Shown here: piece after piece, positions 1-39,653 of the stretch | Numbering within the stretch: position 1 is the first letter of the stretch | How the letters are laid out: the number at the start of each line of letters is the position of its first letter | IMG/VR virus record: IMGVR_UViG_3300024520_000193 | Span: 1-39,653 of that record | Reading direction: 5' to 3' (one strand) | Source of the DNA: a virus | Length of the DNA stretch: 39,653 bases | Notes under the pieces: model-generated | The model's database searches: none | Seen by the model: only the letters and a program-made list of their open reading frames with translations | Told to the model about the DNA's origin: nothing | Program-made: the position numbers and the translations under genes

Positions 1-164
1 AACACCCGGAACTAAAAAAGAAAATTGAAGAATTAAGCGTTCACCACAAAATGGGTATCGAATGGTGGTGGGAGTTTAATAATGTTTTAGACAAGGCTTT
101 AAATCATGAAAATGATACAGGATATAAAAGGGTAATTGAAACGATGAAAATTCCTAATGAGTAA
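1..164 (+). CDS. Small hypothetical protein, 5' end cut by window (first copy)
   Basis: The reading frame is already open at position 3 and stops at 162-164. It is the 3' part of the same gene that is complete at 38293-38457. The two copies agree base for base over 1-102, then this copy carries 15 extra bases (103-117, five codons in frame). The peptide is short and charged, with the tryptophan run GIEWWWEF in the middle. I do not recognise the family. The following gene starts inside it, its ATG at 157 lying in another frame, which suggests translational coupling. Confidence 0.6.
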   Translation, partial: HPELKKKIEELSVHHKMGIEWWWEFNNVLDKALNHENDTGYKRVIETMKIPNE

Positions 165-330
165 CACCAAAGACCTACAAATTGACCAGTCTATTGAGGA
201 CTTGGAGCGGATCACCGCAAAGCTGAAGCATCAGTTAAAAGGAAAGGCAGACCATGAAGTGAAGATATTAGGATTATCAATCACCTGCTTAAAGGAAAAG
301 AATGAAAAAAATAGAACTAACACCTACTGA
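157..330 (+). CDS. Small helical hypothetical protein (57 aa)
   Basis: The ATG at 157 overlaps the end of the upstream frame and the gene runs to a TGA at 328-330, overlapping the next gene (ATG 302). The N-terminal half (SIEDLERITAKLKHQLK) is a clear amphipathic helix. A sister copy lies at 39397-39561. The two share this helix and the last nine residues but differ in between, as expected for two natural alleles. In the other copy an 0.9 kb segment containing a separate gene lies directly in front of it. Function unknown. Confidence 0.6.
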   Translation: MSNTKDLQIDQSIEDLERITAKLKHQLKGKADHEVKILGLSITCLKEKNEKNRTNTY

Positions 331-422
331 ATTTCTTCAGGCTGCATTAATTGGAATGCTTAGATTACTGAAAAATAAATTAAGAGGCAGATTTAATAGT
401 TATGGAAGTGAAAATAATCCTG
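296..422 (+). repeat. Exact 127-bp direct repeat, first copy (second at 39527-39653)
   Basis: Positions 296-422 are identical to the last 127 bases of the window. Position 295 (G) differs from 39526 (A), so the match starts sharply, and it is cut at the right only by the end of the window. The length equals a k-mer size often used by short-read assemblers, so this is best read as the closing overlap of a circular assembly rather than a biological repeat. Confidence 0.85.
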
Positions 423-781
423 ATCGGTGGGGAGATCATATTGAAGGAGCTTGTGGTGAAATGGCAGTAGCTAAGTTTTTCAATGTGTTTTGGAGTGGTA
501 ATATGGATGATTTTTTAGCGGTTGATGTAAATATAGAAAGATTTTTAATAGAAGTAAGAACGGTTGATGTCGAAAAAAAAAGATTGAGGCTACACCCAAA
601 AGATGACGATAATAGGGTATGTATTTTAGTAATGGGTAAAGCTCCAAAGTTTAAAATTAAAGGATGGATATTAGCTAAGGATGGGAAGCAGGACAAGTAT
701 TGGGAAGACCCTGGAACAGGTCGACCTGCTTTTTTTGTTCCACAGTCAGAATTAAAAAGTATTGAAGAATTGAAAAGGTGA
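302..781 (+). CDS. Putative PD-(D/E)XK-like phage protein
   Basis: A 159-residue protein. Residues 46-53 read HIEGACGE, and further on come DVNIER (75-80) and EVRT (84-87). A glutamate-containing helix followed by a D...ExR/K pattern is how the PD-(D/E)XK nuclease fold usually looks in phage early genes, although the last catalytic lysine is replaced by Arg86. The C-terminal half (KIKGWILAKDGKQ) resembles the 'moves to a new location' tail of these small nucleases. Assignment is by pattern only. The first 121 bases recur at the end of the window (39533-39653). Confidence 0.45.
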   Translation: MKKIELTPTEFLQAALIGMLRLLKNKLRGRFNSYGSENNPDRWGDHIEGACGEMAVAKFFNVFWSGNMDDFLAVDVNIERFLIEVRTVDVEKKRLRLHPKDDDNRVCILVMGKAPKFKIKGWILAKDGKQDKYWEDPGTGRPAFFVPQSELKSIEELKR

Positions 782-796
782 GTAAATAAATAATTA

Positions 797-804
797 TACA
801 TTTG
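797..804 (+). promoter_or_regulatory. Bacteroidota -7 promoter element TACATTTG
   Basis: TACATTTG fits the TAnnTTTG -7 consensus of Bacteroidota. It ends only six bases before the ATG at 811, so the transcript would be leaderless or nearly so. No good -33 TTG is present at the usual spacing. Confidence 0.6.
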
Positions 805-810
805 CAAGCG

Positions 811-999
811 ATGAACAACACAGCCACCGATTTAGATAAAATCAATTCAATGATAAAAACCTTTGGCGTAAAAAAAGGCCATGTTGCCGAAAAGGTTGGT
901 ATTAGCAGGGTTTATCTTAGCTATATTTTGAACGGGCACAGGCCGTTATCGGTTAAATCAAAAAACAAATTATTCAATTACTTAGGGCTGACCAAGTAA
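811..999 (+). CDS. XRE/Cro-type helix-turn-helix regulator
   Basis: A small DNA-binding protein of about 62 residues. The segment VKKGHVAEKVGISRVYLS contains the helix-turn-helix, and ILNGHRPLSVKSKNKL is the usual following helix of the Cro/CI family. The frame could open at a TTG at 802, but the ATG at 811 is chosen because a promoter element lies directly in front of it. It is the first gene of its transcript and sits before the replication genes, so it is a likely early regulator. Its targets cannot be seen. Confidence 0.75.
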   Translation: MNNTATDLDKINSMIKTFGVKKGHVAEKVGISRVYLSYILNGHRPLSVKSKNKLFNYLGLTK

Positions 1000-1016
1000 T
1001 ATTTTTTTCAAAACAC

Positions 1017-1042
1017 TTGTTTAAAAAAACTTAATATATTTG
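1017..1042 (+). promoter_or_regulatory. Promoter: TTG (1017-1019) and TATATTTG (1035-1042)
   Basis: A TTG lies 15 bases upstream of a perfect TAnnTTTG element. The GTG start at 1047 follows the element after four bases, predicting a leaderless mRNA for the replication operon. The A-rich spacer resembles those at 35726-35755 and 36365-36391. Confidence 0.65.
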
Positions 1043-1046
1043 TGCC

Positions 1047-1670
1047 GTGGAGGGAAAACAATCATTTATACTTTATAACTCTTTTTACCCACCAATTAAA
1101 GGGTTGGACTTAGAAACCAAAGGCAGGCTATTAGATGCAATTTTTCAATACCATATCAACGGAACACAGCCCGAAGAAACGTCACCTGTTTTTATGGCTT
1201 TTATGTTTATGAAAACGCATTTTGAACTGGACCTAAAAAAATGGGAAACCAGGTGCGATGCAAACCGACTGAATGGAATGAAAGGTGGAAGACCTAAAAA
1301 ACCCAAAGAAACCCAACCGAACCCAAATAACCCAATGGGTTTATTGGAAACCCAAATAACCCAACCGAACCCAACCGAACCCAAAAAACCCGAAAAGGAA
1401 AAGGAAAAGGAAAAGGAAAAGGTTTATGAAAATGGAACTGATAATGAAAAAGAAAAAAAAGATATACCCACACGCGAAGAATTTGTAAATTATGGAATAT
1501 CTAAAAACAAAAAAGTTGATCCTTTACATTACGGGTTAAAATATGATGCCTGGATTGAAAACGACTGGAAGGATGGATTAGATAATAAAATAATTCGCTG
1601 GAAGTCAAAACTAAATAACACGATTATTCACATGAAGGAAACCGAACACAAACCAATGATTAAATTATGA
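1047..1670 (+). CDS. DUF6291-type replication initiator / replisome organiser
   Basis: A 207-residue protein with a GTG start four bases after a promoter element. Residues 5-75 (SFILYNSFYPPIKGL, then RLLDAIFQYHING and a D-x-x-K-W-E stretch) match the DUF6291 domain found in phage replication regions. Residues 83-125 are low-complexity, first rich in Pro/Asn/Gln and then a Lys-Glu run. The C-terminal part is a separate helical domain of the kind that binds a helicase in replisome organisers. The replicative helicase follows immediately, with an ATGA stop/start overlap. The low-complexity DNA may be the replication origin (see repeat at 1301-1384). The initiator role is inferred from domain and context. 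Confidence 0.65.
   Translation: MEGKQSFILYNSFYPPIKGLDLETKGRLLDAIFQYHINGTQPEETSPVFMAFMFMKTHFELDLKKWETRCDANRLNGMKGGRPKKPKETQPNPNNPMGLLETQITQPNPTEPKKPEKEKEKEKEKVYENGTDNEKEKKDIPTREEFVNYGISKNKKVDPLHYGLKYDAWIENDWKDGLDNKIIRWKSKLNNTIIHMKETEHKPMIKL
1301..1384 (+). repeat. Iteron-like array: eight ACCCAA hexamers
   Basis: ACCCAA begins at 1301, 1311, 1321, 1330, 1350, 1359, 1369 and 1379, giving steps of 10, 10, 9, 20, 9, 10 and 10 bases. The copies fall in all three codon phases of the surrounding gene, so the period is not simply a peptide repeat. An array of short motifs on one face of the helix inside an initiator gene resembles phage origins located inside the initiator gene, as in lambda O. Origin function is inferred. 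Confidence 0.55.
1392..1421 (+). repeat. Five tandem GAAAAG hexamers
   Basis: Five uninterrupted copies of GAAAAG follow the ACCCAA array and encode alternating Lys-Glu. The purine-only strand makes a strand-asymmetric, A-rich tract next to the putative origin. It could equally be just a charged linker. Confidence 0.7.
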
Positions 1671-3001
1671 TACCATCAGCACCCGAACTTGAACAAACCG
1701 TATTAGGAGCGATCCTACTGGAAGGAATAGACGAAAGAATAAACTTCCTTCAGCCTGACCATTTCGTTTACAAAGGCAATTCAGAAATATTCAGAGCAAT
1801 CAAAGAACTGGAAAAGAAAAAGGAATGTGCAGACATTGTAACGGTATCACAACTATTAAGAAAAAAGAACAAACTTGAAACGGTAGGTGGTGCATATTAT
1901 ATTTCCACATTAAGCAACCGAATAGCCAGCAGCGCGAACATTGAATATCACGCCAGGATATTAGTTCAGGAATATCTAAAGCGATCAGCCTTAGAAGTCG
2001 GGCAAAAAATAGAAACCGCAGTAGGCAATAAAGACGATGCCTTTGAACTAATTGCAGCCGCACAAACCAACCTAACCAACCTAATTGAAAACAACATACA
2101 ACGCACCACAACCGGCTTAGATGAAGTATTTAAAGAAAGCATTGAACACGATGAAAAGGTAACTGAACAATTCAACAGCGGGCAAACCACCGGCATTAGT
2201 TCAGGATTTAGGGGCATTGACCAACGCACCGGAGGATGGCAAAAGACCGATTTAATAATACTTGCAGCAAGGCCAAGCATGGGAAAGACCGCATTAATGA
2301 TAGCCTTTGCAATGAACGCAGCAAAGCAAGGTTATTCGGTTGGAATGTTCAGCGTAGAAATGTCAGCACTTCAGGTAGCGCAAAGAATGAAGTCGATCCA
2401 TTATCATCTTCAACTTAGGAAGTTTTTTCAAGGTGGATTATTAGACGATGAAATAAAAATGATGAAGGATGCACCATTAGACCTTCCGATATTTGTAGAT
2501 GATACCGGAGGACTTCACATAAACCAATTCAGGAACAGGGCGCGAGTGATGGTAAGAAAGGAAGGGGTTAAACTAATATTTGTGGATTACTTACAGCTAA
2601 TGAAAGGCGACAAACGCCAACGGGAGCAGGAGATAACGGAAATATCAGGAACGCTAAAAGAGATAGCCAAAGAATTGAAAGTTCCTGTTATCGCATTGTG
2701 CCAACTTAGTCGAGCAGTTGAACAGGAAACACATAAAATACCAAAACTTAGCCATTTGCGCGAAAGCGGAAGCATTGAACAGGATGCAGACATTGTGATG
2801 TTCCTTTACCGACCGGAATATTACGGCATTTTAGAAGATGGAAACAACGAAAGCACAGAAGGAGCAGCCAAATTAATGATCGCTAAAAACAGGAACGGAG
2901 CATTAGCAAATGGTGACTTCGGGATAAGAATTCATTTTGACAAAGAATACACACGATTTAAAGATTATGACCAAACAACGCCCGATAGTATACCATTTTA
3001 A
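1667..3001 (+). CDS. dnaB: Replicative DNA helicase, DnaB family
   Basis: A full-length 444-residue hexameric 5'-3' helicase that unwinds DNA at the fork. The N-terminal DnaB domain covers about residues 5-105 (PELEQTVLGAILLEG). The RecA-like ATPase follows: Walker A ARPSMGKTA at 201-209, Walker B IFVDYLQLM at 304-312, and the QLSR and RESGSIEQDAD motifs at about 346-375. Length and motif order are normal for the family. The start overlaps the initiator stop (ATGA). With no phage polymerase visible, the phage probably loads this helicase and recruits host replication proteins. Confidence 0.97.
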   Translation: MIPSAPELEQTVLGAILLEGIDERINFLQPDHFVYKGNSEIFRAIKELEKKKECADIVTVSQLLRKKNKLETVGGAYYISTLSNRIASSANIEYHARILVQEYLKRSALEVGQKIETAVGNKDDAFELIAAAQTNLTNLIENNIQRTTTGLDEVFKESIEHDEKVTEQFNSGQTTGISSGFRGIDQRTGGWQKTDLIILAARPSMGKTALMIAFAMNAAKQGYSVGMFSVEMSALQVAQRMKSIHYHLQLRKFFQGGLLDDEIKMMKDAPLDLPIFVDDTGGLHINQFRNRARVMVRKEGVKLIFVDYLQLMKGDKRQREQEITEISGTLKEIAKELKVPVIALCQLSRAVEQETHKIPKLSHLRESGSIEQDADIVMFLYRPEYYGILEDGNNESTEGAAKLMIAKNRNGALANGDFGIRIHFDKEYTRFKDYDQTTPDSIPF

Positions 3002-3203
3002 TCACGTTCTAATTAAGGGCAGTAAGTTCAGACATGGAGCAAGAATATTTATAGTTGATGGAATTGATAAAAGCTTTGATCATGAACCAATCACTTACTA
3101 TTTCCATGAACATCAAGAAGAACCCGAACCCTACGAAGTACAGCAAAGGCCATCAGAAAAGATACATGAACTAATTAAAAAAGCAGAAATTATTTTATTA
3201 TAA
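2967..3203 (+). CDS. Hypothetical protein (78 aa)
   Basis: The frame opens at a TTG at 2937, but the ATG at 2967 is preferred; it lies inside the last codons of dnaB. The protein is His- and Glu-rich (YYFHEHQEEPEPYE) with no domain I recognise. Tight overlap with dnaB suggests co-expression with replication genes. Confidence 0.6.
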   Translation: MTKQRPIVYHFNHVLIKGSKFRHGARIFIVDGIDKSFDHEPITYYFHEHQEEPEPYEVQQRPSEKIHELIKKAEIILL

Positions 3204-3220
3204 AATCAAATACAACTATT

Positions 3221-3469
3221 ATGAAAACACTAAAAGCAGTCACCAACTTAGGAAAGTCAATTTTGTTTCATTTATTTTATGCACCCGCGTGCCTGATGTA
3301 TTACGCATTCTGCAAGCTACATGGGGAAGAGGGTAATGAATTTTGGAAAAATATGAAGCCGAATATTTTCAACATCATTTCAAGTATCGGTTGGTGGGCA
3401 TTAATAGTAGTTGTACTCATAGGGCTAATTTTAGCAGGTTTAACGCGATCAATTCCAATTGACGGGTGA
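3221..3469 (+). CDS. Small membrane protein (82 aa)
   Basis: The C-terminal stretch IGWWALIVVVLIGLILAGL is a strong transmembrane helix, and an earlier segment (ILFHLFYAPACLMYYAF) may be a second. The short KLHGEEGNEFWKNMKPN piece lies between them. No family recognised. It sits among early genes, so an anti-host or superinfection role is possible but unsupported. Confidence 0.6.
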   Translation: MKTLKAVTNLGKSILFHLFYAPACLMYYAFCKLHGEEGNEFWKNMKPNIFNIISSIGWWALIVVVLIGLILAGLTRSIPIDG

Positions 3470-3516
3470 ATGTGCCATTGAAAAACAAAGTTGATTAGAA
3501 CGCTTTAAAAACAGCA

Positions 3517-3714
3517 ATGAAGTACACGGAATTTGCAATGATCCAAAAAAGGAAGAAAGGATTTGTCACGGATTGGGCATACAAAGAAGGCGTATTTAAA
3601 ACGGGTGCAGGGGATTACATAGCCAGGATTAAGAAACACGGATATTTTACAACGCTATCCAGGCACGCCACAAAAAAGGCAGCGGAAAAAGTTTATAATG
3701 AGAATAAACAATGA
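3517..3714 (+). CDS. Small basic hypothetical protein (65 aa)
   Basis: A lysine-rich, compact protein (GDYIARIKKHGYFTTLSRH, then an alpha-helical end). It resembles small beta-strand plus helix DNA-binding folds in composition, but I cannot name a family. Its stop overlaps the start of the C5 methyltransferase (ATGA at 3711), so the two are probably co-translated. Confidence 0.6.
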   Translation: MKYTEFAMIQKRKKGFVTDWAYKEGVFKTGAGDYIARIKKHGYFTTLSRHATKKAAEKVYNENKQ

Positions 3715-4580
3715 AACACGGTTCGCTATTTTCAGGAATAGGGGGATTTGACTTAGCCGCTGAATGGATGGGATGGGAGAACGTCTTTCATTGTGAATGG
3801 AATGAATTTGGGCAACGGGTTTTAAAATATTATTGGCCTGATGCCGAATGTTTTACCGACATAACAAAAACAGATTTTAAAAAATATCATGCAGCAATTG
3901 ATATTATTTCAGGAGGATTTCCCTGCCAACCGTACAGCCACGCAGGAAAAAGACTTGGAACAGCAGATGACCGCCATCTCTGGCCGGAAATGCTTAGAGC
4001 AATACGGGAAATTCAGCCGCGCTACGTTGTGGGGGAAAATGTTAGTGGAATTGTTAGTTGGAATGGGGGATTGGTATTCCATGAAATCCAAACTGACTTG
4101 GAAGCTGAAGGGTACGAAGTACAACCGTTTATACTTCCAGCTGTTTCCGTCAATGCGCCACATAGAAGGGACAGAGTTTGGTTTGTTGCCAACAATAACT
4201 GCATCATTCGGGGAACGGGGAGGAATGATAAACCCGGAAAGCAATCACGACACGGAGAAAGCATTTTACGAACTACAGCAGAAAGGGTTACTTCCAACAC
4301 CGAATGCAAGCGATCACCCAGGGAAGAACACGGGGAAGAGAAAACAAGACAGCATACCGAAGAGAGTGAGGGATTCGGGTGGGAAAACTTCCCAACTGAA
4401 CCCCCTCTTCGTGGAAGAAATGATGGGATACCCAAAAAACTGGGTTCTATTACCTTTCCAAAATGGAGAAACGAAAGCATAAAAGCATACGGCAATGCAA
4501 TAGTGCCACAAGTAGCATTTCAGATTTTTAAAGCAATCCAGGAAATAGAAAATGGAACTATCAGTAAAAACAGAATTTAA
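3711..4580 (+). CDS. DNA (cytosine-5) methyltransferase
   Basis: A complete 289-residue C5 cytosine methyltransferase. It has motif I (GSLFSGIGGFDLAAE, residues 4-18), the motif IV catalytic loop GGFPCQPYSHAGKR with its Cys, motif VI VGENV, motif VIII RRDRVWFVA, a short target-recognition region, and motif X YGNAIVPQVAFQIFKAI. It transfers a methyl group to C5 of cytosine and most likely protects phage DNA from restriction. No partner restriction enzyme is visible. From the catalytic motif onward a second long frame is open in the same DNA (3889-4482). Confidence 0.95.
   Translation: MKHGSLFSGIGGFDLAAEWMGWENVFHCEWNEFGQRVLKYYWPDAECFTDITKTDFKKYHAAIDIISGGFPCQPYSHAGKRLGTADDRHLWPEMLRAIREIQPRYVVGENVSGIVSWNGGLVFHEIQTDLEAEGYEVQPFILPAVSVNAPHRRDRVWFVANNNCIIRGTGRNDKPGKQSRHGESILRTTAERVTSNTECKRSPREEHGEEKTRQHTEESEGFGWENFPTEPPLRGRNDGIPKKLGSITFPKWRNESIKAYGNAIVPQVAFQIFKAIQEIENGTISKNRI
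3889..4482 (+). CDS. Overlapping alternative-frame ORF inside the methyltransferase gene
   Basis: A 197-codon ORF with its own ATG lies wholly inside the methyltransferase gene in another + frame. It begins just before the PCQP catalytic motif. It contains LTWKLKGTKYNRLYFQLFPS, two LLPT motifs (GLLPTITAS, GLLPTPNASDHPG) and a C-terminal EEMMGYPKNWVLLPF. From memory, small phage and bacterial proteins with this same motif order occur next to or across C5 methylase genes, so it may be expressed. It could also be a by-product of strong constraint in the methyltransferase frame. No separate promoter is visible. Confidence 0.4.
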   Translation: MQQLILFQEDFPANRTATQEKDLEQQMTAISGRKCLEQYGKFSRATLWGKMLVELLVGMGDWYSMKSKLTWKLKGTKYNRLYFQLFPSMRHIEGTEFGLLPTITASFGERGGMINPESNHDTEKAFYELQQKGLLPTPNASDHPGKNTGKRKQDSIPKRVRDSGGKTSQLNPLFVEEMMGYPKNWVLLPFQNGETKA

Positions 4581-4968
4581 AAACGGGAAATTTGTTCTAA
4601 ATCCTGGAAAGGTGCAGGAAGCATTACGGCAATTTGACGGGCAGGAAATAGAATTGACTGTTAAGAAGTGGAAAGACAACCGAACCAACCGCCAAAACAG
4701 AACGCTTCATGGATGGTGCAAGATAATTGGCGACTTCACCGGAGACGATACGCACAAGATAAAAGAAATATTAAAATGGAAATTTTTGAGAGAAGAGATT
4801 TTAGACGATGACGGATTTTACACGCTTGATGAAAAGAATAATATAATAGAAATAGCGCGATCAACAAGCGGATTAAACATTGAAGAATTTGCAGAATTTC
4901 TGACAAAGATCAGCATTTGGACAGCCGAATTTTTGAATATTACATTGCCTGTAAATGAAGAATGTTGA
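4552..4968 (+). CDS. NinB/Orf-like recombination protein
   Basis: A 138-residue protein overlapping the methyltransferase end by 29 bases. Two features match NinB-type (lambda Orf-like) phage recombination mediators: the RTNRQNRTLHGWCKIIGD segment near residue 45 (the 'R-S-x-x-Q-N-R' pattern), and the C-terminal STSGLNIEEFAEFLTKIS followed by NITLPV. Such proteins help load strand-annealing factors on single-stranded DNA. A RecT annealing protein is encoded at 36409-37329. Assignment rests on these motifs alone. Confidence 0.55.
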   Translation: MELSVKTEFKNGKFVLNPGKVQEALRQFDGQEIELTVKKWKDNRTNRQNRTLHGWCKIIGDFTGDDTHKIKEILKWKFLREEILDDDGFYTLDEKNNIIEIARSTSGLNIEEFAEFLTKISIWTAEFLNITLPVNEEC

Positions 4969-5001
4969 AAAAAATAGCTTAATTATAATAATTGCATTGT
5001 A

Positions 5002-5047
5002 AATTAATTACCTTTGACCGTTGAAAAACAGCAAAAGGTAATTAATT
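5002..5047 (+). promoter_or_regulatory. Perfect 14-bp inverted repeat over promoter and start of KilA-N gene
   Basis: AATTAATTACCTTT (5002-5015) is perfectly inverted at 5034-5047 with an 18-base spacer. The left arm contains a TACCTTTG promoter element (5009-5016), and the right arm ends directly at the ATG at 5048. It could be an operator bound by a dimeric regulator, or a hairpin that hides the translation start. The gene has no other visible ribosome site. Confidence 0.65.
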
Positions 5048-5662
5048 ATGAAAACAAACCAAATAATGAAACGGGCAAACGGATTTATGCAAAGAACGGC
5101 TGACGGATATTTTAGCGCAAATACGCTATTAATTAGACACAACGAAACAACTGGAGAAAAAAAGCAATTACAGAACTATAAAAATAATTCATCGGTTCAG
5201 GAATTCGTAAAACAATTAGAAAAAGAAGGCATTAATAAACCGCTAAAAGCGATAAGGGGCAAAGGTGATAAAGCTGGAACATGGATGCACCCGAAATTAT
5301 TTATTGACTTTGCCATGTGGCTATCCGTTGAATTTAAAAGCATTGTAATAGACTACGTTTTGGATGGACTTATTCAAAGCCGAAACGATGCCGGTGATTA
5401 TTACAATCAAATGACCGCTTGCATTTTAGACAAGTATATTCAACTATACAACCGTAAGCCACCTTTCACGCTTTACATAAATGAAGCTAATATAATTCGT
5501 GAAATGGCGGGAGTTGAAAAGGAGCGAAACGAACTGACAGAAAAGGAATTGAACACGATTACAACGATGCAAAAGGTCAACACCGAACTAATAAAACAAG
5601 ACAGAACGCGAGAATTTAGGCGCAAGCAATTACAAACAATCGCAACCGCACTAAACGCTTAG
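5048..5662 (+). CDS. KilA-N domain protein (antirepressor-like)
   Basis: A 204-residue protein. Residues about 5-115 form a KilA-N DNA-binding domain: GYFSANTLLIRHNE, then a QEFVKQLEKE helix, then GTWMHPKLFIDFAMWLSVEFK, which is the hallmark of the family. The C-terminal half is helical (ELTEKELNTITTMQKVN), probably for dimerisation. KilA-N proteins in phages act as antirepressors or regulators. The perfect inverted repeat at its own promoter makes autoregulation likely. Confidence 0.85.
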   Translation: MKTNQIMKRANGFMQRTADGYFSANTLLIRHNETTGEKKQLQNYKNNSSVQEFVKQLEKEGINKPLKAIRGKGDKAGTWMHPKLFIDFAMWLSVEFKSIVIDYVLDGLIQSRNDAGDYYNQMTACILDKYIQLYNRKPPFTLYINEANIIREMAGVEKERNELTEKELNTITTMQKVNTELIKQDRTREFRRKQLQTIATALNA

Positions 5663-5737
5663 GAATAGTCAGCAAGCCAATTAAAGAAGCAACTCAATTA
5701 TCAAATCAAACTAAAAAGGAAATAGCATGATATTGAA

Positions 5738-5998
5738 ATGACAAAAGACGAAAAAATAAACAGGATTGTAGAACTTAGAAAAGGTATTTCAGAACTAAGG
5801 AAGTTGAAAAAAGAAGTGAATGGTAGAGATAATTCTAAGCGGTATAAAAAATCGAAAATGAATGAGTGGGCGAAAGATTGCTTGGATAATTCTGCTTGGG
5901 TTGGAAACAGAATAGCGAGATTAAACCACTACATTGATAAGGCTAATACTGAAATAGAACGACTAAAGCTCGAATTAAAATACACAATACATTGTTAA
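5738..5998 (+). CDS. Coiled-coil hypothetical protein (86 aa)
   Basis: Two heptad-rich helices (residues about 5-28 and 55-82, for example NHYIDKANTEIERLKLEL) flank a basic middle (SKRYKKSKMNEW). It is probably a small helical-hairpin protein. No family recognised. Confidence 0.55.
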   Translation: MTKDEKINRIVELRKGISELRKLKKEVNGRDNSKRYKKSKMNEWAKDCLDNSAWVGNRIARLNHYIDKANTEIERLKLELKYTIHC

Positions 5999-6052
5999 AG
6001 AAGCTAAACACTTAGGAGAAAAAACAAAACAGTTGACACCTACCTAATCGAA

Positions 6053-6229
6053 ATGGGGATAGGATATGAGCAGCGGGCGTTAGTATTAAGATATGCACAG
6101 CGTTCAAATAGAAAAAGTTTAGTGGATTTATTGGAATGGATGAACGCCACCACCGAAGAAAACCCGTTAATGTTAGAACGTGAAAATGAAGAAATAGTCG
6201 AAGCACATTTAATAACTAAAAACAACTAA
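6053..6229 (+). CDS. Small acidic hypothetical protein (58 aa)
   Basis: ATG at 6053, stop at 6227-6229. The frame has no ATG, GTG or TTG further upstream before its stop at 6005. The N-terminal part is a basic helix (EQRALVLRYAQRSNRK) and the C-terminal part is acidic (NPLMLERENEEIVEAHL). The next start follows after one base. Function unknown. Confidence 0.5.
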   Translation: MGIGYEQRALVLRYAQRSNRKSLVDLLEWMNATTEENPLMLERENEEIVEAHLITKNN

Positions 6230-6230
6230 T

Positions 6231-6338
6231 ATGAACCACAATTGGGACACCATCAGAAACACAGCCAAAGAACCAAAGCACCCATATTGGATATGGGTAG
6301 CATTTTTAATAATGCTAATTGTAGTGGTAATTTATTAA
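6231..6338 (+). CDS. 35-aa single-span membrane peptide
   Basis: ATG at 6231, one base after the previous stop; TAA ends at 6338. The first 18 residues are polar and the last 17 (WIWVAFLIMLIVVVIY) are one transmembrane helix ending at the C-terminus, so it would be tail-anchored. Very small membrane proteins are common among phage early genes. No function can be assigned. Confidence 0.5.
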   Translation: MNHNWDTIRNTAKEPKHPYWIWVAFLIMLIVVVIY

Positions 6339-6359
6339 ACAAAGCACGAATTTAAAAGC

Positions 6360-6629
6360 ATGGCAGTTTATCAATTCAATTCAGATGGGGACATGATAAA
6401 GGAATTTAAAAGCATAGCAGAAGCCGAAAAAGAAACAACCGCAAGCTATCACCAAATTTGGCAAAGTATAAAGGACGGATGGAAGGTTTGTCGACTATGG
6501 TATTTTTCAAAAGATATAAACTTCAAACCAAGAAAAAGGAAACCAGGCGGCAGACTTTCCGAGCAGATAATGATGCCTGATTTTAGCTATCAACACAGGG
6601 AGGAAGAATTTTTGATGAATATGTTTTGA
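6360..6629 (+). CDS. NUMOD1-like DNA-binding protein
   Basis: Residues 2-49 (VYQFNSDGDMIKEFKSIAEA, then a helix, then WKVCRLWYFS) follow the pattern of the NUMOD1 domain, a small DNA-binding module usually attached to homing endonucleases. Here it stands alone in an 89-residue protein with a basic KPRKRKPGG stretch after it. Its stop overlaps the TTG start of the next gene, a nuclease, so the two may act as a DNA-binding and a cutting part. Confidence 0.65.
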   Translation: MAVYQFNSDGDMIKEFKSIAEAEKETTASYHQIWQSIKDGWKVCRLWYFSKDINFKPRKRKPGGRLSEQIMMPDFSYQHREEEFLMNMF

Positions 6630-6985
6630 AGCCATTTAGAAGTTATCCAAAGCGAAACAAGTTTAACGCTGAAAGAGCGACCTATAATGGCTACACCTAT
6701 CACAGCAAAAAAGAAGCAGCCTACGCAATGGAATTAGATTGGAGAATTAAGGCAGGAGAAGTCAAACAATGGACACGACAGCACCCATTTAGACTAAAAG
6801 TAAAAGACAAAAAGATTTGCACTTATTACATAGACTTTCGCGCTGAATTGACCAACGGCATAATAGAATATATTGAAGTGAAAGGATTTGCAACGGATTT
6901 ATGGAGGCTAAAATGGAGAATAACCGAAGCCACATTTGAGGAACTAACGGAAGGTGAAACTGCAAAATTGATTTTGATAAAATAA
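6626..6985 (+). CDS. DUF1064 nuclease (PD-(D/E)XK, resolvase-like)
   Basis: A 119-residue protein starting at TTG within a TTGA stop/start overlap. It has the DUF1064 pattern: NKFNAERATYNGYTYHSKKE near the start with the first acidic residue, then YYIDFRAEL and EYIEVKG, the D...ExK catalytic core of PD-(D/E)XK nucleases. DUF1064 proteins occur in many phages, and Holliday junction or branched DNA cutting has been suggested for them. The replication/recombination neighbourhood fits that. Confidence 0.75.
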   Translation: MKPFRSYPKRNKFNAERATYNGYTYHSKKEAAYAMELDWRIKAGEVKQWTRQHPFRLKVKDKKICTYYIDFRAELTNGIIEYIEVKGFATDLWRLKWRITEATFEELTEGETAKLILIK

Positions 6986-7011
6986 AAGACAAAAGGTATA
7001 AAAATAAACAC

Positions 7012-7019
7012 TATATTTG
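7012..7019 (+). promoter_or_regulatory. Promoter element TATATTTG
   Basis: A perfect TAnnTTTG element 22 bases before the helicase-methylase ATG at 7042. The leader CACAAATAAAACACAAAACA is A-rich, as is usual for ribosome loading in Bacteroidota, which rarely use a strong Shine-Dalgarno. Confidence 0.6.
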
Positions 7020-7041
7020 CACAAATAAAACACAAAACACA

Positions 7042-9249
7042 ATGACCTACGATGAATTTATTGCCAGCAAGCAAACCAAACTGCAAAAGTCAGGTTTCAC
7101 ACCTGAAAAACTAAATGATAATCTATTTCCTTTTCAGAAACATTGCGTAACAAAAGCACTTGAAGCAGGACGATATGCAATATTTTCAGATTGCGGCACA
7201 GGAAAGACGATAATGCAACTTGAATGGGCGCTCCAGGTGGCGATTAAAACCAAAAAGCCAGTATTGATACTTTGCCCATTGGCAGTTTCAGGGCAAACAA
7301 TTCAGGAGGGCGCGAAATTCGGAATTGAAATAGAGCGATGGAGCAAAGGAAATGAAGCAATGGCAACGGTAAATCATTTGCCGATGCTGATGATAGCGAA
7401 TTATGAAAAGATGGAGCATATTGCAACGGATATTTTTAGCGGGATTGTCCTGGACGAATCGAGTATTTTAAAAAACTTCACAGGAAAATACAAAAATTTG
7501 ATCATTGACCAATTTGCAAATACACCTTATAAACTTGCTTGCACCGCTACACCTGCACCAAATGACCTGAATGAAATTGGTAACCATTCAGAGTTTTTAA
7601 ATATCATGGAAGCACCCGATATGCGAATGCGATGGTTTGTTAGGGATGAAGGAATGAATAATTATAGGTTGAAAGGTCATGCTGAAATTGATTTTTTTGG
7701 ATGGATTGGAAGTTGGTCAACCGTATTAAGAACGCCAAAAGATATAGGGTTTGAAGGTGAAGGATATGACCTTCCACCGTTAAATATGGAAGAGTTTGAA
7801 ATTGAAACTTACAAAGCGGAAAATGGGAAATTATTTAATGATGTATCAGTAAATGCAACCAATTTCAATCAGGAATTGAGAAGGTCAAAAGTTGAGCGAT
7901 TGAATAAAGCAGCTGAATTAGCAAATAATTCAACCGAACCATTTATAATTTGGGTTAAACAAAATGAGGAAGCAGATTATATTAAAAAGTTAATTCCAGG
8001 ATCAGTAGAAGTAAGAGGAAATGACAAGCCTGAAATAAAAGAAAAGCATCTTTTGGGATTTGCAAACAATGACTTTCGGGTATTAATTACAAAAGCGAAG
8101 ATTGCCCAATTCGGGCTGAATTATCAAAACTGCAATAATCAAATATTTGCAAGTCTTGACTTCTCATTTGAAGGATTATACCAAGCAATTAGAAGATCGT
8201 ATCGTTTCGGGCAAAAGAACCAAGTTAATATCTATTTAATCACAACCGATACAATGCAAAATGTAATCGGTACAATTCGCGAAAAACAAGAAGCATTCGA
8301 TAATTTAATGACCAAAACCGTAAAATATGCAAACATGAAAGAAATTAAACTAAAATCAGACTACGAAAAGATCGAAGTAAAAACAGATGACTATCATTTA
8401 ATTCAGGGAGATTGTGTTGAATTAATCAAAGACGTTGAAACGGATAGTATTGATTTTAGTGTTTTTAGCCCTCCGTTTTCAACATTATTTACCTATTCAG
8501 ATAATATTAGGGATATGGGGAATTGTGTTTCAAATGATCAGTTTTTTGAGCAAACGGAATACCTTTTAAAGGAGCTTTATCGAATTATAAAACCGGGACG
8601 ATTAGTCGCAGTACATTCAAAGGATTTGGCAAAATATAAAGGAAGTTCAGGATATTCAGGAATGCACGATTTCACCGGAGAATATCATCGAGCAATGGAA
8701 GCGGCAGGTTTCAAATACCATTCAAAAATCACCATTTGGACTGATCCTGTACTGGAGATGCAACGAACCAAAACACAACGACTTTTGTATAAGACAATTA
8801 AAAGTGATAGCAGTTATACAGGAATAGGAATGCCGGAATATATTACTATTTTCAGGAAATGGGAGGGGAATACAGAAGATTGGACACCTATAAAATCATT
8901 AAACGCAAATAACTTCCCATTAGATACTTGGCAAAAGTGGGCAAGTCCTGTATGGATGGACATAAGGCGAACGGATGTATTAAATGGTTGGAGGAATGCA
9001 ACGATGGAAAAAGATGAAAAGCATATTTGTCCACTTCAAATAGGAGTGATTGAACGATGCGTTGCACTTTGGAGCAATGAGAGAGATACAGTATTTACGC
9101 CATTCATGGGAATTGGCAGCGAAATATACCAAGCCGTTAAAATGAACCGTAAAGGATTGGGATTTGAATTAAAAGAAAGCTATTTTCAGGCTGCAAAAAG
9201 TAATCTAAAAAGCGTAATTGCTGAAAAATCACAATTAGAATTATTTTGA
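7042..9249 (+). CDS. Fused SNF2-like helicase and N4/N6 DNA methylase
   Basis: A 735-residue two-domain protein. Residues 25-430 form a superfamily 2 helicase: Walker A DCGTGKT (50-56), DESS (138-141), TATPAPND (168-175) and the SNF2-type motif VI QAIRRSYRFGQ (381-391). Residues 450-730 form a beta-class DNA methylase with the catalytic SPPF (476-479) before the SAM-binding TPFMGIGSE (686-694) and GFELKESYF. SPPF is commonest in N4-cytosine enzymes but also occurs in N6-adenine enzymes, so the base is uncertain. A motor joined to a methylase recalls single-chain Type I-like or ISP systems, yet no nuclease domain is visible; it may modify DNA while translocating. It has its own promoter. Confidence 0.9.
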   Translation: MTYDEFIASKQTKLQKSGFTPEKLNDNLFPFQKHCVTKALEAGRYAIFSDCGTGKTIMQLEWALQVAIKTKKPVLILCPLAVSGQTIQEGAKFGIEIERWSKGNEAMATVNHLPMLMIANYEKMEHIATDIFSGIVLDESSILKNFTGKYKNLIIDQFANTPYKLACTATPAPNDLNEIGNHSEFLNIMEAPDMRMRWFVRDEGMNNYRLKGHAEIDFFGWIGSWSTVLRTPKDIGFEGEGYDLPPLNMEEFEIETYKAENGKLFNDVSVNATNFNQELRRSKVERLNKAAELANNSTEPFIIWVKQNEEADYIKKLIPGSVEVRGNDKPEIKEKHLLGFANNDFRVLITKAKIAQFGLNYQNCNNQIFASLDFSFEGLYQAIRRSYRFGQKNQVNIYLITTDTMQNVIGTIREKQEAFDNLMTKTVKYANMKEIKLKSDYEKIEVKTDDYHLIQGDCVELIKDVETDSIDFSVFSPPFSTLFTYSDNIRDMGNCVSNDQFFEQTEYLLKELYRIIKPGRLVAVHSKDLAKYKGSSGYSGMHDFTGEYHRAMEAAGFKYHSKITIWTDPVLEMQRTKTQRLLYKTIKSDSSYTGIGMPEYITIFRKWEGNTEDWTPIKSLNANNFPLDTWQKWASPVWMDIRRTDVLNGWRNATMEKDEKHICPLQIGVIERCVALWSNERDTVFTPFMGIGSEIYQAVKMNRKGLGFELKESYFQAAKSNLKSVIAEKSQLELF

Positions 9250-9280
9250 TCCGCAAAAAATATTAGCAATTAATAATACC

Positions 9281-9288
9281 TACTTTTG
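9281..9288 (+). promoter_or_regulatory. Promoter element TACTTTTG, three bases before ATG
   Basis: TACTTTTG is followed by only AGA before the ATG at 9292. This is the closest promoter/start spacing in the window and implies a leaderless transcript for the lysis genes. Confidence 0.6.
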
Positions 9289-9291
9289 AGA

Positions 9292-9567
9292 ATGGATAAT
9301 AAAGCAATTATAATTCCAATTATTTCAGGAGCTTTGGGCGCAGGTGGTGGATCGTTAGGCACAGGGGCACTATTAGATTATCGAGTAGAGCAGGCATCCG
9401 AAAGGTGTGAATTATCAGAAGAAAATGAAAAGCACCTATTAATCCTGGAAGACGACTACCAGGAAGCATCGGCAGCGATTAAAGAAAACAATGAACTATT
9501 AAGAAAAAATGAAAAAATTGGTAATGATATTATTGTTTTGTTCGAGCATATCCGGACAGGAAATTGA
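9292..9567 (+). CDS. Membrane-anchored coiled-coil protein, i-spanin candidate
   Basis: About 91 residues from the ATG at 9292 (the frame could also start at TTG 9286). An N-terminal hydrophobic segment (AIIIPIISGALGAGGG, on to TGALL) is followed by a coiled coil (ELSEENEKHLLILEDDYQEA, on to LLRKNEK). This is the layout of an inner-membrane spanin. A second gene overlaps its 3' end in another frame and encodes a possible lipoprotein, as in Rz/Rz1 pairs. The segment is glycine-rich for a membrane anchor, so this remains a candidate. Confidence 0.5.
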   Translation: MDNKAIIIPIISGALGAGGGSLGTGALLDYRVEQASERCELSEENEKHLLILEDDYQEASAAIKENNELLRKNEKIGNDIIVLFEHIRTGN

Positions 9568-9694
9568 AATGGATACTCTGGTTGAGCAAATGAATGCCTA
9601 TGAACAAAAAGCAGATTCGTCAATGTGGGCAGACACCACATTTTGGAAAAACATGAAGCTATATTTTGAAATAGAAATCGGGGACACTTTATAA
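9509..9694 (+). CDS. Small exported protein, possible o-spanin lipoprotein
   Basis: 61 residues in a different frame, overlapping the upstream gene by 59 bases. The N-terminus MKKLVMILLFCSSISGQ is a signal peptide with a cysteine after LLF, a loose lipobox. The rest is short and acidic. Overlap with a membrane coiled-coil gene suggests an outer-membrane spanin partner. Cleavage by signal peptidase I after SISG is the alternative. Confidence 0.45.
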   Translation: MKKLVMILLFCSSISGQEIEMDTLVEQMNAYEQKADSSMWADTTFWKNMKLYFEIEIGDTL

Positions 9695-9698
9695 ATTG

Positions 9699-9706
9699 TA
9701 ATTTCG
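9699..9706 (+). promoter_or_regulatory. Near-match promoter element TAATTTCG
   Basis: One mismatch to TAnnTTTG, placed five bases before the ATG at 9712. The position, the same as in the other leaderless starts, is the main reason to list it. Confidence 0.35.
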
Positions 9707-9711
9707 CATTC

Positions 9712-9903
9712 ATGGACATTGAAGCAGTTAAATATATTCCTGAAGGGTGCGAGTTTTTATTTTATTCGATGGCTGCAATGATTGGAACATTAACAACGGC
9801 TGTAATTTTCCTATTTTTGAGAGTTGAAAGCCTATATAAAAAGCTGGTAAAATTTGCGGGAAAGGCAACAGATGCATTGGAAGTTCGTAGTAAACTTATG
9901 TAA
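9712..9903 (+). CDS. Single-span membrane protein, holin candidate
   Basis: 63 residues: an acidic N-terminus, one transmembrane helix (FYSMAAMIGTLTTAVIFLFL), then a basic, helical C-terminus (RVESLYKKLVKFAGKA). Size and topology fit a class III holin, and an endolysin lies 1.4 kb downstream. The next gene starts in its stop (TAATG). Confidence 0.45.
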   Translation: MDIEAVKYIPEGCEFLFYSMAAMIGTLTTAVIFLFLRVESLYKKLVKFAGKATDALEVRSKLM

Positions 9904-10091
9904 TGAACCGCTACAAAAAAGCTGAAATTCAAGTTGACAAATTTTGTCAATTAGTGGATGATTTAAAAATAAGAACCAACGGACATTCAGAAGAAGAAAA
10001 TAAGCAGATCAAAAAGAAGCTAACAATCACGATAATAGCCACATCAGTCACAAGGTGGATGATTAAAACAGCAAGCAAAGTAATTTTTTGA
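9903..10091 (+). CDS. Hypothetical protein (62 aa)
   Basis: Starts in a TAATG overlap. It is basic and helical, with a moderately hydrophobic segment (KLTITIIATSVTRWMIKTA) near the end. No family recognised. It lies between two membrane protein genes in the putative lysis operon. Confidence 0.5.
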   Translation: MNRYKKAEIQVDKFCQLVDDLKIRTNGHSEEENKQIKKKLTITIIATSVTRWMIKTASKVIF

Positions 10092-10456
10092 TGCCAAAAG
10101 GAACTAAAAAAATGAAACGGCAAAATTTTCTAATATTTTCACTTGTTGTATTTCATTTTTTGGTTTATCACATAAACCTAATCTATACAGGTGAAATTGA
10201 ACAGCACATCCAGGATTTAATAGTAATAGCCTATGCATTGTTAATTTACTTCCTTTCACAAGAATTAGGCAGGGCATTAATAGGGGCATTTTTAGCCTTC
10301 CTAATAGCGGCAATGGCTGAAAACATAGTTGACACAGGAAGCGGAATTAAATATGCTGTATTTGCTTTATTCAGTACAGTAATTTTCAGCAGATATTTCA
10401 ATGTAATTAATCATCTAAAAGCAATATGGAGCAGGAACAAATCAAGCAAAAGCTAA
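10091..10456 (+). CDS. Multi-span membrane protein, holin candidate
   Basis: About 121 residues from the ATG at 10091, overlapping the previous stop. Three or four hydrophobic segments are visible: FLIFSLVVFHFLVYHI, DLIVIAYALLIYFLS, ALIGAFLAFLIAAMA and YAVFALFSTVIFS. The basic N- and C-terminal tails (KKMKRQ, WSRNKSSK) are typical of holins. It competes with the protein at 9712-9903 for that role. Confidence 0.5.
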   Translation: MPKGTKKMKRQNFLIFSLVVFHFLVYHINLIYTGEIEQHIQDLIVIAYALLIYFLSQELGRALIGAFLAFLIAAMAENIVDTGSGIKYAVFALFSTVIFSRYFNVINHLKAIWSRNKSSKS

Positions 10457-10683
10457 ACCAACTATTTCAGGGAATTGACAACCGAACCAACCAGGTAAAG
10501 GATGCAACCGAAAATCTATCAACCATTGCAGAGCATTTAAACCAACTTCCAAAGCCACCGGGAATAGACGTTGATAGCCTTATCCGAAATTATAGCGATG
10601 GATTGGCTGAAATTATAAAAGGAAATCGACAAATAAGGGAAGCAAAAGGAGCAATGCAAGCCCTATTAAATCAACAACAATGA
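10426..10683 (+). CDS. Helical hypothetical protein (85 aa)
   Basis: Overlaps the membrane protein by 31 bases. Predominantly helical and polar (IKQKLNQLFQGIDNRTNQV, then ATENLSTIAEHLNQ), with a PKPPG break near residue 43. The next gene overlaps by four bases (ATGA). Function unknown. Confidence 0.55.
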   Translation: MEQEQIKQKLNQLFQGIDNRTNQVKDATENLSTIAEHLNQLPKPPGIDVDSLIRNYSDGLAEIIKGNRQIREAKGAMQALLNQQQ

Positions 10684-11099
10684 AAAAAGCCGCCAAAGTT
10701 TTAGAAGCCGAATTAATCCAAGCCAACAAATCGGCAAAGGAAGTTGACGCCTTGTTAAGAAAGGAACAGGGAATGACATCTACCTTACAAGCCAAACTAA
10801 AAAAAGAACAGGAAACCAGGTTGTCCGACAACACCAGTTTACAAAAGCAAATCCAAGGGTTGTTAAAGGAAAAATCCAACCTGGAAGCGGTTTTAAATCA
10901 GTCAAGAGAGGCAATCCGCAAAATGGAAGAATTGATAAATTTTTTTACAACTGAAATACTAAAACAGGACGGGACTTTTCCGAAATTAAAGTGGTACAAC
11001 ATTGGGCTAATTCTAAAAATCATTGGCTTTTTAGTTACCTTCATTCCCGAAATTATTGCTATATTTAAGAATGGAAGTCCAGCAAAAAATAAGGGTTGA
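10680..11099 (+). CDS. Coiled-coil protein with C-terminal membrane anchor
   Basis: 139 residues. The first 95 form a long coiled coil (KKAAKVLEAELIQANKSAKE and similar heptads), then one transmembrane helix (NIGLILKIIGFLVTFIPEI) and a basic tail follow. This is the reverse topology of the 9292 protein. A role in lysis timing or envelope attachment is possible but only inferred from location. Confidence 0.55.
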   Translation: MKKAAKVLEAELIQANKSAKEVDALLRKEQGMTSTLQAKLKKEQETRLSDNTSLQKQIQGLLKEKSNLEAVLNQSREAIRKMEELINFFTTEILKQDGTFPKLKWYNIGLILKIIGFLVTFIPEIIAIFKNGSPAKNKG

Positions 11100-11286
11100 A
11101 TACCAACACGCCCGACCTAAGTTCAATATCGGGACGTTTGTGTTTTTAAGAACCGATCCTGAACAGATGGAGCGAATGGTAGTTGAAATAAGCGTAAACC
11201 CTAACGGAATAAGCTATGTATTAGCATTGGGCGACCACCTTTCACGACATTATGAAATTGAAGTAACAGACGAAAAGACGTATTAA
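11071..11286 (+). CDS. Small SH3-like hypothetical protein (71 aa)
   Basis: ATG at 11071 inside the end of the previous gene; an upstream TTG at 11056 is possible. The sequence FNIGTFVFLRTDPEQMERMV, followed by short beta strands, suggests a small SH3-like barrel as seen in many phage accessory proteins. The role is unknown. Confidence 0.5.
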   Translation: MEVQQKIRVEYQHARPKFNIGTFVFLRTDPEQMERMVVEISVNPNGISYVLALGDHLSRHYEIEVTDEKTY

Positions 11287-11326
11287 GGAAAAAAATTGTA
11301 CCATAGAAAAGAGATTAATAGGGAAA

Positions 11327-11671
11327 ATGAAATACTTTAAACCATCAGAATTCAGCGACTTTGATAAGATGGATAAAACCCTGTTATCTATGCTGGATGA
11401 CACACGAGAAGAATTAGGACTTCCGATTAGCTTAAATTCAAGCTATCGCAGTCCTGAACACCCAATAGAAGCCGCCAAAGACAAGCCAGGTGAACACACC
11501 TACGGGGCAGCAGTTGACGTAAAGTCACAAGGCGGTGAATACACCTTTAAACTGGTAAAAGCCGCAATCAAAGTAGGATTTACTCGCATAGGAATAAACC
11601 GAAAAAAGAACTTTGTTCATTTAGGTATCGGTTATTCAGGCGCAGCACCCGTCAGCATTTGGACGTATTAA
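11327..11671 (+). CDS. Endolysin, peptidase M15 family
   Basis: A 114-residue zinc peptidase domain of the M15 (D-Ala-D-Ala/L-Ala-D-Glu) type. The zinc and catalytic pattern is visible: SSYRSPEH near 38-45, then GEHTYGAAVDV with His57 and Asp64, and FVHLG with His98. It cuts peptide cross-bridges of the cell wall. No signal peptide is present, so it needs a holin. It is a single catalytic domain with no cell-wall binding part, a common form in phages of Gram-negative hosts. Confidence 0.85.
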   Translation: MKYFKPSEFSDFDKMDKTLLSMLDDTREELGLPISLNSSYRSPEHPIEAAKDKPGEHTYGAAVDVKSQGGEYTFKLVKAAIKVGFTRIGINRKKNFVHLGIGYSGAAPVSIWTY

Positions 11672-11680
11672 GATAATCGC

Positions 11681-11688
11681 TATCTTTG
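11681..11688 (+). promoter_or_regulatory. Promoter element TATCTTTG
   Basis: A TAnnTTTG match ten bases after the endolysin stop and 12 bases before the ATG at 11701. It probably starts a new transcript for the packaging genes. Confidence 0.55.
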
Positions 11689-11700
11689 CATAAAAACACA

Positions 11701-11907
11701 ATGCACCACCCAATTTATGAACCACCATTTGACCAACCACTAAAATCACTACAAATGTTTGACACAGATCCAAAAGAAGACCTTTTAAAATTTGTCCAAT
11801 GGCTAAACAATCAAAATGCTGTTCATGTAGGTACTGATATTTGGAAGATCGAAAACGACCATATCAACGATGAGAAATTAATCGAAAAATACCTTAAAAA
11901 TGAATGA
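11701..11907 (+). CDS. Hypothetical protein (68 aa)
   Basis: A TTG at 11686 could also start this frame but lies inside the promoter element, so the ATG at 11701 is chosen. Features: PPFDQPLKSLQMF, then DLLKFVQWLNNQ and a C-terminal helix. No family recognised. The next gene overlaps its end by eight bases. Confidence 0.5.
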   Translation: MHHPIYEPPFDQPLKSLQMFDTDPKEDLLKFVQWLNNQNAVHVGTDIWKIENDHINDEKLIEKYLKNE

Positions 11908-12064
11908 AAAAGAAGAAGCCAGGGAAGTAAAAAAAATCCTCAAATGGCAAGACACAAAAGGAATTAAATGTTTTGGCGACTTTTGGTTCGATGGCAAAAC
12001 AATATTAACGACAGCCGAAATGATTGACGCCTATATCGGTGACCTTTGGAATGAAAATAGTTGA
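11900..12064 (+). CDS. Small hypothetical protein (54 aa)
   Basis: ATG at 11900 in the end of the previous gene and stop TGA at 12062-12064 inside the next. A charged N-terminal helix is followed by GIKCFGDFWFDGKTILTT and AEMIDAYIGDLW. The double overlap (ATG of the ParB gene at 12051) argues that it is translated. Function unknown. Confidence 0.5.
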   Translation: MNEKEEAREVKKILKWQDTKGIKCFGDFWFDGKTILTTAEMIDAYIGDLWNENS

Positions 12065-12566
12065 GCGCAAAATAGCGGATTTAATACCATCCGAATACAA
12101 TCCGCGAACACTTACCGAGAAACAGCATGAAGACCTTGAAGCAAGCCTCAAAAGGTTTGGATTTATTGACCCTGCAATCATAAACAAGCACCCTGAAAGG
12201 AAAGATATTATAATCGGAGGACACCAACGCCTAAAAGTAGCGCAAGGAATAGGCATGGACAAAGTGCCAACGGTAGAACTAAAATTAACCCGAGACCAGG
12301 AGCGAGAATTGAATGTAAGATTGAATAAAAATACAGGAGAATTTGATTTTGAAATTCTTGCAAATGAATTTGAAGTAAACGAATTAAAAGATTGGGGTTT
12401 TACAGAACAAGAATTAAAAATATTTGAAGATGAAATTCCCCAAGACAATCGCGAAGCAATGGCGGATAGTTGGTTTTTAAACATAGAATTTACCAACGAA
12501 CAAGAATGCGAAGAATGGTATAATAAATTAATGGGCGAAAATTTACAAGTAAAAATAGTTCAATGA
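12051..12566 (+). CDS. ParB-like N-terminal domain protein
   Basis: About 171 residues. The N-terminal part matches the ParB/sulfiredoxin-like domain: IADLIPSEYNPRTLTEKQ, LEASLKRFGFIDPAI, then IIGGHQRLKVAQ with the characteristic GGHQR, and ELNVRLNKNTGEFD. In phages this domain often sits beside or is fused to DNA methylases and DNA-modifying enzymes and can bind or nick DNA with a nucleotide. No HTH for centromere binding is visible, so partitioning is unlikely. The ABC-GNAT gene follows with a four-base overlap. Confidence 0.85.
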   Translation: MKIVERKIADLIPSEYNPRTLTEKQHEDLEASLKRFGFIDPAIINKHPERKDIIIGGHQRLKVAQGIGMDKVPTVELKLTRDQERELNVRLNKNTGEFDFEILANEFEVNELKDWGFTEQELKIFEDEIPQDNREAMADSWFLNIEFTNEQECEEWYNKLMGENLQVKIVQ

Positions 12567-13683
12567 TACCGACCAAAATAGAAATAACATTAAAAAGCGA
12601 TGTTTTCAAAAATTTTCGGTGTAAAATGGCGGCTGATAGTTTGGATATTGATGTAGAAAAAAAATCAATTCATCATTTAGAAATAAATGACGTTAACTTG
12701 CCGAATGAATGGAATGTTGGAGTTGTTTATGGAAGTAGTGGCAGCGGCAAAACCACTATGATGCAGAAAATATTTGGGATGATTGTTTCAATTTTGAATT
12801 AAATGAGGATGAACCAATAATAAACCAATTACCAAAGGAATTAGAATATTCAGAATGTGCTTCAATTTTAAACGGTATACGATTAAATACCGTTCCATGT
12901 TGGGTTAGGCCAGTCAAAACATTGTCAAATGGACAAAAGGCGCGCGCCCATAGCGCATTGTTAATGACACTAAATGAAAAAGTGATAGTAATAGACGAGT
13001 GGACATCAGTAGTCGATAGGACGGTGGCAAAAGCCATGAGCCATTGTATTCAAAAATATGCCAAAAAGAAAAACAAAAAAATAATATTATGTACTTGCCA
13101 CTATGATATTATTGACTGGATAAATCCGGAATGGTTAATTGATTGTAATGAGCAAACATTTAAACTTCGGGAAAACGAAGATTTTTTTTTTAAAAGACGC
13201 GACAAACTCAAATTCGACATCAAACCCATTGGAAGGAAATCCTGGAAATATTTTAGCAAGTATCACTATTTAAGCGAAAACCTACCAGGTGGAGATTTAA
13301 TATTATTTGGATTGTTTTGTGATAATAAACAAATCGGATTTCAATGTTTTGCCAACTACACACCACATCGGAAGGGAACTAAAAAAATCTATCATTCTAA
13401 CAGAACAGTAATACATCCGGATTATAATGGGTTAGGATTGGGAATTATGTTAATCAATAAAACGTCCGAATTTTTAATAAAATCACGGAAATTTATTAAG
13501 ATAATGGCAAAATTTTCATCTGTACCTATCTACAAATCAATGATTAAGCAAAAAGAATGGGTATATTTGAAATCAATGAGAATGATGAAAGAAATGCCCA
13601 TGAGCGGAAATATGCACAGACGCGAAGGATATAGAGAAAAAGGAGTAAAAACGTATCATTTTCAATACGTTGGAAATAAATAA
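12563..13683 (+). CDS. ABC-ATPase fused to a GNAT (Mom-like?) domain, split by a -1 frameshift
   Basis: Two overlapping frames together make one protein of roughly 370 residues. The first frame (12563-12802) ends soon after Walker A GVVYGSSGSGKTT. Around 12764-12780 the sense passes to the -1 frame (ENIWDDCFNFELNEDE), which leads without a stop to the ABC signature LSNGQKARA, Walker B VIVIDEWTSVVD and the H-loop CTCHYDI. A GNAT domain follows (WKYFSKYHYLSENLPGGD, then acetyl-CoA-type motif VIHPDYNGLGLGIMLI). ABC-GNAT proteins beside ParB genes occur in phages, and the GNAT part recalls Mu Mom, which modifies adenine. The break may be a programmed shift, a mutation or a sequence error. No classic slippery heptamer is obvious. 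Confidence 0.75.
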
Positions 13684-13695
13684 AATTACACAGTC

Positions 13696-14022
13696 ATAAA
13701 AAAGCCAACAAACGATATTATTGAAAAGGCAGTTATCAAAGCTTTTGGAAACCTAACGGTTGCTTCAAAGTCATTAAGTTGTACCAGGAAAACACTTTAT
13801 TCGTGGATAGATGCCGCACCCGAATTATCTGATTGTGTGCAGGAAGGCCGAAACGGGATTTTGGATATGGCTGAAAACAAATTAGCAAGCAAAGTAAACG
13901 ATGGCGACACTACCGCAATAATCTTCACACTCAAAACCATAGGCCGCGAAAGGGGTTACATTGAGCGCAAAGAATGGGATGGAAATTTAAAGATTGATAA
14001 AATTGAAGTTGACATTGATTGA
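13696..14022 (+). CDS. Terminase small subunit-like protein, non-standard start
   Basis: The frame is open from the stop of the previous gene (13681-13683). Its first standard start codon is a GTG at 13837, inside the domain. Upstream codons clearly encode a helix-turn-helix (NLTVASKSLSCTRKTLYSWI) and continue into DAAPELSDCVQEGRN and TTAIIFTLKTIGRERGYIE, the usual small terminase/phage HTH pattern. The real start must therefore be upstream; the ATA at 13696 is the best candidate, which would be a rare start. The large subunit follows with a TTGA overlap. It recognises phage DNA for packaging. Confidence 0.65.
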   Translation: MKKPTNDIIEKAVIKAFGNLTVASKSLSCTRKTLYSWIDAAPELSDCVQEGRNGILDMAENKLASKVNDGDTTAIIFTLKTIGRERGYIERKEWDGNLKIDKIEVDID

Positions 14023-15272
14023 AATACACACGACCGCCACGAATAAACGCCTATCCCAAACAACGGGAATTCATTGATGATAATTCCAGGTATGTAATCG
14101 TTGAAGCCACTACAAAGGCGGGCAAGTCAGTTGGAATGCTGATATGGCTACTTGAACAGGCTTTACACGGAGAAGAAGGGCAGAACTTTTGGTGGATAGC
14201 ACCAGTTAGCAGCCAGGCTAAAATAATGTTCAAAAGGCTGAAACGGTTTATAAAGACCAAGCCTTTTTTTTCCACTAACGAAAGCGATTTATTTATAAAG
14301 TTAGGTAACGGGGCTGTTATTTGGTTTAAGTCAGCCGACAAGCCCGACAGCCTTTACGGTGACGATGTTCATGCAGCAGTTTTAGATGAGTTTACGAGGA
14401 TGAAGGAGGACGCCTGGTTTGCCATCCGGTCCACAGTAACAGCCACGAAAGGAAAGATTAGGTTTATTGGAAATGTCAAGGGAGTTAATAATTGGGGTTA
14501 CATGTTAGCGCGAATGGCTGAAAAAGGCCGTGAAGATTGGAAGTATTACAAGATAACAGCACAGGACGCTATCGATGCCAATGTTTTAACCGAAGCCGAA
14601 ATACAAGATGCCCGTGATGTTCTACCGCATGACGTTTTTTTAGAATTGTACTTTGCCATTCCCAACCAAAGCAAAAGTGATAGGTTTTGTTTTAGTTTTG
14701 AGAAGAAACGCCACGTTGGACAAACCAACGAAATGGCAGGGTACTACTACCTTTCCTTTGATTTTAATTACAATCCTATTTGCTGTTCAATCTTCCAACA
14801 CGATCACCAGGTAATTCAATGCCTGGAAACAATCAAGCTACCAAACAGCGACATTTATAAGTTGTGTGACGTGATTTTAAATAAATACCCCGGGAAGCCT
14901 TTTATAGTAAACGGGGATTATTCAGGCGTTGCCAAATTAGGAATAGTACAGGATAACGTTAATTACTACCAAATCATTCAATCTAAATTAGAACTAAGAA
15001 ACACAGCTATTCAGATAGTTCCAAATCCGTCATTAGCTGAAAATCAAGTGTTGGTTAATGGCATATTGGAACACAAAACCGTAATCTTAGACGAACACAA
15101 AGCACAGGATTTAATCTATGACTGCGAAAACGTCAGCATGTCCAATGAAAAGAAGATTATCAAAACCGACCGAAGCGACCCAACACAACAGGCCGATGCG
15201 CTTGATACATTCAGGTACTTTTTAAACAAGAATTTTAGCGGTTGGCAAGGGCAACAATTACGGGCAGCATAA
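14019..15272 (+). CDS. terL: Terminase large subunit
   Basis: A 417-residue packaging motor and headful/cos nuclease. The ATPase part has Walker A ATTKAGKS (30-37), Walker B AAVLDEF (119-125) and a C-motif FIGN near 149-152. The RNase H-like nuclease shows its acidic residues in LSFDFNYNP (Asp248), VNGDYSG (Asp300) and QADALDTFRYF (Asp393/396). It starts at TTG within a TTGA overlap with the small subunit. It is short for the family but complete. Substrate is the replicated phage DNA; it docks on the portal. Confidence 0.93.
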   Translation: MKYTRPPRINAYPKQREFIDDNSRYVIVEATTKAGKSVGMLIWLLEQALHGEEGQNFWWIAPVSSQAKIMFKRLKRFIKTKPFFSTNESDLFIKLGNGAVIWFKSADKPDSLYGDDVHAAVLDEFTRMKEDAWFAIRSTVTATKGKIRFIGNVKGVNNWGYMLARMAEKGREDWKYYKITAQDAIDANVLTEAEIQDARDVLPHDVFLELYFAIPNQSKSDRFCFSFEKKRHVGQTNEMAGYYYLSFDFNYNPICCSIFQHDHQVIQCLETIKLPNSDIYKLCDVILNKYPGKPFIVNGDYSGVAKLGIVQDNVNYYQIIQSKLELRNTAIQIVPNPSLAENQVLVNGILEHKTVILDEHKAQDLIYDCENVSMSNEKKIIKTDRSDPTQQADALDTFRYFLNKNFSGWQGQQLRAA

Positions 15273-15307
15273 AAAGTGTTTTTAGTAATAGATAGTTATT
15301 ATATTAG

Positions 15308-15315
15308 TATATTTG
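15308..15315 (+). promoter_or_regulatory. Promoter element TATATTTG, four bases before GTG
   Basis: TATATTTG is followed by CCGA and the GTG start at 15320. The arrangement is almost the same as at 1035-1049 (element, four bases, GTG). It is likely the promoter of the tail gene cluster and gives a leaderless mRNA. Confidence 0.65.
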
Positions 15316-15319
15316 CCGA

Positions 15320-15505
15320 GTGGACAACGTAATAATAATCAGCCAGGAAAAACAAGAAATTGAAGAGCAATATTCAGAAGCATGGAGTGCATTGACTATT
15401 TTATGCAAAAACTATCCTCAATTCAAGTATGGGTATTTATGCAGGCGAAAATTTCCCTTTAATTACAAGGGGTGGAACTTTCAGAAACTTCACATAAACA
15501 GATAA
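15320..15505 (+). CDS. Hypothetical protein (61 aa)
   Basis: GTG start directly after a promoter element. An acidic helix (EKQEIEEQYSEAWSAL) is followed by a basic aromatic half (YGYLCRRKFPFNYKGW). It is the first gene of the tail transcript. No family recognised. Confidence 0.5.
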   Translation: MDNVIIISQEKQEIEEQYSEAWSALTILCKNYPQFKYGYLCRRKFPFNYKGWNFQKLHINR

Positions 15506-15522
15506 AAAAATCTTTGGCGAAA

Positions 15523-15813
15523 ATGACCGAATTACTAATATTATTAGTTCTAAATAGTCTTTTTTGTGTTGGACTTTATGCCGCGACAAGGGAAGAAAAG
15601 ATTTTACAATTCATTCCAAGCCTAACGAAAAAAATGCCTTATTGGTTTCAAGATATTACAACTGAATGTCTTACTTGTTTATCCACCATTTACGGCATGA
15701 TCTTTTTCATAGGGTATTATGATTTAACGAATGAAATTATGCTGATATATCCTTGTTATTGGATGGCATTGGCAGGACTGAACACTATTTTAGGCAGTTG
15801 CACGAAGTTCTAA
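15523..15813 (+). CDS. Membrane protein, DUF1360-like
   Basis: About 96 residues from the ATG at 15523 (a GTG at 15472 would extend it into the previous gene). Transmembrane segments: LLILLVLNSLFCVGLYAA, then CLTCLSTIYGMIFFIGYY and PCYWMALAGLNTILG. The central ECLTCLSTIYG resembles the 'P-x-x-C-x-x-C-M-S' motif of small membrane proteins found beside terminase genes in Bacteroidota phages. Role unknown. Confidence 0.5.
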   Translation: MTELLILLVLNSLFCVGLYAATREEKILQFIPSLTKKMPYWFQDITTECLTCLSTIYGMIFFIGYYDLTNEIMLIYPCYWMALAGLNTILGSCTKF

Positions 15814-16001
15814 CAAATCGAAGCTGGTATGTCTATCACAAATGCGGATGCGGTGGAGGAAGGAAAACCTACAAGCACCCAACACACCCGAACTATGAAA
15901 TTAAAGTCTATGCGAGAGGGTTTTTCACGGTTATTAAAAGCGGTATTGACCAACGAGCAGCCGGGCCGCTCAAAGACCGATTACGCGAAATTATGGGATA
16001 G
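15798..16001 (+). CDS. Small cysteine-containing hypothetical protein
   Basis: About 67 residues if the TTG at 15798 is used (the frame opens at TTG 15753). The core reads HKCGCGGGRKTYKHPTHPNY, then EIKVYARGFFTVIKSG. A CxC next to a KHP-x-HP segment and short beta strands suggest a small beta-rich fold like those seen next to terminases in Bacteroidota phages. The following gene overlaps it in another frame, and in that overlap this frame looks more like a conserved protein. Confidence 0.5.
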   Translation: MHEVLTNRSWYVYHKCGCGGGRKTYKHPTHPNYEIKVYARGFFTVIKSGIDQRAAGPLKDRLREIMG

Positions 16002-16596
16002 TGACTATGTCATTGAAAAAGGTCCTGAAATTTTAGGCGTTCAATATTACTACCATAAGGACGTAATGCAAACACCATGTCAGCGGTATTTGTATTTATC
16101 CAACTATCTTCAAGAATATGAAATGCGGTTTGACCGCGAATATCTTTTACAAGAAATTGAAGCCAGGGAAACGGCAGAAAAAGAAATTGAGGATTTATTT
16201 ACAGTAAAGTCGGGCGGGATTAATTTAGCCAAAGTATTAAAGAAGATTGAAGGATTAAGAAAGCTGACATTACAGGCAAAGGAGCGATTAGAATTAATAA
16301 TTGAACCCGATGTAATTTATAAAATCGCTTCAGTAGTGTTATTTGATATACATGAAAATCCTGGTTTCTACGATGCCAAACACGGAATTGAAAAAGTACA
16401 AAAGTGGCGCGATGGTAATGTGACCGATTTTTTTTTAACTATGCCTTTGCAGAAGTTATTAAATTTGAGAAATTTATCGCAGGAAGATTTAAAGACTTAT
16501 TTGAAAGTGGCAGGGGAAGTGAAAAAGGAGCATTTGGCGAACATTTTTACCATGTTATCCAGCAGTCAGACGAAAGAAGATTTAATACATTCCTAA
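15829..16596 (+). CDS. Putative tail assembly chaperone, zero-frame product
   Basis: An ORF of up to 255 codons. Its first 57 codons overlap the previous gene and look like its shadow; from LWDSDYVIEKGPEILGVQY onward the sequence is protein-like, so the true start is uncertain (ATG 15829 or 15895). The middle is helical (LQEYEMRFDREYLLQEIEAR). After DGNVTDFFL at a run of nine T (16428-16436), another frame carries better protein sense into the tape measure gene. Position just before the tape measure gene is that of gpG/gpGT tail chaperones. Confidence 0.55.
   Translation: MSITNADAVEEGKPTSTQHTRTMKLKSMREGFSRLLKAVLTNEQPGRSKTDYAKLWDSDYVIEKGPEILGVQYYYHKDVMQTPCQRYLYLSNYLQEYEMRFDREYLLQEIEARETAEKEIEDLFTVKSGGINLAKVLKKIEGLRKLTLQAKERLELIIEPDVIYKIASVVLFDIHENPGFYDAKHGIEKVQKWRDGNVTDFFLTMPLQKLLNLRNLSQEDLKTYLKVAGEVKKEHLANIFTMLSSSQTKEDLIHS
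16428..16437 (+). other. Candidate -1 ribosomal slippage site, T9A
   Basis: In the chaperone frame the codons are GAT TTT TTT TTA, which contains the classic slippery heptamer T TTT TTA (16431-16437). A -1 slip joins the chaperone to the downstream frame. A homopolymer of nine is also the place where a sequencing indel would occur. Confidence 0.5.
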
Positions 16597-16706
16597 CGAT
16601 TGGCGACTTAGTGTCGCAATACAAGTCAGTTGAACGGCTAACAATTTTTGAATACTACTTAGCCCTCGAAGAATTAGACAGGCGAAACCGCAAACATGGG
16701 ACTTGA
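16438..16706 (+). CDS. Tail assembly chaperone, -1 frame extension
   Basis: After the T9A site the -1 frame reads NYAFAEVIKFEKFIAGRFKD, then a Gly/Glu-rich link, FGEHFYHVIQQSDERRFN and SVERLTIFEYYLALEELDRR. It stops at 16704-16706, eleven bases inside the tape measure gene. The zero frame ends at 16596 in less convincing sequence. This gives the gpG/gpGT layout of siphoviruses, where the shifted product binds the tape measure protein. There is no start codon of its own near the beginning, so a shift is needed. Confidence 0.55.
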
Positions 16707-19179
16707 AAGAATTGTTATAGAAGTTTCGGGCGACCCGAAAAAGCTAAAATCCACCATTTCCGAACTACAAAAGATTGGGATTATTGATGAAAAGAATTCA
16801 AAGACTTTTATAAAAAATAACGATAAATTCAAAAAAGGTGTAAAGCAAAGCACGGATAAGCTGAAGGGAATGACCAATGTCCTGGGAGCAGTTGGTGTTG
16901 GTCTAACTGCGGCATTTGCAGCCCAAAAACTTCAGCAAGCGTTTAAATTCATTCTTGACAGTACAAAGAACTTCGAGGCACAAATGGCAAGAGTGAAAGC
17001 CATTACAGGAGCAACAGGAGCAGAGTTTAGGAAGTTAGCCGATGATGCTAAAAGATTGGGCGCAAGCACCAAATTCACCGCCACACAGGTTGGACAACTT
17101 CAGGAAGCATATGGAAAGTTAGGATTTAGCACACAAGAAATTCTAAATGCAAGTGAAGCGACCTTACAATTAGCCACAGCAACGGGGGAAGGTTTGGCAG
17201 CATCGGCAGAAGTAGCGGGTTCAACATTACGGGCATTTGGATTAGATGCCAGTGAAACTCAAAGGGTTGTTGATGTTATGGCTAAGTCCTTCACATCTTC
17301 AGCCTTAGACCTGGAAAGTTTCAGGGAAAGTATGAAGCTGGTTGCACCTATTGCCAAAGCCGCCAACATTCCAATTGAAACGACAACGGCACTACTCGGA
17401 AAGTTAGCCGACAGCGGATTAAAGGGTTCATTAGCAGGAACAAGCCTAAAAAATCTACTTTCTAAACTTGCCGATGCCAATAGCGACCTTTCAAAAGAAT
17501 TAGGCTTTTCAGTTAAAAACACTTCCGACCTATTTGCAGCATTCAGGCAATTAAAAAGTGGGAATATTGACCTAACGAAAGCGACCGAACTAACAGACGA
17601 GCGAAGCAAGGCGGCATTCCTTACCTTATTAAATGGCGTTGATAGTGTGGAACAGTTAGAAACGGCATTAAATGGAGCAACGGGCGCAGCCGAAGAAATG
17701 GCGGATATAGTCCAAAACACTTTACAAGGTGATATTGACAGTATGAACTCTGCAATGGAAGCCCTTGCAATTACCATAGGCGAAGGGGATAATAGTGTAA
17801 ACGCAGCATTTAGGGGATTGACACAGGCTATAACCACAAATGTCAGAACATTAGCCAACGCAATTACTACCAGTCAAGGGTTTGGAAAGACCATGAAGAA
17901 CTTGTTCGGTTTAATGAATTCAAATGTTAATCCAGCATTTGCCGCACACTTTGACGCTCAATTGAGGGCAGAAATTGGAATAAAAAAGACCGAACAGGCG
18001 ATTAAGGACATTGAAGAAGCCCTTGAAAACGCTACCAGCGATTGGGATGAACACGCTATTACTGTTAAAACAGCGTCAATAAAATATTTTGAACTACAAA
18101 AGTTGGCAAAAGAAGTGCCACCAACATTTGAAGAGTTGAAAAATCGATTAGGCGAAGTGAAAAAGGAAATGTTGCAACAAGCATTAGCAGGAGATATTTC
18201 CAAAAAATCATTACAGGAATTTAAGGATATTACCGAGCAATTAGAGGCAGCACAAAACAAGCTAAAAAGAGCATTAGGCGGAGTGACGGGTATTATAAAA
18301 CGGTTTAAAGCGGGAAAAAAAGCCAAAATAATTGACCCAAAAGAAGTAAAAAGCGATGCAGAAGAAACTGAAGAAGTAATGCAAGATCATTCTGACGCGT
18401 TGATTAAAATCAAAGAAGATGAAGCCAAAAGATTAGAGGCTATAAGAATAGCCGAAGCCGAAGAATACGCAAGGCAACTAGAATCAATACGTGAAGGTAG
18501 CCAGCAATTTTTCATAGATTTAGGAAACATTGCATTTGACATGAACCGTCAAAATTTGGATAAGCAGATGATGGATTTAGAGGAGCAAAAACGATTTGAA
18601 CTTCAAATGGCTGGTGATAATGCAAAAGCAAGGGAAAACATAGAAAAGAAGTTTGCAGATGAGGAATTAAAAATAAGGAGAAAACAAGCTGCAAACGACA
18701 AAAACCAGGCGGTTTTCAATGCAGCACTTTCGACATTTGTTGCAGCCACAAAAGCACTTGAAGCCGGGGGCATTTCCGGACCAATATTAGCGGCATTAAT
18801 CACAGCACTTGGAATAGCGCAGCAGATTAAAATAGCCAACACACCGCTTCCCAAATTTGAAAAAGGTGGATTTATTGATGGTCAGTTACATAGTCAGGGC
18901 GGAACAGTAGTTGAGGCAGAACGGGATGAATTTATAGTAAATCGAATTGCCGCCAAAAGAAACAAAGAACTTTTACAGGATTTGAATAGCGGGAAGATTA
19001 TTGCCTACAACCGACCAAAGAACATTGCCGGGACGTTTGCGGATAATGTGGCAGCGTCATTATCCTTTAATGACCAAAACCTTTTACGAGCGATTAAAAC
19101 AGCGTCAAGAAAAGAAGTTGAGGCGTTTTACCAGGTTGCAGATGCGATTAAAGACCGACCAAACCCGCGAAGAATTTAA
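16696..19179 (+). CDS. Tail tape measure protein, TP901 type
   Basis: An 827-residue protein that sets tail length and is ejected with the DNA. Residues about 85-270 form the TP901 core: FEAQMARVKAITGATGAEF, LGASTKFTATQVGQLQEAYG, then LLGKLADSGLKGSLAGTSLK. Coiled coil follows (ERSQ- and EDEAKRLEAIRIAEAEEYAR-like stretches) and a hydrophobic span near 690-715 (AALITALGIAQQIKIA). The C-terminal FEKGGFIDGQLHSQGG is typical. At about 0.15 nm per residue this predicts a tail of roughly 120 nm. Confidence 0.95.
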   Translation: MGLERIVIEVSGDPKKLKSTISELQKIGIIDEKNSKTFIKNNDKFKKGVKQSTDKLKGMTNVLGAVGVGLTAAFAAQKLQQAFKFILDSTKNFEAQMARVKAITGATGAEFRKLADDAKRLGASTKFTATQVGQLQEAYGKLGFSTQEILNASEATLQLATATGEGLAASAEVAGSTLRAFGLDASETQRVVDVMAKSFTSSALDLESFRESMKLVAPIAKAANIPIETTTALLGKLADSGLKGSLAGTSLKNLLSKLADANSDLSKELGFSVKNTSDLFAAFRQLKSGNIDLTKATELTDERSKAAFLTLLNGVDSVEQLETALNGATGAAEEMADIVQNTLQGDIDSMNSAMEALAITIGEGDNSVNAAFRGLTQAITTNVRTLANAITTSQGFGKTMKNLFGLMNSNVNPAFAAHFDAQLRAEIGIKKTEQAIKDIEEALENATSDWDEHAITVKTASIKYFELQKLAKEVPPTFEELKNRLGEVKKEMLQQALAGDISKKSLQEFKDITEQLEAAQNKLKRALGGVTGIIKRFKAGKKAKIIDPKEVKSDAEETEEVMQDHSDALIKIKEDEAKRLEAIRIAEAEEYARQLESIREGSQQFFIDLGNIAFDMNRQNLDKQMMDLEEQKRFELQMAGDNAKARENIEKKFADEELKIRRKQAANDKNQAVFNAALSTFVAATKALEAGGISGPILAALITALGIAQQIKIANTPLPKFEKGGFIDGQLHSQGGTVVEAERDEFIVNRIAAKRNKELLQDLNSGKIIAYNRPKNIAGTFADNVAASLSFNDQNLLRAIKTASRKEVEAFYQVADAIKDRPNPRRI

Positions 19180-21050
19180 TGTTTCAATTCCTTTTAGATA
19201 GTACAGTTGTTGACGACCCGATAGGATGGGATAAATTCGCGGAAACGCTGGAATTTGACGATGATTTAAAAGGCGTTCTTCCAAAGTATAACAGCAAGCT
19301 AACATTCTTCGGAAACGGGTACACTTATTTAAGAGGCCAATATGACCTTTTCGGCTATTGCCATAAGGTTGCCTTGGATATTAAAGAAGATTGCGGTAAT
19401 GGCTTTATAACAATATTTCAGGGCTTTATTTTTATTAGTGATATTAAGTTTACTATTAAGGAAAGATGTTTGGCAGAATGTAGTATTGAAGATTTATCTT
19501 TTTCAGCCAGGATTAATAACAATAAATCCACGGAGGCGGGAATTGATGTTGGACGATCAAAAAATAATATTGCTATAACTTCCGCACCCACAATAACGGT
19601 AAATTTTCGCGATCCAATTACATTGGCTACAACCAGGGCAGTTAGTTGTTGGGATATTCAGGAAGTTTTCAGGTTTATGATTGAGTTTATGACTGATGGA
19701 ACAGTCGGATTTACTTCTAATTTCCTAACTAATTTGCCAACTACTGAAAGAATTGCACTAACTAACGGGGTGAATATTAGAACAGGTGGAAGCCCTGCAC
19801 CTATTATAAAATTCAAGGAATTATTCAAGGAATTCCACAAAAAATATAATACTTATTTTTCAGTTGAACAGCAAACAACTGGACCAGTATTTAGATTAGA
19901 ACAAAGAAGCTATTTTACAGATGCAACAAATTCGGCAAGCATTGTAAATATTAAGGAAATATCTCATTTATTTGATAGCGAATTGCTTTATTCTACCGTG
20001 AAGTTGGGTAGCGAGGATACCCAAGAAATTAATGCACCAAACACTAACATTCCACAAGTTAGATTTTTGACTTTTTTAGATGAAACCTTTAATATTCAAG
20101 GAGATTGCAATATAGACCGGGAATTAGACCTGAATAGCGATTGGCAAATAGATACCAACGTAATTGAACACGCTTTAAACAATGTTGACGACACATACGA
20201 TAATGATTTTTTCTTAATACAATATGAACAAGGCAGCCCGAACCAAACCAATAACTTGGATTATTTGGGGCTAAGTCCTGCCATTAATGGATTTAACAAC
20301 CAATTAAGAAATAGTAATGTATCAGAAAGGTTTAATCTTCAAGGGGCAATTGCCTTATTTTTAGGTGATGGAAATGATGAATTTGATGCAAAAAGTGTTG
20401 GACTTCAGGGTTTAAGTCAGATCGCACCATCTCCATTAGTGCCAGTACAATTTGAAAATGAAATTACTGACCCAAATGGAAACTACTGTATTTCAAGCGA
20501 GATTTGTTCTCACCCTAATTGGACTTATGAAGCGCCACAAACGGGAGTTTATGCCTTTGCAACTACTTTAAAGGTTCAGACTTTCGACAATGCATTTGTG
20601 GGCGTTAGAATTTTTGAACTTGACATAATAAGACGGACAAGTGGCGGGGCGTTAATAGAAACATTTTCTATTCCTGTTCCTATTCAAGGAACAGCAACGT
20701 ATTCAATTTCTAATAACGCCACTATCAATATGAATGCCACCGATTACATCGAAATCAGCGCAAACATAGTTGGCGGATTAAGGGTTAAAGATATCCACAT
20801 TTTAGAAGGTAGTGAATTTAGTTGTGTTGAAACCACAACAGGCGGTGGAGTTTATCAACCGAAACATCCTGAAAATTACTTTACAAGCCTTTACGAATTC
20901 AACCAACCAATATCAAGGGAAAAATGGAATGCAATTAAGAATAATCTATCCCAAAATATTAATTTTGACGGAAGGAAAGGATGGATTAATTCAGTAGTAC
21001 ACACTTTGGAAACAAAAGAAACCAGTTTTAAACTTTTAAGTGATGGCTGA
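19179..21050 (+). CDS. Distal tail / baseplate structural protein
   Basis: A 623-residue protein beginning in the stop of the tape measure gene (TAATG). The N-terminal part (PIGWDKFAETLEFDDDLKGV, then GNGYTYLRGQYDLFGYC) is the pattern of the tail protein that follows the tape measure gene in Bacteroidota phages. The C-terminal part has a jelly-roll-like stretch (WTYEAPQTGVYAFATTLKV, and so on) that could bind carbohydrate, and ends with KGWINSVVHTLETKE. It probably connects the tube to the fibres. Confidence 0.6.
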   Translation: MFQFLLDSTVVDDPIGWDKFAETLEFDDDLKGVLPKYNSKLTFFGNGYTYLRGQYDLFGYCHKVALDIKEDCGNGFITIFQGFIFISDIKFTIKERCLAECSIEDLSFSARINNNKSTEAGIDVGRSKNNIAITSAPTITVNFRDPITLATTRAVSCWDIQEVFRFMIEFMTDGTVGFTSNFLTNLPTTERIALTNGVNIRTGGSPAPIIKFKELFKEFHKKYNTYFSVEQQTTGPVFRLEQRSYFTDATNSASIVNIKEISHLFDSELLYSTVKLGSEDTQEINAPNTNIPQVRFLTFLDETFNIQGDCNIDRELDLNSDWQIDTNVIEHALNNVDDTYDNDFFLIQYEQGSPNQTNNLDYLGLSPAINGFNNQLRNSNVSERFNLQGAIALFLGDGNDEFDAKSVGLQGLSQIAPSPLVPVQFENEITDPNGNYCISSEICSHPNWTYEAPQTGVYAFATTLKVQTFDNAFVGVRIFELDIIRRTSGGALIETFSIPVPIQGTATYSISNNATINMNATDYIEISANIVGGLRVKDIHILEGSEFSCVETTTGGGVYQPKHPENYFTSLYEFNQPISREKWNAIKNNLSQNINFDGRKGWINSVVHTLETKETSFKLLSDG

Positions 21051-22635
21051 AATTATACCATATCAGCCCGTAGAGTTTAATGGAAGTCGGGATGCTTGCT
21101 TGCATGGGCAAATCAAGCCCTTAAAAGTAAATACAGGCGATATAACGCAGTTCCAATTCAAAGTTGACCCCTGCGGTGATAGCTTTAATTTTGCGGGCAT
21201 TCCTCAACAAAATGGTGGTAATTGGGTTCAAACAGGTGATAAATATTGCCACACACCAGGAGTAAGCGGAAACCTTAGATTTCTACCGACATTGGTTCAG
21301 GGCGTCTCAATTCGTTTCCAGTTTACAGTTAGCGACATGACCGAAGGCGAAATAGATATTAGCCTTAATTTTATTCCTTCTTTAAGTTTTACCGTAACAC
21401 AAAATGGTTCTTATGAATTTTGGTACACACCAACTTCTACAAGTGTTCATTCATGGTTTTTAGAAGTTGATAGCGCATTTGATGGCTGTATTGTGGACCC
21501 GTCAATGATAGCTATTGACAATAGGTTTAGAGTGTTTATTTGTGATGATGAACAGAACTTAATAACAGAACTTGATAACACAAGTCCAGCGTTTAACTTC
21601 ACAAGAAATTTTTTTACTGTTACAATAGATTGGGATTTGTATATTTCAACGCCTGGTTGCTATGTTATTACAGTTCTTGATCCTTGCATTAATACTTGCA
21701 GTCAAAATAGAATAATTGGGCAAGGCTTTTTTGATATTAATAACTGGATTTTGTCAGACGGACCACTAAGAACGTGGCAAGTGGCAAACGGAACGGCAGG
21801 GTTTAAAGCGACAGGAGTAGGAATAGCCGAGTTAATCAGCCACCAAAGTCTATGCGCTGGGAAGACTTATGAAATCACCTATACGTTGGCTAATATGCTG
21901 AATAACACCTTTCAGTTAAATGTAGGGGGAACTTTGGGTGTTTTAAGAAGCACCAACGGCACATTCACCGAAACAATCACGGCAGGAGGAAGCGCAGCAT
22001 TTAGGCTAATTGGTGACAGCCCGTTAATTGGTTCAGATTTTGACCTTACTAATTTGACATTTGAGGCAATTGCAGCGGATACCGTTCCTGACTATGTTTC
22101 CAACCTTTTTGACTACGGAACACACAGTTGCAGCCATCTAATAAACGCGACAAATAATGAGGATGCGTTCGGAATGGGGTTTTATGACACGGGATTTAAT
22201 CCGAGGGTTCGAGTTGAAAGTAAAATCTTTCCACACACCACAGACCAGGAGCGATTGACACACCAAGACAGCAAAGGGAAAAAATTTGTAGTATGGGGAA
22301 ATACTAATTGGATTGAACTTTTAAGGATAATAAACGAAACACCGCACGTTTTCAAATTCCTATCTTTGCTACCACTATTCAATCATTGGTACATAGGCAA
22401 TAAAGAATATTTTGTAAATGACGATGAATTCCCCGAGATTAGCTGGAACAAGTTTAGGAATTTAGGTTCTATTGACTTGGAAATCAGACTTAAAGAGGAA
22501 TTAATAAAGCAACAGGATTGCACCGAGCAGGAAACAAGTGGTATCATCGGAACAGATCAGGAATTAGAAGAACAATCAAGTGGTTTGCCTGTATTTACAA
22601 CTTTATCCGAACAAATAGCAGTAAAAATAGAATAA
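21043..22635 (+). CDS. Tail tip / adsorption protein with beta-sandwich domain
   Basis: About 530 residues from the ATG at 21043 (a GTG at 21040 precedes it), overlapping the previous gene. Many beta strands, and a middle segment AGKTYEITYTLANMLNNTFQ, then LNVGGTLGVL, that resembles carbohydrate-binding sandwich domains. Near the C-terminus comes a conserved-looking VWGNTNWIELLRI, then WYIGNKEYFVNDDEF. It ends in a TAATG overlap. Position after the distal tail gene suggests a receptor-binding role. Confidence 0.55.
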   Translation: MAEIIPYQPVEFNGSRDACLHGQIKPLKVNTGDITQFQFKVDPCGDSFNFAGIPQQNGGNWVQTGDKYCHTPGVSGNLRFLPTLVQGVSIRFQFTVSDMTEGEIDISLNFIPSLSFTVTQNGSYEFWYTPTSTSVHSWFLEVDSAFDGCIVDPSMIAIDNRFRVFICDDEQNLITELDNTSPAFNFTRNFFTVTIDWDLYISTPGCYVITVLDPCINTCSQNRIIGQGFFDINNWILSDGPLRTWQVANGTAGFKATGVGIAELISHQSLCAGKTYEITYTLANMLNNTFQLNVGGTLGVLRSTNGTFTETITAGGSAAFRLIGDSPLIGSDFDLTNLTFEAIAADTVPDYVSNLFDYGTHSCSHLINATNNEDAFGMGFYDTGFNPRVRVESKIFPHTTDQERLTHQDSKGKKFVVWGNTNWIELLRIINETPHVFKFLSLLPLFNHWYIGNKEYFVNDDEFPEISWNKFRNLGSIDLEIRLKEELIKQQDCTEQETSGIIGTDQELEEQSSGLPVFTTLSEQIAVKIE

Positions 22636-23423
22636 TGCCAACAATTTTTGATTTTCCACCTTTTACGGGTGACATACAAGATACTGATAAGTTCCATATT
22701 GGTGACGACAGCGACCAGTTAGATAAAAAGGTTGATGCAGATGAAGTAATACGGTTTATAAAAGGGACAGGAGCGCAAAGCACCAAGCAAATTGACGGAG
22801 GCGGGACAGCATCCAGTAATTATGATTTTGCAGTAGGCCAGGGCACAACGGCAAGCGGGGGAAATTCTGTTGCCAGTAGTTTAAATTCGGTTTCAAGCGG
22901 ATCAAATTCTTTTGCTCATGGAAATGTAGCAACAGCGTCAGCCGTTCATAGTTGGGCGTCAGGACTACGGGCATTAGCGGCAAGATACGGAGAATGGGCG
23001 CGAAGTTCTTTTAGATTTACTTCAAATGGTGACGCACAAATCATGATGTTTCATCTGACAAATCAAACGGCAGTAGTTGGGCCGACACCGCTATTTTTGG
23101 ACGGGACAGGTTCAACACAGGGAATAACACTTAGCGACAATTCCGTTGTTTGTATTCAAGCATTAGTTTGTGGAAGAAATATAGCAGCGTCAGAAGTAGC
23201 AGGGTATAGATTAACTGGTTGCATTAAACGAGATGTTGGAGCAGCCACCATAGCAATAGTAGGAGCGATTAACAAGCAAGTTTTAGGTGAAGATGTTGCA
23301 GCCTGGGACGCAAACATGGGAGTTGATGCTTTTTCGGGATCAGCGGGAATATCGGTAACAGGTGAAGCAGGAAAAACAATTAATTGGAGCGCAAAAATTG
23401 ACATGACACATATTAATATCTAA
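22635..23423 (+). CDS. Tail fibre-like protein with YadA-head-type repeats
   Basis: 262 residues starting in a TAATG overlap; the frame extends upstream but that part shadows the previous gene. A short N-terminal domain (FDFPPFTGDIQDTDKFHIGD) is typical of phage fibre attachment regions. Residues about 63-105 carry repeats of the form 'G-x-x-S-x-A-S-G' (VGQGTTASGGNSVASSLNSV, then SGSNSFAHGN), as in trimeric adhesin heads. A beta-rich C-terminal domain follows. Likely a trimeric receptor-binding or collar protein. Confidence 0.6.
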   Translation: MPTIFDFPPFTGDIQDTDKFHIGDDSDQLDKKVDADEVIRFIKGTGAQSTKQIDGGGTASSNYDFAVGQGTTASGGNSVASSLNSVSSGSNSFAHGNVATASAVHSWASGLRALAARYGEWARSSFRFTSNGDAQIMMFHLTNQTAVVGPTPLFLDGTGSTQGITLSDNSVVCIQALVCGRNIAASEVAGYRLTGCIKRDVGAATIAIVGAINKQVLGEDVAAWDANMGVDAFSGSAGISVTGEAGKTINWSAKIDMTHINI

Positions 23424-23425
23424 AA

Positions 23426-23866
23426 ATGGAAGCATTAAAAAGACAATTTACAACCGCTTTATTTGTTGCAGGTGGTTTGGCAGGTGGAGCAACAACCCGA
23501 ATGTTTATTGAAACAGGAACAAAACGGCTAAAAATCAACTTGCGATATTCAGCCGATGCGGGAAACTGCCAGTTTTCATTCAATGAAAATGCAACAATAG
23601 GAGCAGGTGGAACAACACCACCATCGACCAGGTTTAATCTTGAAGTTGGGGATACGGCTGATTTTACATTGACACAAGATGCAGCAGTAACAGCAGCAGG
23701 AACAGCCGTTGTTCAAGCACTTTCTCTTGGAGCGCAAGCGACAATTCAATGGGTACAAAAGCCTTTTATGTTAGCACCGAACACAACGTATCAATTAATC
23801 ATTCAGAACTTCACAGGTGGAGCGTTAAACCCGTCTATTGACGTTCTGATAACGCAAGACGCTTGA
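23426..23866 (+). CDS. Beta-rich virion-associated protein (146 aa)
   Basis: Starts two bases after the fibre stop. Mostly small residues and beta strands (RLKINLRYSADAGNCQFSF, then VQALSLGAQATIQWVQ), which suggests a jelly-roll of the decoration or fibre-tip type. No family recognised. Overlaps the following glycosyltransferase (TTGA). Confidence 0.5.
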   Translation: MEALKRQFTTALFVAGGLAGGATTRMFIETGTKRLKINLRYSADAGNCQFSFNENATIGAGGTTPPSTRFNLEVGDTADFTLTQDAAVTAAGTAVVQALSLGAQATIQWVQKPFMLAPNTTYQLIIQNFTGGALNPSIDVLITQDA

Positions 23867-24684
23867 AAGGAATTTTAATACTTGCACTTGGATATCCGCA
23901 ATATGGACGGATGGCGGCAGCATTGGCGCAGTCTATCCGTTGGCATTCGGACATTCCTATTGCCTTAGCTTATGCTGATGGTGGTTTACCAAGTAATACA
24001 AAGGCATTTGATAAACTGATTGAAATTCCCAAAGAATATTGGTATACGTGGCACGCTGAATATTTCAGGCCGAAAGTATGGTTGGATAAGTTAACACCGT
24101 TTAAAGAAACTTTGTATTTAGACGCTGATATAATTTGGTTACCACATAAAGAAGCTAATATCAATATCCTTTTGGAAGAACTGAAAGACGTTGATTTTGC
24201 TATGCCGTATCGTTCTAAATCAAGCCTAACAGCTGATGGTTCTGACTGGTGTGACCTTAAAGAACTAAAACACAAGTATAAATTCAAAAACGAAACCTAC
24301 TATAATGTTTCAAGCGAATTGATTTGGTTCAAAAAAGGCGAAATAATAAGGGAAGCGCGAAAGCATTATGACAGTTTAAAAGTCACTTTAAAATATCACG
24401 TTGGAAATTGTGTCCCTGACGAATTACCTTATTCCATAGCCTTAATGAAGAAAGAACAAAAGCCGAATGAGTTTACAGATTGGCGGCCTGTTTATTGGGA
24501 AAACGTAGAAAAGAAACACCCAACACCAGGCCAAAAACTTCCTTTTTTCGCATTTTCAATGGGAGGCGGAAGAACCCAAAAGCACCAAAGGCGATATTAT
24601 GAAAGCATGGCAAGACTTTATAATAAGCAAAACCCGATTTCGTGGATTGATAAGGCGGTATTTGCGCCTGAAAGAACGGTATAA
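23863..24684 (+). CDS. Glycosyltransferase, GT-A fold (GT8-like)
   Basis: 273 residues with a TTG start inside a TTGA overlap. It has the GT-A layout: an N-terminal Rossmann-like strand (GILILALGYPQY), TLYLDADIIWLP with the metal-binding Asp-Ala-Asp at 87-89, then a YYNVSSELIWFKKGE acceptor region. It would transfer a sugar from a nucleotide sugar. It is co-linear with fibre and portal genes, unlike the minus-strand glycosyltransferase operon, so its target may be the virion. Donor and acceptor cannot be seen. Confidence 0.75.
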   Translation: MKGILILALGYPQYGRMAAALAQSIRWHSDIPIALAYADGGLPSNTKAFDKLIEIPKEYWYTWHAEYFRPKVWLDKLTPFKETLYLDADIIWLPHKEANINILLEELKDVDFAMPYRSKSSLTADGSDWCDLKELKHKYKFKNETYYNVSSELIWFKKGEIIREARKHYDSLKVTLKYHVGNCVPDELPYSIALMKKEQKPNEFTDWRPVYWENVEKKHPTPGQKLPFFAFSMGGGRTQKHQRRYYESMARLYNKQNPISWIDKAVFAPERTV

Positions 24685-26453
24685 TGGAAGTCACAGTAAA
24701 CAGCATTTCGCCCTATTTTAATGGGCAATTAACACACCCGGCTTATTCTGAAGCCGTTGATAAGATGGAACACCTATTGTTTCATTTTGATGGTCACAAA
24801 ATCCTTGAAGAAAGCGGGCAAAAGCGGTTGAATAAATACTTTAATCGGCTGATTTTAGAAACGCGACCAGGCGAAACCGAAAAAATCAAGAACTACCGAA
24901 AACATATTTACGTTGACGAAACAACCATTATCCCGAAGAAGGTTCTAAATACGTTAAAGAAAATCCCAAAGGCTAACGATTGGTCAATTTCTTACAAACA
25001 AAGCGAAGTCCCTGCGGTTATTGGAGCAAATGACACCTTAGAAAAATACACAACTGAAAAATACCCTGTATTTGGCAGTTTAACTAATTGGGTTTTTGAC
25101 TTCTTTTTAAGAAAGATATTAATTGACCCGAATGGATTGTGTTATGTTTTACCCGAGTTTAATGTTGAAGCAAACCAGTTTTTGAAACCTACTGCAAGGT
25201 ATGTAAATAGTTCAGACCTGTTAGAATACAAGGCCGATGAATTGGTTATTATTAAGGGGATGGAATTGTTCAGCAACGGTCAAAAGACGTGGGTTGACAA
25301 GGTTTTGAAGATTATCACAAGAAACAACGGAAGGATTGAACTTTGGACAGCGACACCAGTAAAGGTAGAACCCTATTTTGTTTTGAATTTTGAACGCGAT
25401 TTAGGAATTGAGGAATTTCCAGCATGGCGAGTAGGCGGTGAAAGTGTTGAAATGATAAAGGAAACGCCCATTTATAATTCTTTCGTTCATGAAATGTTGC
25501 CACCATTGGACAAGGCAGCAAGGGAAACCAACGACTTAGACAGTAGCGTTATTCTTCACTTATTTCCATCCATGTATTATATCGGTGGGCAGTCGTGTAA
25601 TTCTTGCCAGGGAACAGGTCAAATTCCAAAGGATGGCGGGATGGTGGTTTGTGGTCAATGTAAAGGCGGAGGCCAAATGTTGCATTCACCCTATACAGAT
25701 ATAGAAGTTCAGAAAGCTAAAATCGGTGAACAGCAAGTGCCAACACCACCAGCAGGATATATCGAAAAGGACGTTGACCCGCTTAAACTACAAGACGAGC
25801 GTATTGATAAGCACTATTTTAAAGCCTTGTCAGCGGTTAATATGGAATTCCTTGCCGAAACACCATTGAACCAAAGTGGTAAGGCTAAGGAAGTAGATAA
25901 GGAAGAACTGAATACGTTTGTTTATGATGTAGCCAAACACACGGTAAACACCGAAAAGAAAATCACAGGATTGATTAATGAATATAGATATTCGGTAATT
26001 GTTCCAAACCAGGAAACCAGGGATAAGATGTTGCCGACTTTTAATTATCCACAGGATTTTTCTATTTTAACCAGCAACCAAAGATTGAGCGAAGTAAGCA
26101 AAGCCCGTGAAGCAAAGGTTGACCCTGCAATAATAGCAGAACAGGAAAAGGACTATGCGAATAGTCAGTTTAAAACACAACCAATAGCAAAGGGAAAAGT
26201 CACAGCCATAATTAATATAAACCCATTTCCAGGCAGAGGAAGTGAGGAAATTGATAACGGTTTACTTGCGGGTACAATTACTAAAAAAGACGCTGTAATT
26301 TCAACTTATGTAAGTGATTTTGTGGAACAGGCAATAAGCAAAAATTCAGACTTTATCAATTTCGACCTGGACAAGCAAAAGGAGATTATTTCTACAATGG
26401 CTGATGCTAAAATATTAGAGTTAAATGCCGCTAATAACCGACCTACTGAATGA
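24684..26453 (+). CDS. Portal protein with a DnaJ-like zinc-finger insertion
   Basis: A 589-residue protein that fits the portal by size and position before a MuF-type gene. Its central part (ARETNDLDSSVILHLFPSM) and helical C-terminal half (AKHTVNTEKKITGLINEYRY) fit the portal stem and wing. The unusual part is residues 305-330: two CxxC-x-G-x-G motifs (CNSCQGTG and CGQCKGGG, Cys305/308/323/326), like half of a DnaJ zinc finger. The portal forms the 12-fold DNA gate where terminase docks. Confidence 0.7.
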   Translation: MEVTVNSISPYFNGQLTHPAYSEAVDKMEHLLFHFDGHKILEESGQKRLNKYFNRLILETRPGETEKIKNYRKHIYVDETTIIPKKVLNTLKKIPKANDWSISYKQSEVPAVIGANDTLEKYTTEKYPVFGSLTNWVFDFFLRKILIDPNGLCYVLPEFNVEANQFLKPTARYVNSSDLLEYKADELVIIKGMELFSNGQKTWVDKVLKIITRNNGRIELWTATPVKVEPYFVLNFERDLGIEEFPAWRVGGESVEMIKETPIYNSFVHEMLPPLDKAARETNDLDSSVILHLFPSMYYIGGQSCNSCQGTGQIPKDGGMVVCGQCKGGGQMLHSPYTDIEVQKAKIGEQQVPTPPAGYIEKDVDPLKLQDERIDKHYFKALSAVNMEFLAETPLNQSGKAKEVDKEELNTFVYDVAKHTVNTEKKITGLINEYRYSVIVPNQETRDKMLPTFNYPQDFSILTSNQRLSEVSKAREAKVDPAIIAEQEKDYANSQFKTQPIAKGKVTAIININPFPGRGSEEIDNGLLAGTITKKDAVISTYVSDFVEQAISKNSDFINFDLDKQKEIISTMADAKILELNAANNRPTE

Positions 26454-27312
26454 AATTGATAACGCTGTTATTGATTTTGAAAAGGTTTTACCAGGAATAG
26501 AAAAGGAAGTTGCCGGGGAAATCAATGCCCTTCTTAGCCAGTTAGACACCCGAAATGGTATTTTAAAACCCACAGTAAAGAATTTACGGGCAGTTCAAAG
26601 GTTAAAGGATAAGATATACCAAGCGGTAATAAATAAGTCCTACACAGCCAACGTAACAGGCTTGATTAATAGCTATTCCACTATTTCAGGCATTCAGGAT
26701 AGGTACTTTTCTACCTTATCTACCACATTCACTAAGTCAGCCGTATTAAATGAAGTCAGTAAGATTGCCAGGATAAACACTTTTGAAAGTTTAACGGGTG
26801 CGGGAATTCAAAGCGAATTAGTTGAACAAGTTTTGGACAAAGCCCTTAATAATGTAAAAAGTGCCAGCAGTTACGCTAATTTGAGGGATGAAATTGATTT
26901 CTTTATTCGTGGAAGCAAAGACATTCCCGGCAAGATGCGTGCATATTCGGGACTAATAGTTAGGGATAGTATTAACCAGTTTTCAGCGTCTTATTCGGAA
27001 ACGGTTGCCGCTGATTTAGGTTTAAAGTGGTTTCAATATGTCGGGACAAAGGTTGCCGATAGCCGGGAATGGTGCGTTGCAATGGTCAAAAAAAGGTGGG
27101 TGCATGAAAGTGAATTACCTAAGTTAGTAAAAGGAACGGTAAACGGTAAACGAGTACCGATTTATGACAGGACCGGACTACCGCAGGGCATGATAGCCGG
27201 CACAAATGCTAAGAATGTTAAAATAAGGCGAGGCGGTTGGAATTGTATGCACCAGTTAATTCCCGTTAGCGAAAAGTTAGTACCACAAAGCGCAAAAGAT
27301 AAGATAAAATAG
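26425..27312 (+). CDS. MuF / SPP1 gp7-like head morphogenesis protein
   Basis: 295 residues overlapping the portal gene by 29 bases. The N-terminal 200 residues are helical. The C-terminal domain has the usual Cys/His pattern: GTKVADSREWCVAMVKKRW, then GGWNCMHQLIPVS. This domain (phage Mu protein F-like) is a minor head protein that binds the portal and is ejected with DNA in some phages. No toxin domain is fused to it. Confidence 0.75.
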   Translation: MPLITDLLNEIDNAVIDFEKVLPGIEKEVAGEINALLSQLDTRNGILKPTVKNLRAVQRLKDKIYQAVINKSYTANVTGLINSYSTISGIQDRYFSTLSTTFTKSAVLNEVSKIARINTFESLTGAGIQSELVEQVLDKALNNVKSASSYANLRDEIDFFIRGSKDIPGKMRAYSGLIVRDSINQFSASYSETVAADLGLKWFQYVGTKVADSREWCVAMVKKRWVHESELPKLVKGTVNGKRVPIYDRTGLPQGMIAGTNAKNVKIRRGGWNCMHQLIPVSEKLVPQSAKDKIK

Positions 27313-27336
27313 TAGTTTTGTAATTCTTCATGGCAA

Positions 27337-27386
27337 GTGTTTTAGGGCGGAGTTTGGTTGCTTCGCCCTTTTTTTGTCTAAAACAC
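27337..27386 (+). terminator. Nested hairpin terminator after MuF gene
   Basis: AGGGCG (27344-27349) pairs with CGCCCT (27364-27369), followed by a T run to 27375. Outside this, GTGTTTTAG (27337-27345) pairs with CTAAAACAC (27378-27386). It ends the plus-strand structural transcript 25 bases after the gene. Confidence 0.75.
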
Positions 27387-27467
27387 TAAAAAAAAGCAAA
27401 ATATAGGGGCGTATATTGGGATGATATGGATAGTATTTTTACTAACGAAACAGGCCTCTATACAAAA

Positions 27468-28145
27468 CTATAAACCTGGTTTGCACCATTTAACTGATTT
27501 GACCGCCTGCGTTTGTGGGCGGTCATTTTTTTTGTGCAGTTCGTAAATGGTTTGACTTAAATTAATCGGGTATTGCTTCATCCATCCTTGTTTGTGGCTA
27601 ATTACATACATAGGCGACTTGTTTATTTGAGCAAACAAACCGACCCAAATATCCGCCATATTTTTAATAGGCAAATCGGACGGTTTTAACGGGTTATGCC
27701 TTGTATCGAATAACATTACACCAGTTCCAAGAATATGCACTTGTAGCGTCTTTAAAACGTCATGTAAACAATGGTAAATAGTTCGGGACGTATAATAGTT
27801 TCTAACTGGTGTTTGAATATCGCAACCATGAACACCGACTAAGGATTTTCTATTCTTGTTTAATCTTATTAGAAGCCTTTTAATACAATTTTCAGGGTAA
27901 ATTAAATCGTCATCACAGGAAAAATACAAGCCTTTGACCTGGTCCACAAATCGGAATTTGCCAACGTCACCGTATTCGCCACGCTGAAAGGACCAGTTTA
28001 TTTTCTTATCCTCAAAAGGCTTTTCTTTCCAACCAGTTAGGCAAATGTTGAATTCATCCACTTGGTAATAAAGACTATTAATAGCGGTTTCCATTGCCTT
28101 TGCCCGAGGGCGCAAAGCAGCCATTCCCGCTATGATGGTTTCCAT
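27468..28145 (-). CDS. Glycosyltransferase, GT-A (family 2-like)
   Basis: 225 residues, last gene of the minus-strand operon. It starts at an ATG with start 28145 and contains YFSCDDDLIYPENCIKRL, an acidic metal-binding run typical of family 2-like enzymes, followed by HGCDIQ and GTGVMLFDTRHNP and a final HKQGWMKQYP. Its start overlaps the FkbM gene by 16 bases. The C-terminal codons contain a plus-strand terminator hairpin. Donor and acceptor are unknown. Confidence 0.7.
   Translation of the reverse strand: METIIAGMAALRPRAKAMETAINSLYYQVDEFNICLTGWKEKPFEDKKINWSFQRGEYGDVGKFRFVDQVKGLYFSCDDDLIYPENCIKRLLIRLNKNRKSLVGVHGCDIQTPVRNYYTSRTIYHCLHDVLKTLQVHILGTGVMLFDTRHNPLKPSDLPIKNMADIWVGLFAQINKSPMYVISHKQGWMKQYPINLSQTIYELHKKNDRPQTQAVKSVKWCKPGL
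27500..27533 (+). terminator. Second plus-strand hairpin terminator, inside the minus-strand gene end
   Basis: TGACCGCC (27500-27507) pairs with GGCGGTCA (27518-27525), followed by eight T. It faces plus-strand transcription yet lies within the last codons of the minus-strand glycosyltransferase. It would stop read-through into the antisense of that operon. Confidence 0.7.
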
Positions 28146-28774
28146 ACGTGAGTTTCTGTATGATTTAAAGTGATTGGCAGTTTTTGGTAGTCAGGCAACA
28201 TGAATGAAACGGTTGCTGTTTCGTCTGTTTCAACTGACACCACCGGCCTAAAAATGTTTACAATATCCTTACAACCATCTAATGCATCCAATTCGCAGCC
28301 CTCAACGTCAATTTTAATATAATCTATTTGTTCGTCAATAACATTATCTAATTCACAGCAAACCACAGCCTGACCAACATTGGAAAACTCCACCATGCCA
28401 CAGTTGTTTTCATCTTTTAATATCACATTCTTTATATCATTTTCACAATATGCCGCCACGTTCAACGGCAGTATGTTAGCACAACTATTCAGGTGAATAT
28501 TTTCTACCAATTCCACGAAGTTTTTCAAATATGGTTCAATGGCATAGACCCTGTTAGCTTGCATGACCTTTGAAAAGAAAATAGAATGGTTGCCCACGTT
28601 TGCGCCAATGTCCAAAATATTCATTCCTTGGGGAAGGTTATTGTAGCACCAAGTTAATAGTTGGTTGCGGCCTGTTTCATAAAAATTGCCCGACAACCAA
28701 CATTTTTGGATGTGGTCCTGTTCGTTAGTAACGTTAAAATGTGCGGGAATTCCTTTAAATTTTACTTTGTTCAT
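28130..28774 (-). CDS. FkbM-family methyltransferase
   Basis: 214 residues. The SAM-binding motif I is ILDIGANVGNHSIFFSK, with VYAIEPYLKNFVELVENI as motif II; YIKIDVEGCELDALDG is the signature of the FkbM family. These enzymes O-methylate sugars or glycan ends. Placed between glycosyltransferases, it probably methylates the sugar they add. It overlaps its neighbours by four bases upstream and 16 bases downstream. Confidence 0.88.
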   Translation of the reverse strand: MNKVKFKGIPAHFNVTNEQDHIQKCWLSGNFYETGRNQLLTWCYNNLPQGMNILDIGANVGNHSIFFSKVMQANRVYAIEPYLKNFVELVENIHLNSCANILPLNVAAYCENDIKNVILKDENNCGMVEFSNVGQAVVCCELDNVIDEQIDYIKIDVEGCELDALDGCKDIVNIFRPVVSVETDETATVSFMLPDYQKLPITLNHTETHVWKPS

Positions 28775-29457
28775 AATACTGCAATGGTTGGGTTTTTCTT
28801 TCTTGCTTCAGGGTTCATTTGTGATGCTGATGGTTCTTTAAAGAAAACAAGTGATTTATCTACATGGTAAAGGCCGAATTCATTTAGCCGCATTGTCATA
28901 TTTTGACCAACGCCCGAACCGTAAAGTGGGTTTCGTTTCCAACGGTTTAAGCTGATGCTATCCACATAATATTCCAACTTTTCAAACAGCCTTAAATCAC
29001 AAATAAAACACCCGTCGATCCATCCTGTTAGATAAAAATTAAACTTATTGACTTTTATTGGAATAGGGTTTTGCCCGTTCCAGTTAGGCGAATTGTAGTT
29101 TTTAAGAAGCAGGATATTCAAAGCGATTGCCCGATGCTTAATTGCTTGCCAGTGTTTAAATGCCTCGTCTAAAAAGTTGGGAACTACAACCGCATCATCG
29201 GGCAACATTATAAACCTTTCATAAGATTTGTCAACCATCTTGAATAAGTTGGTGCAGGTTTTCCAATAAAGTTCTTTGCCGTGATTTCCATGCTGGTAGT
29301 TGTATTCGATTTCCAGGAAATTATAAGGCGGAAATATCATTTTGTTGTCGCTGCCATCATCATTAATAGACACTTTCAACGGTTCTGTATCAAGTTGTGC
29401 CAGTAGGGCAAGCAATTCAGCCTGACGATTATAGGTGTTTATTAGTATTTGGGTCAT
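28771..29457 (-). CDS. Glycosyltransferase, family 2-like
   Basis: 228 residues. The start INTYNRQAELLALLAQL with SINDDGSDN, then FIMLPDDAVVVP, is the classic GT2 pattern: nucleotide-sugar binding strand followed by an Asp-Asp motif. A later NPLYGSGVGQNMTMRLNEFG region fits the acceptor side. It overlaps the previous and next genes by four bases each. Confidence 0.8.
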   Translation of the reverse strand: MTQILINTYNRQAELLALLAQLDTEPLKVSINDDGSDNKMIFPPYNFLEIEYNYQHGNHGKELYWKTCTNLFKMVDKSYERFIMLPDDAVVVPNFLDEAFKHWQAIKHRAIALNILLLKNYNSPNWNGQNPIPIKVNKFNFYLTGWIDGCFICDLRLFEKLEYYVDSISLNRWKRNPLYGSGVGQNMTMRLNEFGLYHVDKSLVFFKEPSASQMNPEARKKNPTIAVL

Positions 29458-30080
29458 AACGGGTTTGTAATATGTTTCATGTCTTGATGGCCTATGCTGG
29501 AAACGTCACCAATATGGCGGCAAATGGACGGTTTATGGTACATGGTTGGAATTCCTATTTCTTTAAACGTGGTACACACAATAGCATCCACCTGTTCATT
29601 CTTTGAATAGTTTAAAAGATGATCCGTGTACATTGGATGCTCAATAAGTTGTTCGGCTGATTTTCGTGGAAATAGCAAAGCACAAGCACCAACGGAATTC
29701 CATCCATTGTTATAATGCTGCCAACCGTCTTTTTTCAACTTAGGTTTATAAAATACAGGTGTGTAAAATGAATAAAAGCCTATGTACTTCAATGGTTCTA
29801 ACTTGTTTACTAAATACGAACTTGTGAATTCAATGTCATCTTGAAGAACACACACAAAAGGGGCATTAGAAGCAGAAAGCAAATAGCGTAAAGCAAAATC
29901 CCAATTATGTAAACACCCTTTTTTTTTGTCGTGGGTTATAGTTTTATCCTTTGGCGTTGGATGGCTTCCAGGTTCGGCAATAACAGTACAGTTCATTAAC
30001 GAAATCGGCAAAGCCTTTAAAAGCCCGTCAATATAGTTTTCCGTACGTGGAGCAGTTGTTATAGCGGTTGCTATTTGCAC
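29454..30080 (-). CDS. Glycosyltransferase-like protein
   Basis: 208 residues. It begins with IATAITTAPRTENYIDGL and contains VCVLQDDIEFTSSYLV, a clear GT-A-type acidic motif, then GWNSVGACALLFPRKSAEQL and a C-terminal SICRHIGDVSS that recalls glycosyltransferases ending in 'H-x-G'. It overlaps the leader gene by ten bases, so all five minus-strand genes are probably one operon. Confidence 0.7.
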   Translation of the reverse strand: MQIATAITTAPRTENYIDGLLKALPISLMNCTVIAEPGSHPTPKDKTITHDKKKGCLHNWDFALRYLLSASNAPFVCVLQDDIEFTSSYLVNKLEPLKYIGFYSFYTPVFYKPKLKKDGWQHYNNGWNSVGACALLFPRKSAEQLIEHPMYTDHLLNYSKNEQVDAIVCTTFKEIGIPTMYHKPSICRHIGDVSSIGHQDMKHITNPL

Positions 30081-30229
30081 TTTCTTACCTTAGTAATTAG
30101 TAAATCAATCACCCGCGAAAGCCCGAAATGAACGTCTTTTTCCTGTATCATTTCGGCCTGTGTCTTGCGAATATACTCGATATTGTCAGGCGATGGATGG
30201 TAGCGAATACCGTTTTTTGTTGTGGACAT
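30071..30229 (-). CDS. Small ribbon-helix-helix-like leader protein (52 aa)
   Basis: The start is placed at the ATG at 30229, because a TACTTTTG promoter element ends eight bases before it; an upstream ATG at 30280 would add a hydrophobic N-terminus that is antisense of the control region. IEYIRKTQAEMIQEKDVHFG, then LSRVIDLLITKVRK, resembles a ribbon-helix-helix DNA-binding protein. As first gene of the operon it could repress it, but this is a guess. Confidence 0.55.
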   Translation of the reverse strand: MSTTKNGIRYHPSPDNIEYIRKTQAEMIQEKDVHFGLSRVIDLLITKVRKCK

Positions 30230-30237
30230 AGTAGGGG

Positions 30238-30245
30238 CAAAAGTA
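30238..30245 (-). promoter_or_regulatory. Minus-strand promoter element TACTTTTG
   Basis: Reads TACTTTTG on the minus strand, eight bases before the leader gene ATG at 30229. It drives the glycosyltransferase operon and is divergent from the plus-strand promoter at 30298-30305, about 50 bases away. Confidence 0.6.
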
Positions 30246-30297
30246 ACAAAAGGGGCAAGAAATACAAAAAACAGAACCAAAAGTTATCATGTAGTTT

Positions 30298-30305
30298 TAA
30301 CTTTG
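30298..30305 (+). promoter_or_regulatory. Promoter element TAACTTTG, four bases before ATG
   Basis: TAACTTTG is followed by TGCC and the ATG at 30310. It restarts plus-strand transcription for the capsid genes and would give a leaderless mRNA. Confidence 0.6.
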
Positions 30306-30309
30306 TGCC

Positions 30310-30669
30310 ATGCAAGAACTGATTAAAATTACATTCAAAGACGGAAATGAAGTAATAGTACCAAAGGCAGCAGAGCCAGGGCATAGAAAAGTTCACCCTG
30401 AAAAGATTGCAACCATTCAACCGCATGGTGAAGCTTCCGCAAATGCAGCCCAAAAGGAACGGCAGATAGGCGAAATGATCGCCCAAAAGCAAAAGGAAAT
30501 TGAAAAGCGATTGAAAAAGGAAAGCAGCGGGGATATTACTGAAAACAGCACAAAGTCAGAAATCGCACAAGCACTCACCGACAAAGGATTAAAATTTAAT
30601 CCAAACCACCGAAAATTAGATTTATTCAATATTTATGTTAGCAGCACAACTGATAAACAACCTATTTGA
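30310..30669 (+). CDS. Hypothetical protein upstream of scaffold (119 aa)
   Basis: An N-terminal beta domain (LIKITFKDGNEVIVPKA), a charged helix (QKERQIGEMIAQKQKEIEKR), and a C-terminal TKSEIAQALTDKGLKFNPNH that may be a small SAP-like or helix-extended module. It overlaps the scaffold gene by 35 bases. A role in head assembly or as a head-associated regulator is likely from position only. Confidence 0.5.
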   Translation: MQELIKITFKDGNEVIVPKAAEPGHRKVHPEKIATIQPHGEASANAAQKERQIGEMIAQKQKEIEKRLKKESSGDITENSTKSEIAQALTDKGLKFNPNHRKLDLFNIYVSSTTDKQPI

Positions 30670-31480
30670 GCAGGCAGGGATAACAGATCAAAAGGAAATT
30701 CAGGACAAATTAGCGCAAGTAAAGGACTTCGCTACAATGGAAGTTGAGGACGACTTAGCTAATAGACTAATCGGAAAAGACCGAATGTCGGTTGATGCCG
30801 CTAAGAATAACGGGGATTTAAAAAGCTATTTCACGGCACTTGCTTTAAACGGTGTTGATGCCGAAGTAAACAACGCCATCACAACGTATGGCCTGAATGC
30901 AGATGATTTTAAAGACGAAAAATCAAGCTATAAGAAAATTACCCTTGCATTGCAAAAAGCACAGGAAAAGTTAAAGACGGATTTAGGCAAAGGGAAAACG
31001 GATAACAAGGAACTGGTAGATAAAATCAACAGCCTTACCGCTGATTTAGCCACAAAGGAAACAGCGCACCAAAGCCAGGTAAATGAAATAAACGCAAGCC
31101 ACACAACTACGTTGAACAAAATGCAAATTGATAACCTGTTACGTGGTTACAAGTATGCACACGAAATGGATATTGAGGACAATGTTTTAATTGCTTCAAA
31201 TAAGGTACACTCCGAGTTAGCCTCGAAAGGGCTGAAATATACAAACGAAAACGGTAGTTTAACACTACAAAAAGAAGATGGAACAAAATACTTCGATGGT
31301 AACAAGGAAATTGATTTAAAAACCTTTACCGACACCGTTTTATCTTCCAGTAAATTATTGGCGACAACTAATCCAAATCCCGCACCAACACCAACACCCG
31401 CACCAAGCGGCAACGGAAATAGTAACGGATGGGACACAGTAGCCGCAAAAGCCAACGCAGCCTACGAGGCCGCTAAATAA
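30635..31480 (+). CDS. Scaffold protein candidate
   Basis: 281 residues placed directly before the major capsid gene. It is rich in Lys, Asp, Ala and long helices (ALQKAQEKLKTDLGKGKT, then VDKINSLTADLATKETAH), with a Pro/Thr/Ala linker (NPAPTPTPAPSG) and a short C-terminal helix. Scaffolds of this type guide capsid assembly and then leave or are cleaved. No protease gene was found nearby. Confidence 0.6.
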   Translation: MLAAQLINNLFEQAGITDQKEIQDKLAQVKDFATMEVEDDLANRLIGKDRMSVDAAKNNGDLKSYFTALALNGVDAEVNNAITTYGLNADDFKDEKSSYKKITLALQKAQEKLKTDLGKGKTDNKELVDKINSLTADLATKETAHQSQVNEINASHTTTLNKMQIDNLLRGYKYAHEMDIEDNVLIASNKVHSELASKGLKYTNENGSLTLQKEDGTKYFDGNKEIDLKTFTDTVLSSSKLLATTNPNPAPTPTPAPSGNGNSNGWDTVAAKANAAYEAAK

Positions 31481-31498
31481 CTTTAATACTATACTATT

Positions 31499-32602
31499 AT
31501 GGCAGATGGATTTAGATTGGCGTTGTTACGTCATATCAACATTTTGGCGCAAGAAGCAACGCCACAAACAAAATTAGACCCACAAGGGGCTATTAATTTG
31601 CTTCAATCACAAAACAAGCCGGAAGCATTAAGGCTAAACAACCGAGCAGGGCATAAAGACACCATCACGGTGAAATATTTGCCACGAGCAGTTGAGGAAC
31701 AAGTTGACAGCGCATATTCTTGCGACCAGGTGAATTTAAACACCTACCTTGAACATGACGTTGACGTTACTTTCCGCAGCCAATATGCTTTTCAGATCGA
31801 TGATGAAACTATTGCACGCTACGAAGATGAAGCGAGCCGAGTTGTTTCAATCGGTAATCCGACAACGGGCGTTCTTGGTGAAATTTTTACCCAAATTCAA
31901 ACAGGTGCAAACGCTATGATGAATGCAGTTGCTTCCCAATTATGGCCATTAATGACGGCTGCAATAGGTGAAAATATTGTAACTGGATTAGTGGGTGCGA
32001 AAGTTGTTAATTTACCTTTGGATAGCACTCAAAATAACTTGGGAGCAGGTGAAACCGAAGTATTGAGCGATTACCGCTTGAATGGTGGAAATGGAAGGCC
32101 GCAAATAGTTGGAGATGGTAACATTTTCAAGTATTTTTTGCAGCAAGTCGCCAAGTCACCAAACCAGGCAGGTATCAACACTCGGATTTTCGCAAGTGGA
32201 ATGGATTTTTACCATGACACCAAAGCAACTACCGAATTAGGTGCAAACCAAGCGATTGTTTACCAACCAAATTCAGTGCAAATCGTTGAATATTTGGAAA
32301 ATACAGGTTTCAAAGCTGGTGACAAGCCTGACGGTTCAAGTTTCTTTGTTCTTGCCCTTCCAATGGATAGAGGCGATGGCGAAGTTGTTCCCGTTGAATT
32401 TGATGTTCAAGTAAGATACAACAGTTGTCCCGAAACTTTGACCGATGCTTATTATGGAACTTCCATATCAGCGGAGAAGGGATGGACGGTGTTTTTGCGC
32501 AAACGTGGTGGATTGTTCACTATTCCTGGTGATGCTTACAAGCCACAGGATAGACTAAGAAACAATCGCGGTTCTTTGCGTTACGACTTTACGAATGTGT
32601 AA
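31499..32602 (+). CDS. Major capsid protein
   Basis: 367 residues, preceded by a scaffold candidate and followed by a strong terminator. Segments such as LNTYLEHDVDVTFRSQYAFQ, TQIQTGANAMMNAVASQLWP and RIFASGMDFYHDT fit an HK97-fold capsid protein of Bacteroidota phages, with a long helix near 120-150 as the spine. An isolated transcript ending in a terminator suits a gene needed in many copies. Confidence 0.75.
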   Translation: MADGFRLALLRHINILAQEATPQTKLDPQGAINLLQSQNKPEALRLNNRAGHKDTITVKYLPRAVEEQVDSAYSCDQVNLNTYLEHDVDVTFRSQYAFQIDDETIARYEDEASRVVSIGNPTTGVLGEIFTQIQTGANAMMNAVASQLWPLMTAAIGENIVTGLVGAKVVNLPLDSTQNNLGAGETEVLSDYRLNGGNGRPQIVGDGNIFKYFLQQVAKSPNQAGINTRIFASGMDFYHDTKATTELGANQAIVYQPNSVQIVEYLENTGFKAGDKPDGSSFFVLALPMDRGDGEVVPVEFDVQVRYNSCPETLTDAYYGTSISAEKGWTVFLRKRGGLFTIPGDAYKPQDRLRNNRGSLRYDFTNV

Positions 32603-32619
32603 GGGTTGAATTTGAATTT

Positions 32620-32653
32620 AAAAAGGGGCGGCAACTGGTCGGCCCTTTTTTTT
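32620..32653 (+). terminator. Hairpin terminator after capsid gene
   Basis: AAAAAGGG (32620-32627) pairs with CCCTTTTT (32643-32650) around a short GC-rich middle, and the T run continues to 32653. The last T is also the first base of the next promoter element. Confidence 0.75.
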
Positions 32654-32660
32654 ATTTTTG
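32653..32660 (+). promoter_or_regulatory. Promoter element TATTTTTG fused to the terminator
   Basis: TATTTTTG starts in the T tract of the terminator and ends four bases before the ATG at 32665. It restarts transcription for the neck and tail genes immediately after the capsid transcript stops, again with no leader. Confidence 0.6.
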
Positions 32661-32664
32661 CTTC

Positions 32665-33693
32665 ATGCTAACTTGTTTGAATAATTGGATAGGAGTAAAG
32701 GGTTGCACGGACCCGTTACCATTGTCAGGGTTTTACATTAATGACTTGCCAGGCGTTGACCTTAGAAGTATTGACCAAATCGCCAACGATGAACAGGTTG
32801 ATTTCCAAGGCGTGTTTGATGAAATCCAAAAACGGGCGGTTCAAAGGTTTGACACCGATATAAGGGGAAAATTCGCGGAAAGGTGGAAGATTAAGACATT
32901 AACGCAAAGCCTTGCACCAGTTCAGGACGTTGACACCGCTACCACATTTGCACCAGCAGCCGAATATAGGGGGATATTAAAGGAATTCAATAATGCCGAT
33001 GCTAATGTTGTTTATTCTAATCTTCTTGTTCATTCTATACAGACTGTACAGATTTATTCGCAGAATACGCAGGCAGGAGTAGATGTAAAGGTATTTGACG
33101 CTGATTTAGGAACGGAATTATTTACCACCACAGCCACATTAACGGCTGATACGTGGGTTACGGTTCAAGTAAATCAAAGTTTCACGGCTAAAAGGATTTT
33201 TATTTGTTATGATGCTACTTTAATTACTTCATATTCACTTAATTACAACCTATTAGAAGACACCTTTTGCAATTGTTCGAGCAGGATAAAGGGCGCGACT
33301 TCGGCTATTAGCCCGATTAGTTTAACCACAGGTGAAGAAAGTTATGGTTTAACGGCTGAAATGGCGAGTAAATGTAGTTATGAGGGTTTGGTATGTAATA
33401 ACAAAGAATGTTTCACACAAGCCCTTCTATACTTGTTAGGAATGGAATTAATGACCGAGCGCATTTATTCTGACCGATTAAACAGATGGACCACTACCGA
33501 CTTAAAGTCAGCAAAGGAATTAAGAAAGGAATTTCACGCTAAATACAAAGGCGGAATTATAGGGGCTGAAACTGATTTAGAACTAAGTGTTGAGGGTGAA
33601 TTAGATATTGCCTTAAACGGGCTAAATTTGGATTTGCGGGATTGTTGTTTGCAATGTAATGAGGAAATAATATTTAAGGATGCCCGTCTATAA
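32665..33693 (+). CDS. Virion neck / structural protein
   Basis: 342 residues with a promoter at its start. The opening CLNNWIGVKGCTDPLPLSGF and YINDLPGVDLRSIDQIAN is a pattern I know from structural proteins after the capsid gene in Bacteroidota phages. Many cysteines occur (TFCNCSS, CSYEGLVCNNKECF, RDCCLQCNE), which could form metal sites or disulfides. A central beta segment (VYSNLLVHSIQTVQIYS) may be a carbohydrate-binding-like insertion. Confidence 0.6.
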   Translation: MLTCLNNWIGVKGCTDPLPLSGFYINDLPGVDLRSIDQIANDEQVDFQGVFDEIQKRAVQRFDTDIRGKFAERWKIKTLTQSLAPVQDVDTATTFAPAAEYRGILKEFNNADANVVYSNLLVHSIQTVQIYSQNTQAGVDVKVFDADLGTELFTTTATLTADTWVTVQVNQSFTAKRIFICYDATLITSYSLNYNLLEDTFCNCSSRIKGATSAISPISLTTGEESYGLTAEMASKCSYEGLVCNNKECFTQALLYLLGMELMTERIYSDRLNRWTTTDLKSAKELRKEFHAKYKGGIIGAETDLELSVEGELDIALNGLNLDLRDCCLQCNEEIIFKDARL

Positions 33694-34258
33694 ATCGAAT
33701 TCAAAAAAGATAATCAACGACCTTACAAAAAAGTTTGAAAAACTTAATAAAACGGAAGTTGATAGGATGGCGCGAATTGGTGCGGTTACATTATTAGGGA
33801 ATATAGGAAATAGGGTTTTTCAGGATGGTGAAGCAAGTAATGAGGGTTTGATTGGTAGCTATTCAACAAAAGATATTTTAGTAGGGAAAAGTTCTTTTGT
33901 CAAAAAATCAACGGCAAATCAATTATTGGGAAGCAAAGCCAAAAGAAGAAAGCTGGAATGGGTAACAAAAAACGGAAAGCGTCTTGCAATTTTGCCGGGT
34001 GGATATGCTCAATTAAGGGCATTACAAGGTCGGCAAACGTCAAAGGTTGATTTGCACATGACCGGAAAGTTATTTAATGACTTTGTTGTTTCAGGGAAAC
34101 GGTCAAGATATTTTTTAGGGTTTCGCTCTGAATATGGTAAGACAATAAGCATAGCACAAGAAACAAGATTTAGCAAACCAATATTCAACACTTCCGACAC
34201 AGAAAGGAAAGAATTGGTAAACATTTTTGAAAACGGAATAAACACAATGTTCAGATGA
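33680..34258 (+). CDS. HK97 gp10-like tail completion / minor capsid protein
   Basis: 192 residues overlapping the neck gene by 14 bases. It starts with a helical, basic segment (KKIINDLTKKFEKLNKTEVD) and has GKLFNDFVVSGKRSRYFLGF with a C-terminal helix, which fits the tail terminator or gp10-like proteins that join head and tail. Assignment is mainly by position. Confidence 0.5.
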   Translation: MPVYKSNSKKIINDLTKKFEKLNKTEVDRMARIGAVTLLGNIGNRVFQDGEASNEGLIGSYSTKDILVGKSSFVKKSTANQLLGSKAKRRKLEWVTKNGKRLAILPGGYAQLRALQGRQTSKVDLHMTGKLFNDFVVSGKRSRYFLGFRSEYGKTISIAQETRFSKPIFNTSDTERKELVNIFENGINTMFR

Positions 34259-34827
34259 ACCAGGCGGAAATAGCAACCTTTATTAATACTACTTTGACCG
34301 CTGATTTATTAAGTACGTCACGGTTTCAAAAAGGGCAATATAATTCAGTTGCTGAATTAATCCCCAAATCGGATGAAGACGAAACAACCGTACCGATGGT
34401 TGTAAGCGACACAGGGCAAGGAACAGAAGTAACAGTAAATGACATTTATCCTATTCAAATCTACCATAGAATTGATGATGTTGAAATAGATAGTAACTTT
34501 GAGGAAGGATTTGGAAATAACGAATTAAAGACCGAAACCAGCGATATGTTGATGATTATCATTGGCGACCGCTTGAAGCTACAATTAAATAAAGAAGATG
34601 TAATAACCGCGATTGCAACAGCGTTCCCAGGAGTGTGGACGCCAACGGTAAATTACATAACACAAACCAATATCGTGATGGGCGCAATTGATTTAAACAC
34701 ACCCGAAGTCTACAATGGCGAGTATAATTCTATTTCAGAGTTGCCGCCTAATTACTTCATGTGTTCAATAGCTTATCAAATAGTTTCTAAGATTAACAAA
34801 AACTGTATTGAATTATGTACTACGTAA
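34255..34827 (+). CDS. Head-tail joining protein candidate
   Basis: 190 residues, four-base overlap with the previous gene. An initial helix (AEIATFINTTLTADLL), then a beta-rich body with YPIQIYHRIDDVEIDSNFEE. Size and place correspond to the head closure or tail terminator protein of siphoviruses. No sequence motif is decisive. Confidence 0.45.
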   Translation: MNQAEIATFINTTLTADLLSTSRFQKGQYNSVAELIPKSDEDETTVPMVVSDTGQGTEVTVNDIYPIQIYHRIDDVEIDSNFEEGFGNNELKTETSDMLMIIIGDRLKLQLNKEDVITAIATAFPGVWTPTVNYITQTNIVMGAIDLNTPEVYNGEYNSISELPPNYFMCSIAYQIVSKINKNCIELCTT

Positions 34828-35339
34828 CTCCGTGTGGACCGATAACACCACCACAATGCGAAGAATGCCCGACCCGCGAAGGCGGAAGGGTGCGAGGAAT
34901 TGCCTATGTAAAAGATGACTATACTTTCGTTGATATAACTGATCCAGCAGAATGGAACACGGCTATTTTAGCCGGGAACATTTTTATTGTACCTGAAACC
35001 AGGGGCAGCGTTGCAGTCAGTCCAGTTGAAACGGAAGGATTTGGCGATACTAAAAATTCAGTTACGGCCTATGATTATGAGATTGCGGGCGTTGACCCTG
35101 CCTACACTTTAAATTGTTCTTTTTGGAACAGTATAAAGAAGGCAAACAATTTTAAGATCATTTGGAAAACCGAAACCCGCATCCATTTTTCGGATGCAAC
35201 GGTTTCCACAGCCGCGACAAATCCGGTTGAAGATGATGTAAGTTCAAATGTACTTTGGGCGTTTAACATTAAATTCAGCCAGGAAGATGCTGTTTGTCCA
35301 GTAGTTGGACCAGCAGGAATTTTTGAATGTAACGAGTAA
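34815..35339 (+). CDS. Putative major tail tube protein
   Basis: 174 residues. Beta-rich with ETEGFGDTKNSVTAYDYEIA, then FWNSIKKANNFKIIWKTE and VLWAFNIKFSQED, a pattern that fits tail tube proteins in Bacteroidota phages. Cysteines appear near both ends (QCEECPTREGG, FECNE). If right, the tube gene lies about 18 kb from its tape measure gene. Starts inside the previous gene and ends in a TAATG-type overlap with the next. Confidence 0.5.
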   Translation: MYYVTPCGPITPPQCEECPTREGGRVRGIAYVKDDYTFVDITDPAEWNTAILAGNIFIVPETRGSVAVSPVETEGFGDTKNSVTAYDYEIAGVDPAYTLNCSFWNSIKKANNFKIIWKTETRIHFSDATVSTAATNPVEDDVSSNVLWAFNIKFSQEDAVCPVVGPAGIFECNE

Positions 35340-35674
35340 TGTCTTTTACTTGCGATACCATCAGCGTTGATTGTGATGAATGCTTTATAATTAGCGTTTC
35401 TGAATGTGCAGCCATAAACATTAATCCCGGATTAGTCCCGGCTACTGTTTATTGGCTTCACATTACAGATAAGTTTTTTACTACCTATAAACAGCAGGTT
35501 ACTATTAATCCTGATGGTTCATTTGATATTGATTTAACCACTTTGACAGGCAAAAACACGAAATATTCAGGAGATTGGCAACTTTTTTTATCAACTGATG
35601 AAGCGGGAACTATAATTGTGCCTGTTTCCTTTGGTGGCACACTTTACAACTGCATGATAACACGATTTATTTGA
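35339..35674 (+). CDS. Beta-rich virion protein (111 aa)
   Basis: Begins at the stop of the putative tube gene. The start VDCDECFIISVSECAAINI and later beta strands (QQVTINPDGSFDIDLTTL) suggest a small beta-sandwich, possibly a tail tube decoration or neck ring. Last structural gene of its transcript. No family recognised. Confidence 0.5.
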   Translation: MSFTCDTISVDCDECFIISVSECAAININPGLVPATVYWLHITDKFFTTYKQQVTINPDGSFDIDLTTLTGKNTKYSGDWQLFLSTDEAGTIIVPVSFGGTLYNCMITRFI

Positions 35675-35725
35675 CCTAAAAACCACCTAAAAGCATATTT
35701 TTTTTACCTTTTCTCAAAAAAATAC

Positions 35726-35755
35726 TTGTTTATAAAAAAAATAGTTGTATGTTTG
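35726..35755 (+). promoter_or_regulatory. Promoter: TTG (35726-35728) and TATGTTTG (35748-35755)
   Basis: The best full promoter in the window: TTG, a 19-base A-rich spacer, then TATGTTTG. It fits the -33/-7 Bacteroidota promoter. The ATG at 35800 follows a 44-base leader. Confidence 0.7.
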
Positions 35756-35777
35756 TGGTGTCAAAACACTTAAAAAA

Positions 35778-35796
35778 TTATTAATTAAAACCAAAA
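35778..35796 (+). repeat. Leader repeat, copy 1 (copy 2 at 36287-36305)
   Basis: The 19 bases TTATTAATTAAAACCAAAA occur just before the ATG at 35800 and again just before an ATG at 36308. A-rich sequence directly before the start is the usual ribosome-loading region in Bacteroidota. Confidence 0.8.
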
Positions 35797-35799
35797 ACC

Positions 35800-36225
35800 A
35801 TGACAAACACAACCACCACCGACCAAAACACGCTGACAGTTGAAAAAATCCAAGCCTATGCAGAAGCAAAGGGAATTGATTATGAAATTGATTTACCACA
35901 ATCCTTTGTTAGGTACAATTGGGATAGGGAAGTAATTAACGCAAGCAATTCAATCACAAGGGAAACAACAATGATAGGGATTGAATTTACCCGCGACTGT
36001 TATTTTTGGTTTGTAACATATTATGGACAAAATGATAGTGAAGTTTGCTTTGTAGAAAGGTATAACCGAAACAACGGCAAATCTATTACTGCATTTACGA
36101 CAGGATGGAATGCCGAGCGAAAAATATTAGCTTTCCTAAATGTGCAAGCGGAAAAAGCACAAGCAAGACGCGAAGCAGTAGAAGCAAAAAGCCGTTTCGC
36201 TGACTTTGCTGAATGTGGCGAATAA
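35800..36225 (+). CDS. Hypothetical protein (141 aa), possibly highly expressed
   Basis: A strong promoter and an A-rich leader precede it, and a hairpin follows, so it is a one-gene transcript. Residues 14-35 are a helix (EKIQAYAEAKGIDYEIDLP), the middle is beta-rich (MIGIEFTRDCYFWFVTYYG), and the end is a charged helix (NVQAEKAQARREAVEAKSRF). I do not recognise the family. Its monocistronic, well-expressed layout suggests an early takeover or anti-defence role, which is only inference. Confidence 0.6.
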   Translation: MTNTTTTDQNTLTVEKIQAYAEAKGIDYEIDLPQSFVRYNWDREVINASNSITRETTMIGIEFTRDCYFWFVTYYGQNDSEVCFVERYNRNNGKSITAFTTGWNAERKILAFLNVQAEKAQARREAVEAKSRFADFAECGE

Positions 36226-36243
36226 ACTCAACCACTTCACCGC

Positions 36244-36267
36244 CCCCGCCCTGCAACAAAGGCGGGG
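36244..36267 (+). terminator. GC-rich hairpin, likely terminator
   Basis: CCCCGCC (36244-36250) pairs with GGCGGGG (36261-36267), followed by TTTTGG. The T tract is short, so termination may be partial. It closes the 35800 gene. Confidence 0.6.
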
Positions 36268-36286
36268 TTTTGGTGGTAAAATCAAT

Positions 36287-36305
36287 TTATTAATTAAAAC
36301 CAAAA
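36287..36305 (+). repeat. Leader repeat, copy 2
   Basis: Identical 19-base copy of the leader at 35778-35796. Here it precedes only a 16-codon ORF. Confidence 0.8.
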
Positions 36306-36307
36306 CC

Positions 36308-36358
36308 ATGAACGAAACAAGAATAGGAATTGATAACTTGGTTGACGGAAGCCAGTAA
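36308..36358 (+). CDS. 16-aa mini-ORF behind a duplicated leader
   Basis: ATG at 36308, stop at 36356-36358. The peptide (MNETRIGIDNLVDGSQ) is too short to classify. It follows a perfect copy of the leader of the upstream gene. It may be a leader peptide before recT or the remnant of a deleted gene. Confidence 0.35.
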   Translation: MNETRIGIDNLVDGSQ

Positions 36359-36364
36359 ATTTAT

Positions 36365-36391
36365 TTGTTATTTAAAAAAATAGTATATTTG
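36365..36391 (+). promoter_or_regulatory. Promoter: TTG (36365-36367) and TATATTTG (36384-36391)
   Basis: TTG, a 16-base A-rich spacer and a perfect TAnnTTTG element. The recT ATG lies 17 bases downstream. The spacer resembles those at 1017-1042 and 35726-35755. Confidence 0.65.
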
Positions 36392-36408
36392 CCAAACAAA
36401 ACACAACC

Positions 36409-37329
36409 ATGAAAGCAACAGATTTAAAACCAGTAAAAGACAAGTTTTTGAAACTTGCAAATGAGAAGGTTTGGGAACGCGAAGCAGCCTTTTTAGTACA
36501 ATTAGTTAATGACAGCCCACAACTACAAAAAACGCCATTAATTAGCCGCTTGAAGGCGTTGTACAATGTAGCAGTAACAGGGCTGACATTGAACCCTATA
36601 CACAAATTCGCCTACCTTTTAACAAGGAACAAGAAAACCGAGCAAGGATGGGTGAATGATTGTTATTTAGAACCAAGTTACCGAGGACTGGTCCACTTAG
36701 CTGTAAAAGGTGGAATGACACAAATTTATAGCCATCCTGTTTATGATGGCGATGAATTTGAAATCACTTTGGGTAGTTCAATGGAAGTAACGCACAAGCC
36801 CAAATTCAAATCAAAGGAAATATTACAATCTTATGCAATTGCTAAATGGGACACGCACGAGCAAATTGAAGTTTTAACCATTGACGACCTGAACGCTATA
36901 ATGTCAAAATCGGAAGGCGTTAAAGCAGCATTAAAGGATAAGAGCAAAGAAAAATATGCGGTTTGGCTGAATGAGTGGAAACCGGAAATGGTAAGAAAGG
37001 CCGCGATTAAAAGACTTTGTAAATATCTTCCACAGGTCAATGATTACTTGAACCAGGCTATTGATTTAGACAACGAAAATTATAGTTTAGACGCAAGCCC
37101 TCAACAGGTAACATTAATTGAGCAACTGTTAGGAACGTCCACACTTGGTGATGAAGCCCGATTTGACCTTGAAGCGCAAATAGAAGGCGGAATAACAGTA
37201 AACCAAGCGGGGAAGTACATTAACCACTTGATGGACTTTCAACAGTTACCAGGCACACAAAAAACGCCTACAAGTATGAAAGAAGTAAACGCAGCAGTAA
37301 ATTATCAACTTGAAAACGAGAAAGCATGA
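36409..37329 (+). CDS. recT: RecT-family single-strand annealing protein
   Basis: 306 residues. Core motifs of RecT: LKALYNVAVTGLTLNPIHKF near 45-63, then CYLEPSYRGLVHLAVKGGMT, and KYAVWLNEWKPEMVRKAAIK, which is the family signature. It pairs complementary single strands in phage recombination and replication. No RecE-type exonuclease is visible next to it; the DUF1064 or the 302-781 nuclease might supply ends. First gene of a transcript that leads across the circle junction to the early genes. Confidence 0.9.
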   Translation: MKATDLKPVKDKFLKLANEKVWEREAAFLVQLVNDSPQLQKTPLISRLKALYNVAVTGLTLNPIHKFAYLLTRNKKTEQGWVNDCYLEPSYRGLVHLAVKGGMTQIYSHPVYDGDEFEITLGSSMEVTHKPKFKSKEILQSYAIAKWDTHEQIEVLTIDDLNAIMSKSEGVKAALKDKSKEKYAVWLNEWKPEMVRKAAIKRLCKYLPQVNDYLNQAIDLDNENYSLDASPQQVTLIEQLLGTSTLGDEARFDLEAQIEGGITVNQAGKYINHLMDFQQLPGTQKTPTSMKEVNAAVNYQLENEKA

Positions 37330-37571
37330 CTAATATGACAATTTCAGAATGGATGAAAATTCGTAGTTTAACCTGTCTTGATATGGCTAACAAATTAGGC
37401 ATAACAACGCAAGCACTAAGGAACAAAACGCGAAGTGGGAAATACTTTATTCACGAGTTAAGAATATTGGAAACCGTTTTAAAAATCGGGTTTAATGACG
37501 TTGCTATTTGTATAGAAAATGAAAAACGCAATTTTGCGAAAATCAAACACTTAATAAAAAACCATGTTTAA
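37326..37571 (+). CDS. HTH-domain regulator (81 aa)
   Basis: ATGA overlap with recT. CLDMANKLGITTQALRNKTR is a helix-turn-helix like those of XRE or TetR-type short regulators, followed by an ILETVLKIGFND helix. A second small regulator besides 811-999. Confidence 0.65.
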   Translation: MTNMTISEWMKIRSLTCLDMANKLGITTQALRNKTRSGKYFIHELRILETVLKIGFNDVAICIENEKRNFAKIKHLIKNHV

Positions 37572-37749
37572 TCATATTACACAATGTTATGAAGACTTTA
37601 ACTGCGACTATTGCCAAGACACAGGGCAAAATTCGGATAGGACACTATGTGAATGCGATGGCGGAATTGCCAAACCTTATGAAAAAACGGAAGAAGATTA
37701 CAAGTGGGACAGGGTTGACGAAAGGATTAAAAAATGCATGGGAGAATGA
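37564..37749 (+). CDS. Small cysteine-rich, probably zinc-binding protein
   Basis: 61 residues with FNCDYCQDTGQNSDRTLCEC, then DGG: CxxC and CxC spaced as in a DnaJ-type or zinc-ribbon motif. Overlaps the previous gene by eight bases. Possibly a nucleic acid-binding adaptor. Confidence 0.55.
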   Translation: MFNHITQCYEDFNCDYCQDTGQNSDRTLCECDGGIAKPYEKTEEDYKWDRVDERIKKCMGE

Positions 37750-37918
37750 GCATTTAGAACGCCTGGTTGACAATTTAATTAATTACCGTGAAGCCAATTT
37801 AAAAAAGCTGAATTATCATTGGGTTTTACAAATTAGTTGGGAAATTGACCGCTTACAAAACCTAATAAAATCGGACTGCAAAACTCGTTACACAACTACT
37901 AAAATGAGCAAATTTTGA
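37715..37918 (+). CDS. Hypothetical helical protein, start uncertain
   Basis: The frame is open from ATG 37589, but that part lies across the Cys-rich gene and looks like its shadow. A TTG at 37715 gives 67 residues with a clear helix (NEHLERLVDNLINYREANL) and a second one (QISWEIDRLQNLIKSD). Next gene overlaps by TTGA. Function unknown. Confidence 0.5.
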   Translation: MTKGLKNAWENEHLERLVDNLINYREANLKKLNYHWVLQISWEIDRLQNLIKSDCKTRYTTTKMSKF

Positions 37919-38103
37919 AATACCTAACGATCCTACTATTTTGTTCCTGCTGTTGTCCGAAGTTCGTAGATGTTGTAAGGCTTAATGACGAATGTGACAA
38001 GATTGTTTACACCGATAAGATTGAATATAGGTGTGGTAATTGGGTGACTATCTATGATCGAAAGACAGGCGGAACGCGCAGATTTAATATTAAAAATCAT
38101 TAA
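37915..38103 (+). CDS. Small lipoprotein-like protein (62 aa)
   Basis: TTG start in a TTGA overlap. The N-terminus MKYLTILLFCSCCC is a signal peptide with several cysteines, resembling a lipobox (LLFC). The mature part is small and basic (VTIYDRKTGGTRRFN). Early lipoproteins in phages sometimes block superinfection. The similar start MKKLVMILLFC occurs at 9509. Confidence 0.5.
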   Translation: MKYLTILLFCSCCCPKFVDVVRLNDECDKIVYTDKIEYRCGNWVTIYDRKTGGTRRFNIKNH

Positions 38104-38113
38104 AAACTAAACC

Positions 38114-38296
38114 ATGACTGAAAAAATTACAAAAGCAATTCAGAAATTTTCCGACGAAACTGACAGGATTAATAGAAGATTGTTGGAACTTGAAATAGAC
38201 CAGGCGATAATAATTGCCAAAGGCGAAGCCTGGAAAGAAGGATTTAGCCGAGCAACTGAGATCGCAAACAAAACCATATCAACTATATTAAAATGA
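38114..38296 (+). CDS. Small helical hypothetical protein (60 aa)
   Basis: A polar, mostly helical protein (KAIQKFSDETDRINRRLLE, then QAIIIAKGEAWKEGFSRAT). The stop overlaps the next start (ATGA). No family recognised. Confidence 0.5.
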   Translation: MTEKITKAIQKFSDETDRINRRLLELEIDQAIIIAKGEAWKEGFSRATEIANKTISTILK

Positions 38297-38457
38297 AACG
38301 CCAGCACCAACACCCGGAACTAAAAAAGAAAATTGAAGAATTAAGCGTTCACCACAAAATGGGTATCGAATGGTGGTGGGAGTTTAATAATGTTTTAGAC
38401 AAGGCTTTAACAGGATATAAAAGGGTAATTGAAACGATGAAAATTCCTAATGAGTAA
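38293..38457 (+). CDS. Small hypothetical protein, complete copy (54 aa)
   Basis: The whole gene of which 1-164 is the 3' part. ATG at 38293 in an ATGA overlap, stop at 38455-38457. Compared with the first copy it lacks five codons. It contains GIEWWWEFNNVLDKAL. The next gene starts inside its last codons. Confidence 0.6.
   Translation: MKRQHQHPELKKKIEELSVHHKMGIEWWWEFNNVLDKALTGYKRVIETMKIPNE
38309..38410 (+). repeat. 102-bp copy of the window start
   Basis: Positions 38309-38410 are identical to 1-102. After that the copies differ by a 15-base indel and resume. Together with 39527-39653 it shows that the window runs past the starting point of a circular map. Confidence 0.85.
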
Positions 38458-39313
38458 CACTAACCCGTCTTTTTTTTCTCTTGGAGTTGGAGTACAGAGT
38501 AGTGCTATGTATTTCATGGCATCATTAGGAATGTTCCCGGTAAAACCACAAGCAGCCATCTTCGCTGATCCGGGCCGGGAGAGAAAAGAAACCTACGAGT
38601 ATTTTGAGTACATGGTACAATGGCAGCAAGAGAATACTGGTATTCCTATTTACAGGCGTAGTCATGGAAACCTGTTTGAGGATATGATGAACAATAGCAA
38701 CACCACCGGCCACAGGATTGCATCTATACCAGCCTATACTTCTAACGGTGCAGGACAGAAAGAAGGCGCTCTCAGGAGGCAGTGTACGAACGAATACAAG
38801 ATAATGGTAGTGGATGCTAAGATGAGAGAGTTGTTAGGCCTAAAGCCACGACAACGATGGAAGCCAATTAATGTATGGATAGGAATAACTACAGATGAAG
38901 CCATGAGGATGAAAGTTCCCCAAGAGAAGTGGAGAACAATGGTCTATCCCTTTTGTCAGTATGCTTCTTCGGTAGAGACACCATCGAAGAGGCTTATAGA
39001 CTGGCCACGAGCCATGAGCCGAAACGGAGTAATAACCTGGTTAAAAGAAAACGGATTTAAGATTCCACCAAAGAGCAGTTGTACCTTTTGTCCTTATCAC
39101 GGAGACTCTACTTGGAAAGACATCAAAAAGAATGACCCAGAAGAATGGAAAGCAATAGTAAAGGTAGATAACCAGATCAGGAACTCCACCAAGAGAGGAA
39201 TCCAACAACCTATCTTTCTTCACCGGAGTTGTAAGGCGATAAGCGAAGTAGATTTTGGGGAGAACCAGGGAGATCTATTTGATAACTGTGATTCAGGTTA
39301 TTGTTTTTTGTGA
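38450..39313 (+). CDS. PAPS-reductase-like (adenine nucleotide alpha-hydrolase fold) protein, optional gene
   Basis: 287 residues of a family common in phages. It has the PP-loop-type start SLGVGVQSSAM (10-20), AAIFADPGRERKETYEYFEY, LRRQCTNEYKI, GITTDEAMRMK, and SSCTFCPYHG with a possible iron-sulfur or zinc CxxC. The fold cleaves ATP alpha-beta bonds as in PAPS reductase or DndC-type enzymes; the role of the phage family is unknown, with sulfur or base modification suggested. The gene is absent from the same locus at the start of the window, so it is an accessory gene. By eye it is less A-rich than its neighbours, consistent with transfer. Confidence 0.85.
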   Translation: MSNTNPSFFSLGVGVQSSAMYFMASLGMFPVKPQAAIFADPGRERKETYEYFEYMVQWQQENTGIPIYRRSHGNLFEDMMNNSNTTGHRIASIPAYTSNGAGQKEGALRRQCTNEYKIMVVDAKMRELLGLKPRQRWKPINVWIGITTDEAMRMKVPQEKWRTMVYPFCQYASSVETPSKRLIDWPRAMSRNGVITWLKENGFKIPPKSSCTFCPYHGDSTWKDIKKNDPEEWKAIVKVDNQIRNSTKRGIQQPIFLHRSCKAISEVDFGENQGDLFDNCDSGYCFL

Positions 39314-39396
39314 TGCCACGAATATCAGACACTTGGGATAACAGCACCGATTGAAGATAGAAAACGATTTGCAGTTAATAGTTTATCTTCTTTTTT

Positions 39397-39561
39397 ATGA
39401 CTCTTAAAGACTTACAAATAGATCAGTCCATTGAGGACTTGGAGCGGATCACCGCAAAGCTGAAGCATCAGTTAAAAGAAATGACCGAATTAGAAGTTGT
39501 AGCATTATCGGTTGAACTGTTAAAAAAAAAGAATGAAAAAAATAGAACTAACACCTACTGA
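39397..39561 (+). CDS. Small helical hypothetical protein, second allele (54 aa)
   Basis: The counterpart of 157-330. The segment LQIDQSIEDLERITAKLKHQ is shared, while the middle (EMTELEVVALSVELLKK) differs, and the last nine residues agree again. Here the start is ATGACTCTT, not ATGAGTAAC, because the extra gene occupies the original start. Overlaps the next gene at 39533. Confidence 0.6.
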   Translation: MTLKDLQIDQSIEDLERITAKLKHQLKEMTELEVVALSVELLKKKNEKNRTNTY

Positions 39562-39653
39562 ATTTCTTCAGGCTGCATTAATTGGAATGCTTAGATTACT
39601 GAAAAATAAATTAAGAGGCAGATTTAATAGTTATGGAAGTGAAAATAATCCTG
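39527..39653 (+). repeat. Exact 127-bp direct repeat, second copy
   Basis: Identical to 296-422; see the first copy. The offset between the copies is 39,231 bases, which would be the length of the circle containing the extra gene. Using the copy without it (1 against 38309) gives 38,308 bases. Confidence 0.85.
39533..39653 (+). CDS. PD-(D/E)XK-like protein, 3' cut by window end
   Basis: The first 40 codons of the gene that is complete at 302-781, identical in sequence. This marks where the circular map closes. Confidence 0.7.
   Translation, partial: MKKIELTPTEFLQAALIGMLRLLKNKLRGRFNSYGSENNP

Follow-up and report, generated by a model that had tools for sequence, protein, structure and literature searches.

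A ParB-like gene and a gene joining an ABC-type ATPase to a GNAT domain form a real and conserved phage module that probably serves DNA modification of a kind already predicted. We favor the reading that this is a phage DNA-modification cassette, in which ParB loads the system, the ABC ATPase acts on DNA, and the GNAT domain acylates a base, with late timing and a protective outcome; taken as a whole, we consider this reading fairly likely. DNA modification is the best-supported function because the ParB partner is swapped with Mom and with DNA methyltransferases. The data behind it are the domains, the intact motifs in relatives, the conserved pairing, fusions, and the sharing of a partner with Mom and DNA methyltransferases. 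The cassette was analyzed in a viral IMG/VR record, IMGVR_UViG_3300024520_000193 (positions 1 to 39,653, one strand); this whole stretch of 39,653 nucleotides is referred to here as the window. The features of interest are as follows.

12051..12566, + strand: ParB-like gene (ATG at 12051, stop ending at 12566; 171 aa)
12563..12802, + strand: first piece of the ABC-GNAT gene, with the N-terminal part and Walker A, in frame 2 (PHROG 11143 positions 2-65, 1.6e-9)
12731..12757, + strand: Walker A, GSSGSGKTT, from the translation; invariant in relatives
12768..12790, no strand: reading-frame change by one base; relatives have a single frame here
12769..13203, + strand: remainder of the ABC ATPase in the second frame, from the translation (PHROG 11143, 2.6e-60)
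12922-12945, + strand: ABC signature, LSNGQKAR, from the translation
about 12982-13002, + strand: Walker B, from the translation
about 13099-13101, + strand: H-loop His, from the translation
13204..13683, + strand: GNAT domain (AlphaFold2, Foldseek, and the HY motif)
about 13264-13269, + strand: HY motif in the GNAT domain
about 13423-13443, + strand: acyl-CoA loop, YNGLGLG, in the GNAT domain
14019..15272, + strand: terminase large subunit, the conserved downstream context (PHROG 2, 2.5e-33)

The first-pass annotation of this DNA had placed the ParB-like gene in overlap with the ABC-GNAT gene, just upstream of terminase, and both points hold. The ParB stop overlaps the next ATG, at 12563, in a 4-nt ATGA, and the gene for the terminase large subunit follows at 14019-15272. 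The accompanying description of an ABC-type ATPase joined to a GNAT domain is borne out by the domains, the motifs, and the family: both halves hit PHROG 11143 (2.6e-60 and 1.6e-9), which spans 357 positions, groups ABC-GNAT proteins, and has no known function. In the window, however, the two halves do not lie in one open frame. The gene runs from 12563 to 12802 in frame 2 and then from about 12769 to 13683 in frame 1, with a one-base frame change right behind the P-loop (Walker A). Relatives that reach this point have one uninterrupted frame of about 365-400 aa, and programmed frameshifting was ruled out because full-length relatives do not shift. The 253 codons 3' of the break read cleanly, and almost all of that length aligns to relatives with up to 67% identity, which speaks against an old pseudogene. 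The frame change is either a genuine, recent event or an error in the sequence, and the window copy may be inactive unless the latter applies. A few relatives are split at other places (L050, L070-L072), and in Lactococcus P335 the ABC and GNAT parts are separate adjacent genes.

The window ParB has a ParB/Srx CTPase-fold N-terminal domain with the Box-II sequence GGHQR, followed by a short C-terminal part. Pfam ParB_N (PF02195) is detected at 6.5e-9, above its cut-off, and ParB_N together with the Box-II arginine marks the protein as a ParB-fold NTP-binding module. Among 141 relatives, the Box-II glycine is conserved at 1.00 and the arginine at 0.87. Other matches of this ParB are to PHROG 498 (ParB-methyltransferase; 3.4e-34), PHROG 620 (9.8e-32), and PADLOC MTase_II (6.8e-22). 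For the ABC half, the motifs are intact in relatives (Walker A GASGSGKTT, signature LSNGQKAR, Walker B with DE, D-loop SVVDR, and H-loop SCHYD). The AlphaFold2 model of a full-length relative reached a pLDDT of 84, and Foldseek matched the L002 homologue to ABC ATPase domains at 1e-8.

Public annotations would instead make these genes an ABC transporter and a partition protein, through ParB labels and the automatic name “ABC iron siderophore transporter,” which is attached to ABC-GNAT pieces in Streptococcus and Oenococcus phage records (H15-H19). We find that combination hardly credible. ABC-GNAT has no membrane segment (the highest 19-aa hydropathy is 1.0) and carries a GNAT domain fused in cis, and neither a permease nor a ParA-like family was found among its conserved neighbors. 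The window ParB, at 171 aa, consists of ParB_N without an HTH or a C-terminal dimerisation domain, and so differs from the ParB of a ParABS system. The siderophore label is probably a misannotation. Domain content led us to reject ordinary RM, transporter, and partition readings, and the neighborhood gave no support to a toxin-antitoxin reading.

Searches turned up 236 relatives in viral contigs, as well as 51 phage records, and these numbers, together with the conservation of the gene pair, exclude chance. The survey of ParB and ABC-GNAT neighbors that the first-pass annotation had suggested shows the pair to be kept: ParB lies directly upstream, with overlap, at 71 of the 73 viral loci having enough sequence and, under a strict criterion, at 59 of 77 loci in bacterial genomes. 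At two planctomycete loci, L270 (4275-6113; 613 aa) and L286 (4332-6164; 611 aa), ParB, ABC, and GNAT occupy one ORF. Distances among the ParBs and among the ABC-GNATs correlate beyond terminase (partial Mantel r 0.68, 0/2000 permutations). Some carriers of ABC-GNAT, namely pT24 and P12024S, have no recognisable ParB.

A terminase profile was found downstream of ABC-GNAT at 52 of the 73 viral loci. No other conserved downstream neighbor is as frequent as terminase (94 loci), and apart from ParB the frequent neighbors are confined to the terminase large subunit and to short proteins resembling the small one. This placement could mean that the cassette modifies DNA to mark packaging or regulatory sites, rather than to counter restriction; phage P1, for example, requires Dam methylation at pac (PMC12707154). 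Such a role is distinctly unlikely, as the MenE Mom-type pair sits among replication genes, away from terminase, and Mom shields DNA from restriction (PMC6483171). An ASCH-like protein was also considered as a conserved neighbor and rejected, since nearly the whole cluster consisted of a short KGQSGNP-type protein, encoded immediately ahead of TerL, that is probably the terminase small subunit. At one locus only (L072), a 251-aa ORF after the ABC-GNAT genes apparently joins an ASCH-like stretch to a terminase-small-like protein. The window also encodes a Peptidase M15-type putative endolysin at 11327-11671 (+; PF08291, 3.9e-12).

The company kept by this ParB is the evidence that bears most directly on function. 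A profile of the ABC-type ParB, built from ABC-GNAT loci only, gave a median of 3.5e-40 for its own members, 4e-37 for the ParB beside MenE-type Mom, and 7.5e-34 for the ParB fused to N6/N4 methyltransferases. MenE-type Mom belongs to PF25680 proper (1.2e-46), and its loci have ParB upstream in 66 of 71 cases by strict count and somewhere in the locus in 71/71. For the methyltransferases, a ParB in Bacteroides BS-TP3 overlaps a ParB-methyltransferase followed by terminase genes, and in Streptococcus Javan316 a ParB-methyltransferase fusion precedes terminase. The ParB tree, in which many branches are weakly supported, shows about 18 changes of partner label (minimum 2; 33 after shuffling), which makes repeated exchange of partners probable. 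At L121:2969-4121 and L136-L215, ParB overlaps a bona fide Mom-like gene; the ParBs of these loci end in a conserved CPxC zinc-knuckle-like motif, which is absent among the conserved positions of ABC-type ParBs.

Related arrangements have been described by others. The survey by Kaljevic et al. 2025 includes phage ParB-fold fusions to methyltransferases and one bacterial fusion of ParB to an acetyltransferase, which binds GTP (PMC12704722). A precedent comes from the 7-deazaguanine DNA system, where dPreQ0 enters DNA through the action of DpdB, a ParB-like ATPase (PMC12839542). A single ParB-fold subfamily may serve three chemically distinct phage DNA-modifying enzymes (N6/N4 methyltransferase, Mom, and ABC-GNAT) as an interchangeable subunit that targets or loads them, with ABC-GNAT making an undescribed acylated DNA base; we offer this broader proposal tentatively and give it somewhat less than an even chance. 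The window itself encodes two further DNA methyltransferases, a sign that DNA modification takes up a large share of this phage's effort. One is a C5-cytosine DNA methyltransferase at 3711-4580 (+; PF00145 1.7e-46; PHROG 363), and the other, at 7042-9249 (+), is a 735-aa protein in which a DEAD/SNF2-type helicase is joined to an N6/N4 DNA methyltransferase domain. A PAPS-reductase-like protein, of a superfamily that includes DndC, is encoded at 38450-39313 (+; PHROG 424, 2.1e-36).

The GNAT domain itself had been likened to Mu Mom, of the family that makes methylcarbamoyl-adenine in DNA, and the structural comparison set beforehand for that idea went against it. The AlphaFold2 model of the window GNAT (pLDDT 88.1, pTM 0.80) has as its nearest solved folds in the PDB the ordinary GNATs SpeG, NAA60, and RimI-like proteins (Foldseek E about 7e-6, TM about 0.6). 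Solved Mom (8bv8) was absent from the best 50 Foldseek PDB matches, all of which were ordinary GNATs, and in the BFVD viral structure library Mom proteins came 8th (TM 0.62) and 12th among other GNATs. Against the Pfam Mom family PF25680, which has a curated cut-off of 27.1 bits, the window scored 14.8 bits (E 0.023), below that cut-off; 18 of 31 relatives match the family, with a best E of only 0.0063. A profile comparison with Mu Mom from one sequence was uninformative (probability 0.1%). A 43-sequence profile of the GNAT part of ABC-GNATs against 11 diverse Moms reached 66% (E 5.6e-5), with the HY and NR motifs aligned. When sets of 20 sequences were matched for ABC-GNAT, RimI, RimL-like, and Mom, ABC-GNAT gave 94% with RimI (1e-7), 54% with RimL-like, and 10.8% with Mom (2.8e-3); Mom with RimI or RimL gave 0.2%.

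These matches fall on different parts of the ABC-GNAT profile, with Mom aligning on the substrate side and RimI on the acyl-CoA side. Nearly all ABC-GNATs (162/163) and all Moms (93/93) carry HY, as against 1/25 RimI and 1/21 RimL sequences (2/46 controls), and the NR arginine, on the substrate side, is invariant in relatives. The canonical GxGxG-type acyl-CoA loop is kept by most ABC-GNATs and lost in Mom. Near the C-terminus, Mom has a near-invariant SFAD...Y.A.N (S136/F137/A138/D139, Y149, N153); the SFAD motif is not present in ABC-GNAT, which has KFSS.P.YKAM there instead, itself not invariant. We conclude that the GNAT of ABC-GNAT is ordinary on the side of the cofactor, resembles Mom on the side of the substrate, and lies outside the Mom family. 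The proposed likeness to Mom is accordingly narrowed to the HY and NR motifs, with the Pfam score, the acyl-CoA loop, and the missing SFAD on the other side. The proposal of a DNA modification module, which came with it, still draws support from the swapping of partners with Mom and methyltransferases.

The position of the GNAT fold and its acyl-CoA loop, nearer to protein and small-molecule GNATs, counts against DNA acylation. The domain could instead acetylate a protein, such as host RNA polymerase, a nucleoid protein, or ParB itself, which would make the cassette a host-takeover or packaging-control device. The nearest solved folds are indeed protein and polyamine acetyltransferases (NAA60, SpeG, RimI), the profile match to RimI is better than that to Mom, and PMC7824862 cites acetylation of RNA polymerase by phage Rac. 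A protein target is nevertheless unlikely: the HY signature is common to Mom and nearly absent from the RimI and RimL sets, the ParB partner is also used by DNA-modifying enzymes, and we see no reason why an enzyme acting on proteins should require an ABC ATPase together with ParB. Very improbable, in turn, is acylation of RNA or tRNA in the manner of TmcA/NAT10 or GNAT toxins. In favor of such a target, TmcA/NAT10 is an ATP-dependent enzyme that likewise pairs a GNAT with an ATPase and has a base as the acceptor of its acetyl group, and NAT10 appeared among the weak profile matches (E about 1.2). However, no RNA-binding or toxin-antitoxin gene was found among the conserved neighbors, and the ParB family associates with DNA methyltransferases and Mom.

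If the cassette modifies DNA, as we favor, ParB would bind nucleotide and DNA and load or position its ABC-GNAT partner. The ABC dimer would spend ATP to open or hold DNA, with no transport role, and the GNAT would move an acyl group from acyl-CoA to the exocyclic amino group of a DNA base. This would take place late, shortly before or next to packaging, and the most likely outcome would be a genome protected from host nucleases. In this scheme we infer that DNA is the substrate, which molecule donates the acyl group, what the two NTPases do, and that the modification guards against restriction. Operon neighbors indicate shared context, not chemistry, and we know of no modified nucleoside from any ABC-GNAT carrier.

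The first-pass annotation saw no clear described function for the system. This is correct for experiments, since the literature yielded none on DNA-base acylation by ABC-GNAT, which is published as a prediction only. It is not correct for predictions. Iyer et al. 2021 (PMC7824862) state that their 2013 paper predicted a GNAT coupled to an ABC ATPase to modify a DNA base with an acyl group in an uncharacterised reaction; the core idea is already published as a prediction, reached independently of the present evidence. The same article names phage pT24 as an ABC-GNAT example, and pT24 carries homologues found in our searches (E 4e-18). To this we add an overlapping ParB partner that is nearly universal, its fusions, and its being common to Mom and methyltransferases, and the link that this shared ParB draws from ABC-GNAT to those enzymes may be new. 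The cassette is widespread, in hundreds of viral contigs and in bacterial genomes from planctomycetes to actinobacteria. It is carried by cultured phages, such as Leptospira phage LE4 (on the non-pathogenic L. biflexa Patoc), Nonlabens phage P12024S, and Lactococcus phage P335, and undescribed DNA base chemistry is therefore directly testable. Should ParB prove to be a shared subunit, a single mechanism would join methyltransferases, Mom, and ABC-GNAT, and many phage “partition” and “iron transporter” annotations would be accounted for.

Several known systems can be set beside this cassette. The ABC-GNAT system of Iyer et al. (2013, 2021; PMC7824862) has the same domain pair and a homologous member in pT24, but here there is a ParB-like partner, the genes adjoin terminase, and the window copy is interrupted. 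DpdB (PMC12839542) is likewise a ParB-fold NTPase serving a DNA-modifying enzyme; we noticed nothing homologous to its TGT (DpdA) in the ParB-ABC-GNAT cassette, and the likeness is by ParB fold. Mu Mom and Mom-like proteins (PF25680, PHROG 1384, PDB 8bv8) share the GNAT superfamily and the aligned HY and NR motifs, and one large Mom clade has the same kind of ParB overlapping upstream. Unlike Mom, ABC-GNAT has the acyl-CoA glycine loop and an ABC ATPase, does without the SFAD motif, and scores under the Mom cut-off. The phage ParB-fold-DNA methyltransferase fusions (PMC12704722; PHROG 498) use the same ParB subfamily and also lie just upstream of terminase, but their catalytic partner is a SAM methyltransferase that is usually fused to ParB, whereas ABC-GNAT is usually adjacent to it.
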